DNA of 49,745 nt, taken from assembly GCA_021818865.1 (NCBI GenBank), contig JAKASX010000015.1:1-49745 (forward strand), given 5' to 3'. Source of the DNA: Acidobacteriota bacterium (GTDB lineage: Bacteria > Acidobacteriota > Terriglobia > Acidiferrales > UBA7541). A program made the position numbers and the translations under genes. Below, in pieces: positions 1 through 49,745 of this stretch; within the stretch, counting starts at the first letter, position 1; every line of letters begins with the position of its first letter. The notes under the pieces are model-generated. The model saw only the letters and a program-made list of their open reading frames with translations. It was not told the DNA's origin and did no database searches.

Positions 1-135
1 GCTCCGGCGACAGATAACTGAACACGTGATTTTGCTGCTGATCGTTTCCTCGCATGCACGGTTGGACGCACTCGAAGCTGCTCCGTTACACAATTTCCGG
101 GTTTTTCAGCAGCCTGCTAGAGGAGCGTGGCGTCC

Positions 136-468
136 ATGCCGGAAAAATCCGCCAGCCTGGTTCAGGGCACGCTGGACATGCTGATCCTGAAAACGCTCGA
201 TCTCGAGCCGCAGCACGGCTACGGCATCGCGCTCCGCATCGAGCAGATGAGCCACGGCGTCTTTCGCGTGAATCCCGGCTCGCTGTTTCCCGCCTTTCGC
301 CGTCTGGAGCGTTCCGGCCTGCTCCGCGGGGAATGGTGCTCGACCGAAAACAACCGCCGCGCGAAGTACTACCTGCTGACCGAGCGCGGCCGGAAAGCGC
401 TGAAGAGCGAAACGCGGGAGTGGAGCAAGCAGATCGCGGCAATCGCCCGGATTCTGGAAGCAACGTAG
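136..468 (+). CDS. PadR family transcriptional regulator
   Basis: A 110-residue winged-helix regulator. The PadR signature HGYGI lies at residues 27-31, after a helix typical of the family (QGTLDMLILKTL), and is followed by the basic wing region and a short C-terminal dimerisation helix. A GTG at 127 is also in frame, but the AGGAG at 121-125 is 10 nt from the ATG at 136 and only 1 nt from the GTG, so I chose 136. The stop is 9 nt before the ADOP permease gene. In acidobacteria such PadR genes usually precede ADOP permeases and probably control them; the effector is unknown. Family assignment is firm, role inferred from context. Confidence 0.9.
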   Translation: MPEKSASLVQGTLDMLILKTLDLEPQHGYGIALRIEQMSHGVFRVNPGSLFPAFRRLERSGLLRGEWCSTENNRRAKYYLLTERGRKALKSETREWSKQIAAIARILEAT

Positions 469-477
469 GGAGGGGTC

Positions 478-3117
478 ATGCCAGTTCTTCGCAATGCGTT
501 GGCCGGCCTTCGGACGCTGTTCCGCAAGCGCGAAGCCGAGCGTGAAATGGACGAAGAACTCCGGGCGTACCTCGATGCCTCAGCCGGAGAGAAGATGCGC
601 GCGGGAATGAGCCGCGAAGAGGCTTTTCGCGCTGCGCGTGTGGAAATGGGCAGCGCCGAGGCGGTGAAGGAGCAGATTCGCGAAGCGGGTTGGGAACGCG
701 CGATCGACTCGCTTTGGCAGGACATCCGCTACGGCGCGCGCATGCTGCGCAAATCCCCCGGATTCACCGCCGTGGTCGTTTTGACGCTCGCACTCGGCAT
801 CGGCGCAAATACCGCAATTTTCAGCATGGTCGATGCCGTGCTGCTCAACCCCCTGCCTTATCCCGGCGCATCGCGCATTCTTATCATTCACGAGTCGCTT
901 CCTCAAGCTCGGTTTTTGAACGATTCCTGGCCGGATTTCGTTGACTGGCGCGACCAAAACAAGGTCTTTGCGCATATCGCCGCATTTCAGCCTGATTCTT
1001 TTCAGATCGAGTTTGGCGGCAAGCGCTTCGGAGAGTTCGGCGCGCGGGTGTCGAGTTCGGTATTTCCACTCCTGGGAGCGAAGCCGGTTCTTGGCCGCAC
1101 TTTCGATGATGCTGATCAGAAGCTTGGCGCGCCCACGGTCGTGGTCCTCAGCTACGGCCTCTGGCGCAGCGCGATGGGCTCGAATCCGCACGTTGTGGGA
1201 CGCACCATAAAGCTTGGTCGTGAAGCTGCCACCATTATCGGCGTGCTTCCGCGGGGTTTCCGAATTCCCGATTGGCCTTTCAGCCTGTTCCTGCCGATCG
1301 GCCCGATTTCCCAGCAACCAACGATGACCGATCGCGGCAACCATCCGCGGATTGTGGCAATCGCCAAGCTGCGTAAAGGGGTGTCGCTGGAGCATGCCGA
1401 CGTCCAAATGAACACCATCATGGGGCGCCTCGGCCAGGAGTATCCGCAATCGGATAAAAACGAGAAAGCAGTCCTTACGCCGCTGACGGAATACCTGGTT
1501 GGGCCAGGACGGCGTAGCGAACTGATGATGCTGCTGGCCGCAACCGGTCTCTTGTTGCTGCTCGGCTGCGCGAACGTTGCGCACATGACGCTGGCCCGCG
1601 GCCTGGCTCGGCAACGGGAATTCGCCGTGCGCGCGTCGGTGGGCGCGGGGCCAGCACGGCTGGCCCGGCAACTGCTGTTGGAGCATGGACTTTTGGCGCT
1701 TTGTGGTAGCGCAGTTGGCGTGGCCGTGGCCGCACTGAGCGTGCGATGGCTCGTCAAAATGTACCCGGAACAAATCTTCCGGCTGAGTCGCGCGCAGGTG
1801 AACGGTCAGGTGTTGCTTTTCGCGCTTGGAGTCTATCTGCTGGTGACGCTGCTCGTAGGGATTGTGCCCGCGATCAGGGCAGGGAGGATCAGCCCGGGAG
1901 CGTGGCTCAAAGAGGGCGGCCGCGGAACGAACGGTAAGAGCGCGGGCGGACTGCGTTCGGCGCTGCTCGTGGCCGAAGTCGCCCTTGCGCTGGTTTTGAC
2001 TGTCGGCGCGGGACTGATGATACGCAGCCTCTCGATGGCCATGGGTGTCAATCCGGGTTTTCGGCCGAAGCATCTGTTCGAACTGACGATTTGGGCAACG
2101 AGAGCGCAGGTCGCTCATCCCGAGGCCGCGATAATCTTCTTCCAGCAGTGCATCGACCGGATTCGCGCCCTCCCGGGCGTGGAGGCCGTCGGTGTGGCGA
2201 TGAACCCTCCACTTTCGGGAGTGGAATGGACCTCCCCCTTCGGGCAAGGAGCCGCTCCGCCGAACTCGAGCGCGCCATGGACCATGATCGATCCGGTGAC
2301 GCCGGGGTTTTTCCGGACGGTAGGAAGCACGCTGGTCGAAGGGAGATTTTTCACGCGTGCGGATGCCAGCGATTCCGCGCCGGTGACGATTGTGAACGAA
2401 ACGCTGGCTCGCACCATTTCGCGGAGCGGAAACGTGGTTGGAAAGCAGATTTACATCAAGTACGCTCCCGGCCCGTTGCGACGGGTCGTGGGCATCGTAG
2501 CCGATATGAAACAGACCAGCCTGGATACTCCGGACATGCCAGCAGCCTACCTTCCCGCCTCGCCGCAGGTGCCTGACTATTTCGCCACCGTCGTTGTGCG
2601 TACCCACGGAAACCCACGCTTGTTGGAGCAGCCGACGGTCGCGGCGATCCATCAACTCGATAAGGACCAACCCATTGGCGAAATTCAGACATTCGAGGCA
2701 GCAATTCGAGCCGGCCTGCGCGGGAGGAGGTTTTCCGCGCTTCTCTTGGGCCTTTTCGGCGCGCTCGCCCTTTTGCTCGCTGTTGTGGGCGTTTCCGGAG
2801 GGATGGCGTACATGGTAGGCCAGCGGCGCCGGGAAATCGGCGTGCGTGCCGCACTCGGAGCGCAATCGCGCGACATTCTCTTCCTCGTATTGGGCCGAGG
2901 ATTGCTGCTGGCTGGTGTCGGGACCGTGACCGGAACTGGCGCCGCGTTGGCCGCATCAGGACTTCTGCGGCGCCAGCTTTTCGAAGTAAGACCGACAGAT
3001 CCGCTTACGCTGGGCGTCGCCGTTTTGGTGATTGCTCTTGCCGCACTCGCAGCGTGCTGGACCCCGGCATGGCGCGCATCACGCGTCGAACCGATGACCG
3101 TTTTGCGCCACGAATGA
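478..3117 (+). CDS. ADOP-type ABC transporter permease (MacB/FtsX duplicated permease)
   Basis: An 879-residue membrane protein. Residues 1-90 form a soluble charged head typical of the acidobacterial duplicated orphan permeases. A first membrane helix lies near 97-117, then a MacB-like periplasmic domain, a first FtsX three-helix block starting around 345, a second periplasmic domain and a second FtsX block from about 745 to the end. The repeated FtsX motifs ([13 protein letters not shown]; the [13 protein letters not shown] stretch near the C terminus) are visible. It probably works with an ATPase encoded elsewhere, since none is adjacent, in export or mechanotransmission of an unknown substrate. 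A GGGAGGGG tract just upstream serves as the ribosome-binding site. It is probably co-transcribed with the padR gene. Confidence 0.92.
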
Positions 3118-3135
3118 GCATCGCGGGCCTCTTTG

Positions 3136-3164
3136 TTGACTTGATCGCGCTCACGCCTTAGCAT
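3136..3164 (+). promoter_or_regulatory. Predicted sigma-70 promoter for the secreted protein gene
   Basis: TTGACT at 3136-3141 and TAGCAT at 3159-3164 are separated by 17 nt, about 40 nt before the start codon at 3204. It lies in the short gap after the ADOP gene, so the downstream gene probably has its own transcript. Confidence 0.5.
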
Positions 3165-3203
3165 ACCGGCACTCAGTCTTTCGCGATGCTCCTGGAGGGG
3201 AAA

Positions 3204-3965
3204 ATGAAAACTGCGCTGACCGCTCTCGCCGCTCTATTCTGCCTGTCGCTCTTCGCCGCCGCGCCCGCGCGCGCGCAAGAAGCGCCGCAGCCGACGGTCT
3301 ACACCTACGTTTCTTTCTGGGGAGTGCCGCGCGCTCATTGGGGCGCGATGGAAACTTTCCTCGAGGGCGAGCAATCCGCGTTTGACAAGCTCGTGGACGC
3401 GGGCACGCTCACCGGCTACGGCACGTGCATTTACGAGCTTCACAGCGTGGACGGTTTCACGCATTGCACGTGGTTCCAGGCTTCGAGCGTCGGAAATATT
3501 CTGCGCGCGCTCGATGCGCTCAGTAGTTCAGCGGCGTCGAGTCCCGTCCTGGCCGATACGCGGCACATGGACGAGCTGTATCAATCCACGATGTACGGCG
3601 GCCATCCCGGCGTTTATCACAACGCCTACATGTGGTTTGGCCATTTCACGCCGAAACCCGGCGGCGCCGGCCCGTGGAGCCATCTCTTCGGCATCTACGT
3701 GCGGCCGCAGCTCGACAAAATGGTCGCAAGCGGCGAAGTCGTCAGCTATCAACTTCTGACCCCGCTCGTCCACACACCCGGCTCTTCCGGCACGCTCAAC
3801 TACGACTTCATCAGCACGTCTCCCGACGGCATCGATCATTTTTTCACGGCCATCGGCAAAATCGAATCCGCGAATCCGGCGATTCCCGCGGCGATCAGCT
3901 CCTACGAAAATCCCGCCGGCCATTACGACGTGATTTTGAAAATCCCAGTAGTACGGGAAAAATAG
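3204..3965 (+). CDS. Secreted protein of unknown function
   Basis: A 253-residue protein with a clear Sec signal peptide (KTALTALAALFCLSLFAAA, cleavage after ARA). A longer start exists at 3186, but GGAGGGG at 3194-3200 fits the ATG at 3204. The mature protein looks like two related halves: the first (about 26-110) and second (about 140-240) each hold a Phe/Trp-rich strand, a helix with LDK/FDK-V-GE/GT and a strand ending in a D-G-I/F-H-F/T motif. This resembles a tandem dimeric alpha-beta barrel, but that is inference. I recognise no catalytic motif and do not assign a function. It converges on the amidase gene downstream. Confidence 0.75.
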   Translation: MKTALTALAALFCLSLFAAAPARAQEAPQPTVYTYVSFWGVPRAHWGAMETFLEGEQSAFDKLVDAGTLTGYGTCIYELHSVDGFTHCTWFQASSVGNILRALDALSSSAASSPVLADTRHMDELYQSTMYGGHPGVYHNAYMWFGHFTPKPGGAGPWSHLFGIYVRPQLDKMVASGEVVSYQLLTPLVHTPGSSGTLNYDFISTSPDGIDHFFTAIGKIESANPAIPAAISSYENPAGHYDVILKIPVVREK

Positions 3966-3999
3966 CCGCCGCCCTCAGGGAAAGGGTGCGCGGGCCGAC

Positions 4000-6393
4000 C
4001 TATGGCTCAAGGACGAGTTTTTGCGCGGTCGCTTTTTCCACGGCCTTCTTCGAAAATGCGAGTGGAAAATATTTCCCGGCGCGCCACAGTGGCAGCAGAT
4101 TGCGGTAATCGCGGCTTGCAGGCTGCCCGCTTTGCCCGGGAACGTTGATCGCCACGGACTCGTCCCAGTTCGCCAGACTGAAGATCTCCTTGTAGCTCGA
4201 GCCGGCGAGCACGCGAAACGGCCCCGGCCCGTTGAAATACTGCGCGTCAATGGTGTAATCGTCGCCGGGTCGCGGAATGGGTCCCTCATCCAGCAGCGCG
4301 CGCGAACCGTGAAGCGCGTCGAGCGGATCGCGAAACGTCAGCGTGTGCAATTCGCCCCAGGACCAGTTCGCCGGATTTGCGCCTTGCAGTTGGTCGAGCC
4401 GCTCATGCGCCGCGTGCAACGCCTGGAGCATCACCTGGTTGCGCCCCTCGACGGTATTTGGGCCGAAAACAGCGGTAGTTGGGCGTGACAAATATTTCAG
4501 CAACAGCGTCGGCGGCCACGCGGCAACCACCTCGCCCGCGTCCGGCACCACCCGCAGCCGCACGGCTCGCGTCAAGCCGCGCAGCCACAGCTCAAATAAC
4601 GCCGGCGCCGCGCCCGTATTGACCACGCCATTCCATCCAGCGAGCAATTTTTGCGCTGGCGTGGGATTCGGCCCGATCGCACGCCGCAACATCGGCAGGA
4701 GCGCGCGAGCGGGCAGCGAAACTTGGTCGTTCTGCAAATTTTCCATGTCCGCGACGCCGATTTTCCGTCCGCTCTTCCAGTCGCGCCCGAGCACCTGCAA
4801 GATTCGCCGATAGCGGTATCCCGGCGCCCACAGGAATCCGATCTTGTAGGGATAATTTTCCGGAATCATACGCTGATTCGCGGAAGCGGTGTATTCCGCT
4901 GCCGGCCGGAGGCACCAGTGGCATTCGCCATTGAAACTGTGCGGCAATTCGGAATCGGGCACGAATCCCGCCCATTCGTAATTGCCGTTGCCGGGAACGG
5001 GCAGCAAGCCCGTCCAGTTTTTGCGAATCGGCGCGAGCCCCACCGAGTACATGCCGATGTTTCCTTGCGTATCGGCATACACCAGATTTTCCGAGGGTAC
5101 TTTCCATCTCGCCGTCGCGGCTTCGAATTGCGCCCAATTCCGCGCGCGATCCACGGCGAGCGCGCCCAGATACCCCGCCGTGCCCGGCTCCGCGCCGATC
5201 CAGTGCAAGGCAAGCGCGCGATGCGCGTCGGACCAGAGCACCGGCCCGTGCCGCGTGAATTTCAAATCCATCGTCACGTCCGGCCGGCCGCGCACGCGAA
5301 ACGTTGTGCGAATCACTTTCATCCGCGCCCAGCCGCTCGGCGTCTTGTATTCCAGCGGGTCGCGCGGATTCAGCTGCTCGACGTAGAAATCCTCCTGATC
5401 CTCGCCGAAAATCGTGAATCCCCACGCGATATGCCGATTGTGGCCGACGGCGACGCCGGGCAGCGCCGGCTCGCCCGCGCCTTCCACGTCCCATCCCGGC
5501 GCGACGAGCTGCACCATGTAGCGCAGCGACGGCTCGGCCAGCACGCGGTGCGGATCGTTGGCCAGCAGCGGCATGCCGGTCGTCGTCATCTTGCCGGAAA
5601 CCGCCCAATCGTTGCTGCCTTCGAGCGCGTCGCGGGGAAACCCGATTCGCGTATCGGTGCCGACGAGGCCGGTCAGCAATTTCGGCGATAGCCCCGCGTA
5701 ATCCACGCCCGGCGCGGGGTCGAATTTGACGCGCGGATCGAGATCAAACAATTTGTCGGCGCGCGCGACGCCCAGCTTCGCGACCGCCTCCGCGTGCTGC
5801 AATTCGCCGATGGCGTTGTTCATCATCGAAAATGCCGCCATGCGGTTCAGGCAGTCCCGCGGCCGCCACGGCCGGGGTCTGAACCCAGCAATGCGAAATT
5901 CAATAGGCAGTCCCTTGCCGCCGGGTGCCATGCGCCGAGCGATGTACGCGTTGATTCCCGCGGTGAAAGCTTCGAGGATGCGGTGCGTATCGGGCGAATA
6001 ACTCGCGTATTCCGCCTGCATGTTGCCGCGATACTGGAGCAGGCGCGCGTAAATATCGCGCGGCAACGCCGAAGGCCCGAGGATTTCCGCCAGGCGTCCT
6101 TGCCCGGACCGTTTCCACAATTCCATTTGAAACAGACGGTCCTGCGCGGCCACGTACCCTTGCGCGAAGAACAGGTCGTGCTCGTTCTGCGCGTAGATAT
6201 GCGGCACGCCCCACCGGTCGCGAATCACGGTGACTGGAGCGCGTAAGCCCGGCAATTTCAGCGTACCCTGCAAGGTCGAAAGCTCGGCTTGCGACTGGGC
6301 CCGCAGCTGCGGCCCATTCGGCGGCAGCGCCTCACCGCTCGCGCACAAGACCGCTAGAACAATCAGGATGAGCAGCGATGATCTCCGTTTCAT
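4000..6393 (-). CDS. Penicillin acylase family (S45 Ntn-hydrolase) amidase
   Basis: A 797-residue exported precursor of the penicillin/acyl-homoserine-lactone acylase family. After an N-terminal signal peptide come the alpha-chain motifs (IRDRWGVPHIYA, AQGYVAAQDRLFQMELWKRS), a linker, and the autocleavage site GSNDWAVSG, whose Ser260 would become the N-terminal nucleophile of the beta chain. AWGFTIFGEDQEDFYVEQL and later Asn/Arg-rich beta-chain motifs follow. Length matches the family. Start at ATG 6393, with GGAGG 5 nt upstream; the in-frame GTGs at 6396 and 6399 overlap the ribosome-binding site. It cleaves amide bonds; the natural substrate (beta-lactam, AHL or other acyl amide) cannot be read from the sequence. 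Likely periplasmic. Confidence 0.92.
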   Translation of the reverse strand: MKRRSSLLILIVLAVLCASGEALPPNGPQLRAQSQAELSTLQGTLKLPGLRAPVTVIRDRWGVPHIYAQNEHDLFFAQGYVAAQDRLFQMELWKRSGQGRLAEILGPSALPRDIYARLLQYRGNMQAEYASYSPDTHRILEAFTAGINAYIARRMAPGGKGLPIEFRIAGFRPRPWRPRDCLNRMAAFSMMNNAIGELQHAEAVAKLGVARADKLFDLDPRVKFDPAPGVDYAGLSPKLLTGLVGTDTRIGFPRDALEGSNDWAVSGKMTTTGMPLLANDPHRVLAEPSLRYMVQLVAPGWDVEGAGEPALPGVAVGHNRHIAWGFTIFGEDQEDFYVEQLNPRDPLEYKTPSGWARMKVIRTTFRVRGRPDVTMDLKFTRHGPVLWSDAHRALALHWIGAEPGTAGYLGALAVDRARNWAQFEAATARWKVPSENLVYADTQGNIGMYSVGLAPIRKNWTGLLPVPGNGNYEWAGFVPDSELPHSFNGECHWCLRPAAEYTASANQRMIPENYPYKIGFLWAPGYRYRRILQVLGRDWKSGRKIGVADMENLQNDQVSLPARALLPMLRRAIGPNPTPAQKLLAGWNGVVNTGAAPALFELWLRGLTRAVRLRVVPDAGEVVAAWPPTLLLKYLSRPTTAVFGPNTVEGRNQVMLQALHAAHERLDQLQGANPANWSWGELHTLTFRDPLDALHGSRALLDEGPIPRPGDDYTIDAQYFNGPGPFRVLAGSSYKEIFSLANWDESVAINVPGQSGQPASRDYRNLLPLWRAGKYFPLAFSKKAVEKATAQKLVLEP

Positions 6394-6472
6394 CACCACC
6401 TCCGCTTTTCTTCTTCGCGCCGTGTTTTCGCGAAAACGATTGCCTGCCCTCGCATGCGGCTGCGTGTCGCAA

Positions 6473-7822
6473 TCAGTTCGTCATCGAAGCCGTGCTGTTT
6501 TCTTCGGCCGCCGTCGGCCGAATGATGCCCGTCGTGCCTTCGATCGTGATTTTCGTGCCGTAGGGCGCCGAGAGCCGCTGGAGCCGCGCCAGAATGCGGT
6601 GCGCTTCGGCGGGCGAGGCCATTTTCGGGACGCCGCGGTCGGCGGCGCGGCGCATCGCGCCTAGCGTCACCGGATAGAGCCGGATTTCCGCCACTTTGCC
6701 GTTTTCGAACCGGCTCACCGCGATCACGCTTTCGTACCACCGCCGCCCGGTGAACCATTTCTTGTCGAGCGCCGCGTTCTGCTCCTCGTCGGTGGTCGTC
6801 GCCGGGTTCAAGTGCCACTCTTCGTATTCATCCACGCCCACCGGCGATTCCATCGACGATTCGAAAAAGAAATTTCCCAGCGAATAGAAGATCGGCTTGC
6901 CCTTGTAGATTTCGATTCCGCGCAACTGGTGCGGGCCGTGGCCGATGAATTCGTCGGCGCCGGCGTCGATCGCTTCGTGCGCGAGTTTCGGCAGGAAATC
7001 GGGCGGAACGTCGCTCCAGTTTCCCGGCTCGTGCGTGTGGATCGTGGCGATGACGAAATCGGAATTTTCCTTGCCCTGCCGGATCGCCTTCAAAATTCCC
7101 TTCACGTCCGATTCGTTCATCTTGAACGCAATGCCCGGCTGTTCGCCCAGCTTGAATCGCCGCCCGAACAGGTTCACCACGTTCGGATTTTTCTCTTTCG
7201 GCGTCTGTTCCTGCTCGGCCTTCGGCATCTCGTCGTAAATTTCCTGATAGAGCGACTTCACCTGATCGAAAACGTCTTTCGGCACCACGATGTACGCCGT
7301 CGTTCGCAACGCGTCGATGCCCGGCCGGCCCGGCGCCGCGCCCAGCGGATCCATCGCCCGCGACATCGGCGTGAACGAGGACGCGATGGAAACGATTCCC
7401 ACGCGGCCCTCCGGCGTCGCCAGGAAATGCGCCGCTTGCGCCGCGCTCAAATCCTTGCCCGAGCCCGCGTAGACCACCCCCGCCTTCGTCAGCAAGCGGT
7501 CGGTCGCTTCCATCCCCTGCAGGCCCCAATCCGTCGCGTGGTTGTTCGCCCGCGAAACGATGTCGATGCCCATCCGCTTGATGTCCGCCGGCACCAGCGG
7601 CGAATCGATCAGCCACGCTCCGCCGTTTTCCGCCGCCGGATAGCCTTTGAAAGTACGAATGTTGAACGCCGACCCTTCGAAATTGCCGAAACCCGCGTCG
7701 GCGTGCTGAATTGCATGGATCGCCGCCTGGAATCGGGGATCGGCCAGATTCGATGTCGGCTGATTCAGAATTAGATCGCCGACCGAAGCGAGCGTGAATC
7801 CGTTGGCGATCGTGCAATTCAT
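6473..7822 (-). CDS. CapA family metallophosphatase-like protein (leader interrupted)
   Basis: A 449-residue open frame of the CapA/PGA_cap family (calcineurin-like fold). Visible motifs are ASVGDLILN near residues 12-20, a GNFEG stretch, a NNHATDWG motif, IHTHEPGNW and GHGPHQLRGIEIYKGKPIFYSLGNFFFES, all metal-ligand or core motifs of the family. The open frame begins at ATG 7822 without a good ribosome-binding site. Upstream, in the same frame, an AGGAGG-preceded ATG at 7957 opens a signal peptide that is broken by a TAA at 7892-7894. The functional precursor was therefore probably 7957-6473, and this copy is either a recent pseudogene, a sequencing error, or a protein made without export. 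Exact substrate unknown; some relatives act in capsule or poly-gamma-glutamate handling. Confidence 0.8.
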   Translation of the reverse strand: MNCTIANGFTLASVGDLILNQPTSNLADPRFQAAIHAIQHADAGFGNFEGSAFNIRTFKGYPAAENGGAWLIDSPLVPADIKRMGIDIVSRANNHATDWGLQGMEATDRLLTKAGVVYAGSGKDLSAAQAAHFLATPEGRVGIVSIASSFTPMSRAMDPLGAAPGRPGIDALRTTAYIVVPKDVFDQVKSLYQEIYDEMPKAEQEQTPKEKNPNVVNLFGRRFKLGEQPGIAFKMNESDVKGILKAIRQGKENSDFVIATIHTHEPGNWSDVPPDFLPKLAHEAIDAGADEFIGHGPHQLRGIEIYKGKPIFYSLGNFFFESSMESPVGVDEYEEWHLNPATTTDEEQNAALDKKWFTGRRWYESVIAVSRFENGKVAEIRLYPVTLGAMRRAADRGVPKMASPAEAHRILARLQRLSAPYGTKITIEGTTGIIRPTAAEENSTASMTN

Positions 7823-7957
7823 GCTCTGATTGTTTCCCGGCGTGATTTTCGCCGGCTGTTTCGTTTTTTGCGGCGTCTGCGCCCAAGCTGCTTAAAAAAA
7901 GAGCGTCGCCATCGCCGCTCCCATCACGCAAATCCCTAATCCGCGTCGCGCGTTCAT
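7823..7957 (-). pseudogene. Interrupted signal-peptide leader of the CapA-like gene
   Basis: Reading minus from ATG 7957 gives MNARRGLGICVMGAAMATLFF, then TAA (7892-7894), then AAWAQTPQKTK and on into the CapA frame, 45 codons before ATG 7822. An AGGAGGG ribosome-binding site sits about 9 nt before ATG 7957. The pieces on both sides of the stop make one textbook signal peptide with an AWA cleavage site, and they are in the same frame, so a base substitution such as TTA to TAA explains it better than an indel. The stop directly follows a run of seven T. Confidence 0.7.
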
Positions 7958-8032
7958 TCCCAACCCCCTCCTGGTCGCACACCCTCGGTTTCCGAAGCGT
8001 CGGCGGGATTCTACACCACCGGCGAGCCGCGT

Positions 8033-8068
8033 GGCGCGGCCCGAAGTTCGCGCGGGCCGCGCCGTTTT
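8033..8068 (+). terminator. GC-rich hairpin with short T run between divergent genes
   Basis: An 11-bp perfect stem (8033-8043 with 8053-8063) and 9-nt loop is followed by GTTTT. It lies in the gap between the CapA-like gene and the peroxiredoxin gene. It could be a terminator or attenuator reading rightward. Having no gene that ends just before it, its job is unclear. Confidence 0.3.
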
Positions 8069-8130
8069 CGCTATGCTGGGTTCGCTCGCGGCCGAGGGGA
8101 TCTCCTCGGCGCGCGAAAGGAGGCGAAACG

Positions 8131-8787
8131 ATGGGGTTGCGGGAGGATTTGACGGCGCTTCGCATGCAGCGCGAGGCGAATCGGAATCCCGACTGGGTGC
8201 GCATCATGCATCGCGCCACCGACGATCTGCGCGATTCGGGCATCGCCCAGCGCGTGTTGAAGCCGGGCGCCCGCGCCCCGGAATTCGATCTCCTGAACGC
8301 AGAGGGCGAGCGCCGCAGCTTGCAAGAGCTGCGCGCGCGCGGGCCGCTCGTCGTGAATTTCTATCGCGGCGTCTGGTGACCCTACTGCAACCTGGAGCTG
8401 GCAGCTCTGGAAGCCGCAAAACCGAAGTTCGAATCGCTCGGCGCGACGCTCGTCGCGATTTCCCCGCAGACCGAGCCGTACCTGCGCCACAGCCAGGAGA
8501 AAAACGGCGTCACCTTCGATTTGCTCGGCGATCCGGAAAACCGCGTGGCGCGCCAGTTTGGCCTGGTCTTCGATATTCCCGCCGAACTCAAGGAAGTCTA
8601 CACGCTGATGAAAATCGATCTGCCGCGCTACAACGGCGATTCTTCCTGGCAACTGCCCATGCCCGCGCGTTTCGTGATCGATCCCGGGGGCGTCGTTCGC
8701 CACGCCGATTTCGATCCCGATTACACCGTTCGCCCCGATCCCTTGGAAACGCTCGCCGCGCTGCGGCGTCTCGAGGAACGAGCGTAG
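8131..8787 (+). CDS. Predicted selenoprotein: peroxiredoxin-like (AhpC/TSA, UxxC motif)
   Basis: A 218-residue thioredoxin-fold, peroxiredoxin-like protein read through an in-frame TGA at 8377-8379. Residues 1-82 end in LVVNFYRGVW, then TGA, then PYCNLEL; the family has RGxWCPYCNLEL, so TGA replaces the first Cys of the CxxC redox site (Sec83, Cys86). The frame continues to a TAG at 8785 with conserved family sequence (ATLVAISPQTE, FDLLGDPENRVARQFGL, ARFVIDPGGVVRHADFD). A strong AAAGGAGG ribosome-binding site precedes ATG 8131 by 7 nt. A SECIS-like hairpin follows the TGA. It would reduce peroxides or disulfides in the cytoplasm. Alternative: a nonsense mutation, judged unlikely because of the position, the hairpin and the second case at 11956. 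Confidence 0.85.
8392..8410 (+). promoter_or_regulatory. Predicted bacterial SECIS element of the peroxiredoxin selenoprotein
   Basis: An 8-bp stem (8392-8399 with 8403-8410, including two G-U pairs) closes a GGC loop at 8400-8402. The loop starts 21 nt after the TGA. Known bacterial SECIS hairpins lie within the coding region just after the UGA, with the apical loop roughly 16-37 nt away and a G in the first two loop positions; this one satisfies all of these. Confidence 0.75.
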
Positions 8788-8813
8788 GGACGGACTGGAA
8801 CCCGTCCCTACGC
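8782..8813. terminator. 12-bp perfect inverted repeat between convergent genes
   Basis: GCGTAGGGACGG at 8782-8793 pairs perfectly with CCGTCCCTACGC at 8802-8813 around an 8-nt loop. It contains the stop codon of the peroxiredoxin gene and abuts the stop of the MerR gene coming from the other side. It has no T tract, so it may act as a bidirectional stem terminator, an mRNA-stabilising hairpin, or be a REP-like repeat. Confidence 0.5.
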
Positions 8814-8814
8814 G

Positions 8815-9408
8815 TCATCGCCGTTGCCGTTTCGGCTTTAGTGGCAGGGGCAGTGCGGGCACTTGGGGCAGCAGGTTGCGGCCGTTTGCGCCAGCACCGG
8901 CAGCGCCGTGAGCGCCATCGCAACAACCGTCGTCGCCACAACAGTCCACCATTTTCTCATCGCGGGTTGCTCCTTTTGTGGGTGCGAATTCAGGCAGATG
9001 TTCGATGAGCGTGCAGATTTCGCCGCACTCCTCTGGCGCGCGGCATTGCCGGCGCCACTCGCGCGTGGCGTGGCGCAATCTGGCAACCGTTTGCGAAAGC
9101 AGCCGGATCTCGTTTTCGAGTTCCCGCGTTCGCATTTCGGTCCAGCGCACCACTTCCTCGCACGGGCAGCACCCCGCTCGCGCCAGCCGCAGCACCTCGC
9201 GCATCTCCCGCAGAGAAAGCCCGATCGCTTTCGATTTGCGAATGAAGCGCAGGTACTCATCGGCTTCCGGCGGAAACACACGGTAGCCGGTGTGCGTGCG
9301 CGCCGCGCGCGGCAGCAGCCCCAAGCTTTCCCAGTAGCGGATCGCTTTCGAGCTGACCCCGGCGCGCCGCGCCAGCGCGGTTACGGTGAATCCATTCGCC
9401 ATCGCCAT
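8815..9408 (-). CDS. MerR family metal-responsive-type regulator
   Basis: A 197-residue MerR protein. The N-terminal winged helix-turn-helix (FTVTALARRAGVSSKAIRYWESLGLL, then HTGYRVF) is complete and is followed by the long dimer helix. Candidate metal ligands are Cys80, Cys81, Cys83 and the loop Cys122-x5-Cys128-x3-Cys132, laid out like the metal loop of CueR/ZntR/MerR. Normal family members end soon after this loop; here the frame runs about 48 residues further, through the small Cys-rich gene at 8838-8960 in another frame, so the tail may carry no function. ATG 9402 is an alternative start. Inferred role: metal-dependent control of itself and the overlapping peptide. Which metal is unknown. 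Confidence 0.85.
   Translation of the reverse strand: MAMANGFTVTALARRAGVSSKAIRYWESLGLLPRAARTHTGYRVFPPEADEYLRFIRKSKAIGLSLREMREVLRLARAGCCPCEEVVRWTEMRTRELENEIRLLSQTVARLRHATREWRRQCRAPEECGEICTLIEHLPEFAPTKGATRDEKMVDCCGDDGCCDGAHGAAGAGANGRNLLPQVPALPLPLKPKRQRR
8838..8960 (-). CDS. Small secreted Cys-rich peptide, putative metal binder
   Basis: A 40-residue peptide nested inside the 3' end of the merR gene in a different frame. It starts MRKWWTVVATTVVAMALTAL and continues PVLAQTAATCCPKCPHCPCH before TAA. Residues 1-25 form a signal peptide with cleavage after VLA; the mature 15 residues hold five Cys and two His, a dense soft-metal ligand set. The ATG at 8960 has AAAGGAG 9 nt upstream, better than most starts here, and this supports translation. 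Co-transcription with a MerR sensor suggests a periplasmic metal-binding or metal-buffering role, which is inference. Most gene callers would miss it because of the overlap and its size. Confidence 0.65.
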   Translation of the reverse strand: MRKWWTVVATTVVAMALTALPVLAQTAATCCPKCPHCPCH

Positions 9409-9645
9409 TGCCTCGCCTCGAAGCTAAACCCTGCCCCAGCGTCAGCCTGCAAGCCGCGTTTTGCAAACCTGTTGCCTGCTTTTGCCGCGCTCAAGCCCCC
9501 CTCGAATAGGAACCGATGCGTCCGCGTGGCCCGTCGCTGCCCAATTCCAGTCTACCCTCACGCCGGCTCCTTCGTCCCCGAACGCACGGCCGGGCGAAAA
9601 GTTCCGATTTGCCGCCGCACCCCGGCTCACGTAGAATCACGTGCC

Positions 9646-9993
9646 ATGAGCGGGCAGCCTTTTTCCATTACGGAACGTGAAAGCGCGCGCGACGGTCAGC
9701 AGGTTTTTGTGGTCAGCGGGCCGCTCACGTCCACCACCACGCAGGCGTTTCTGCGAGCGGTACACCCGGCGCGGGCGAACGTGGTCATCGTAGACCTGAC
9801 CGGCGTGCCGTATCTCGATTCAATGGGCGTCGGCGCTCTCGTGCACGTCTGCGTTTCCTGCCGCCGCTCCGGACGGCATCTCGCGCTCGCCGGCGTGAAC
9901 GCTCGCGTCGCTCTCGTTCTGAAGGTCACGGGCGTCCTGCCGGTCTTCGAAATTTTCCCCGCCGCCGCCGACGCCGAAGCCGCATTCACATAA
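9646..9993 (+). CDS. STAS domain protein (anti-sigma factor antagonist-like)
   Basis: A 115-residue single-domain STAS protein similar to SpoIIAA/RsbV antagonists. The conserved phospho-Ser motif is visible as DLTGVPYLDSMGVGALV, with Ser59 the likely phosphorylated residue. The frame is open far upstream (to 8863), but that part is the antisense of merR, so I start at ATG 9646. The ribosome-binding site is weak. No cognate anti-sigma factor or phosphatase gene is nearby, so its partner is unknown. Probably cytoplasmic and part of a partner-switching circuit. Confidence 0.85.
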   Translation: MSGQPFSITERESARDGQQVFVVSGPLTSTTTQAFLRAVHPARANVVIVDLTGVPYLDSMGVGALVHVCVSCRRSGRHLALAGVNARVALVLKVTGVLPVFEIFPAAADAEAAFT

Positions 9994-10157
9994 TCCGCTC
10001 CGCGATCGTGCAGGCTGTTCCCGTTGCCGTGACCGAAGCGTTTGGAAAGGCGAAAACTCCGCCCACAGACGTGGCCGGGAAGCTCGTGGGTTTTTCCTGC
10101 ACGAGCGACAACTGCTTCGCGCTCGTGGAAAGGTAGCACGCGACCGGCGCGGCTGCG

Positions 10158-11516
10158 CTACCTTCGGACCAACCGAAAAACGGGAATGCCCCCTGCCACG
10201 ATCGCGACTCCATAGAACGCCTGCAGCGGATTGTGCCCCGCAAGCAACATCAGCAGGAGCACGACAAAACCCAGGAAAATCCCGGGTGTGTACGGATAGC
10301 CGGGCACGACGGGCATGGCGCCATCCGCCGCCCTGTGATGCAGCCGAATGACGCCCGCAACCGTGACCCCGAGAAAGACCACCGCAACAAAAACGAAGTA
10401 GGCCACGATCTGCCGGAACGTTCCGAGCGCCACCAAGAGCGATGCCAGCACGGCCTGGATCGCAATCGCCCGCGCCGGCGTGCGGAAGCGCGGGTGAACT
10501 TGCGCCACGGCCGGAAAGAACAGGCCGTCGCGCGCCATGGCGTAATAGACTCGCGGTGAAAGCATCATCAGCGCCGCCATACTGCCCAAAACGCACGCGA
10601 CGACAAGCGCAGCCAGAACGGCGCCGCCGGCCGGCCCAAATAGACGCACACCCGCCTGCGCCATGAAGGTTTCGCCGGAGGTAATCTGCCGGAAAGGCAC
10701 CACGTAGATGAAAACGCCCGTCACAAGAATGTAGACGAACGTTACGCCCACCACCCCGAGCGTCAGCGCGCGCGGCATGACCCGCTCGGGATCGCGCACT
10801 TCGCCGGCGATTTTGGCCGCGTCCCACCAGCCGCCGAAGGAATAGAACGCCGCCACGCAACCTCCCGCGAGCGCGGCGAAGAGCGGCGCGGAACCGGCGC
10901 GCTGCGTGAAAAAAGGCAGGAAATGGGCGCCGCGCCCTGCTCCGCGCACAACCGCCCAAACCGGAAGCAACGCCAGCGCCCCGACCTTGAACCACGTGAC
11001 CGCCTGGAGAAACCCGCTTCCCAAGCGCGTGGCGCCGATGTTCAGCGCCGCGATCGCCAGGATCACCGCTATGCCCAGGATTTTTTGTCCGATCGGCGAG
11101 AGCGGAACGAGGACGACGGTGTAGGCGGCCATTCCGACGGCGAGCGAAGCCGTTACGCCGGGATCGAGCACGAGAAGCTGCATCCAGCCGTAGAGAAACG
11201 CAAGCCGCTCGCCAAACGCCTCGCGCAGATAAACGTACGCTCCGCCAGCCTCCGGATACCGCGCGGCGAGTCCGCCGAAGCACAGAGCGCCCGTCACCGC
11301 CATCAGTCCCATCAGCAGCCAAACCACCAGCAGCCAGAACGGCGAACCCAATTGGCGCGCCATACCGGCCGGAGTCAGAAAAATGCCGACTCCGATCGCT
11401 TCCCCGGCTATGGCAGCAACAGCGGCGCCGAGGCCCAGTTGCCGCGGAAGGCTCGCTTGCGCGGAGGGGAAAACAGGAGAACCACGGCGATTTGGTCGGG
11501 GAATAGTCTGCTCCAT
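10158..11516 (-). CDS. APC superfamily amino acid permease
   Basis: A 452-residue integral membrane protein with about 12 hydrophobic helices. The first helix carries the APC signature (GEAIGVGIFLTPAGMARQLG), followed by a second helix ending in the ARYPEAGGAYVYLREAFG motif typical of LAT/APC transporters. Later helices (SFGGWWDAAKIAGEVRDPERVMPRAL) carry the conserved W-D-E/R-P region. It is likely to import or exchange amino acids or a related amine across the inner membrane. It lies 151 nt downstream of the AhpD-like selenoprotein gene on the same strand and might share its transcript. Substrate unresolved. Confidence 0.88.
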   Translation of the reverse strand: MEQTIPRPNRRGSPVFPSAQASLPRQLGLGAAVAAIAGEAIGVGIFLTPAGMARQLGSPFWLLVVWLLMGLMAVTGALCFGGLAARYPEAGGAYVYLREAFGERLAFLYGWMQLLVLDPGVTASLAVGMAAYTVVLVPLSPIGQKILGIAVILAIAALNIGATRLGSGFLQAVTWFKVGALALLPVWAVVRGAGRGAHFLPFFTQRAGSAPLFAALAGGCVAAFYSFGGWWDAAKIAGEVRDPERVMPRALTLGVVGVTFVYILVTGVFIYVVPFRQITSGETFMAQAGVRLFGPAGGAVLAALVVACVLGSMAALMMLSPRVYYAMARDGLFFPAVAQVHPRFRTPARAIAIQAVLASLLVALGTFRQIVAYFVFVAVVFLGVTVAGVIRLHHRAADGAMPVVPGYPYTPGIFLGFVVLLLMLLAGHNPLQAFYGVAIVAGGIPVFRLVRR

Positions 11517-11667
11517 GTCAGTGCGTCAGTGCGCAGGCACAATTTCACAGCATCCGGCCGTCAAGTTGCCGTTCGCTTGGTTTTCCAGGCTCAAGCGCGC
11601 GATTTCCAATGGTCCACCGCCGGAGTCAAAATGATGCTCTCGCGTGGTTGCCGAACTGCGCTTGTCT

Positions 11668-12237
11668 TCAGCCCTCGCGCCCCACGCCGAGCGCATCGGC
11701 GACGCGATTGATGTAGTTGAACCAGGAAGCGATGAGGGTGATTTGCAAAATGCCGCGATCGTCGAAAGCGACTTGGCGCAGCGCCTGGTGATGCGCCGGG
11801 CTAATTTTCGTTGCGTCTTTCGTGAGCTGAACGACGTAATCCACCATCACCCGTTCGGCCGGCGCGAGGGGTGCTTTCGTGTAGTCGCTTTCCAGTGCCT
11901 TTACCAATTGTTCGTCCAGAGTGACTCGACGCAGAAACTCTGCGTGGGATTCGGTTCAATAATGGCAGCGGTTGGTCACCGAAACCATCGTCGCGATCAT
12001 TTCGTGCTGGCGCCGGGTCAGCGGGAGCTCGGGCGACATCAAGACGCCAAAGGTGGAAAACGCATGGTAGAGCGCATCGGGAAGCAGACTGTGGGATTCG
12101 ACAATCTGCGACCCGCCGCCTTCGACGGGGTGCACCGGCGTGGCGTATTCGACGGGGTACAGCGCCCTTTGCGCTTCCATGGCGCGACGCAGAGCTTCGT
12201 CGGCTTCCGCTAACGGAACGGTTTTGATCCAGGCCAT
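11668..12237 (-). CDS. Predicted selenoprotein: AhpD-like / peroxidase-related protein (CxxU motif)
   Basis: A 189-residue carboxymuconolactone-decarboxylase/AhpD-type protein read through an in-frame TGA at 11956-11958. The N-terminal piece ends [14 protein letters not shown], then TGA, then [11 protein letters not shown]. In AhpD-type enzymes the site is C-x-x-C-x3-H; here it reads Cys91-His-Tyr-Sec94-x3-His98. The frame continues to 11668 with family sequence ([51 protein letters not shown]). Start at ATG 12237, with AGGAGG 10 nt upstream. A perfect hairpin follows the TGA. Likely a cytoplasmic peroxidase or disulfide reductase. Split annotation into two short ORFs (12237-11956 and 11907-11668) would be the usual error. 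Confidence 0.87.
11929..11945 (-). promoter_or_regulatory. Predicted bacterial SECIS element of the AhpD-like selenoprotein
   Basis: On the minus strand ACGCAGA pairs perfectly with TCTGCGT (7 bp) around a GTT loop. The loop begins 18 nt after the TGA at 11956-11958. Position, loop size and the leading G match bacterial SECIS rules, and the stem lies entirely within the coding frame. Confidence 0.78.
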
Positions 12238-12280
12238 GATGACGTTTCCTCCTCAAGGGCCGGTTTGGCCGCGAAGCCGG

Positions 12281-15200
12281 TCAGAACAGATACTTCAACG
12301 CAAACTGAATCAGGCGCGGCGAAAGCGCCTGTTGGATCTGGCCAAACGTCGGCGAACTGATGTCGCTGTTCGGCAGCAGGAAGTTTGGATGGTTGAACAG
12401 ATTGAAGAATTCCGCCCGGAATTGCAGCGTCTGCGATTCGGTCACGGGAATGTTCTTGAACGCCGAGAAATCCCATTCGGCGAGCCCCGGCCCCTGAACG
12501 ACGTTTCGCCCCTCATTTCCGTAAACGCCCGCGGGAGTGGTGGGAAAATTGATGCGCTGGAAGGCGCTCGTGTTGAACCACTCCGCCACCGTTTTGGGGC
12601 CATTGTTGGGGTTCCCAACGAGGTTCGGCCGGAACGCGGAAAACCCGGTAATCTCCGGCGCGTCGTAGTTGAAGCTCTGATCCACCACGGTGAAGGGAGT
12701 GCCAGTCATATAGGTCGTAATTCCATTCACCTGCCAGTCTCCCAGAACATGCTGGTACCAGTTGTGCGGCGACCGCCAGAACGGAATCCGCCACTCGTAG
12801 CTCAAAACGAACCGGTGGCGCGAATCGAACATCGATCTGCCCCATTCGGCGGCGAGGTTGAATGGATTTTGCGCCAGATCGTTTTCGCCCGCCACAGGCT
12901 GCGATTCCGAGCCGGTGATGTTGAAAGAGGAGACGTCGTCGAGCGCCTTCGAGAACGTGTAGGAAGCCAAGAGGGCCAGCCCTCCGCCAAACCGCTTTTG
13001 CAGGCTTGTCTGAAGGCCGTTGTAGGAGGAATTCGCTACCCCGGCGATCAAGCCCACCGAACTGTAGGTGCAATTCCCCTGCGAATTAGGCTGGCAATAC
13101 ACTCTTTGCTGGTCGATATTGTTCTGCTGGTCCGCCCAGGTCTGGCCGAGTAGAGGAACGGAAGGATTGCCCTCGATCAGGCGCGGCAGCTTGGTGCCCT
13201 TGTTTCCCACGTAGCCGATTTCCCAAAGCCAATTCGCGCCAAAAGATCTTTGGACGTTCAGATTCCAGTCCTGCACGTAGGGCAAACGCAAATTGGGCGA
13301 AAGCGTGAGCAGCGTCATCGGTTCGGTAAATTGCGATGCGAATGGATTGCCATTGGCGAAGGGATTCGAAAAGCTCCCGGGAAACATGACCTGCGCGGTT
13401 CGGAGATACGGCGGCGCGCTGATGGGCGTTTGGAGCGGGCCTCCCTCGCCGTTGTAGTAGGGATCGTAGAAAATCCCGTAGGCGGCGGAAATGAGCCAGC
13501 GACCCCTGCCCGTCGGATCCCACGCGATTCCAAAGCGCGGCGCGAAAGCCGTGGTTTCCGTGGGAATCAGACCGGCCGGCACGCCCGGATCGCCGGGATA
13601 AACCAGACCCAGCGGTGCGTTGGGCATCACGCGCGATTGCACGCCCGGCTCGAAAAGGTTCTGCCGGTTGCGAATCTCCGTATAGGGGAAATGCAGTTCG
13701 TATCGCAATCCCATGTTGAAGGTGAGCCGCGGCGTCGCCTTGAACGTGTCTTGTGCGTAGAAGTAGAAATCGTTCCCGCGCAGGCCGCGCGACAGATCTC
13801 CCTGGCCGTTTGGTTGATTGCCGCCTCCTTGCAGGAAGAGGAGGGGTTGGCCGATCAGGAAATTGGCGAATGCGTTGTTCAAAGGGAAGGGGATGAAGAC
13901 GAAGAAGCCATTCGAGGCGATTCCGTTGACGACGTTGATCTGGTCGCGGCTGTAAGCGGCGCCGAATTTCAGTTCGTGAGGCCCGCGAATCCACGTCAGC
14001 GACTCGGATATGCCGAACGCGTTTTCGTAGGTATTCCGCGGCCCAGTGATCGGGTCGCCGATGCTGGCATAGCCGCCGCCTCCGAACTGGATGAAGGGAG
14101 GGCCGGCGGCGATGGAAAGCGTAGGCTGATATTGAAATCCCAAAGAAGCCGGCGAAGTATTGTTCAGATGTTCATCGAAGAGGAACTTGTTGCGGAGAAA
14201 AGAGAATCGGGTGACGGCCAGCAACGACGCTGAAAACGTGTGGGTCCACTGCGTGACGAAATTCTGTATGCGGTGATCTTCGCCGACGGGAAAGCCCGGC
14301 ACGCCGGCGCCGGCCGGAGATAGCGGGTTCGTGCTGTTCCCGTTGAGGAACATGTAGCGGAAGTAAATGGTGTCGCGGGGCGAAAGATAATGATCCACGC
14401 GAACGCCGAACTGGTCTTCCGTGTCGCTCAAAATTTCGGAGCCGTTGTAGAGATTCATCACTCCATTCGCGTCCACGGCGTTGGCCTGTGGGTACAGATC
14501 CATCACCTTTTGCGCGGTGGGATCGATGAACGGCACCGAGTTGTTGGGTAACGGCGTGGGGCCTCCGGGAGCGGCCAAATTGAGCAGCGGTCCATCCTCG
14601 CTGAAATTTCCCTGGCGTTCGAGAGCCGACGGTACGCGCACGTTGTGCAGCGTTTCGCCCTGGCGGTTGCGAAAACCCTCGTAATAGCCGAAAAAGAAGG
14701 TTTTTCTTTTTTGAATCGGCCCGCCCAGCGTTCCGCCAAACTGGTTCTGGCGATATTCGGATTTCGGCAGGCCGCCGGCGTTCTCGAAGAAGTTAGCGGC
14801 ATCCAATTTGTCGTTCCGGAAAAACTCCCACAAATCGCCATGGAACTGGTTGGACCCGGAGCGCGTAACGATGTTTGTGGTCGAACCGGCCGTGCCGCCA
14901 AATTCGGCATTCGCCGTGCTCGTGAGAATCTTGAATTGAGCGATCGCGTCGATCGGTGGCGCCAGGACGTAGCCCCCGTCCACGGAATTGAAGCTGGACG
15001 CGCCGTCGATCAGGAAGTTGTTGGACTCTGGGGGCTGTCCGTCCACGGAGTAAGGCTGGCCGGCCCGCAGCGAGCCGCCGGCTTCGGCGAGGCCTGGCGT
15101 AATCGGCACCACGCCGGGTTGTAGCAGGCCGAGCTGCGAAAAATTGCGCCCATTCAACGGAAGATCGAGGATTTCGCGCTCGCCCACCGTCTTGCCGAGC

Positions 15201-15610
15201 GCGGTGACGGAAGTCTGAATCAGCGGAGCGTTCGCGCGGACCTGCACCACCTGCGCCGCCGACCCGATGACGAGCCGAATCGGAACCGTTGCCGCTTCAT
15301 TCACTGTGAGGGTGATGCCTTCCTGGACAAACTTGCGGAATCCTTTCGCGGACGCCTCCAGGCGATAGCGCCCGATCGGCAGCAGCGGAAGAATGTAGTT
15401 GCCTTGGCGGTTGGTGACGGTTGTCCGCGTCCAGCCGGTTTCCACCTGAATGACAGTGACCTTGGCCGACGGTACGGCCGCACCGCTGGGGTCAACCACC
15501 TGACCGCGAATGCTGCCCGTGACTTCTTGCGAAAAAGCCGGCGCCGTCATTGCCATCGAGGCCAGCAACACGAACAGACCTGCGAAGACTTTTTTCGCGA
15601 CCACCCTCAT
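12281..15610 (-). CDS. TonB-dependent receptor, Oar-like with N-terminal carboxypeptidase-regulatory domain
   Basis: A 1109-residue outer membrane protein. Signal peptide 1-27 (cleavage near APAFS-QE), then a carboxypeptidase-regulatory-like/Cna-B domain at about 30-115 (GSIRGQVVDPSGAAVPSAKV ... GNYILPLLPIGRY), a plug domain (REILDLPLNGRNFSQL, YSVDGQPPESNNFLIDG) and a long beta-barrel ending in ...LIQFALKYLF, with the terminal Phe used for BAM recognition. Such receptors are numerous in acidobacteria and probably import large substrates such as glycans or peptides; the ligand cannot be read. Start at ATG 15610 with a GAGAGG tract upstream. The AhpD-like selenoprotein gene follows 43 nt downstream on the same strand. 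Confidence 0.93.
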   Translation of the reverse strand: MRVVAKKVFAGLFVLLASMAMTAPAFSQEVTGSIRGQVVDPSGAAVPSAKVTVIQVETGWTRTTVTNRQGNYILPLLPIGRYRLEASAKGFRKFVQEGITLTVNEAATVPIRLVIGSAAQVVQVRANAPLIQTSVTALGKTVGEREILDLPLNGRNFSQLGLLQPGVVPITPGLAEAGGSLRAGQPYSVDGQPPESNNFLIDGASSFNSVDGGYVLAPPIDAIAQFKILTSTANAEFGGTAGSTTNIVTRSGSNQFHGDLWEFFRNDKLDAANFFENAGGLPKSEYRQNQFGGTLGGPIQKRKTFFFGYYEGFRNRQGETLHNVRVPSALERQGNFSEDGPLLNLAAPGGPTPLPNNSVPFIDPTAQKVMDLYPQANAVDANGVMNLYNGSEILSDTEDQFGVRVDHYLSPRDTIYFRYMFLNGNSTNPLSPAGAGVPGFPVGEDHRIQNFVTQWTHTFSASLLAVTRFSFLRNKFLFDEHLNNTSPASLGFQYQPTLSIAAGPPFIQFGGGGYASIGDPITGPRNTYENAFGISESLTWIRGPHELKFGAAYSRDQINVVNGIASNGFFVFIPFPLNNAFANFLIGQPLLFLQGGGNQPNGQGDLSRGLRGNDFYFYAQDTFKATPRLTFNMGLRYELHFPYTEIRNRQNLFEPGVQSRVMPNAPLGLVYPGDPGVPAGLIPTETTAFAPRFGIAWDPTGRGRWLISAAYGIFYDPYYNGEGGPLQTPISAPPYLRTAQVMFPGSFSNPFANGNPFASQFTEPMTLLTLSPNLRLPYVQDWNLNVQRSFGANWLWEIGYVGNKGTKLPRLIEGNPSVPLLGQTWADQQNNIDQQRVYCQPNSQGNCTYSSVGLIAGVANSSYNGLQTSLQKRFGGGLALLASYTFSKALDDVSSFNITGSESQPVAGENDLAQNPFNLAAEWGRSMFDSRHRFVLSYEWRIPFWRSPHNWYQHVLGDWQVNGITTYMTGTPFTVVDQSFNYDAPEITGFSAFRPNLVGNPNNGPKTVAEWFNTSAFQRINFPTTPAGVYGNEGRNVVQGPGLAEWDFSAFKNIPVTESQTLQFRAEFFNLFNHPNFLLPNSDISSPTFGQIQQALSPRLIQFALKYLF

Positions 15611-15814
15611 CGGTCCAACCTCTCGGAAGCTAGCGCCTCCGCAAGGGGCTGGCGGGTGCCTTCAAACGGCCTCCGCGGCCGATCATGAGCTGATTTCCCG
15701 AATGGGTCCTACGGTTTTGCCCCCACGCCCCTAAGAACCAGGAGAGTCTAGCTGGAGAGAAATCGGGGGTCAATCAGTTTCCTGCGCCAATCTCGGCTCG
15801 CGGTTTGCGCTTCT

Positions 15815-17101
15815 TCACCGAGAGATGAGCGCTGCGGCAATCGCGTCCCAGACGAGATGCAGATCTTCCGGCGAAATGGCGTACGGCGGCACCAGGTAAA
15901 TCACGTTGCCAAGCGGGCGCAGCAAAATTCCACGTTCCAGAAAAAAGGGATACAGCGACGTTCTTACCGCGGACGTATACCCTGCGTCTTCCGCCGCGAT
16001 CTCCACGGCGGCAATCGTTCCGAGTTGCCGCGTATCGCCGACGGCGGGATGCGCGCGCAACGCCGCGAGCCGCTCGCGATGAATCGCGGCAATCGTTTCG
16101 ATTCGTTCAAAGACCGGTTCCGTCTGGAAAATTTCCAGGCTGGCGTTCGCTGCGGCGCACGCAATCGGATTCCCGGTGAACGAATGCCCGTGATAGAAGG
16201 TGCGATCGGGATCGGCCCCCAAAAACGCTTCGTAAATCCGTTCCGTCGCGGCCGTCGCGCCCAGCGCGATCGCCCCGCCGGTGATTCCTTTCGAAAGGCA
16301 CATCAGATCGGGCTCAACGCCGGCGACTTCGCACGCGAACATTTTCCCCGTGCGGCCAAATCCGGTAAAAACTTCATCGGCGATCAGAAGTACGTCGTGC
16401 CGCGAACACGCCTCACGCGCTTTCCGCAGAAATTCCACCGGATGCACGATCATTCCGTTCGCGCCCTGCACGAGCGGCTCCAGTATGACGGCGGCGATTT
16501 CTTCCTTGCCGCGTTCCAGAATCTCATTCAGATGATCGGCGCAATCGATCTGGCACGATTCGCGTTTCCTGCCCACCGGGCAGCGGTAGCAATAGGCGCT
16601 GTGTGCGCGCTCGACGGGAAACAGCATCGCGCCGAACGCTTCGGTGAAAACGGAATCGTCGCCCACCGACATCGCGCCCACCGTATCCCCGTGATATCCG
16701 TTTTCGAGCGCGACGATCCGCCGTTTCTCCGGCCGGCCGGCGTTTCGCCAGTATTGGACAGCCATTTTCAGCGCCACTTCCACTGCCGTCGAGCCATCGT
16801 CGGAAAAAAAGATTCGCGTCAAATTTTTCGGCAGCACGCGGCCCAGCCCGTGTGCCAGGCGTTCCGCGGGCTCGTGCGTGAACCCGGCGAGCAAGACGTG
16901 ATCGAGCCGCTCGGTCTGCTCCCGAATCGCCGCCATGATTTTCGGATGGTTGTGCCCGTGCAGATTTGTCCACCAAGACGAAATCGCGTCCACGAGGCGC
17001 CGTCCGTCTTCGGTGTAAAGATACGCGCCTTCACCGCGCGCGATGCGCAGCGGAGCCGGGTCCTGCGCCGGCTGATAGAAGGGAAGCCAAAGCTCGCTCA
17101 T
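15815..17101 (-). CDS. bioA: Adenosylmethionine-8-amino-7-oxononanoate aminotransferase (DAPA synthase)
   Basis: A 428-residue class III PLP aminotransferase that makes 7,8-diaminopelargonate in biotin synthesis, using S-adenosylmethionine as amino donor. Motifs seen: SSWWTNLHGHNHP (about 41-53), FFSDDGSTAVEVALKMA, ALENGYHGDTVGAMSVG, ADEVFTGFGRTG with the PLP-pairing Asp242, CLSKGITGG with the Schiff-base Lys271, and FYHGHSFTGNPIACA. These distinguish BioA from ornithine-type aminotransferases. The start ATG at 17101 overlaps the bioD stop by 4 nt (ATGA), so the two are translationally coupled. Last gene of the biotin cluster. Cytoplasmic. Confidence 0.96.
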   Translation of the reverse strand: MSELWLPFYQPAQDPAPLRIARGEGAYLYTEDGRRLVDAISSWWTNLHGHNHPKIMAAIREQTERLDHVLLAGFTHEPAERLAHGLGRVLPKNLTRIFFSDDGSTAVEVALKMAVQYWRNAGRPEKRRIVALENGYHGDTVGAMSVGDDSVFTEAFGAMLFPVERAHSAYCYRCPVGRKRESCQIDCADHLNEILERGKEEIAAVILEPLVQGANGMIVHPVEFLRKAREACSRHDVLLIADEVFTGFGRTGKMFACEVAGVEPDLMCLSKGITGGAIALGATAATERIYEAFLGADPDRTFYHGHSFTGNPIACAAANASLEIFQTEPVFERIETIAAIHRERLAALRAHPAVGDTRQLGTIAAVEIAAEDAGYTSAVRTSLYPFFLERGILLRPLGNVIYLVPPYAISPEDLHLVWDAIAAALISR

Positions 17102-17727
17102 CGGAACGCCTGCAAATCGAATTTTTCGCGAAACACCGTAAGCAATGTTTCGCGATTGATGGCGTCAAGCCATGGAATCACGCCAATCACGGGATGATGT
17201 CCGTACCGCTCGATCGCCTCGCGATTGTCGCTGTTTTCCGGGCCAATCAGCACCACCCCGCGAGTTTCGATTCCCTCGCGATCGAGCTGCACCAGCGTCA
17301 GCAGCGTGTGATTGATCGTCCCGAGCGTGCTGCGCGCCGCGACGACCAAGGGAAGCTCCAGATGGCGCATCAGATCGGTCATGAACTGCGTTTCGTTGAT
17401 CGGCACCATCACGCCGCCCGCGCCCTCGGCCACGAGCGGAGTTCCTAGCGGAACTTCCGGCCGTCGAATTTTTTCAAGCGCGATACTCGCGCCCGCCCAT
17501 CGCGCCGCCAGATGTGGTGAAACCGGCGGATCGAACAGGTAGCATTCCGCGCGCGTTTGCGCGGCCGGAATGCCCGCCAGCCGAATCACCGTTTCGCGGT
17601 CGGCGCCTTCCGTCGCGCCCGTTTGAATCGGTTTCCAGTACACGGCGTCGAGCGCCGCGACGATCAGCGCCGAAAGCACCGTTTTCCCAACATTCGTATC
17701 CGTCCCCGTAACAAAAAATCCTTCCAT
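17098..17727 (-). CDS. bioD: ATP-dependent dethiobiotin synthetase
   Basis: A 209-residue P-loop ligase that closes the ureido ring of dethiobiotin from diaminopelargonate, CO2 and ATP. The family P-loop FFVTGTDTNVGKTVLSA is at residues 4-20, followed by YWKPIQTG and the VEGAGGVMVPI-like loop (here AEGAGGVMVPINE). The frame is open to 17796, but those 23 codons do not look like protein and the P-loop should lie at the N terminus, so I start at ATG 17727. The stop overlaps bioA by 4 nt. It lies between a membrane protein gene of unknown role and bioA. Confidence 0.94.
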   Translation of the reverse strand: MEGFFVTGTDTNVGKTVLSALIVAALDAVYWKPIQTGATEGADRETVIRLAGIPAAQTRAECYLFDPPVSPHLAARWAGASIALEKIRRPEVPLGTPLVAEGAGGVMVPINETQFMTDLMRHLELPLVVAARSTLGTINHTLLTLVQLDREGIETRGVVLIGPENSDNREAIERYGHHPVIGVIPWLDAINRETLLTVFREKFDLQAFR

Positions 17728-17950
17728 CCTGGCTCCCACCTTGCCCCTGCCGAGTTGGCCACCACAGAATGCGGAGACCGCTCCGCACATAGGCATTCTA
17801 TGTTACCTGCGCGGTGGGATTGGGCTACTCCGCTACGCGGGGCAGCGGAAGAGATTTCGGAGCAGGAAGCTGCACCTGCCGGACCCATACCTCTCTGCAT
17901 CAGCGCGATAGGGCGCCTTGGATCTGCGGGCTTGCGGTTCGGAGCTCGAC

Positions 17951-18703
17951 CTATCTAAGGTCCGCGCCGAGGTGATCCGTCGGGCCGAATTCCTGCCCCG
18001 TCGGCGTGAGGACCCAGCGACGGCCGAAGGTATCGGTGACGTAGAGATTAAAGTGAGCGGTGTTTTCGTCCGGCCGCGTTTCCCACAGGCTCGCCGGCAC
18101 CGCCGGTATGCCAAGGCTCGCTGATTGCCGCCCTCGGAAAAACGGGCTCAAACCACGTCGGCCATTCGATTCGTCGGCATTCCGGCTGGCCTTCTGCGAA
18201 TGGAAAACGCTGGAAATGTCCTGGAGCCCCGCGGTCCATCGCTTCGCCACCCAGGTTTTCGCCGTCTGAAACTCGACCGCTGACCGTTTCGGATGGTTCA
18301 AGTAGATGGCTCCGGCCGTAGCCGCGAGCAGAATGCCCAGAACGGCGAGCGCAAAGATTCCTTTCCTGCTTTTTCGCGGCTCGACGGTTTCGTTTTGCGA
18401 CTGGACCAGCGCCGACCGGAACTGAGTCACCAGTTCCGACGGTTGTCGCGCTGGAGCCGGCGAAGCCGCAAGAAGGTCCTCGACTTTCCATGCCGGCGGC
18501 CGGGGTGGTCTTTCAAAAATTCCGCTCGTGGTCAGATAGCGAGGAGCGGGTTCGTTCCCGCCCGTAGGCTCCGTGGTCGAATTCGCTCCCCCTGCTTCCG
18601 AGGAGGGCGCAGCCGCTGCCCAGCCCGTTCCTGCGTTCAACGACACCAGCGAATTCGAAAAAAATCTGCCTTGCTTTTTCGGCACCTCACCTTGGGTTGT
18701 CAT
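17951..18703 (-). CDS. Single-pass membrane protein of unknown function within the biotin cluster
   Basis: A 250-residue protein with a Pro/Ala/Ser-rich cytoplasmic N-terminal half, one membrane helix at about 120-140 (GIFALAVLGILLAATAGAIYL) and a C-terminal domain of about 110 residues including TDTFGRRWVLTPTGQEFGPTD. An AGGGGGA ribosome-binding site precedes ATG 18703; the longer frame to 18787 lacks support. It lies between bioF and bioD on the same strand, with more than 200 nt on each side, so membership in a biotin operon is uncertain. I recognise no family. Possibly an acidobacterial envelope protein that happens to sit here. Confidence 0.7.
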   Translation of the reverse strand: MTTQGEVPKKQGRFFSNSLVSLNAGTGWAAAAPSSEAGGANSTTEPTGGNEPAPRYLTTSGIFERPPRPPAWKVEDLLAASPAPARQPSELVTQFRSALVQSQNETVEPRKSRKGIFALAVLGILLAATAGAIYLNHPKRSAVEFQTAKTWVAKRWTAGLQDISSVFHSQKASRNADESNGRRGLSPFFRGRQSASLGIPAVPASLWETRPDENTAHFNLYVTDTFGRRWVLTPTGQEFGPTDHLGADLR

Positions 18704-19003
18704 GTGGATTTCCCCCTTGAGCGTCCCGCGTTGCCAGCAGCTCGTGCTGCGTTCCCCGCACGCGGATCTGACACGAGAGTCTTCCACTAAGTTGTTCTGT
18801 CGTCAAGACTTACATGGAAAGGTAATGAAGGTTTCTGTACTGTATTTCTTTCACAAAATATCCTCATTCGTCAACGTCGCATCGACAGGGAAGCTCCTGT
18901 ACCACTAGAACCGGATTGAGAGGAAAGAGCTTGCAAGGCAATTTGCGCGCTCGCCAGTTCGCCGCAGTAGTACCCCAGCAGACCGCAAAATTCCGAAACG
19001 GGC
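18704..19003. other. 300-nt intergenic region with an AT-rich patch
   Basis: Between bioF and the membrane protein gene. The segment 18790-18880 is clearly more AT-rich than its surroundings (for example TTTCACAAAATATCCTC on the plus strand), which fits a promoter region for the minus-strand membrane protein gene, but I cannot place a convincing -35/-10 pair. No open frame or strong hairpin was found. Confidence 0.4.
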
Positions 19004-20188
19004 TTACCCGCCGCTTGCCGCAGAGCACGCGGACCCTGTGCTCGCGCGCCGGCGTGCGTTCACGCAAGCCGCGATGAGATGCTCAATCTGATCCCGCGTG
19101 AGCGCGGCGGTGAGGGAAAATCGCAGCCGCGCTGTGCCTTCGGGAACGGTCGGCGGCCGGATCGCGCGAACGGCGAAACCTTCTTCCTGCAAACTTTCCG
19201 CCCAGCTCAGCGCGCGCTCATTCGTTCCCGCGAACAAAGGAACGATCTGCGAAGCGCCGGCGCCAACGTCAAATCCCTCGCCGCGCAAACCTTCTCGCAG
19301 CACTCGCGCCAATTCGGCCAGCCGCGCGCGTTCCGCGTCCATGCCCCGCGCGAGCCGCACCGCCGCGCGAATCTGATGCGCCAGATACGGCGGAGCCGCG
19401 GTGCTGAAAACGAACGTGCGTGCGCGATTCACCAGATATTCTTTCAATACGCGATTCGAGCAGACGAATGCGCCGGCGCTCCCGAGCGCTTTCCCGCAGG
19501 TGTGTACGACGGCCAGCGCTTCGTTCTCGACCGCCGCAGCGGCAGCCAGCCCGCGGCCTTCGGGGCCAAAAACGCCCACCGCGTGTGCTTCATCCACGAT
19601 GAGTTCGGCGCCATAGCGGCGCGCCAGTGAGGCGAGGTCGCCGACCGGCGCGAAATCGCCTTCCATGCTGAACAGAGTTTCCGTGACGATGAATTTCGCG
19701 CCGCGTTCGTCGCCGTGGCGTTCGAGTTCCGCTTCGAGCCGCACGAAATCCCCATGCGGATAGATGATTTTTCGCACACCGGAAAGCCGGATGCCGTCGA
19801 TCAGGCTGGCGTGATTCAAACTGTCGGAGAAAACAACGTCGCCGGGCCGCGCCACGGCGGCAAGCAAGCCGAGATTGGCCGCGTAGCCCGAGGAAAAATA
19901 GATGGCCGCTTCCGTTCCGGCGAACGCGGCGAATTCCGCTTCGGCGCGTTCCCAATCCTCGGAGTTTCCGCCGAGCAAACGCGAGCCGCCCGAACCCACG
20001 CGGCCCGATTCGCGAATCGCGCGAATCGTTTCCTCGCGCAGCCTGGGATCGGAAGCAAGCCCCAGGTAGTCGTTCGAAAAAAGTGATATTCCCCGTGGCT
20101 GTTCGAGCGTGCGGAACAGCCCGTTTTCGCGCCGTTCCCGAAGCTCGCGGGCGATCCGCTCCCGCAGCGGGTTTTCGCTATTCGCCAT
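19004..20188 (-). CDS. bioF: 8-amino-7-oxononanoate synthase
   Basis: A 394-residue alpha-oxoamine synthase that condenses pimeloyl thioester with L-alanine. Motifs: [70 protein letters not shown], and [13 protein letters not shown] with PLP Lys233. ATG 20188 lies within the end of bioB (11-nt overlap), consistent with translational coupling; an in-frame ATG at 20212 would need a longer overlap. Second gene of the biotin cluster. Cytoplasmic. Confidence 0.94.
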
Positions 20189-21209
20189 GTTCCGCGGCCG
20201 GCTCGGAGCCATCGGCGCAGCGCACCGTCGGCCCTTCGAGCGGTTCGAGGCCCAGGTCGCGGAAGAGCAGTTGGTCTTCGTCGGGCAGCGGATTCGGCGT
20301 CGTCAGCAGCCGCTCGCCGACAAAAATCGAATTTGCCCCGGCCAGGAAACAAAGCGTGGCCGCCTCGCGCGTCATCTGCTTGCGCCCGGCGGCCAGGCGA
20401 ACCATCGAGCGCGGCATCAGGATGCGCGCCGTCGCGATGGTGCGCACCATCACCAGCGGATCGAGCGGCGGCTGAGCTGCAAGCGCCGTGCCTTCGACGC
20501 GCACCAGCATATTCACCGGCACGCTTTCCGGATGCGGGTGCAACGTGGCGAGCTGCTCGAGCAGCCCAATCCGATCCTCTTCCGATTCGCCCATGCCCAG
20601 AATCCCGCCCGAGCAGACGGTAATACCGGCGCGCCGCACCGCGGCGAGCGTCCGCAGCCGGTCCTCGTAAACGCGGGTGCTGATGATGTTGCCGTAAAAC
20701 TCTGGCGAGGTATCGAGGTTGTGGTTGTAGGCCGCGAGGCCCGCTTCCTTCAGCCGTTGCGCCTGGCTTTCCGTCAGCATGCCCAGCGTGCAGCAGACTT
20801 CCATGTCAAGCGCGGCCACGCCGCGCACCATTTCGAGCACCGCTTCGAACTCGCGGCCCTCGGGCGCCTGCCGCCACGCCGCTCCCATGCAGAATCGCGT
20901 GGCCCCATTTTCCTTCGCCCGGCGTGCCTGCGCGACCGTTTCCCGAGGGTCCATCAGTTCCTGCCGCGCCAGGCCAGTCTTGTAGTGCGCGCTCTGCGGG
21001 CAATAGCCGCAATCCTCCGGGCACGCACCGGTCTTGATCGAAACCAGCCAGCAGGTCTGGATGCGATTGGGCGGGTGGTGGGCCCGGTGCGTTTCCTGCG
21101 CACGGTGGAGCAGGTCCAGCAGGGGCTGCCGGTAAATGGCGCGAATTTCCCCTCGGGTCCAATCGTACCGGACCTCGGTCGTCGTTTTTTCAAAGAAGGT
21201 GGTGGACAC
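20178..21209 (-). CDS. bioB: Biotin synthase (radical SAM)
   Basis: A 343-residue radical-SAM sulfur insertase that turns dethiobiotin into biotin. The 4Fe-4S motif [18 protein letters not shown] gives Cys63-x3-Cys67-x2-Cys70, with BioB-specific CPQS. Further motifs: [17 protein letters not shown] (2Fe-2S ligands), [22 protein letters not shown] and the C-terminal [19 protein letters not shown]. It starts with GTG at 21209. It is the first gene of the cluster, and the promoter candidate at 21252-21279 faces it. Confidence 0.96.
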
Positions 21210-21251
21210 GCTTCCGAAACCTCGCTACGCTTGCTGCCGCTCGATGGCTAA

Positions 21252-21279
21252 GATATACAGGCCGTCGGCGGCAGCACAA
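21252..21279 (-). promoter_or_regulatory. Possible promoter for the biotin genes
   Basis: On the minus strand TTGTGC (21279-21274) and TATATC (21257-21252) are 16 nt apart, about 43 nt before the bioB start, in the divergent gap shared with the APC transporter gene. No BirA-type operator palindrome was recognised. Confidence 0.35.
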
Positions 21280-21367
21280 GCGGAATCGGCCATTTTCGCA
21301 ACTGGACCCCGGTTCCGCAATGCGAATCGTTCGGAGGAGGGACACCGCTTCCGATGAGAGACCTGCG

Positions 21368-22909
21368 ATGGGCATGAACCTTTTCGCGAGAAAAGAACTG
21401 AAAGACCTGCTGAAGGAATCCGAGGGGGAAAGCAGCGGCCTGAAGCGCGCCCTCGGCCCGTTCAACCTGATCACGCTCGGCATCGGCGCGATCATCGGCA
21501 CCGGCATTTTCGTGCTCACCGGCCCGGCCGCCGCGCTCTACGCTGGCCCCGCGGTCGTGCTCTCGTTCGTGGTCGCCGCAGTCGCCAGCGCCTTCGCCGG
21601 CCTCTGCTACGCCGAATTCGCCGCGCTGATTCCGATCGCCGGCAGCGCCTATAGCTACGGCTACACCGCGCTGGGCGAAATTGTCGCGTGGATCATTGGC
21701 TGGGCGCTGATTCTCGAATACGCCTTTGGCGCCGCCACCGTCGCCGTCGGCTGGTCCGGCTACGTAAACAGTTTCCTGCAGGATTTCGGCATCTCCCTGC
21801 CGCCCGCCTGGACCGCGTCGCCCGGCACGGAAATGGTCCAGTATCAGAACCACTGGCAGCCGCTCAGCAGCCTGCCGGCAAAGGTGCAAGCCATCGCCGC
21901 CACGCTTCCCCATGTCATCGCGCATTTCAACGCGGTCGCATTCGTCGGAATTATGCTGGTGACGGCCGTCCTCGTGATCGGCATTCAGGAATCGGCCAAC
22001 GTCAACACGGCAATCGTCGTGATCAAGGTTTCCGTGCTGCTGGTCTTCATCGGCCTCGCGGCGATTTTCCTCTCGAAGTCCCATTGGCAGGTCGCGATTC
22101 AAAACTGGCATCCGTTCCTGCCCTTCGGCTGGAGGGGCGTGTTCCGCGGCGCCGCGTTCATCTTCTTCGCGTACATCGGCTTCGATGCCGTTTCCACCGC
22201 GGCGCAGGAGGCCAAAAAGCCGCAGCGCGACATGCCCATCGGCATTCTCGGTTCGTTGCTCGTTTGCACGGTTCTCTACATCCTGGTCGGATGGCTGCTC
22301 ACCGGTCTGATGCCTTACAGCCAGTTGAACGTTCCCGATCCCGTCGCCCTAGGCGTCGACCGCACGGGCGTGGTGTGGGGGAGCGTTCTGGTGAAGATCG
22401 GCGCCATCGGCGGATTGACCTCGACGATGCTCGTCATGCTCCTCGGCCAGTCGCGGATTTTCTTCACGATGTCGCACGACGGCCTGCTCTGGAAGTGGGC
22501 CTCGAAAATCCACGATCGTTTCCGCACGCCCTACATTTCCACCGTTCTGGTGGGCACGGTGGTCGCGATTCTAGGCGCGTCGTTTGCCGTTTCGCGCCTG
22601 GCCGAGCTGACCAATATCGGCACGCTGACCGCCTTCGTGATCGTCTGCGGCGGCGTGTGGGTCATGAGGGTGCGCGAGCCAAACCTGAAGCGGCCCTTCA
22701 AAACGCCGCTCGTGCCTTTCGTGCCGATCATGGGAATGGTGATCGCGCTCGGGCTGATCCTGTTCCTGCACACGCTCACGAAGGTGGCGTTCCTGATCTG
22801 GCTGGCGATCGGCCTTGTGGTTTACTTCGCCTACGGCCGCAAGCACAGCAAAGTGCAACAGGCGCTGCAAAAGGCGAGTGCGGACGTCGCCGGCGGGCTG
22901 AGGCAGTAG
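21368..22909 (+). CDS. APC superfamily (cationic amino acid transporter-like) permease
   Basis: A 513-residue membrane protein of the APC/CAT group, with a short cytoplasmic N-terminal helix and about 12-14 hydrophobic segments. Helix 1 holds the substrate motif LITLGIGAIIGTGIFVLTGPAAA; helix 2 ends in YAEFAALIPIAGSAYSYGY; helix 6 region has FIFFAYIGFDAVSTAAQEAKKPQRDMPIGI, diagnostic for this group. The C-terminal helices end in a soluble basic tail. The frame is open from 21320, but ATG 21368 precedes the conserved part; its ribosome-binding site is weak. Likely amino acid uptake at the inner membrane. Divergent from bioB. Confidence 0.9.
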   Translation: MGMNLFARKELKDLLKESEGESSGLKRALGPFNLITLGIGAIIGTGIFVLTGPAAALYAGPAVVLSFVVAAVASAFAGLCYAEFAALIPIAGSAYSYGYTALGEIVAWIIGWALILEYAFGAATVAVGWSGYVNSFLQDFGISLPPAWTASPGTEMVQYQNHWQPLSSLPAKVQAIAATLPHVIAHFNAVAFVGIMLVTAVLVIGIQESANVNTAIVVIKVSVLLVFIGLAAIFLSKSHWQVAIQNWHPFLPFGWRGVFRGAAFIFFAYIGFDAVSTAAQEAKKPQRDMPIGILGSLLVCTVLYILVGWLLTGLMPYSQLNVPDPVALGVDRTGVVWGSVLVKIGAIGGLTSTMLVMLLGQSRIFFTMSHDGLLWKWASKIHDRFRTPYISTVLVGTVVAILGASFAVSRLAELTNIGTLTAFVIVCGGVWVMRVREPNLKRPFKTPLVPFVPIMGMVIALGLILFLHTLTKVAFLIWLAIGLVVYFAYGRKHSKVQQALQKASADVAGGLRQ

Positions 22910-22945
22910 CCGGAGCGGGGTCTCGAAGGGCTGCCGGAGGGAAGA

Positions 22946-23290
22946 ATGGGCCGGCTGGTTGCGCGATGGGTTCTTTCGGCGCTTGCGGTGCTGCTCGTTG
23001 CGCACGTCGTGCCGGGCATCGCCGTGCGCGGTTTCCTCACCGCGCTTTTCGCGGCGCTGGTGATCGGCCTCGCGAACGCCACGCTCGGGCTGGTGCTCAA
23101 GGTCATCACCTTCCCGTTGATCGTCCTGTCCTTCGGCCTTCTGCTGCTGCTCATCAACGCCGCCCTGCTCGAGCTCGCTTCGTTTTTCGTTCCCGGCTTT
23201 TACGTGCAGGGATTCTGGGCCGCCTTCTGGGGCGCGCTGTTGCTCAGCATTCTGAATATCGGCATCAAGTGGGTGGTGCGGAAAGACTGA
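22946..23290 (+). CDS. Phage holin family 4-type membrane protein (four-helix)
   Basis: A 114-residue protein made almost entirely of four hydrophobic helices separated by short loops, typical of the widespread phage_holin_4_2/YvlD-like family (ANATLGLVLKVITFPLIVLSFG and the ...NIGIKWVVRKD end). GGAGGG lies 6 nt before ATG 22946. Despite the family name, most chromosomal members sit in bacterial envelopes and have no demonstrated lytic role. It follows the APC gene by 36 nt and may be co-transcribed. Confidence 0.85.
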   Translation: MGRLVARWVLSALAVLLVAHVVPGIAVRGFLTALFAALVIGLANATLGLVLKVITFPLIVLSFGLLLLLINAALLELASFFVPGFYVQGFWAAFWGALLLSILNIGIKWVVRKD

Positions 23291-23353
23291 TCGCCACGCG
23301 TGGCCGCGCCCGCCGCCCCGACTTTCGCGCGGCCCCGCGCATGAGTTCCGCCG

Positions 23354-23755
23354 CTACGCGATCGCCGACGTGCAATGCGCGCAGCGCTTCGCCGCGATCG
23401 GAATTTCGCTCAGGCATTCCGGGCACTGCCGCGTCGTTGGATCGGCTGGCGGTTCCTTCCTGGAGCGTGCCACCAGCGCGTTCATCGGCACCACCACGAA
23501 GTAATAGACCACCGCCGCGACGATCAGAAACGAAATGATCGCATTGACGAAATCGCCGTAGAGGAATTTGCTGTTGTTGATCGTGAACGAAAACTGGGAA
23601 AAATCCGGCTGCTTGAAGATCGCCGCGATGAACGGCGTCAGCAGGTCCTTCGTGAACCCGCTCACCACCGTCGCGAACGCCGCGCCGATCACCACGCCCA
23701 CCGCCATATCCACCACGTTTCCCCTCAGCAGAAATTGCCTGAATCCTCCGGCCAT
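23354..23755 (-). CDS. mscL: Large-conductance mechanosensitive channel with C-terminal zinc-ribbon tail
   Basis: A 133-residue MscL homologue that releases solutes on hypo-osmotic shock. Helix 1 (FLLRGNVVDMAVGVVIGAAF, then ATVVSGFTKDLLTPFI) and helix 2 (FVNAIISFLIVAAVVYYFVVVPMN) are complete. The usual acidic C-terminal helix is replaced after about residue 105 by a rubredoxin-like knuckle pair, Cys111-x2-Cys114 and Cys125-x2-Cys128. A GAGGAGGGAG tract directly precedes ATG 23755; the longer frame to 23842 is not supported. Zinc-ribbon tails occur in some MscL proteins; what they bind is not known to me. Confidence 0.94.
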   Translation of the reverse strand: MAGGFRQFLLRGNVVDMAVGVVIGAAFATVVSGFTKDLLTPFIAAIFKQPDFSQFSFTINNSKFLYGDFVNAIISFLIVAAVVYYFVVVPMNALVARSRKEPPADPTTRQCPECLSEIPIAAKRCAHCTSAIA

Positions 23756-23960
23756 TTCTCCCTCCTCGTGAACTTTTGCGGATCGGGACGCGTGTCCCGC
23801 GGACCTGGCCTGGAGACTAGGGGCGCTCGCAGCGAATGTCAAGGGCCGGCCCGCGCCTGCCGGAGCCCAAGCGCCGCTTTCCCCCCGCCAGCCGAGAAAC
23901 TCTACCCGGAATGCCCATTTTGCGGGAAAATATGCTTAGCGGATGCGAGGAGGACCGGTC

Positions 23961-24215
23961 ATGAGCAACTGGGTTTGGCTCGCCGGTTTTGTTGTCGTGA
24001 TTGCCTGGGCGGTTGCCGCCTTCACGATCTGGAGATGGGGACCGGGCCGGGCGCGTGTCGCCGTCTTTTGCCCCGAGCAACACATTCCGACGCATATTAT
24101 GGCCTTGCGGAGCGAGGCAGGCTTTGGGACGCTTCGCACCAGCGACGTCGTTCAATGCGATTTGCTCGGATCGGGACCGGTGACGTGCGCGAAGCGTTGT
24201 CTGGCCCGATTGTAG
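23961..24215 (+). CDS. Small membrane-anchored protein with conserved-looking Cys residues, unknown function
   Basis: An 84-residue protein: one N-terminal membrane helix (WVWLAGFVVVIAWAVAAFTIW) and a short soluble domain with four Cys (FCPEQH, VVQCDLL, VTCAKRCL). GAGGAGG at 23947-23953 is 7 nt before ATG 23961, strongly supporting translation. The paired Cys could bind a metal or form disulfides. I recognise no family. It is transcribed divergently from mscL. Confidence 0.68.
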   Translation: MSNWVWLAGFVVVIAWAVAAFTIWRWGPGRARVAVFCPEQHIPTHIMALRSEAGFGTLRTSDVVQCDLLGSGPVTCAKRCLARL

Positions 24216-24334
24216 CCGTTTGAGAGTTGCCGCGACGCGGCCGCGCCGGCTACCCGCCAGCAGGTCGGCGCGGCCCACGGGGTGGCTTTTGTTTCCGTAC
24301 GGACCGAGTCACTTGCGGTGTGGCTGCGCCTGCG

Positions 24335-24943
24335 TCAGGGTTGGACGCTCATCTCCGTTTCCATCTTGCGATACTGTTCGCGCCACTGATTCATGTCGCG
24401 GGAAATCCGCTGCGCTGTCTCCGCCACCTGCTTCCGATTCGGCTCGGGCTTGCCCAGTTCCTCGTCCAGCCGGCCGAGTTGCGCGTTCACGCGCTCGTGG
24501 ATTCTGTTCATCTCCTCGGTGCGCGTGCGCAGGGCTGTTTTCTGATCTTCGCTCATGCCGTTCATCAGTTGCTGGTGTTGTTCTTCCATCGTGCGGACCT
24601 GTTCCCGCAGTTGGTCGCGCTGCTGGCGCGCCCGGTCGGCGTTGAATGATCCCGATTTCGCCTGCCGGTCCATATCCCGCGCCTGTTGGCGAATGCGGTC
24701 TGCGGTTTGTGTGCAGGTGCGCAGTTGGTCGCGCTGGCGATCGGTCGCGCGAATCCGCTGACGTTCTTGCGTTCCGCTGGCTGTCCCCGTCTGCCTTTGC
24801 TGTTGCTGCTGGGTCGTTGTAGGCCGTTGACGTCCCTGGCCACCGGGACCGCCCTGGCCTTGCCCTTGGGCGAAAACGACGGGCGAAGCGAATAGCAAAG
24901 CGGCGGCTGCCAGCAAAACTTTGCGGCTATTCTCACAGCGCAT
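24335..24943 (-). CDS. Secreted Gln/Arg-rich coiled-coil protein, unknown function
   Basis: A 202-residue protein with a signal peptide (VLLAAAALLFASPVVFA, cut before QGQ). A low-complexity Gly/Gln stretch (about 25-60) is followed by a long charged helix-forming segment (about 65-195) with heptad-like spacing, reminiscent of periplasmic LTXXQ/Spy-like or stalk coiled coils but without their signature motif. GAGAGGG lies upstream of ATG 24943. Probably periplasmic. Convergent with nothing close; an unassigned gap separates it from the ABC transporter genes. Confidence 0.75.
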   Translation of the reverse strand: MRCENSRKVLLAAAALLFASPVVFAQGQGQGGPGGQGRQRPTTTQQQQQRQTGTASGTQERQRIRATDRQRDQLRTCTQTADRIRQQARDMDRQAKSGSFNADRARQQRDQLREQVRTMEEQHQQLMNGMSEDQKTALRTRTEEMNRIHERVNAQLGRLDEELGKPEPNRKQVAETAQRISRDMNQWREQYRKMETEMSVQP

Positions 24944-25425
24944 GGCTTTTTCCCTCTCTTTTGTTCTTTCGGTGGAATGATTGTCTGGCTGGGCTTACGC
25001 TCCCAGCCTTCCTCGCGAGGCAAAGCTCGCGAGAAACTCTCTTGCCCATAGACCAGCAAGCCATTCGCCAGAACCGCCTTTCGTTCGTTCTCGCCGTAAT
25101 CATTGCGAGTCCAGACGCTTACAAACCTTCCCGTTCTGAACCCCGGCGCTGTTGCTTCCGCGCCGGGTTGATGCAGCCGGCTGTTGCGCCAACTGGCGCA
25201 AGCCCCCTGCGGCGTATGACCCCGGTCACGCCCGGCCCAACCCTCCGCCAAGCGGCTTCTTGCCCCGCTCCGCGCCGGGCAGCATTTCGCCCTCAGTGCC
25301 GTGGTAGGATGAAAAACCGGCCGCCGGGGCGTGTTCGGCCTCACGGCGGGCTGTGGTCGAAAGCCATCAGGCGGCCTGCTTCTGGGCCAAGCGGCATAGG
25401 GAAGGGAATCAGCGGGAATTTTGGA
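24944..25425. other. 482-nt intergenic region with several hairpins
   Basis: No convincing gene. It contains GGCTGGG/CCCAGCC (about 24990-25010), two copies of the palindrome CTCGCGAG near 25015-25036, a bulged GC-rich hairpin at 25139-25169 and a perfect TTGCGCC/GGCGCAA hairpin at 25184-25201. It would be the upstream leader of the metal ABC operon on the plus strand and of the coiled-coil gene on the minus strand. I could not match it to a known riboswitch or to a Zur/Fur box. Confidence 0.45.
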
Positions 25426-26136
25426 ATGGCGACACTGCTCCACGTGCGGAATCTCACCGTGCGCTTCGGCGATCGCACCGTGCTCGAAAATCTCAGCTTC
25501 GATCTGAACGCCGGTGAAGTGATGGCGGTCATCGGTCCCAACGGCTCGGGCAAAACGGTTTTGCTGAAGTCGCTCCTGCGCCTGGTACCCTCCACCGGAA
25601 CCATTGCCTGGGCGCCCGGCACGCAAGTCGGCTACGTTCCGCAGAAAATCGCGCCCGATCGCGGCTTGCCGTTGCGCGTGCGTGAAGCGCTCGAAGCCAA
25701 AGCGCGCATCCTGCGCCTGGGCCATGGCGAGGTCGCGAAAGCCGCGCAAACGGCCGGCCTCGGCGACGAGTTGCTGGATTCCGCTGTGGGCATTCTTTCC
25801 GGAGGCCAGTTTCAGAAACTGCTGATCGCATTCGCTCTGCTCGGCCAGCCGAACGCTCTGCTGTTCGACGAGCCGACGGCCAGCCTCGACGAACTTTCCG
25901 AAGAGCGCGTCTACGACCTGCTTCACCGCCTGCAAACCGAGCGCTCGATGACCGTCATTCTGGTTTCCCACGATCTCAGCGTGGTTTTCCGCTACGCCAC
26001 CACCGTCCTTTGCCTCAGCCGCGGGCTCACCTGCTCGGGACCTCCCAAGGAAATCCTCACGCCCGAGGCCCTCGAAGCCCTTTACGGCGCTCCCGCCAAG
26101 TTCTACGCCCATCACGAGGAGTACGGAAGAAGATGA
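25426..26136 (+). CDS. Metal ABC transporter ATP-binding protein (ZnuC/MntB-like)
   Basis: A 236-residue ATPase. Walker A GPNGSGKT is at residues 37-44, the Q-loop region contains VGYVPQK, the signature is ILSGGQFQKLLIA (slightly altered from LSGGQ-x-QR), and Walker B is ALLFDEPTASLD followed by the switch His in ILVSHDLSVVF. The fold and the following permease type point to the zinc/manganese/iron family (ABC-3). Start at ATG 25426, because upstream frame sequence is not protein-like. The stop overlaps the permease start by 4 nt (ATGA). No binding-protein gene is adjacent. Confidence 0.9.
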   Translation: MATLLHVRNLTVRFGDRTVLENLSFDLNAGEVMAVIGPNGSGKTVLLKSLLRLVPSTGTIAWAPGTQVGYVPQKIAPDRGLPLRVREALEAKARILRLGHGEVAKAAQTAGLGDELLDSAVGILSGGQFQKLLIAFALLGQPNALLFDEPTASLDELSEERVYDLLHRLQTERSMTVILVSHDLSVVFRYATTVLCLSRGLTCSGPPKEILTPEALEALYGAPAKFYAHHEEYGRR

Positions 26137-26921
26137 CGGCGGGCGAATTTTACGCGCTCGCACTCGCGCTGTTGTTTGCCGTGGCTGCGGGGCTGGTTGG
26201 CAGCTTCGCGCTCAGCAAGCGGATGCTCCTGGCCAGCGACGTCCTCTCTCATCTAGCCCTGCCGGGTCTCGGCCTCGCTCTCTTGGTCCACGTGAATCCG
26301 CTCGTGGGTGGCGCGGCGTCGCTCCTCCTCGGCACGCTGCTCGTCTGGCACCTCGAGCAGCGCACCGGCCTCGCCGCCGACGTCACGATCGGCGTGGTTT
26401 TCGCCACGGGCCTGGCGCTGGGCGCGCTCGTCACCCCGCGCGAGGATCTCCTCGAGGCGCTCTTCGGGAAATTCGAGCCGCTTTCCCTTACGAGTTTCCT
26501 GCTCGGCGCCGCCGCGGTCATCGCCATCGTTCTGTTCCTCTTTCGCTTCCGCGACGCCCTCGTCCTCAGCCTGCTTTCTCCCGAACTTGCCTCGTCGGTC
26601 GGCGTCAGCCTCAGCCGTCTCGAACTCTATTTCCTCTTGATTTTCAGCCTCACCATCCTGGTCGGATTGCAGTTCATGGGCGCTCTGCTTGCCAGCGCTC
26701 TCGTGATTTTGCCCGCGGCGATCGGTCGGCGATTCGCCAATAGCCTTTGGCGATTTCTCTTGGCCTCTTCCGCGGCCAGCGTGCTGGCCGTCCTGGTGGG
26801 ATATTTCCTGAGCCGCCATCTGTTTCCTTCGATTGGCCTCGGCCCGACGATCGTCATCGTCGCCGCGCTGCTTTTCGTCGCAAGCCTCGCTTTCGGATCG
26901 AAACACCACGCCGGCGCCTGA
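26133..26921 (+). CDS. Metal ABC transporter permease (ZnuB/MntC-like, ABC-3 family)
   Basis: A 262-residue inner membrane protein with about eight hydrophobic helices. Family features include SKRMLLASDVLSHLALPGLGLALL near residue 28, the VTIGVVFATGLALG helix and the LQFMGALLASALVILPAAIGRR motif, the conserved permease-ATPase contact region. Translationally coupled to the ATPase. The pair should import a divalent metal such as zinc or manganese together with a solute-binding protein that must be encoded elsewhere. The metal cannot be decided from sequence. Confidence 0.9.
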   Translation: MTAGEFYALALALLFAVAAGLVGSFALSKRMLLASDVLSHLALPGLGLALLVHVNPLVGGAASLLLGTLLVWHLEQRTGLAADVTIGVVFATGLALGALVTPREDLLEALFGKFEPLSLTSFLLGAAAVIAIVLFLFRFRDALVLSLLSPELASSVGVSLSRLELYFLLIFSLTILVGLQFMGALLASALVILPAAIGRRFANSLWRFLLASSAASVLAVLVGYFLSRHLFPSIGLGPTIVIVAALLFVASLAFGSKHHAGA

Positions 26922-26981
26922 GCGATGCTGGTTTTCGCGCCCCGCAGCACCAGACGCCCCGGAGCTCCTGACAAACCATCC

Positions 26982-27011
26982 TTGACATTGCCTAATAAGG
27001 TCTACTAGATT
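26982..27011 (+). promoter_or_regulatory. Predicted sigma-70 promoter of the second TonB-dependent receptor
   Basis: TTGACA at 26982-26987 and TAGATT at 27006-27011 with 18-nt spacing, about 90 nt before the GTG start at 27102. The surrounding patch is AT-rich relative to its neighbours. Confidence 0.5.
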
Positions 27012-27101
27012 TCTGTAGATTCATCGCTGGGTGTATTCCTGGGGAACGCACGGGCACGCGCTTCTCATCCCCGGCGGGGTGGAAATTCCAGGAGGTGGAT
27101 T

Positions 27102-30100
27102 GTGGGGCGCAATCGATTTATTCCTGGTGCGGTATTGGTGTTTGCATTTTTCTTTTGGGCGGTCGCGGCCTGGGGACAGGCAACCACCTCTCTTCGCGGT
27201 TCGGTGACCGATCCTTCCGGCGCTGCCATTCCCGGCGCAAAAGTTACCCTCGAGAACCCGGCAACGGGCTACACCCGCGGAACGACCACGGCCGCTAACG
27301 GCACGTACGTCTTCCCGCAACTGCTTCCCGGCACTTACACGATTTCCATTGAAGCTCCCGGCTTCCAAAGGTACGTGCATACCGGCCTGATTTTCCGCGT
27401 GGCGCTGCCGGCCACGCTCAATATCCCCATGAAAGTCGGCACCGTCAGCCAGGTGGTTTCGGTGAGCGGCGAAGCCCCGCTCCTCAACACCACCAACGCC
27501 AGCATCGGCGAAACGATGGGTTCCCAGCAGATCGAGCAGCTCCCGCTGAACAAGCGCAACATTCCCAATCTTCTTACCTTGCAGCCCGGCGTCGTCTACA
27601 CCAGCCCGCGCACCGACCTCTACCAGTACGACACGCGAAGCGGCTCGGTAAACGGCGAGCGCAGCGACCAGAACAACATCACGCTCGATGGCGTTGACGT
27701 CAACGATCAGTTCAGCGGCCAGCCGTTCACAACCGTCCTTCCCGTCACCACCGATTCGGTCGAGGAATTCCGCGTCACCACCTCCAATTACGGCGCCAAG
27801 GAAGGCCGCTCCTCCGGCGGCCAGATCGAGCTCGTCACCAAAAGCGGCACGAACCAGTTCCACGGTTCGCTCTACGAATACAACCGCTCCGGCATCGGCG
27901 AAGCCAACGACTTCTTCAACAAGACCTCCGAAGCCAACTCCGGCCTGCCGAACGTCCCGCTCCATCTGGTCCGCAACATCTTCGGCGGGACGATCGGCGG
28001 CCCGATCATGAAAAACCGCTTCTTTTTCTTCTTCAACTACGAAGGCCGCCGCGTCGCGCAATCGGCGAGCGGGACGCCGGCCACGGTTCCTTCCATGGCG
28101 CTGCGCGATGGCATCCTCCAGTACTACTGCCAGGACCCCAGCCAATGCCCCGGCGGATCCGTGCAGGGTCTAAGCGGCAATATGTACACCGTGGCTCCCG
28201 GCACCTATGCGCTGAACGCCAGCAATCTTAAGAGCATCGACCCGCTCAACCTCGGTCCCGATCCTGCCGTTCTCAAGTATTTCAACGAATACCCCGTGCC
28301 GAACGATTTGAGCGTCGGCGACGGTTTGAATTTCCAGGGCTTTCGCTGGGCCGCGCCGGAAAGCCGCCATTACAACTGGTTGATCGGCCGCTTGGACTAC
28401 AAACTCACGCAGAATGGCGATCACACCCTGTTTATCCGCGGCAGCGGCGAAGACGACACGCTCAACAACGCGCCCTTCCTGCCCTCTGGCTACATCCTCG
28501 GAGGAATTCCGCAAAGCGCAGAGAAGGACCTGAACAAGGGCTTCGTCGCCGGCTACACCGGCATTTTCGGGCCCCATTGGGTCAATAGCTTGCGCTTCGG
28601 CTACACGTACCAGAGCGTCGGGATCAGCGGCAACAGCACGCAGCCCTGGATCTTCATCCGCGAACTCAGCCAAGGCGTCAACCGCAGCAACTATTTCACC
28701 GTGCCCGATTACAACATCGTCGACAACGTCAGCTGGACGCATGGTTCGCACAGCATGTCCTTTGGACTCAACGTGGACCTGATTCGCCGCGGCAGCATCA
28801 GCGATGGCAATTCGTATAGCGACGGCATCACGAACGGCGACTACATGACCCCAACGCACATCGCCGGCTCCGGCGGTCCGCTGGATCCCACCTACGGGAA
28901 TTTTCCGGCCGTCGCCGATGGCAACTGCCCGCAATCAAATCCCAATTGCCCCAACCCCGTCTCATCGTTCGTGAACGGTTACGATTTCCCGCTCGTTGGC
29001 TTGATGGGGATGGTCACGGAAGTCGACGCGACCTACAACTACCATCTGAATCCCAATGGCACCGGCACGCCGTTCGCGCAGGGCGCCGCCGTGCCGCGCA
29101 ACTACGCGATGGACGATTACGACCTCTACTGGCAAGACACCTGGCAGGCTCTTTCCAACGTCACCATCACCTACGGCATCCGTTGGTCGCTCATGGGCCC
29201 GATCGGGGAAACCAACGGCCAGGAAGTTGCGCCGACCTTCCCGCTGGGCCAGTGGATGAACGAACGGAACGTCCGGGCGATGCAGGGACTGCCCTCAAGC
29301 GGCGACCCGCTCATCTCCTACACGCAAGCCGGACCCTTCTACGGCACACCCGGCTACTATCCGTGGCAGACGCGCAATTTCGCTCCTCGCGTGGGCATTG
29401 CCTGGACGCCTCGCCCGCGCGGCGGTTTCCTCGAACGCATTTTCGGCAATGGCGATAAGACGGTGATCCGCGCCGGCTTCGGCATGTATTACGACCACTT
29501 CGGCCCGGCGCTCGCGCTCGCCTTCGACCAGAACGGCGCCTTCGGCCTGGCGACCACGCTCAGCAACGCCGCCGGGTTTGAGACGGTCTCTTCCTCGCCG
29601 CGCCTCACCAGCATGAACGTGGTTCCCACCACCGACAATAATGGTGTGCAGATTTATGCCACGCCTCCTCCGGCGCAGTTCCCGGAAACCTTCCCCACCT
29701 CCGGCCCGGCCAGCTTTGCCATCGCCTACGGTCTGGACAGCGGCATCCGCACGCCCTATTCCTACGCGCTCGACCTTTCGGTCGATCGCCAGTTGCCGGG
29801 CAATATGGCGCTCAGCTTGTCCTACGTCGGCTCGCTGGCTCACCGCTTGCTCGTCCAGGAAGACATGGCAACGCCCTACAACCTGACTGATCCGTCCACT
29901 GGGATCACCTATTTCCAGGCGGCCCAGGCCCTTTCCCAACTGGCTAGGAAGGGCGTCAACCCCTACACGACTACCATCACCGCTTCTATGGTTGGCCCGA
30001 CGGCACAGTATTGGACCGACATGATCGCACCGCTTGCTCCCGGCGACCAATACGATGTGAACGACCCGATTAGTGGCTTCGGCTGCGACGGCAGCATTCC

Positions 30101-31136
30101 AGGCACTCCCCCAACCCCCACGTCGAGCGCGCTTCAGGCCGCGTATGAGCTGTACCAGTGCACCCTCTACAACGAGACCACCGGCCTCTTCTACCTAGAC
30201 CTGTACGGAATTCCCGGCACGCAGTATTCCAATGGAGCGCCAGCGAATTTCTACTACACCAACCTCGGCCCTTACGCCTTCTACAACCAGCAGTATTCCT
30301 CGCTCTACGGCTGGCGCTCGGTCGGTTTTTCGAACTACAACGCCTTGCAGGTCACGCTGACCAAGCACATGTCCCACGGCCTTCTCTTCGACTTCAATTA
30401 CACCTACTCGAAGTCGCTCGATATCGGCTCGGACGCCGAAAGCGTGGGCCAGGGCGGCATTGGTGCCGGGCTCAGCGCCGTCATTAACGCCTGGATGCCA
30501 TACCAGCTCTATGGTCCCAGCGATTTCGACCTCCGCCACCAGATCAATTTCAACTGGGTCTGGCAACTTCCTTTCGGCCGTGGCCAGGAATTCGGCCGCA
30601 ATGTCGGCCGCGGGCTGGACGCGGTCATCGGTGGCTGGCAGCTTTCGGGTATCGGCCGCTGGACCTCCGGCTTCCCGACCAACGCCAGCTCCGGCTTTAA
30701 CTGGTCCACCGACTGGGAACTGAGCGGAAACGCGTTGCTGACCGGTCAGCCAATCCAGACGGGAAGAACCAGTTTTCCGTCCACCAACTCGAGCACCTGC
30801 GTCCAGAACGGCGGCTTCAACATGTTCGTGAATCCTTGCCAGGCCTACAACGGATTCACCTACGCGCTTCCCGGCACCTCGGGCGTTCGCAATGCCATCC
30901 GTGGCGATGGCTATGCCGGTCTGGACATGGGTTTGGCCAAAACCTGGCATATGCCCTTCGCCGAAAGCAACACGCTGCAGTTCAGTTGGAACGTCTTCAA
31001 CGTAATGAACCTGAAGCGCTTCGACGTCGTCAGCGTGAATAACGAACTGGACCTGGGCACGGCAACCTTCGGCAATTACACCCGGTTGCTGACCGATCCG
31101 CGTATCATGCAGTTCGCTCTGCGCTACCAGTTCTAG
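27102..31136 (+). CDS. TonB-dependent receptor, Oar-like, giant
   Basis: A 1344-residue outer membrane protein. Signal peptide of about 31 residues, ending AAWGQA; carboxypeptidase-regulatory/Cna-B domain at about 33-120 (SLRGSVTDPSGAAIPGAKVT, GTYVFPQLLPGTY); plug domain with GETMGSQQIEQLPLNKRNIP and the SVNGERSDQNNITLDGVDVN box; then a beta-barrel of roughly 1000 residues ending ...RIMQFALRYQF. It starts with GTG at 27102, preceded by AGGAGGTG. Asn/Gly/Tyr-rich loops suggest long extracellular regions. Ligand unknown. Followed by a strong terminator, so it is probably monocistronic. Confidence 0.93.
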   Translation: MGRNRFIPGAVLVFAFFFWAVAAWGQATTSLRGSVTDPSGAAIPGAKVTLENPATGYTRGTTTAANGTYVFPQLLPGTYTISIEAPGFQRYVHTGLIFRVALPATLNIPMKVGTVSQVVSVSGEAPLLNTTNASIGETMGSQQIEQLPLNKRNIPNLLTLQPGVVYTSPRTDLYQYDTRSGSVNGERSDQNNITLDGVDVNDQFSGQPFTTVLPVTTDSVEEFRVTTSNYGAKEGRSSGGQIELVTKSGTNQFHGSLYEYNRSGIGEANDFFNKTSEANSGLPNVPLHLVRNIFGGTIGGPIMKNRFFFFFNYEGRRVAQSASGTPATVPSMALRDGILQYYCQDPSQCPGGSVQGLSGNMYTVAPGTYALNASNLKSIDPLNLGPDPAVLKYFNEYPVPNDLSVGDGLNFQGFRWAAPESRHYNWLIGRLDYKLTQNGDHTLFIRGSGEDDTLNNAPFLPSGYILGGIPQSAEKDLNKGFVAGYTGIFGPHWVNSLRFGYTYQSVGISGNSTQPWIFIRELSQGVNRSNYFTVPDYNIVDNVSWTHGSHSMSFGLNVDLIRRGSISDGNSYSDGITNGDYMTPTHIAGSGGPLDPTYGNFPAVADGNCPQSNPNCPNPVSSFVNGYDFPLVGLMGMVTEVDATYNYHLNPNGTGTPFAQGAAVPRNYAMDDYDLYWQDTWQALSNVTITYGIRWSLMGPIGETNGQEVAPTFPLGQWMNERNVRAMQGLPSSGDPLISYTQAGPFYGTPGYYPWQTRNFAPRVGIAWTPRPRGGFLERIFGNGDKTVIRAGFGMYYDHFGPALALAFDQNGAFGLATTLSNAAGFETVSSSPRLTSMNVVPTTDNNGVQIYATPPPAQFPETFPTSGPASFAIAYGLDSGIRTPYSYALDLSVDRQLPGNMALSLSYVGSLAHRLLVQEDMATPYNLTDPSTGITYFQAAQALSQLARKGVNPYTTTITASMVGPTAQYWTDMIAPLAPGDQYDVNDPISGFGCDGSIPGTPPTPTSSALQAAYELYQCTLYNETTGLFYLDLYGIPGTQYSNGAPANFYYTNLGPYAFYNQQYSSLYGWRSVGFSNYNALQVTLTKHMSHGLLFDFNYTYSKSLDIGSDAESVGQGGIGAGLSAVINAWMPYQLYGPSDFDLRHQINFNWVWQLPFGRGQEFGRNVGRGLDAVIGGWQLSGIGRWTSGFPTNASSGFNWSTDWELSGNALLTGQPIQTGRTSFPSTNSSTCVQNGGFNMFVNPCQAYNGFTYALPGTSGVRNAIRGDGYAGLDMGLAKTWHMPFAESNTLQFSWNVFNVMNLKRFDVVSVNNELDLGTATFGNYTRLLTDPRIMQFALRYQF

Positions 31137-31163
31137 AACGGGTCCAGACCGTGTCTTTCCATC

Positions 31164-31199
31164 CCGGCCCGGCGGCCAGTCCGCCGGGCCGGCTTTTTT
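31164..31199 (+). terminator. Rho-independent terminator after the receptor gene
   Basis: A 12-bp perfect GC stem (31164-31175 with 31181-31192), 5-nt loop, then C and six T. It starts 28 nt after the stop codon of the giant receptor gene. Confidence 0.9.
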
Positions 31200-31349
31200 C
31201 CTTACCAAGCACCCGAGAATGGGGCAGGGAAGGTCCCGGTGTCGGAAAGCCGTGGCGAACTCCTCTGAAGCCCGTACAACCCTATCCCCTTGCCCTGCGT
31301 CCCATGGTACGATGTCCCAGTTTGTATCTTTGCCGGAGGGGAAATAACC

Positions 31350-31568
31350 ATGCGTTTGCGCTTGATTGGTGTACTCGCGGCTCTGTTGATGGTCGCGCCG
31401 GTGGCCGGCTTCGCCCGGACTCCGATGACCGTCGCTCAGCCCAACACGGTAGCGGCTCTTGCTTCGAAACACAGCAAGAAGAATGCGAAGAAGGGCAAGA
31501 AGCTGGCCAAGAAAAAGGGCTCAGCCAAGGGCAAGAAGATGGGCAAAAAGATGGCCAAGAAACACTAA
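31350..31568 (+). CDS. Small secreted Lys-rich protein
   Basis: A 72-residue protein: signal peptide of about 24 residues (MRLRLIGVLAALLMVAPVAG, cut near GFA), a short linker, and a C-terminal tail of about 32 residues made of Lys with Gly, Ala and Ser (SKKNAKKGKKLAKKKG...). GGAGGGG lies upstream of ATG 31350, and a terminator follows the stop by one base. The extremely basic mature part would bind polyanions such as nucleic acid, LPS or anionic polysaccharide; that is inference. Isolated single-gene unit. Confidence 0.7.
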   Translation: MRLRLIGVLAALLMVAPVAGFARTPMTVAQPNTVAALASKHSKKNAKKGKKLAKKKGSAKGKKMGKKMAKKH

Positions 31569-31569
31569 A

Positions 31570-31598
31570 CTGAGACCTTCCAAAGTCTCGGTTTTTTT
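31570..31598 (+). terminator. Rho-independent terminator after the Lys-rich protein gene
   Basis: CTGAGAC pairs with GTCTCGG (7 bp, one G-U) around an 8-nt loop, followed by seven T, directly after the stop codon. Confidence 0.85.
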
Positions 31599-31605
31599 GT
31601 TTTAC

Positions 31606-31645
31606 GCCCCGCTTCCGGCATCGCCGGAAGTGGGGCGTTTTTTTT
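31606..31645 (+). terminator. Second strong terminator in tandem
   Basis: GCCCCGCTTCCGGC pairs with GCCGGAAGTGGGGC (14 bp, one G-U) around a 3-nt loop, followed by G and eight T. It is the second terminator within 80 nt, isolating the Lys-rich gene from the downstream hydrolase. Confidence 0.88.
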
Positions 31646-31756
31646 GATCGGCCTTTGCTCGGTTTTCTTCCCTCGGCGCGGTTCCCGAAGGTTCGCTTCC
31701 CACCGCCGGCCGCTTTCGTGTTAGAGTCGCCGCCGTCGGTCGAGGGGGGAAGCGAA

Positions 31757-32884
31757 ATGCACCGGATCTCCATCGCTGTTTTGACGGCCTGTGCCGTTCT
31801 CTTCGGGGCTGTGTACGCGGCGCATGCCGGCGGCAGGCAGGCGAATGCCGCGCGCCGCTACGCAAAAATTGCCGCCGCCCTCCATCCATCCGAAGGCAAT
31901 TACGCGGTCAAGGATTTCCGTTTTCACAACGGCCAGACCCTCCCGAGCCTGCGTCTCCACTACACCACTCTCGGTCGTCCGCGCCGCGATTCCTCGGGCC
32001 AGGTGACCAACGCGGTGCTCTTTCTCCACGGCACCGGCGGTTCCGGCCGCCAGTTTCTGATTCCGCAATTCGCCGGCGTGCTTTTCGGCCCGGGCGAGCT
32101 GCTCGACGCCCGCCGTTATTTCATCATCCTTCCCGACGATATCGGCCACGGCGAGTCCAGCAAGCCGAGCGACCGTCTGCGCATGAATTTTCCCCGCTAC
32201 GACTACGCCGATATGGTCCGCGCCGAGCATCTGCTCGTGACGCGCGGCCTCGGCGTGAACCATCTTCGCCTGGTGGGCGGCACTTCAATGGGCTGCATGC
32301 ACACCTGGATGTGGGCCGAGGATTATCAGGGTTTCATGGACGCGGCGCTGCCGCTCGCGTGCCTGCCGGTTCCCATCGCCGGCCGCAACTGGATCGTCCG
32401 CCAGATGATCATGGACGATATCCGCAGCGATCCCGCCTGGGACAATGGCAACTATACGAAGGAACCCGAAAGCGGCCTGCGCGGCGCGCTCGGCTTGCTC
32501 TTTTTCCTCATCAGCAGTCCGCTCCACGAACAACAGCTCTATCCCAGTCGCCAGGCCGCCGCGCGCTTCGCCCGCCAGTTCATGAAAAACGAACTGGCTC
32601 ACGTCGACGCCGACGACATGCTCTATCAATGGAATTCTTCGCGCCACTACGACCCGGAGCCGCGCCTGGGCGAAATCCGCGCCTGGGTGATGGCCATCAA
32701 TTCCGCCGACGATCAGGTGAATCCGCCCGAGCTCGGCATCGCACAACGCGAAATCCGCAAAGTGAAGCGCGGCCACTTCGTTCTTCTGCCGATCACCAGC
32801 CAGACCCGCGGCCACATCACCCACAGCCGCCCGGCAGTCTGGAAGCAGTATTTGGCCCAGTTGCTGCGCGAAAGCCGCCGCTGA
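31757..32884 (+). CDS. Exported alpha/beta hydrolase, homoserine acetyltransferase-like
   Basis: A 375-residue protein with an N-terminal signal peptide (to about residue 24) and an alpha/beta-hydrolase fold. The nucleophile elbow GGTSMGC holds Ser177; an oxyanion HGTGGSG stretch lies near 91-97; the distal catalytic His is probably in RGHITHS near 351. Strand order and the LRLHYTTLGRP opening resemble the MetX/homoserine O-acetyltransferase-like subgroup, but the signal peptide argues against methionine synthesis and for an extracytoplasmic esterase or transferase. GAGGGGGG precedes ATG 31757. Flanked by terminators and a separate promoter, so a single-gene unit. Confidence 0.85.
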   Translation: MHRISIAVLTACAVLFGAVYAAHAGGRQANAARRYAKIAAALHPSEGNYAVKDFRFHNGQTLPSLRLHYTTLGRPRRDSSGQVTNAVLFLHGTGGSGRQFLIPQFAGVLFGPGELLDARRYFIILPDDIGHGESSKPSDRLRMNFPRYDYADMVRAEHLLVTRGLGVNHLRLVGGTSMGCMHTWMWAEDYQGFMDAALPLACLPVPIAGRNWIVRQMIMDDIRSDPAWDNGNYTKEPESGLRGALGLLFFLISSPLHEQQLYPSRQAAARFARQFMKNELAHVDADDMLYQWNSSRHYDPEPRLGEIRAWVMAINSADDQVNPPELGIAQREIRKVKRGHFVLLPITSQTRGHITHSRPAVWKQYLAQLLRESRR

Positions 32885-32960
32885 GAAGCCTGCGGCATCC
32901 GCCGGAAGGTTCTAGTTCCTAAGGAACCTTACGTTACTCCTCGCCCGCGCATTTCTTGCG

Positions 32961-32989
32961 TTGACAAGCTCGGAACGCGCCTCTAGAAT
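32961..32989 (+). promoter_or_regulatory. Near-consensus sigma-70 promoter
   Basis: TTGACA at 32961-32966 and TAGAAT at 32984-32989 with the optimal 17-nt spacing. It drives rightward transcription into the 42-residue membrane protein gene, giving a leader of about 140 nt. One of the best promoters in the window. Confidence 0.75.
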
Positions 32990-33138
32990 TTTTTGCGGGT
33001 CAGTGGGGCTTGGACTTCCCTCAGGATCCTAACCCCGGGCTCGTTTCCGAACCCGCTGTTCGTCCGGGGTCCTCGCGTTTTCTCCGGTGGCGCGGCGTTC
33101 GCGCAGGATAAAACTCCATTTCGGGAGTGTACGAAAAC

Positions 33139-33267
33139 ATGGCGTTCCTCGCGGTGATTGTGGTGTTGCTCGTTGCCGGTGGTGTCTTCGGTTGGCTGCG
33201 CTCCAAGCGCACGTCCGCCACGGAAACCAACGGCTCCTACCGTAACGCCGGCTTTTCTGGACAGTAG
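33139..33267 (+). CDS. 42-residue membrane microprotein
   Basis: A single N-terminal membrane helix (MAFLAVIVVLLVAGGVFGWL) and a short basic-then-polar tail ending SGQ. A GGGAG tract is 11 nt before ATG 33139, and the near-consensus promoter at 32961-32989 has no other target. Frame, promoter and helix together support a real gene too small for default gene callers. Function unknown. Confidence 0.55.
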   Translation: MAFLAVIVVLLVAGGVFGWLRSKRTSATETNGSYRNAGFSGQ

Positions 33268-33669
33268 GCAGGAAGTTCTCCTTCGTCCGGGTTTACATTC
33301 CACAGTCGGTGCGGGTGTGTCCGTGTTTTACCCGTAACGCTGCGCCTGGCCGGCGGAAACGGCGGCGATCCCGCGTCGGCGCTTGCCGTTCGTTCTTTGT
33401 TCACGTCGAAACTGCGCTTGCTCCGTTGCCCGAAGAGCGGTTCTAGAACTCTCCCGTTGTGCTTCTGCCCGCGTCGCGCCAAGGGATTAACTCTTTCGAT
33501 TGGTCGCGGCCCCTGATTCCCCTTATCGAAAGGGCAACCTCTGTTTAAACTCCAGTACTCCTAGTGGGAGTACGTGGGAGGGGCTCACGTGGCCGGGCTT
33601 CGAGCGTGGCCCCGGGCTTCTTTGAAATTGATTTTCCTTAAGGCGAAATTTTTCGCGAGGTGAATCTCC
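33268..33669. other. 402-nt intergenic region with two perfect inverted repeats
   Basis: No gene seen. It holds a GTTCTAGAAC palindrome at 33440-33449 and a GTACTCC/GGAGTAC hairpin with a 5-nt loop at 33555-33573. A less GC-rich patch near 33620-33655 lies just before the DUF4382-like gene. The palindromes could be operators or part of a leader for that gene, but no match to a known site was recognised. Confidence 0.4.
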
Positions 33670-35160
33670 ATGGAAGGACGTAACTGGCGCAAGGGCGTCG
33701 CGACGCTCGGCATGTTCGCCCTGCTTTTTGTTGGTACCTTCGTTCTGATTCGTTGCGGTGGCACTTCCAACACGCCGGGCATGGGCTCGGCTTACGTTAG
33801 TGTCAGCGACCCGCCGTCCAACACCGATTTCAGCCACGTCTGGGTCACGATTGACGACGTGAGCGCCAATATCAGCGGTACATCCGACACCGGTTGGCAG
33901 TCCCTGGTTTCCTCGCTCGATCCGAGCAGCAGCCCCATCCAGGCGGTTCAAGTGGATCTGATGAATCTGCCGGCGCAAGGGCAGTGCCTGCTCGCCCAGC
34001 TCGGTTCCACGCAGAGCCTTCCGGCCGGCGATTACCAGCAGATTCGGCTGATGCTGGTGGCCAATAACGCAAACAACGTGAATCTGAATTCTCCGAGCGG
34101 CGAACCCACCTCCAATCAATGCGCCAGCGTCAACGCGTGGAATTGTGTTGTTACGGGCAGTGGCACGAGTGCCGTGACCACCGCGCTCGATCTCTCCAGC
34201 GAAGCGCAGACAGGCTTGAAAATTCCCCCGGGGCAGGTGATGGGTGGCCCGATCCACGTCGCCAACGGCCAAAGCGTGGATATCAACATTGACTTCGCTT
34301 CCGACCGCTCGATCGTGGCGGAAGGCAATGGCCAGTATCGCTTGGACCCGGTGCTGGTCGCCTATCAATCCGGCAATTCGAGCCAGGGTGCCAGCGCCAA
34401 CCTGACCGGGATCAGCGGCCAGGTGCTTTCAGGCACGATTTCGGGCACGACGGTCACAAATGGCAGCCCAATCAGCGGCGCGAATATCGCGCTCGAACTC
34501 GACCCGAACACAAACCCGACCGACGGCGGCACAAACGTGGATTTGATCACCAACTGGCTCACGACGACCGATTCCAACGGCAATTTCGATTTCTGTCCGC
34601 TGCCAACAGGACCCTTCGACGTTGTCGCCAGCGCCGGCAGCGCCAGCGCTCCCAGCTATAACGCGACGATTGTAACGGGCGTTCCGAACGGCACGCAGGT
34701 CGCCGTACCGCTCATGGCGGAAACCGGCACGCCAAGCACGGCAGGCACGCTCTCCGGTCTCGTGACCGCCACTAGCACAGCGACCTCGATCACCGCCAAC
34801 GTCTACGCCTTGCAACAGGCGACCGGCAGCCTGGAATTTGCCGTGCCGCTTCTCACCGGCTCGAACCCAGAGGAGTCGCAGCTGACGGTGCCCTGCACGT
34901 CCGGTGCCTGCACGACGACTGCTCCCGTCTTCTCGCTCGTTCTCCCTGCCAGCAACCCGCTTGTCGGCACATTCTCGGCGGGAAATATTTCCTGGACCGC
35001 ACCGACGGGGACAGGAGGGACGTACAAAGTGGAAGCGACGTGCACGGGAAGCAGCGGCACCGTTGCCACATTCAGCAGCCCGACGAGCACTGTCGCGGCT
35101 GGCGGGGCCACTAGCCTGTCGACTGGCCAGCCGCCACAACTAACCGGCTGCACGCAGTAA
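33670..35160 (+). CDS. Secreted DUF4382-like, Ser/Thr/Asn-rich protein
   Basis: A 496-residue exported protein. A hydrophobic N-terminal segment (ATLGMFALLFVGTFVLI) runs to Cys29; the box LIRCGG has Arg before Cys, so it is not a canonical lipobox. Residues about 38-225 fit the DUF4382 pattern (AYVSVSDPP ... VWVTIDDVSANI ... LPAGDYQQIRLML ... GQSVDINIDFASDRSIV). About 235-345 looks like a carboxypeptidase-regulatory-type beta sandwich (GISGQVLSGTISG, DSNGNFDFCPLPTGPFDVV), and the remainder is a Thr/Ser-rich repeat-like region. Probably surface-exposed. GAGGTG lies upstream of ATG 33670. Role unknown. Confidence 0.8.
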   Translation: MEGRNWRKGVATLGMFALLFVGTFVLIRCGGTSNTPGMGSAYVSVSDPPSNTDFSHVWVTIDDVSANISGTSDTGWQSLVSSLDPSSSPIQAVQVDLMNLPAQGQCLLAQLGSTQSLPAGDYQQIRLMLVANNANNVNLNSPSGEPTSNQCASVNAWNCVVTGSGTSAVTTALDLSSEAQTGLKIPPGQVMGGPIHVANGQSVDINIDFASDRSIVAEGNGQYRLDPVLVAYQSGNSSQGASANLTGISGQVLSGTISGTTVTNGSPISGANIALELDPNTNPTDGGTNVDLITNWLTTTDSNGNFDFCPLPTGPFDVVASAGSASAPSYNATIVTGVPNGTQVAVPLMAETGTPSTAGTLSGLVTATSTATSITANVYALQQATGSLEFAVPLLTGSNPEESQLTVPCTSGACTTTAPVFSLVLPASNPLVGTFSAGNISWTAPTGTGGTYKVEATCTGSSGTVATFSSPTSTVAAGGATSLSTGQPPQLTGCTQ

Positions 35161-35189
35161 GGTAGGCGAATTCGCTTTGCAGATGCGAA

Positions 35190-35223
35190 CGGCGGCGAGG
35201 GCAACTCGCCGCCGCTCTTTTTT
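35190..35223 (+). terminator. Rho-independent terminator after the DUF4382-like gene
   Basis: CGGCGGCGAG pairs with CTCGCCGCCG (10 bp, 35190-35199 with 35205-35214) around a 5-nt loop, followed by CTC and six T. It also separates this gene from the convergent kdpD half. Confidence 0.9.
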
Positions 35224-35234
35224 GCCCGGGAATT

Positions 35235-36359
35235 TCAGTCAGGTTCCTGCGTCACGATGTGGACGTCCACGGCCGGCGCCTCGTGCAGCAGCCGGCTGAT
35301 ATTTCGCATGTACAGCACTTTTTTCCATCCATCCACCGCCGTCCGGCCGAAAATCACCTGCGTGATGTGCCGTTCCCGCGCAAAATTCGCCACTTCACGG
35401 GCCACGTCCGTCCCTTTCAGCCGGATTGTCGTCGCGCCCAGGCTTTCGGCGAATTGCAGGTTGGCGTCGCGCGTTTTCTGGTCGCGGTCGCTCGTATCCT
35501 GTCCCGCGTCCACGTAGACGGCGTAAAGTTCCGCGTCCATTCGGCGGGCCATCCGCGCCGCGCGCGCGATCAGATACTGGCTTTTCGGGTTCGAGCTGAT
35601 GCACACGGCGATCTTCTCGCGCACCGGCCACAGCGCCTGGATGTCCTTCTGTTCCATGTAGGATTCGAGCGTCCGGTCCACCTGCTCGGCCACTTGCCGC
35701 AATGCCAATTCGCGTAGCGCAATCAGGTTTCCGCGCCGGAAGAAATTCTTCAGCGCCTGCTCGACGCGTTCGGAGGGGTAGACGGCGCCGCGGCGCATCC
35801 GGTTTTGCAGCGCTTCCGGCGTCAAGTCGATCATCACGGTTTCGTCGGCCGTGCGCACCACCCAGTCCGGAACCGTTTCGCGCACGTGGACTCCGGTGAT
35901 GGTGCGAACGGTGGGCGCGATGCTTTCGAGGTGCTGCACGTTCACCGTCGAGAGCACGTCGATTCCCGCCGCCAGCAGATCGAGCACGTCTTCGTACCGT
36001 TTGCGGTGCTTGCTGCCAGGAATGTTCGTGTGCGCCAGCTCGTCCACCACCGCCACGCGCGGGCGCCGCTCGAGCACGGCCTCAACGTCCATTTCCTCAA
36101 AAAGCGTGCCCTTGTATTCCAGCTTCCGCCGAGGGACCGTCTCGAGTTGCGCGGCCAGTTCCGCGATCGCTTTCCGCCCGTGCGTTTCCACCACCCCGAT
36201 CACCACGTCTTCGCCGTAGCTGTGCCGGCGGATCGCTTCGCTCAACATCGTGTAGGTTTTTCCGACGCCTGGCGCGTAGCCCAAAAACAGCTTCAGTGCG
36301 CCTCGCGTCCGCTTCGGCGGCGAGGCGACTTCCAGCCATTGTTCAGGCGTTTTGGGCAT
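35235..36359 (-). CDS. KdpD input half: KdpD sensor domain plus universal stress domain, no kinase
   Basis: A 374-residue stand-alone version of the KdpD N terminus. Walker A GYAPGVGKT lies at residues 27-35, followed by KdpD motifs (VVIGVVETHGRKAIAEL, RPRVAVVDELAHTNIPGSKH, RYEDVLDLLAAGIDVLSTVNVQHLES) and a Usp-like domain from about 245 (IAVCISSNPKSQYLIARAARMA ... VIFGRT). It stops where transmembrane and kinase domains would begin in E. coli KdpD. The frame is open to 37967, but upstream is antisense of the kinase gene, so I start at ATG 36359. The kinase half is encoded divergently 39 nt away. Likely senses K+ or c-di-AMP and acts on the separate kinase. Confidence 0.93.
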   Translation of the reverse strand: MPKTPEQWLEVASPPKRTRGALKLFLGYAPGVGKTYTMLSEAIRRHSYGEDVVIGVVETHGRKAIAELAAQLETVPRRKLEYKGTLFEEMDVEAVLERRPRVAVVDELAHTNIPGSKHRKRYEDVLDLLAAGIDVLSTVNVQHLESIAPTVRTITGVHVRETVPDWVVRTADETVMIDLTPEALQNRMRRGAVYPSERVEQALKNFFRRGNLIALRELALRQVAEQVDRTLESYMEQKDIQALWPVREKIAVCISSNPKSQYLIARAARMARRMDAELYAVYVDAGQDTSDRDQKTRDANLQFAESLGATTIRLKGTDVAREVANFARERHITQVIFGRTAVDGWKKVLYMRNISRLLHEAPAVDVHIVTQEPD

Positions 36360-36398
36360 GGTCGTTCGGCCCCTCTGGCGACCCGTCTGGGCTAGAAT

Positions 36399-37871
36399 AT
36401 GCCCGTGAGCGCCTTGCTTTCCAGTCGTCTGCTCCGGTGCGTCTTCGCGCTCGGCATCGTCGGCGCCATCACGCTCTTCTGCACCCGCGTCTTCCACGCC
36501 AACGCCACCACGTTCGCCCTGCTCCTCCTGCTCGCCATTCTCGCCGTTTCCACCGCGTGGGGCATCGTCGTTTCCTTCGTGATGTCGCTGGGCGGCGTTC
36601 TCGCCTTCAATTATTTCTTTTTGCCGCCGGTGGGCGAATTGGCCATCTCCGATCCGCGGAATTGGGTCACGCTCTTCGCCTTTCTCGTGACGGCGGTGAT
36701 CGGCGGGCATCAATCGTCTCGCGAGCGCCGCCAGGCCGAGGAAGCCGACCGCCGCAGGCGCGAAGTCGAGCGGCTTTACGATTTCAGCCAGAAACTGCTG
36801 CGGGCGGGCAACGTGATCGAGTTGCTCAACGCCCTGCCGCGTCAAATCGTGGACTCCTTCGAAGTCGGCGCCGCCGCGCTGTTCCTGGCCGAAAAGGAGA
36901 AGGTTTACCGCTCCGGCCTCGATCTTCCTCAGCTCAACGTCGAACGGCTGAAAGCCGTGGTCGCCCGCGAGGATTTGCAGATCGATCCCGACCGCAGCCT
37001 CTGTTTCGTTCCGGTGCGGCTGGGCGTGCGCGTGGTGGGCAGCCTCGGGATTTCCGGTCAGGTGCTTTCGCGGCCATCGCTCGAGGCGCTGGGAAGCCTG
37101 GTGGCGATCGCGATCGAGCGCGCCCGCGCCGTCGAGCAGCTCGGCAAAACCGAAGCGGCGCAGGAAGGTGAGCGCCTGAAATCGGCCCTGCTCGATTCCG
37201 TCACCCACGATTTCCGCACGCCTCTCACTTCGATCAAGGCCTCCGTCACCAGCCTGCTCTCCGATGCCAACCTCGATCCGGCGCAGCGGCACGAGTTGCT
37301 CGCCGTCATTGACGAAGAAACGAACCGGCTGAACGGACTGGTCGAGGACGCGGCGGAAATGGCGCGGCTCGAAGGTGGCGAATTCGAACTCGACCTCAAG
37401 CCGCAGCCGATCGGTTCCATTGTTGTCGCCGCGCTCGAGCAGACCAGGAGCGTGCTCGGCAGCCGCCGCGTCATTGTCAAAATCCCCGATAATCTTCCCT
37501 GGGTGCGCGCCGATATCGGCCGCGTGCAGAACGCTCTCGCCCAACTCCTGCTCAACGCCCACGCCTATTCGCCGCTCGACCGCCCGATCACCATCAGCGC
37601 CGAAGCGAGCGGCAATTTCGTGCTCACCAGCGTGGCCGACGAAGGGCCCGGCATCGAGGATCTGGAACTCGGCCTGATTTTCGATAAATTTTATCGCGGC
37701 AAAAACCAGCGCTACCAGGTGCAGGGCACCGGCATGGGCCTTCCCATCGCCAAGGCCATCATCGAGGTCCATGGCGGCACGATCGGCGTCGTCAGCCAAT
37801 TGGGCCATGGCTCGGTCTTCACGTTCAGCCTGCCCGCCGTTCCCTACTCCGGCGAGCGTCCCCGCCCATGA
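36399..37871 (+). CDS. KdpD-like histidine kinase (membrane, GAF and kinase domains)
   Basis: A 490-residue kinase matching the C-terminal half of KdpD. Residues about 10-105 form the DUF4118 four-helix membrane domain with the FNYFFLPPVG signature; a GAF-like domain spans about 125-245; the HisKA H-box SVTHDFRTPLTSIKAS places the phospho-acceptor at His270; the ATPase domain has the N-box LLLNAHAYSP, G1 VADEGPGIEDLE, and G2 GTGMGLPIAKAI. It starts at ATG 36399, in a very short divergent gap. The stop overlaps the kdpE start (ATGA). It should phosphorylate KdpE under K+ limitation, with the sensory half supplied in trans. Confidence 0.93.
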   Translation: MPVSALLSSRLLRCVFALGIVGAITLFCTRVFHANATTFALLLLLAILAVSTAWGIVVSFVMSLGGVLAFNYFFLPPVGELAISDPRNWVTLFAFLVTAVIGGHQSSRERRQAEEADRRRREVERLYDFSQKLLRAGNVIELLNALPRQIVDSFEVGAAALFLAEKEKVYRSGLDLPQLNVERLKAVVAREDLQIDPDRSLCFVPVRLGVRVVGSLGISGQVLSRPSLEALGSLVAIAIERARAVEQLGKTEAAQEGERLKSALLDSVTHDFRTPLTSIKASVTSLLSDANLDPAQRHELLAVIDEETNRLNGLVEDAAEMARLEGGEFELDLKPQPIGSIVVAALEQTRSVLGSRRVIVKIPDNLPWVRADIGRVQNALAQLLLNAHAYSPLDRPITISAEASGNFVLTSVADEGPGIEDLELGLIFDKFYRGKNQRYQVQGTGMGLPIAKAIIEVHGGTIGVVSQLGHGSVFTFSLPAVPYSGERPRP

Positions 37872-38587
37872 TGTCCGCCAGGATTCTGGTAGTGGACGAC
37901 GAGCCGCAAATCCGCCGCGTGTTGCGCACCGCCCTCGGCAGCCGTGGGTACGAGATTCTGGAAGCACAAAGCGGCGAAGAAGCCGTCGAGCAAATGTTCG
38001 CTGCCCGCCCCGATCTGATCCTGCTCGACGTGAATATGCCGGGCATGGGCGGGTTCGCCGCCTGCCGCGAAATTCGCGAGCGCTCCGATTTGCCCATCAT
38101 CATGCTCACCGTGCGCAATACCGAGCCGGACAAGGTTCGCGCGCTCGACGCCGGCGCCGATGATTACGTGGTCAAGCCCTTCGGGATCGAGGAATTGCTG
38201 GCCCGTGTGCGCGCCGCGCTGCGCCGAGTGGCTTGGGCGAAATCACCCGAGCCGGTGGAAACGCCCGACCTGCGCATCGACTTTGAAAGCCGCAAAGTGA
38301 CGGTGCGCGGCAAGCCGGTGCGGCTCACGCCCAAGGAATTCGATCTTTTGCGGCTTCTGGTTTCTGGCGCGGGCAAGGCGCTGCCTCATCGCCGGCTGTT
38401 GCAATCGGTTTGGGGCCCGGATTACGGCGACGAAACCGAATACCTGCGCGTCTTCATCAATCAACTGCGCAAGAAAATCGAGCCCGATCCCCGCCATCCA
38501 CGCTACATTCTCACCGAGCCGTGGATCGGCTATCGCTTCGAGCTCCCCGCGCCATCCCGCTTTGCACTGCGGAAGACGAAAGTTTGA
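37868..38587 (+). CDS. kdpE: KdpE-type response regulator (OmpR/PhoB family)
   Basis: A 239-residue regulator. The receiver domain has the acidic pair DDE (10-12), phospho-acceptor Asp54 in [11 protein letters not shown], and the conserved Lys in DDYVVKPF. The C-terminal winged helix is complete ([14 protein letters not shown] ... [37 protein letters not shown]), with the KdpE-typical [17 protein letters not shown]. Translationally coupled to the kinase gene. Its last 77 nt overlap the 3' end of kdpC on the other strand. Expected to activate the kdp operon; candidate sites lie at 44901-44929. Confidence 0.95.
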
Positions 38588-39164
38588 CTTTCGCACCCAG
38601 CGGATAGCGCCGGTCGAGTGCCAGATTTAGTTCCAGCACGTTCACCCGCGGCTCGCCCAGAAAACCGAACTGGCGCCCGCGCGTGTGCTTGTGAATCAGC
38701 TCGATGATCGCCTGCTCGCTCACCCCACGCGCGCGCGCCACCATCGGCGCCTGAAACAGCGCCCCGGCGGGAGAGATGTCCGGATCGAGTCCCGATCCGG
38801 AAGCCGTCACAAGGTCCGAGGGTACTGGCGCGCCGGGATTTTCCGCGTGCAGCTTCCGCGCGTCCGCTTCCACGCGCTCGATCAATGCGCGATTCGTCGG
38901 GCCTAGATTCGACCCTCCGCTATCGAGCGGATCGTAGCCCGTTCCCGCCGCCGAAGGCCGCGAATGGAAATACGCCGGGCCGCTGAATTCTTGTCCGATG
39001 ATTCGCGATCCGATCACCGTGCCGTCGCGCTCGATCAGTTGACCGCTCGCGCGGCCAGGAAAAAGCAGTTGGGCGAGGCCGGTGACGGCGAGCGGGTAGA
39101 GAATTCCGCAGATCACCGTGGTGACCAGCGTGAACCGGACGGCAACGAGCAGATTCTTTTTCAC
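38511..39164 (-). CDS. kdpC: Potassium-transporting ATPase C subunit
   Basis: A 217-residue KdpC: one N-terminal membrane helix ([20 protein letters not shown]) followed by a periplasmic domain with [43 protein letters not shown] and [14 protein letters not shown]. The last ~24 residues extend past the usual end and overlap kdpE antisense. It starts with GTG at 39164, with GAGAGG upstream and 9 nt after kdpB. It stabilises the KdpFABC complex in the inner membrane. Confidence 0.95.
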
Positions 39165-39173
39165 TTTCGCCTC

Positions 39174-41213
39174 TCAGACGATCCTCAGATGCGTCACTAG
39201 CATGTCAATCAGCTTGATTCCGATGAACGGTGCGATGATTCCCCCCAGGCCGTAAATCAGCAGGTTGCGCTTCAGCAGCGCCGCCGCTCCCACCGGCCGG
39301 TACCGCACCCCTCGCAGCGCCAGCGGGATCAGCGCGACGATGATCAGCGCGTTGAAAATCACCGCCGAAAGCACAGCCGATTCCGGGCTCGCCAGATGCA
39401 TCACATTCAGAACTTCCAGCTGCGGAAACGCCGCGGCAAACATCGCCGGAATGATGGCGAAATATTTGGCCACGTCGTTCGCCACCGAAAATGTGGTCAG
39501 CGCCCCGCGCGTGATCAGCAATTGCTTGCCGATTTCGACGATCTCGATGAGCTTCGTCGGGTTCGAATCGAGGTCCACCATGTTGCCGGCTTCTTTTGCC
39601 GCTTGCGTGCCTGTGTTCATCGCCACGCCGACGTCGGCCTGCGCGAGAGCCGGAGCGTCGTTCGTCCCGTCGCCGGTCATCGCCACCAGTTTCCCCTTCG
39701 CCTGTTCGCTGCGGATCAGCGCCATTTTGTCTTCCGGTTTCGCCTCGGCCAGAAAATCGTCCACGCCGGCCTGCCGGGCGATGAACGCCGCGGTGAGCGG
39801 ATTGTCGCCGGTGATCATCACGGTGCGGATGCCCATCGCGCGCAACTGCTCGAACCGCTCGTGAATCCCTCCCTTGACGATATCGGTGAGCGCCACCGCG
39901 CCGAGCAGCCGTCCGTCGGCGGCCACCAGCAGCGGCGTTCCTCCCTCGCTCGAGATGTCGCGCACCGCGCGCTGCGCCGCTTCGGGAACGGGATTCCCTC
40001 GCGCCGCCACGTGGCGCGAGATCGCGTCGGGCGCGCCCTTGCGGATCTGCAGCGCGTCCAGATCCACCCCGGACATCCGCGTCTGCGCCGAAAACGGAAT
40101 GAACGTCGGATTGTGCTGCGCCAGTTCCTGTCCGCGCAGCCCGTATCTCTCCTTCGCCAAAACCACGATCGAGCGGCCCTCGGGCGTTTCATCCGCCAGG
40201 GAAGCAAGCTGTGCCGTCCGCGCCAGCTCGACCTCCTCCACGCCGGGACACGGAAAGAATGCCGTCGCTTGGCGGTTGCCCAGCGTGATCGTTCCCGTCT
40301 TGTCCAGCAGCAGCACGTCCACGTCTCCCGCCGCTTCCACCGCGCGGCCGCTCAGCGCGATCACGTTGCGCCGGATCAGCCGGTCCATCCCGGCGATGCC
40401 GATCGCCGAAAGCAGTCCGCCGATCGTCGTCGGAATCAGGCAGACGAGCAGGGAAATCAATACGAAAAGGTTCTGCGGCGCTCCGGAGTAGACGGCGAAC
40501 GGTTCGAGCGTCACGACGGCCAGCAGGAAAATGATCGTCAGTCCAGCCAGCAGAATATTCAGCGCGATTTCGTTGGGCGTTTTCTTTCGCGACGCCCCTT
40601 CCACCAGGCCGATCATCCGGTCGAGGAACGTTTCGCCCGGATTCGACGTGATTTGCACGCGAATTTCGTCGGAAAGAACCCGCGTGCCGCCGGTCACCGC
40701 CGAACGGTCGCCGCCCGCTTCGCGAATCACCGGCGCCGATTCGCCGGTGATCGCCGATTCGTCCACCGAAGCCACGCCTTCCACCACTTCGCCGTCGCCC
40801 GGAATGAATTCCCCTGCGGAAACCAGCACCAGGTCACCCGCTCGCAGCGCCGTGCTCACCACCGCTTCCGTGCTGCCGTCCTTGAGCAAACGGCGCGCCG
40901 GCGTTTCCGTCCTCGCTTTCCGCAGCGTCTCCGCCTGCGCTTTGCCCCTGCCCTCGGCCATCGCTTCCGCGAAATTGGCGAAGAGCACGGTGAACCACAG
41001 CCAGACGGTGATCTGAAATCCAAAGCCGACACCGCCGCCGTGATGAAACGCATTCCAGATGAGCTGAACCGTCGTCAAAACGGCGCCCACTTCCACCACG
41101 AACATCACCGGGTTCTTCGCCATCGCTTTTGGGTGAAGCTTGCGAAAGGAATCGGCAATCGCCCGGGTCATGATTTTGCGATCGGTGAGGGATCGTTCTC
41201 CGCGTCGAGCCAT
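39174..41213 (-). CDS. kdpB: Potassium-transporting P-type ATPase B subunit
   Basis: A 679-residue catalytic P-type ATPase. Phosphorylation motif [13 protein letters not shown] gives Asp304; other marks are the [10 protein letters not shown] actuator loop (TGE), the [21 protein letters not shown] helix carrying the KdpB-specific pre-DKTG region, the [22 protein letters not shown] hinge, and conserved membrane segments. The frame is open to 41249, but that would overlap kdpA by 20 nt; ATG 41213 fits family length and leaves 16 nt after the kdpA stop. It drives K+ uptake by ATP hydrolysis. Confidence 0.97.
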
Positions 41214-41229
41214 TTTGTTCACCAGGGCC

Positions 41230-43002
41230 TCAGAACATTTTTCCCGCAAGCATCATCAGGTGCTCGAGGATCGGCCCCAAACTGAGAGCCGGAAAGAAGG
41301 TCAATGCACCAACGATCACAATGGTGGAAACGAGCAACGTCGAAAACAGGGCCCCCGTCACCGGAAACGTCCCGGAGGATTCCGGCACGATTTTCTTGCT
41401 GGCCAGGCTGCCGGCAATCGCCAGGATGGGAATGATCATGAAGAACCGGCCCAGCAGTTGCGCGACGGCCGTGCTGGTGTTGTACCAGGGCGTGTTGGCT
41501 TCGAGGCCGGCGAACGCCGAGCCGTTGTTCCCCGCGGAAGACGTGTACGCGTAAAGAACCTGCGTCAGCCCGTGAGGCCCGGGATTCGAAATGCTCGCTG
41601 TGCCAAAGGGCTCAACGACGGATATGGCGGAAAACCCGAGAATGGTGAACGTCAAAATCAGCACGGCCAGCATCGCCATCTTCACGTCGTAGGATTCGAT
41701 CTTTTTGCCCAGATATTCCGGCGTTCGCCCAACCATCAGCCCGGCGATGAAAACCGCCAGAATCACGAACACCAGCATCCCGTAAAGTCCGGCGCCCACG
41801 CCTCCGAAAACCACCTCGCCCAGCATGATGTTCACCAGCGGCACCATCCCGCCCAGCGGCGTGTAGGAATCGAACATCGAGTTCACCGCGCCGCAACTCG
41901 CGTCCGTCGTTACCGCGGCGAACAGCACCGAATCGGCATCGCCGAAACGTACTTCCTTTCCTTCCATGTTCCCGCCCGGCTGTATCGCGCTGGCCTTTTG
42001 ATCCACGCCGTGAAACAGTGGATTGCCTTGCGATTCGGCCCAATACGCGGTCGTCACCGCGGCGAGAAACAAAAAAGCCATCGCCGCCCAGACCGCCCAA
42101 CCGTGGCGCTGGGAGCCGGTCATCCGGCCCAGCGTGTAGGTCAATCCGGAAGGAATCGCGAAAATCAGCACCATCTCGAGTAAATTCGAAAACGGCGTGG
42201 GATTTTCGAAGGGGTGGGCGCTGTTCGCGTTGAAAAATCCGCCGCCATTCGTGCCGAATTCCTTGATCGCCTCCTGCGACGCAACCGGCCCTTCGGGAAT
42301 CACCTGTTCGGTGATTTTCCGGATGGTGGTTTTGCCGTTCGCTCCGGTTGCTTGCACGGAATGTGGCGAAATCAGCTGCGCGCTGGGGTAAGGATGGAAA
42401 TTCTGAATCACTCCTTGCGAAACCAGCACCAGCGCCGCGACAAAACAGACGGGCAGCAGAACCCACAGCAGGCACCGCGTCACGTCCACCCAGAAATTTC
42501 CCAGCTTGTCCGTTTCCTTCCGCGCGATCCCGCGAATCAATACGATCGCCAGCACGATGCCAACGGCGGCGGACGCGAAATTGTGGTAAGCGAGCCCGGC
42601 CATCTGGGTGAGATAGCTCATGGTGGTTTCGCCACCGTAGGCCTGCCAATTCGTGTTGGTCGTGAACGACGCCGCAGTGCCGAAGGCGAGAAAAGGAGGA
42701 ACGTTCGGCAGCTTCTGCGGATCGAGCGGCAGCCACTTCTGCGTCCGCTCGATCAGGTACAGCAGCGCCATCGATACGCCGCTGAACAGCAGCATCGCCA
42801 CCGCGTATTCCGTCCACCGCATTTCGCGCGTTTCGTCCACGCCGCAGAGGCGGTACACCAGCTTTTCCACCGGCCGCAGGAACGGATCGAGAAACGTCTT
42901 TTCCCGGTTGAAAACCCTAGCCAGAAAAATGCCCACCGGCTTCGCGATCAGGAAAATTACGAGCAAATAGAGGGCGATCTGGAACCATCCGCTGGCGGTC
43001 AT
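41230..43002 (-). CDS. kdpA: Potassium-transporting ATPase A subunit (K+ channel-like)
   Basis: A 590-residue polytopic K+-translocating subunit. Characteristic segments: [34 protein letters not shown] (selectivity filter-like), [34 protein letters not shown] and the final [10 protein letters not shown]. Length matches the family. GGAGG within the end of kdpF provides the ribosome-binding site, and the start is 2 nt after the kdpF stop. Confidence 0.97.
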
Positions 43003-43004
43003 CC

Positions 43005-43094
43005 CTAAAAGTCCTCCGCCTTGAGCAAGGCGTAGAGCAGGTAGCCGAGCAGTGCCGCGCAGATCAACAGCAGGATCAGGTCACTTGCGCTCAC
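43005..43094 (-). CDS. kdpF: KdpF small stabilising subunit
   Basis: A 29-residue single-helix peptide, VSASDLILLLICAALLGYLL followed by YALLKAEDF, matching KdpF in size, in the Y-L-Y-A-L-L-K-A-E-x-F ending and in its place immediately upstream of kdpA. It starts with GTG at 43094, with GGGAG 6 nt upstream. It is too short for default ORF detection. It overlaps the end of the preceding 36-residue ORF by 14 nt. Confidence 0.9.
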   Translation of the reverse strand: MSASDLILLLICAALLGYLLYALLKAEDF

Positions 43095-43191
43095 GGCTGG
43101 CTCCCGGCCGCAGCCGCTCGCACGCGTAAACGTAGAGGATCGCTGCTACAAAAAACGCCGCTGTTGCGGCAATGAACAGGACATCCAACAT
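43081..43191 (-). CDS. 36-residue membrane microprotein upstream of kdpF
   Basis: MLDVLFIAATAAFFVAAILY followed by VYACERLRPGASRERK: one membrane helix, then a YxxACERLR segment and a basic tail. Small single-helix proteins with a C-[DE]-R-L end are common just upstream of kdpF in many kdp operons (from memory), so it is probably real. It overlaps kdpF by 14 nt in another frame, suggesting translational coupling. Possible role as an extra Kdp-associated subunit; unproven. Confidence 0.65.
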   Translation of the reverse strand: MLDVLFIAATAAFFVAAILYVYACERLRPGASRERK

Positions 43192-43227
43192 TTTCTCTTT
43201 GTCCCTTCTCTCGCGTCACAACCAAAC

Positions 43228-43473
43228 TTACCACGGCCCGCGCTTCCCGCCCCACCACCAGACCAGCCCGCGCACGGCTGTGTTCTGCTCCTTTTGCAGC
43301 AACCACGGATTGGAGGTGAGAAAGAAAGGCCGGTTTGAAAAATCGCGCCACCATTCCAGCATGGTCAGAAATCCCGGCCCCATGCGCGCTCCACTGCCAG
43401 TGTTGTTTCCCTGCGCGAGCCGTGCTTCCGCGGTCATCCGGTCGCTGATGGGCATCAAAACGAGCAGTTGCAT
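43228..43473 (-). CDS. Hypothetical 81-residue protein between porin and kdp genes
   Basis: An 81-residue frame with a Trp-rich second half (LEWWRDFSNRPFFL, VWWWGGKRGPW). It lies 15 nt after the porin stop and 36 nt before the 36-residue microprotein, on the same strand. There is no signal peptide, membrane helix or recognised family, and only a weak ribosome-binding site. It may be a coding gene of the porin-kdp transcript or a chance frame. Confidence 0.35.
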   Translation of the reverse strand: MQLLVLMPISDRMTAEARLAQGNNTGSGARMGPGFLTMLEWWRDFSNRPFFLTSNPWLLQKEQNTAVRGLVWWWGGKRGPW

Positions 43474-43488
43474 ATTTCCATCGCATTC

Positions 43489-44664
43489 TCAAAACAGAAA
43501 GCCGATTTCTATTACACCCCGCGGTTGGTTTGGGTTCATGCCCGTGGGCCCGAAAGCGTCTCCCGCCGTGAAACCCCGTGCGCGAACAAACGACAAGTCC
43601 CCGCGAGCGAAAAATCTCTGACACTGAAAAGTAGGGGTGAGTGTGATCGACCAGCCGGCGCTGCCGGGACCGAACAGCAGATTGACCGCTTGTTCGGCAG
43701 CACTGCCCGTGGTTGCGATATATTCCCCGCGGCCCGCGAGTGAGAACCCGTGTCCGAACGTGCGGCTCAGCAGGATCGCACCACCCTGGGTCGATGCGCC
43801 CCGCATGATGCCGACCCTCGGATTGGTCGGCACGTCGCTGTATTGATAATAGGGCTGTATGATCCAGCGTCCTTTCCTGTAGGTGTATATCAGCGCGTAC
43901 ATCACACTGTTGTTCTGTGCAGGCGTAGCTTCAGTTTGAAAGGCCGTCTGGCCCAGGTTGCCCATTCCTACAAACGACACGCTATGCGGCCCGTTCGTGT
44001 AGGTTAACGAGCCGCTCAACCATGAATAGCGGTTTGAATAGTAGCCGTCGTTCCAGCTCAGCGATGCGGTGACTTTTCCCAGACTCTGGTTCACCTGAAC
44101 TCCACGATTAATTGCATTCTCCTGATTCCATAACAGGCCGCGCTCAATGTTCATGTTCTGAAAATCGAAAGTGTACTCAGCTCCCATCAACGTAGGCAGG
44201 GAGCCGACCAGAATCGAGGTATTTTTTCTCGGCACCAGCTTCACGTAAGCAACCGGGACCGGACCGTAGAGGTTGGCGACCAACTTCTGGGTGGAAAGAA
44301 ACGGCGTCCCAAGCGACAGGATGTTGTAGGCCCCCACTTGAATGTAAAACTGCCACCAACCGGTGGTTTTTTGGATAAATAGCTGACCGTTGCTCAAGGC
44401 CGCTTCCGTGGGGCTGTCGCCTGGGACGGGGTTTCCTTGCCACAAGCCCATGCCGCTAACGATGCCATCCAAATCCAGTTCGCCTAAAGGCCCGGCGTCA
44501 ATAATGATCGGTGGCGCCGCCTGCAAAGGGCCTGTGAGGGAAGGAGTACTGAGGGGAACGGGGCTGGTTTGCGTGGCCGCACTGCCCGCTGCCTGCGTCT
44601 GCGCGTACGCGTTGCAAGACCACGCGATCGTCAGCACAACTGCGACCAATCCAATGCTCTTCAT
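43489..44664 (-). CDS. Outer membrane beta-barrel porin (BBP2-like)
   Basis: A 391-residue protein: signal peptide (SIGLVVVVLTIAW-type, cut near AYAQ), a Pro/Ser/Thr linker (about 22-55), then alternating aromatic/hydrophobic strands (GWWQFYIQVGAYNIL, ASLSWNDGYYSNRYSWLSGSL, GRWIIQPYYQYSDVP) ending RGVIEIGFLF with a terminal Phe for BAM. It fits the putative beta-barrel porin-2 family, often next to kdp genes in acidobacteria. The frame is open to 44853, but AAGGA before ATG 44664 and the signal peptide fix the start. Likely a general or K+-related outer membrane pore controlled with kdp. Confidence 0.85.
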   Translation of the reverse strand: MKSIGLVAVVLTIAWSCNAYAQTQAAGSAATQTSPVPLSTPSLTGPLQAAPPIIIDAGPLGELDLDGIVSGMGLWQGNPVPGDSPTEAALSNGQLFIQKTTGWWQFYIQVGAYNILSLGTPFLSTQKLVANLYGPVPVAYVKLVPRKNTSILVGSLPTLMGAEYTFDFQNMNIERGLLWNQENAINRGVQVNQSLGKVTASLSWNDGYYSNRYSWLSGSLTYTNGPHSVSFVGMGNLGQTAFQTEATPAQNNSVMYALIYTYRKGRWIIQPYYQYSDVPTNPRVGIMRGASTQGGAILLSRTFGHGFSLAGRGEYIATTGSAAEQAVNLLFGPGSAGWSITLTPTFQCQRFFARGDLSFVRARGFTAGDAFGPTGMNPNQPRGVIEIGFLF

Positions 44665-44807
44665 CGGCGTTCCTTTTCGATGTTGCCGGTCCGCCGCGAA
44701 TTTTTGCAATCCCGCGCGGCCCTCCGTCTGCCTTCGCGCCAAAATTGAGCCAACGCGTATCCCATGAACGCGAACCCGAGCCCATCGGCGGCGAGAGAAA
44801 ACCACAT
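44661..44807 (-). CDS. 48-residue hypothetical microprotein coupled to the porin gene
   Basis: Starts MWFSLAADGLGFAFMGYALA, then QFWREG and an Arg/Lys-rich tail. One possible membrane helix in the first 20 residues. Its TGA overlaps the porin ATG (ATGA at 44661-44664), an arrangement typical of translational coupling and seen elsewhere in this window. The ribosome-binding site is weak. It may be a small membrane protein or a leader peptide for the porin gene. Confidence 0.4.
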   Translation of the reverse strand: MWFSLAADGLGFAFMGYALAQFWREGRRRAARDCKNSRRTGNIEKERR

Positions 44808-44900
44808 GATTCTGCAAAGCCGTCTTCCCGGTCTGCCCGCGCCTTGGCCGCAATGAGCCGATCGTCGCCAGCAGATCTCCCCTAGAATGCGGCCGGCATC

Positions 44901-44929
44901 TTAAGGAAGTCGCAAAGAATTCGTAAGGA
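44901..44929. promoter_or_regulatory. Three 11-bp-spaced direct repeats, candidate KdpE sites
   Basis: TTAAGGA (44901-44907), GCAAAGA (44912-44918) and GTAAGGA (44923-44929) repeat with exact 11-nt periodicity, one helical turn, in the divergent gap between the porin-kdp side and the Lrp-like gene. Tandem direct half-sites on one DNA face are how OmpR/PhoB-family regulators such as KdpE bind. Assignment to KdpE is inference. Confidence 0.5.
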
Positions 44930-44949
44930 TTTTCTAAAGCATTTTTCTC

Positions 44950-44979
44950 TTGCCTCGCTTCCGGGAACGGGCCTACTCT
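44950..44979 (+). promoter_or_regulatory. Possible promoter for the Lrp/AsnC-like gene
   Basis: TTGCCT at 44950-44955 and TACTCT at 44974-44979, 18 nt apart, about 50 nt before ATG 45028. It lies just downstream of the direct-repeat block. Confidence 0.35.
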
Positions 44980-45027
44980 GGGGCCACGTTCGTATCCTGT
45001 TTCGGCAAATCGGGGGGGAGAGCCGCC

Positions 45028-45255
45028 ATGAGAGCCTACGTGTTGGTCACCGTCGGTTCAGGCAAAGCTCGCGATGTCGCCCGCAAAATCCTGGCCATGC
45101 CTTGGGTGAAAATGGCCAATGCGTGCTGGGGGGATTCCGACGTCTACGTCGTGGTGGAAGTCCCTTCGGGCGGCGATTTGAATGCGCTCGTCGCCGATAA
45201 ACTTCCTCAACTCGAGGGCGTCGCCCGCACCAGCACTCACATCGCGATCGATTGA
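45028..45255 (+). CDS. Stand-alone Lrp/AsnC ligand-binding (RAM) domain protein
   Basis: A 75-residue protein with the beta-alpha-beta-beta-alpha-beta RAM fold pattern: AYVLVTVGSGKARDVARKIL, then VKMANACWGDSDVYVVVEV and a last strand ARTSTHIAID. It has no DNA-binding domain, so it is a stand-alone sensor or oligomerisation module of the SraA/DM1-like type that may bind amino acids. GGGGGAG lies upstream of ATG 45028. Function in this context unknown. Confidence 0.82.
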   Translation: MRAYVLVTVGSGKARDVARKILAMPWVKMANACWGDSDVYVVVEVPSGGDLNALVADKLPQLEGVARTSTHIAID

Positions 45256-45428
45256 GGTCGATTCCATCCGCCTCGCGTCAGGGAGGCGGCGTCAAACCAT
45301 CTTTCCTTTCGCATCGTCTCGCGCCCGTCTTGTGCCCGGCCGCGCTTGCGTCTCCGCGCCGGTCCGGCGCATCTGGATACGGGTAGGCTCGCGCGGGCTC
45401 ATCCCGCTCGCGCGAGGGAGGAGAGCCA

Positions 45429-45908
45429 ATGCCCGCGAACGCAACGCCAAGAGTCGACGCCCGGAAGGTCGCGCCGAAATCCTACCAAGCAGTGATTGGC
45501 CTGGAACGTTATATCCATTCGGTCGGTCTCGACGATCGGCTCATCGAACTCGTCAAGCTGCGTGCTTCGCAAATCAACGGCTGCGCCTTTTGCGTGGATA
45601 TGCACGCGCGCCGCTTGCGCGAACTCGGCGAGCCGAACGAGCGCGTGGACGCCGTCGCCGCGTGGAGCGAAGGCCCGTTCTTCAACGACCGCGAACGTGC
45701 CGCGCTCGCGTGGACCGAAGCGGTCACTCTGCTCGCGGAGGGCCACGTTCCCGACAGCGCCTACGAAGCAGCCCGCGTCGAATTCGACGAAGCCGAGATC
45801 GTCAACTTGACCATGGTTGTTGCGACGATCAACGTATGGAATCGCCTGGCCGTCGCCTTCCGCGCGGTTCCCGAAGGCTACGCCAGGGTCAAAAGCGCCT
45901 CCGCGTGA
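45429..45908 (+). CDS. AhpD-like carboxymuconolactone decarboxylase family protein (Cys form)
   Basis: A 159-residue alkylhydroperoxidase-like protein. The redox site INGCAFCVDMHARRLRE gives Cys52-x2-Cys55-x3-His59, the AhpD layout. The region LVKLRASQ before it and LTMVVATINVWNRLAVAF after it are typical. It is the Cys-containing counterpart of the predicted selenoprotein at 11668-12237, though of a different subfamily. GGAGGAG precedes ATG 45429. It probably reduces peroxides or disulfides in the cytoplasm and may be co-transcribed with the DUF488 gene. Confidence 0.9.
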   Translation: MPANATPRVDARKVAPKSYQAVIGLERYIHSVGLDDRLIELVKLRASQINGCAFCVDMHARRLRELGEPNERVDAVAAWSEGPFFNDRERAALAWTEAVTLLAEGHVPDSAYEAARVEFDEAEIVNLTMVVATINVWNRLAVAFRAVPEGYARVKSASA

Positions 45909-45929
45909 ACGAACGCAAAAGGAGGGTCG

Positions 45930-46337
45930 ATGATTCGGACCAAACGTGTCTACGAGCCCGCGTCTCCGTCCGATGGTCCGCGGTTTCTGGTCGAGCGTTT
46001 GTGGCCGCGCGGAATGACGAAAGACGCGCTGCGCATGGAAGCCTGGCTGAAAGACGTCGCGCCCAGTCCGGCGCTTCGCCAGTGGTTCGGCCACGATCCC
46101 GCGAAATGGGAGGAATTCCAGCGTCGCTACCTTCGCGAACTCGACGCTCATCCCGACGCTTGCCGTCCGCTTCTTGAAGCGGCGCGCCGCGGCACGCTCA
46201 CCCTCATCTACAGCGCCCGCGATCCCGGGCGCAATTCCGCGATCATCCTGCGGGCGTATCTCGAAAAGTTCCTTTCTTCGCGCGCCGAGCCCATCGCGAA
46301 AACGAAGCGAGCGCCGAAACGTTCCGCCGCGCGCTGA
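45930..46337 (+). CDS. DUF488 family protein
   Basis: A 135-residue protein with the DUF488 pattern: RTKRVYEPASPSDGPRFLVERLWPRG near the N terminus, WLKDVAPSPALRQWFGHDP in the middle, and LTLIYSARDPGRNSAIILRAYLE, then a basic tail. The family is widespread, often near peroxide or stress genes, and its biochemical role is unsettled. AGGAGGG lies 4 nt before ATG 45930; 21 nt separate it from the AhpD-like gene, so they probably form an operon. Confidence 0.88.
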   Translation: MIRTKRVYEPASPSDGPRFLVERLWPRGMTKDALRMEAWLKDVAPSPALRQWFGHDPAKWEEFQRRYLRELDAHPDACRPLLEAARRGTLTLIYSARDPGRNSAIILRAYLEKFLSSRAEPIAKTKRAPKRSAAR

Positions 46338-46447
46338 ATCGCCGCGCGCGGCTCGCGCGGAATTCTCGTCGGCGGAAACGCTGGCGAAAAAACAGGAGAA
46401 TCGAACCGTCATGGGCAATTTTCTGTGGAAAATTCCGTCGCAGGAAT

Positions 46448-46474
46448 TTGTCAAAAAGCGATTCGATGTATAAT
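46448..46474 (+). promoter_or_regulatory. Predicted sigma-70 promoter of the nuo operon
   Basis: TTGTCA at 46448-46453 and a perfect TATAAT at 46469-46474 (15-nt spacing; 16 if the -35 is read as TTTGTC at 46447). Transcription would start near 46481 and give a leader of about 160 nt before nuoA. Confidence 0.65.
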
Positions 46475-46480
46475 GGCGGG

Positions 46481-46576
46481 CTACTTCGGCAGTGACCCTC
46501 CTCGCACGAGGAGGGAACGGCCGCCGGGACCTCCGAAGTTTCTGTTTTACGCGACTCGCCGGGGTGTGGCGGAGTC
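46481..46576 (+). ncRNA. Structured 5' leader of the nuo operon
   Basis: ACTTCGG (46483-46489) pairs with CCGAAGT (46533-46539) as an outer stem enclosing a perfect 8-bp hairpin CCCTCCTC/GAGGAGGG (46496-46515, loop GCAC). A second bulged hairpin GACTCGCC/GGCGGAGTC follows at 46553-46576. The element would begin right at the predicted transcription start. No known riboswitch family was recognised; it could be a cis-regulatory RNA or a stabilising leader. The rest of the 46338-46642 gap shows no gene. Confidence 0.45.
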
Positions 46577-46642
46577 GAGCGCCGCGAACGGGCCGCGGTC
46601 CGGTTTGCTTCGCGTGTGCGATTTCAGGCGGAACAGGAAGTG

Positions 46643-47029
46643 ATGGGAACAACGACGAATCTGTGGGCCGTTGCGCTCTACGCGTTTCTCGTACTCGTCA
46701 TCGCCGGTTCGATGATCGGCCTTTCCGCTCTTCTCGGCGAGCGGCATCACGAACGCTTCACCGATCAGCCTTATGAAGGCGGCATCCTTTCCGAAGGCAC
46801 TGCGCGCGTCCGGTTCTCGATCAAGTTCTACATGATGGCGATGTTCTTCGTTGTCTTCGACCTCGAATCGGTGTTCCTGTACACGTGGGCGGTTGCGGCC
46901 AGGGATCTCGGCTGGCTCGGTTACGGTGAAGCGCTGGTGTTCATCGTGGTTTTGATGGCGGCTCTGGTCTACCTCTGGCGTCTGGGCGCGCTCGATTGGA
47001 GCCCCGACACGCGCAGAAAAGATCGGTAA
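46643..47029 (+). CDS. nuoA: NADH-quinone oxidoreductase subunit A
   Basis: A 128-residue membrane subunit of complex I with three helices. Motifs: [24 protein letters not shown], including the conserved F-D-x-E in the membrane, and [21 protein letters not shown]. Start at ATG 46643 with AGGAAG upstream; the frame extends to 46616 without support. First gene of the nuo operon here. Confidence 0.95.
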
Positions 47030-47045
47030 AGGAACGGAGCGGGCG

Positions 47046-47684
47046 ATGCGTTGGTGGACAAGTCAGGGAACCAAGGAATTGCCGGTGGTGCAAAAGGCTC
47101 CGACGCCTTACGACGAACTGCGCCGCCAGATCCTCTTCGCGCGCCTCGAAGATTTGATCGCCTGGGGCCGCAAAAATTCCGTCTGGCCTTTCATGTTCGG
47201 GCTCTCCTGCTGTTTCGTCGAAATGGCCACCAGCATCACCAGCAAGTACGATATCTCGCGTTTCGGCGCCGAAGTCCTGCGCGGCACCCCGCGCGAAGCC
47301 GATCTGATGGTCATCGCCGGAACCCCGTTCCTGAAAATGGCGCCCATCATCCGTTGGCTCTACGAACAAATGATGGCTCCGCGCTGGGTGATTTCCATGG
47401 GTTCCTGCGCGAATTCTGGCGGAATGTACGACATTTACAGCGTCGTTCAGGGCGTGGACAAAATTCTGCCAGTCGACGTCTACGTTCCCGGCTGCCCGCC
47501 CAGTCCCGTGGCCTTCATGGAAGGGTTGATGCTCCTGCGCGAAGCCGTCGGCAACGAAAATCGCCCGCTCACCTGGGTGGTTGGTCCCGAGGGCGTGGAT
47601 AAGGGCGTGCGCCCCTCGATGCGCGATCTCAAAAATGACGAGCGGGTGAAGGCAACCACGCTCCGCACGATTGACGAGGTTTGA
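47046..47684 (+). CDS. nuoB: NADH-quinone oxidoreductase subunit B
   Basis: A 212-residue peripheral-arm subunit that holds the terminal 4Fe-4S cluster N2. Cluster ligands are visible as the adjacent Cys55-Cys56 in GLSCCFVEM, Cys121 in MGSCANSGG and Cys150 in VPGCPPSP. Its stop overlaps the upstream side of nuoCD by a few bases. Lies 16 nt after nuoA. Confidence 0.96.
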
Positions 47685-47686
47685 GG

Positions 47687-49447
47687 ATGGCTGCTTCCGC
47701 TGCAACCACTCTCTCGGTGCTCGACGAGCTAAAGCAAAAATTCGGCCCCGACGCCGTTTCCGCTCAGCCCTCCGCCGATGGCATCCCCACCGTCTGGATC
47801 GGCCGCGACAAACTGCTCGCCGCGATGCGCTACCTCAAATCCGAAATCAGCCGCCCCTATCGCCTGCTCTACGACATCACCGCCATCGACGAGCGCGTCC
47901 GGACGCATCGCGACGGCCAGCCACCGGCCGATTTCACCGTCGTCTATCATCTCTTTTCCTTCGATCGCAATGAATACGTGCGCGTTAAAGTCCCGCTCGC
48001 CGAGGATAAAGCCTCGGTCGATTCGCTCTGCTCCGTCTGGCCCAACGCCAATTGGTACGAGCGCGAAGCCTGGGACCTGTTCGGCATCCGTTTCGAAAAC
48101 CACCCCTTCCTCGAACGCCTCATCATGCCGCGCAGTTGGCAGGGGCATCCGTTGCGAAAGGACCATCCGGCGCGCGCCACGGAAATGGGCCCGTTCCAGC
48201 TTCCCGAGGAAAAAACCGAAGAGGAAGAGGCTCGGCTGCGCTTCCGTCCCGAAGAATGGGGCCTCGAGCGCGCCAGCGACGACACCGATTTCATCTTCCT
48301 CAATATCGGCCCGCAGCATCCCGGCACGCACGGCGTTCTCCGCGTCATCCTTCAGCTCGATGGCGAAGTAATTCTCGACGCCATCCCGGAAATCGGCTAT
48401 CACCACCGCGGCGCCGAAAAAATGGGCGAGCGCCAGAGCTGGCACACCTACATCCCCTACACCGACCGCATCGATTACCTCGCCGGCGTCCAGAACAATC
48501 TCGCCTATCTCACCGGCGTCGAAAAGCTCGCCGGAATCACCGTGCCGCCCCGCGCGCAGGTGATTCGCGTGATGATGTGCGAGCTGTTCCGCGTCGTCAG
48601 CCACCTCGTCTGGTACGGCACATTCGCCCAGGACGTCGGCCAGATGTCGCCCGTCTTCTATATGTTCAACGACCGCGAGCGCGCCTTCGGTATGGTCGAA
48701 GCGATCACCGGCGCCCGCATGCATCCCAGCTGGCTCCGTATCGGCGGCTCCGCGCACGATCTCCCCAAGGGCTGGGACAAGATGTTTCGTGATTTCCTCG
48801 CTTGGATGCCCAAGCGCATGCACGAATACGACAAGATCGTCATGCGCAACAGCTTGTTCAAGGCGCGCACCCAGGGCGTTGGCGTCATCACCACCGAGCA
48901 GGCGCTCGATTGGGGCGCCACCGGCCCGATGCTCCGCTCGACCGGTTTCGGCTGGGATTTCCGCAAAAAACAGCCTTACAGCGGCTACGAAAATTTCCAG
49001 TTCGATATTCCCACCGCCCCGCACGGCGATTGCTATGACCGCGCCGTGGTCCACGTCGAGGAAATCCGCCAGAGTCTGCGCATCATCGAGCAGTGCGTCA
49101 ACAACATGCCCGAAGGCCCCTACAAGAGCGACCACCCGCTCGCCCTGCCCCCGGTCAAGGACCACACGATGCACGACATCGAAACGCTGATCAATCACTT
49201 CCTCGGCGTTTCCTGGGGCCCGGTCCTTCCGCCCGGCGAGGCGCTTGGCGCGATCGAAGCGCCCAAGGGCAATAACGGCTATTTCCTGGTTTCCGACGGC
49301 AGCACCGTGAGCTACCGGACGCGCATTCGTACGCCTTCCTTCGCTCACATGCAGATGCTGCCCATGATGACGCGAAACCTCATGATTCCCGATCTGCTGG
49401 CCATCCTCGGTAGCATGGATTTCGTGCTCGCCGATATCGACCGCTGA
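47687..49447 (+). CDS. nuoCD: Fused NADH-quinone oxidoreductase subunits C and D
   Basis: A 586-residue fusion. NuoC (30-kDa subunit) occupies about residues 1-190 ([40 protein letters not shown]). A short Glu-rich linker leads to NuoD from about 200 ([71 protein letters not shown], and the ending [11 protein letters not shown]). ATG 47687 has GAGG upstream; a TTG at 47681 is also in frame. Fusion of C and D occurs in several lineages. It helps form the quinone site with NuoB. Confidence 0.96.
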
Positions 49448-49458
49448 GTGTGGAGAGT

Positions 49459-49745
49459 ATGCTGACGCCCGAAGAACAGCGCGAAATCGAAGAAGAAACG
49501 GCCCACTATCCCGTCCGCCGCGCCGCCTGCATAGACGCCTTGCGCGTCGTCCAGAAGCATCGCGGCTGGGTTTCCGACGAGTCGGTTCGCGATATCGCCG
49601 AATTCCTGGAAACTTCGCCCGAAGATATCGATAGCGTCGCCACCTTCTACAACCTCATCTTCCGCAAGCCGGTCGGCCGCCACGTCATCATGATTTGCGA
49701 TAGCGTCAGCTGCTGGGTGATGGGCTACGACAAAATGCGCGACCA
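49459..49745 (+). CDS. nuoE: NADH-quinone oxidoreductase subunit E (partial, cut by window end)
   Basis: The first 95 codons of a NuoE-type 2Fe-2S subunit. It opens MLTPEEQREIEEETAHYP, then the helical domain (AACIDALRVVQKHRGWVSDESVRDIAEFLE) and VATFYNLIFRKPVGRHVIMI, followed by CDSVSC with the first pair of 2Fe-2S Cys ligands (C-x4-C). The rest lies beyond the window. It follows nuoCD by 11 nt; the ribosome-binding site GGAG is close to the start. Confidence 0.93.
   Translation, partial: MLTPEEQREIEEETAHYPVRRAACIDALRVVQKHRGWVSDESVRDIAEFLETSPEDIDSVATFYNLIFRKPVGRHVIMICDSVSCWVMGYDKMRD

Follow-up and report, generated by a model that had tools for sequence, protein, structure and literature searches.

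An AhpD-like gene interrupted by UGA very probably encodes a selenoprotein

We found that the DNA analyzed here, a stretch of 49,745 nucleotides from an Acidobacteriota soil bacterium that we call the window, very probably carries a functional selenoprotein gene, in which UGA 11956-11958 would direct the SelB- and hairpin-dependent insertion of selenocysteine (Sec) into an AhpD-like redox enzyme of the C-x-x-U type (Table 1). The source genome comprises 3.97 Mb in 165 contigs and is 95% complete. On the minus strand, the frame opens at ATG 12237, crosses this single internal TGA and closes at a terminal TGA at 11670-11668, with the internal TGA lying in the motif N-R-C91-H-Y-U94-T-E-S-H98. The original prediction, made from the letters of the window, had assigned the TGA to the second Cys in the AhpD active site (RCHY-TGA-TESH), and both frame and motif bear this out. 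Standard gene calling splits the gene into 11956-12237 (93 aa) and 11668-11907 (79 aa), exactly the two fragments that had been foreseen.

Profile searches with the read-through protein matched TIGR01926, the "peroxidase-related enzyme" family (102.9 bits against a cut-off of 81.8, E 1.7e-29, residues 44-185), and PF02627 (38.5 against a cut-off of 23, E 1.2e-9). The TIGR01926 match covers both sides of the TGA, in agreement with the earlier claim that the family continues in frame to 11668, and the two halves form one TIGR01926/PF02627 protein.

Table 1. Coordinates of the features discussed, with the evidence for each
Feature	Position	Strand	Evidence or remark
AhpD-like gene, probable selenoprotein, complete	11668..12237	-	189 residues, Sec as residue 94; frame, family profiles, 23-sequence alignment
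In-frame TGA, probably read as Sec, second position of the CxxC motif (C91-H-Y-U94)	11956..11958	-	TGA conserved in homologues; Cys in a genome lacking Sec machinery
Likely Shine-Dalgarno sequence, GAGGAGG	12248..12254	-	~10 nt 5' of ATG 12237; placed from sequence
Predicted SECIS hairpin core, ACGCAGA-GTT-TCTGCGT	11929..11945	-	7-bp stem, loop 11936-11938; folding, codon conservation, compensatory pair
Near-invariant block, CAC GCA GAG TTT CTG CGT (18 nt)	11929..11946	-	normalized codon entropy
APC/LAT-like amino-acid permease	10158..11516	-	directly 3' of the AhpD-like gene, 151-nt gap; PF13520 5e-46
Second probable selenoprotein gene, AhpC/TSA family, TGA 8377-8379	8131-8787	+	NFYRGVW-U-PYC; PF00578 E 1.6e-28

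The TGA codon is conserved among close relatives

We searched bacterial and archaeal genome contigs for homologues and took the best 80 of 271 relatives. Since the search peptide carried Cys at the Sec position, the search was not biased towards TGA. These best 80 relatives, with 69-84% identity in the best segment, were labelled Acidobacteria (including Pyrinomonadaceae and Blastocatellia), Gemmatimonadetes and, in one case, Latescibacterota. The Sec codon was TGA in 80/80 (81/81 with the window), and the first Cys codon was TGC or TGT in all 80. A 23-sequence alignment, in which homologues of the window subfamily are 71-85% identical to the window protein, ran continuously across the TGA, as the alignment check proposed with the original prediction had anticipated. 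The 16 residues around Sec were almost invariant, and within the redox motif C-x-x-[C/U]-x3-H and its spacer, C91, Y93, U94 and H98 did not vary.

Among 297 sampled genomes of the phylum, the close form occurred in 23; 22 of these had TGA, the remaining gene, in G014, had no stop, and more distant relatives in the sample (E 1e-31 to 1e-43) also contained one TGA. The close homologue was absent from four congeneric genomes, and this patchy distribution suggests loss or transfer. Three order-level relatives (G310, G311 and G312) each have a contig on which two distant AhpD-like matches lie a short way apart, one per strand; each match contains an in-frame TGA, and the two are possibly paired selenoprotein genes.

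A near-invariant predicted SECIS hairpin follows the UGA

The predicted hairpin spans +11 to +27 after the TGA, and its GTT loop, with G first, starts at +18. This agrees with the published bSECIS model, which has an apical loop of 3-9 nt, G in one of the first two loop positions, and the loop 16-37 nt after the UGA (PMC13188914). The original prediction had called the hairpin perfect. Its 7-bp stem from the 11th nucleotide, its loop and its position stood, but the folding energy was unremarkable compared to shuffled sequences (z -0.98, -0.21, and -0.84), and the stem is weak evidence when taken apart from comparative data. In short-window folding, the minimum free energy structure kept 5/7 stem pairs, while the centroid showed 7/7; an Rfam scan of the window returned no family at threshold.

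Comparison across homologues was more informative. Among 81 sequences, the hairpin codons (+4 to +9) had a normalized codon entropy of 0-0.17, compared to a mean of 0.73 and a minimum of 0.44 for the 61 other codons with conserved amino acids. This contrast was made within the same sequences, and its Mann-Whitney p value of 6e-5 is indicative only, as the sequences are related. The mean synonymous difference was 0.028 (pS 0.03) in the hairpin codons versus 0.61 and 0.67 elsewhere in the gene. RNAalifold predicted the hairpin from eight sequences, with one pair showing a compensatory change from C-G to G-C in L119 and L120, two distant relatives with Sec; the L112 row of this alignment starts three bases late, and its first columns are not meaningful. 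It is the conservation, of the TGA (81/81) as well as of the hairpin codons, and not the folding energy, that exceeds chance.

It could be argued that the 18-nt block is kept for codon usage, for the protein or for another regulatory RNA and is not a SECIS, since the encoded peptide, HAEFLR, is itself invariant in the close form and the block folds no better than chance. We consider this very unlikely: the synonymous sites hardly change, although codons for amino acids just as conserved elsewhere in the gene vary freely at third positions; the loop begins with G, and the spacing from the UGA is that of the bSECIS model; in some distant Sec relatives a hairpin of other letters occupies the same place; and the hairpin is lost in the Cys homologue described below. 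As a predicted SECIS, the block is nearly unchanged across three phyla, which is a new detail.

Selection and Sec machinery argue for Sec at the UGA

Mean pN/pS was 0.124/0.608 (~0.20) upstream of the TGA and 0.158/0.671 (~0.24) downstream. By this measure, which the original prediction had proposed as a check, the protein is under purifying selection both before and after the TGA, a strong argument against a pseudogene. A pseudogene of a Cys-type AhpD-like protein, with the TGA due to a nonsense mutation or a sequencing error, would fit the two fragments given by automatic calling and the absence of the gene from congeners. However, the same codon is TGA in every one of the best 80 loci across three phyla, both halves are under selection, and the genome has Sec machinery; since the TGA and the downstream frame are conserved, the pseudogene reading is refuted in practice, and we give it next to no probability.

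We searched the source genome for the Sec machinery by family, and the check came out as the original prediction would have it. We found selA (contig C22, E 6.6e-171), selB (contig C148, E 7.1e-113, plus the SelB-specific wing) and tRNA-Sec (contig C70, ARAGORN anticodon tca), while selD was present only as a contig-edge fragment, above the cut-off and with an in-frame TGA (L083, G000, C116:2-301), so that SelD is probably itself a selenoprotein in this genome. In the phylum sample, the SelB wing was detected in 20/22 TGA-form genomes; it was not found in the draft genomes G208 and G242, of which the former has a strong selB match and the latter selA.

The G014 homologue (L118) is 61% identical to the window protein, has TGC at the Sec codon, and has a motif that reads N-R-T-R-Y-C, with the first Cys replaced by Thr. 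No such hairpin was found in this gene, and G014, which is 99% complete, had no selA, no SelB wing and no tRNA-Sec; a weak tRNA-Sec match proved on checking to be tRNA-Ser. The Cys form, together with the loss of hairpin and machinery, amounts to a natural test that agrees with the Sec reading. With Thr at the first position, the G014 protein may be a one-Cys enzyme with an external resolving thiol. Other Cys forms are annotated as intact genes on proteobacterial plasmids.

A second UGA-containing gene, of the AhpC/TSA family, sits 3 kb from the AhpD-like gene and counts in favour of the Sec reading. It has a hairpin 3' of the UGA (CUGGAGCU-GGC-AGCUCUGG), contains one in-frame TGA in 6/6 matching genomes (the source genome, four congeners and one genome of the same family), and is likewise split by standard calling, into 8131-8379 and 8521-8787. 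That the UGA is read as another amino acid or by non-specific read-through (as with UGA as Trp, or with a near-cognate tRNA) would explain the frame being open across the TGA, but its probability is negligible given that TGA also serves as the terminal stop of the gene, that tRNA-Sec, selA and selB are present, that Cys stands instead where the machinery is absent, and that the SECIS is conserved.

Predicted fold and proposed mechanism

The AlphaFold2 model of the AhpD-like protein reached pLDDT 77 and pTM 0.73, with low confidence across most of the first 60 residues. Its best fold matches in the PDB are AhpD-family structures (6k40, 2oyo, 3c1l, 2prr and 2pfx), with TM values of 0.62-0.79 for 6k40, 2oyo and 3c1l, and a sequence search against structures agrees (2pfx, E 3.6e-21). 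The model thus predicts the all-helical AhpD / carboxymuconolactone-decarboxylase fold. The window protein shares fold and CxxC-x3-H position with these Cys-type "peroxidase-related" structures but differs in having Sec, and its identity to them in the fold alignments is 24-30% over the whole chain and 37% over the 3c1l core.

In AhpD, the second Cys of CxxC attacks peroxide or another electrophile, and the first Cys resolves. We propose that the hairpin immediately 3' of UGA 11956-11958 is bound by SelB carrying Sec-tRNA(Sec) and that Sec would be inserted at the UGA, giving this TIGR01926-group protein a C-x-x-U redox pair with Sec on the C-terminal side. By analogy with AhpD, attack would come from the U94 selenolate and resolution from the C91 thiol, while H98 may be part of a catalytic proton relay. 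Judging from the family, the substrate would be a hydroperoxide or a similar electrophile, reduced with a cellular thiol as reductant. The link to an APC permease hints that substrate or reductant could be tied to an imported small amino compound.

A permease gene recurs beside the selenoprotein gene

The permease directly downstream in the window is closest to LAT-like/SLC7 transporters. Among the best 80 of 271 relatives, a permease homologue adjoins the selenoprotein gene in 20 of the 80 contig loci. It is the immediate upstream gene, in the same orientation, in 17 of these 20, where gaps are -41 to +80 nt (frames extended to the next stop); the many overlaps suggest that the two genes are translationally coupled. 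The other three have it on the downstream side, which is also the arrangement in the window. A permease was also adjacent in 13/22 further loci of the phylum sample (L096, L098-L118), including the Cys form L118, although the two counts overlap, because the sample and the contig loci share some records. Overall, about a third of the loci have a permease neighbour. Since the pairing occurs in both orders, in different phyla and with the Cys form too, gene order points to a functional link. In a separate set of 30 loci, an AMP-binding/acyltransferase gene is adjacent, and no locus has both this gene and the permease.

Two other neighbours were set aside. The upstream outer-membrane receptor (12281-15610; PF25183 barrel, carboxypeptidase regulatory domain) is adjacent in only a few near relatives and was rejected as a conserved partner, and an antisense shadow ORF found in 51 loci by greedy clustering of neighbour ORFs was treated as an artefact of coding constraint, not a gene.

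We also considered, as a doubtful proposal, that selenoprotein and coupled permease form a selenium-dependent two-gene redox module across soil phyla, in which the permease would import the substrate or a thiol co-substrate and the SECIS would have stayed nearly frozen through transfers of the cassette among the SelB systems of different phyla.

Relation to known selenoproteins and significance

AhpD-like proteins are an established class of selenoproteins, as the original prediction stated: CxxU forms were initially identified among Sargasso Sea and GOS sequences (PMC1088965, PMC2398784), and a 2026 review lists an "AhpD-like protein, TIGR01926, CxxU" (PMC13188914). The window protein resembles this class in belonging to the same NCBIfam family and in having a single Sec at the second CxxU residue. 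Unlike the catalogued class, it belongs to a mostly soil subfamily of Acidobacteriota and Gemmatimonadota with a near-invariant SECIS and a permease or ligase neighbour. NF041238 (AhpD_rel_CFYUT), judged from its family name, appears to have a related AhpD domain and to share the Sec position in the motif, but its model is longer (357 positions) and the window protein scores 67.1 bits against a cut-off of 175 and is not a member. Our literature search found no paper describing the soil subfamily or its neighbour genes, and, within its limited extent, none mentioning the permease pairing. While the CxxU class is already known, what is new here is the subfamily from soil, its nearly unchanging SECIS block and its association with particular neighbour genes.

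These findings correct a gene call that standard annotation breaks at the UGA and indicate that Sec is used in an AhpD-like enzyme by a large group of soil bacteria, most of them uncultivated. Bacterial SECIS elements are reported to be diverse in sequence (PMC13188914), in contrast to the near-invariant 18-nt SECIS found here. Together with the recurrent permease, the Sec/Cys pair formed by the window protein and its G014 homologue offers a route to the function of the uncharacterized "peroxidase-related" family.
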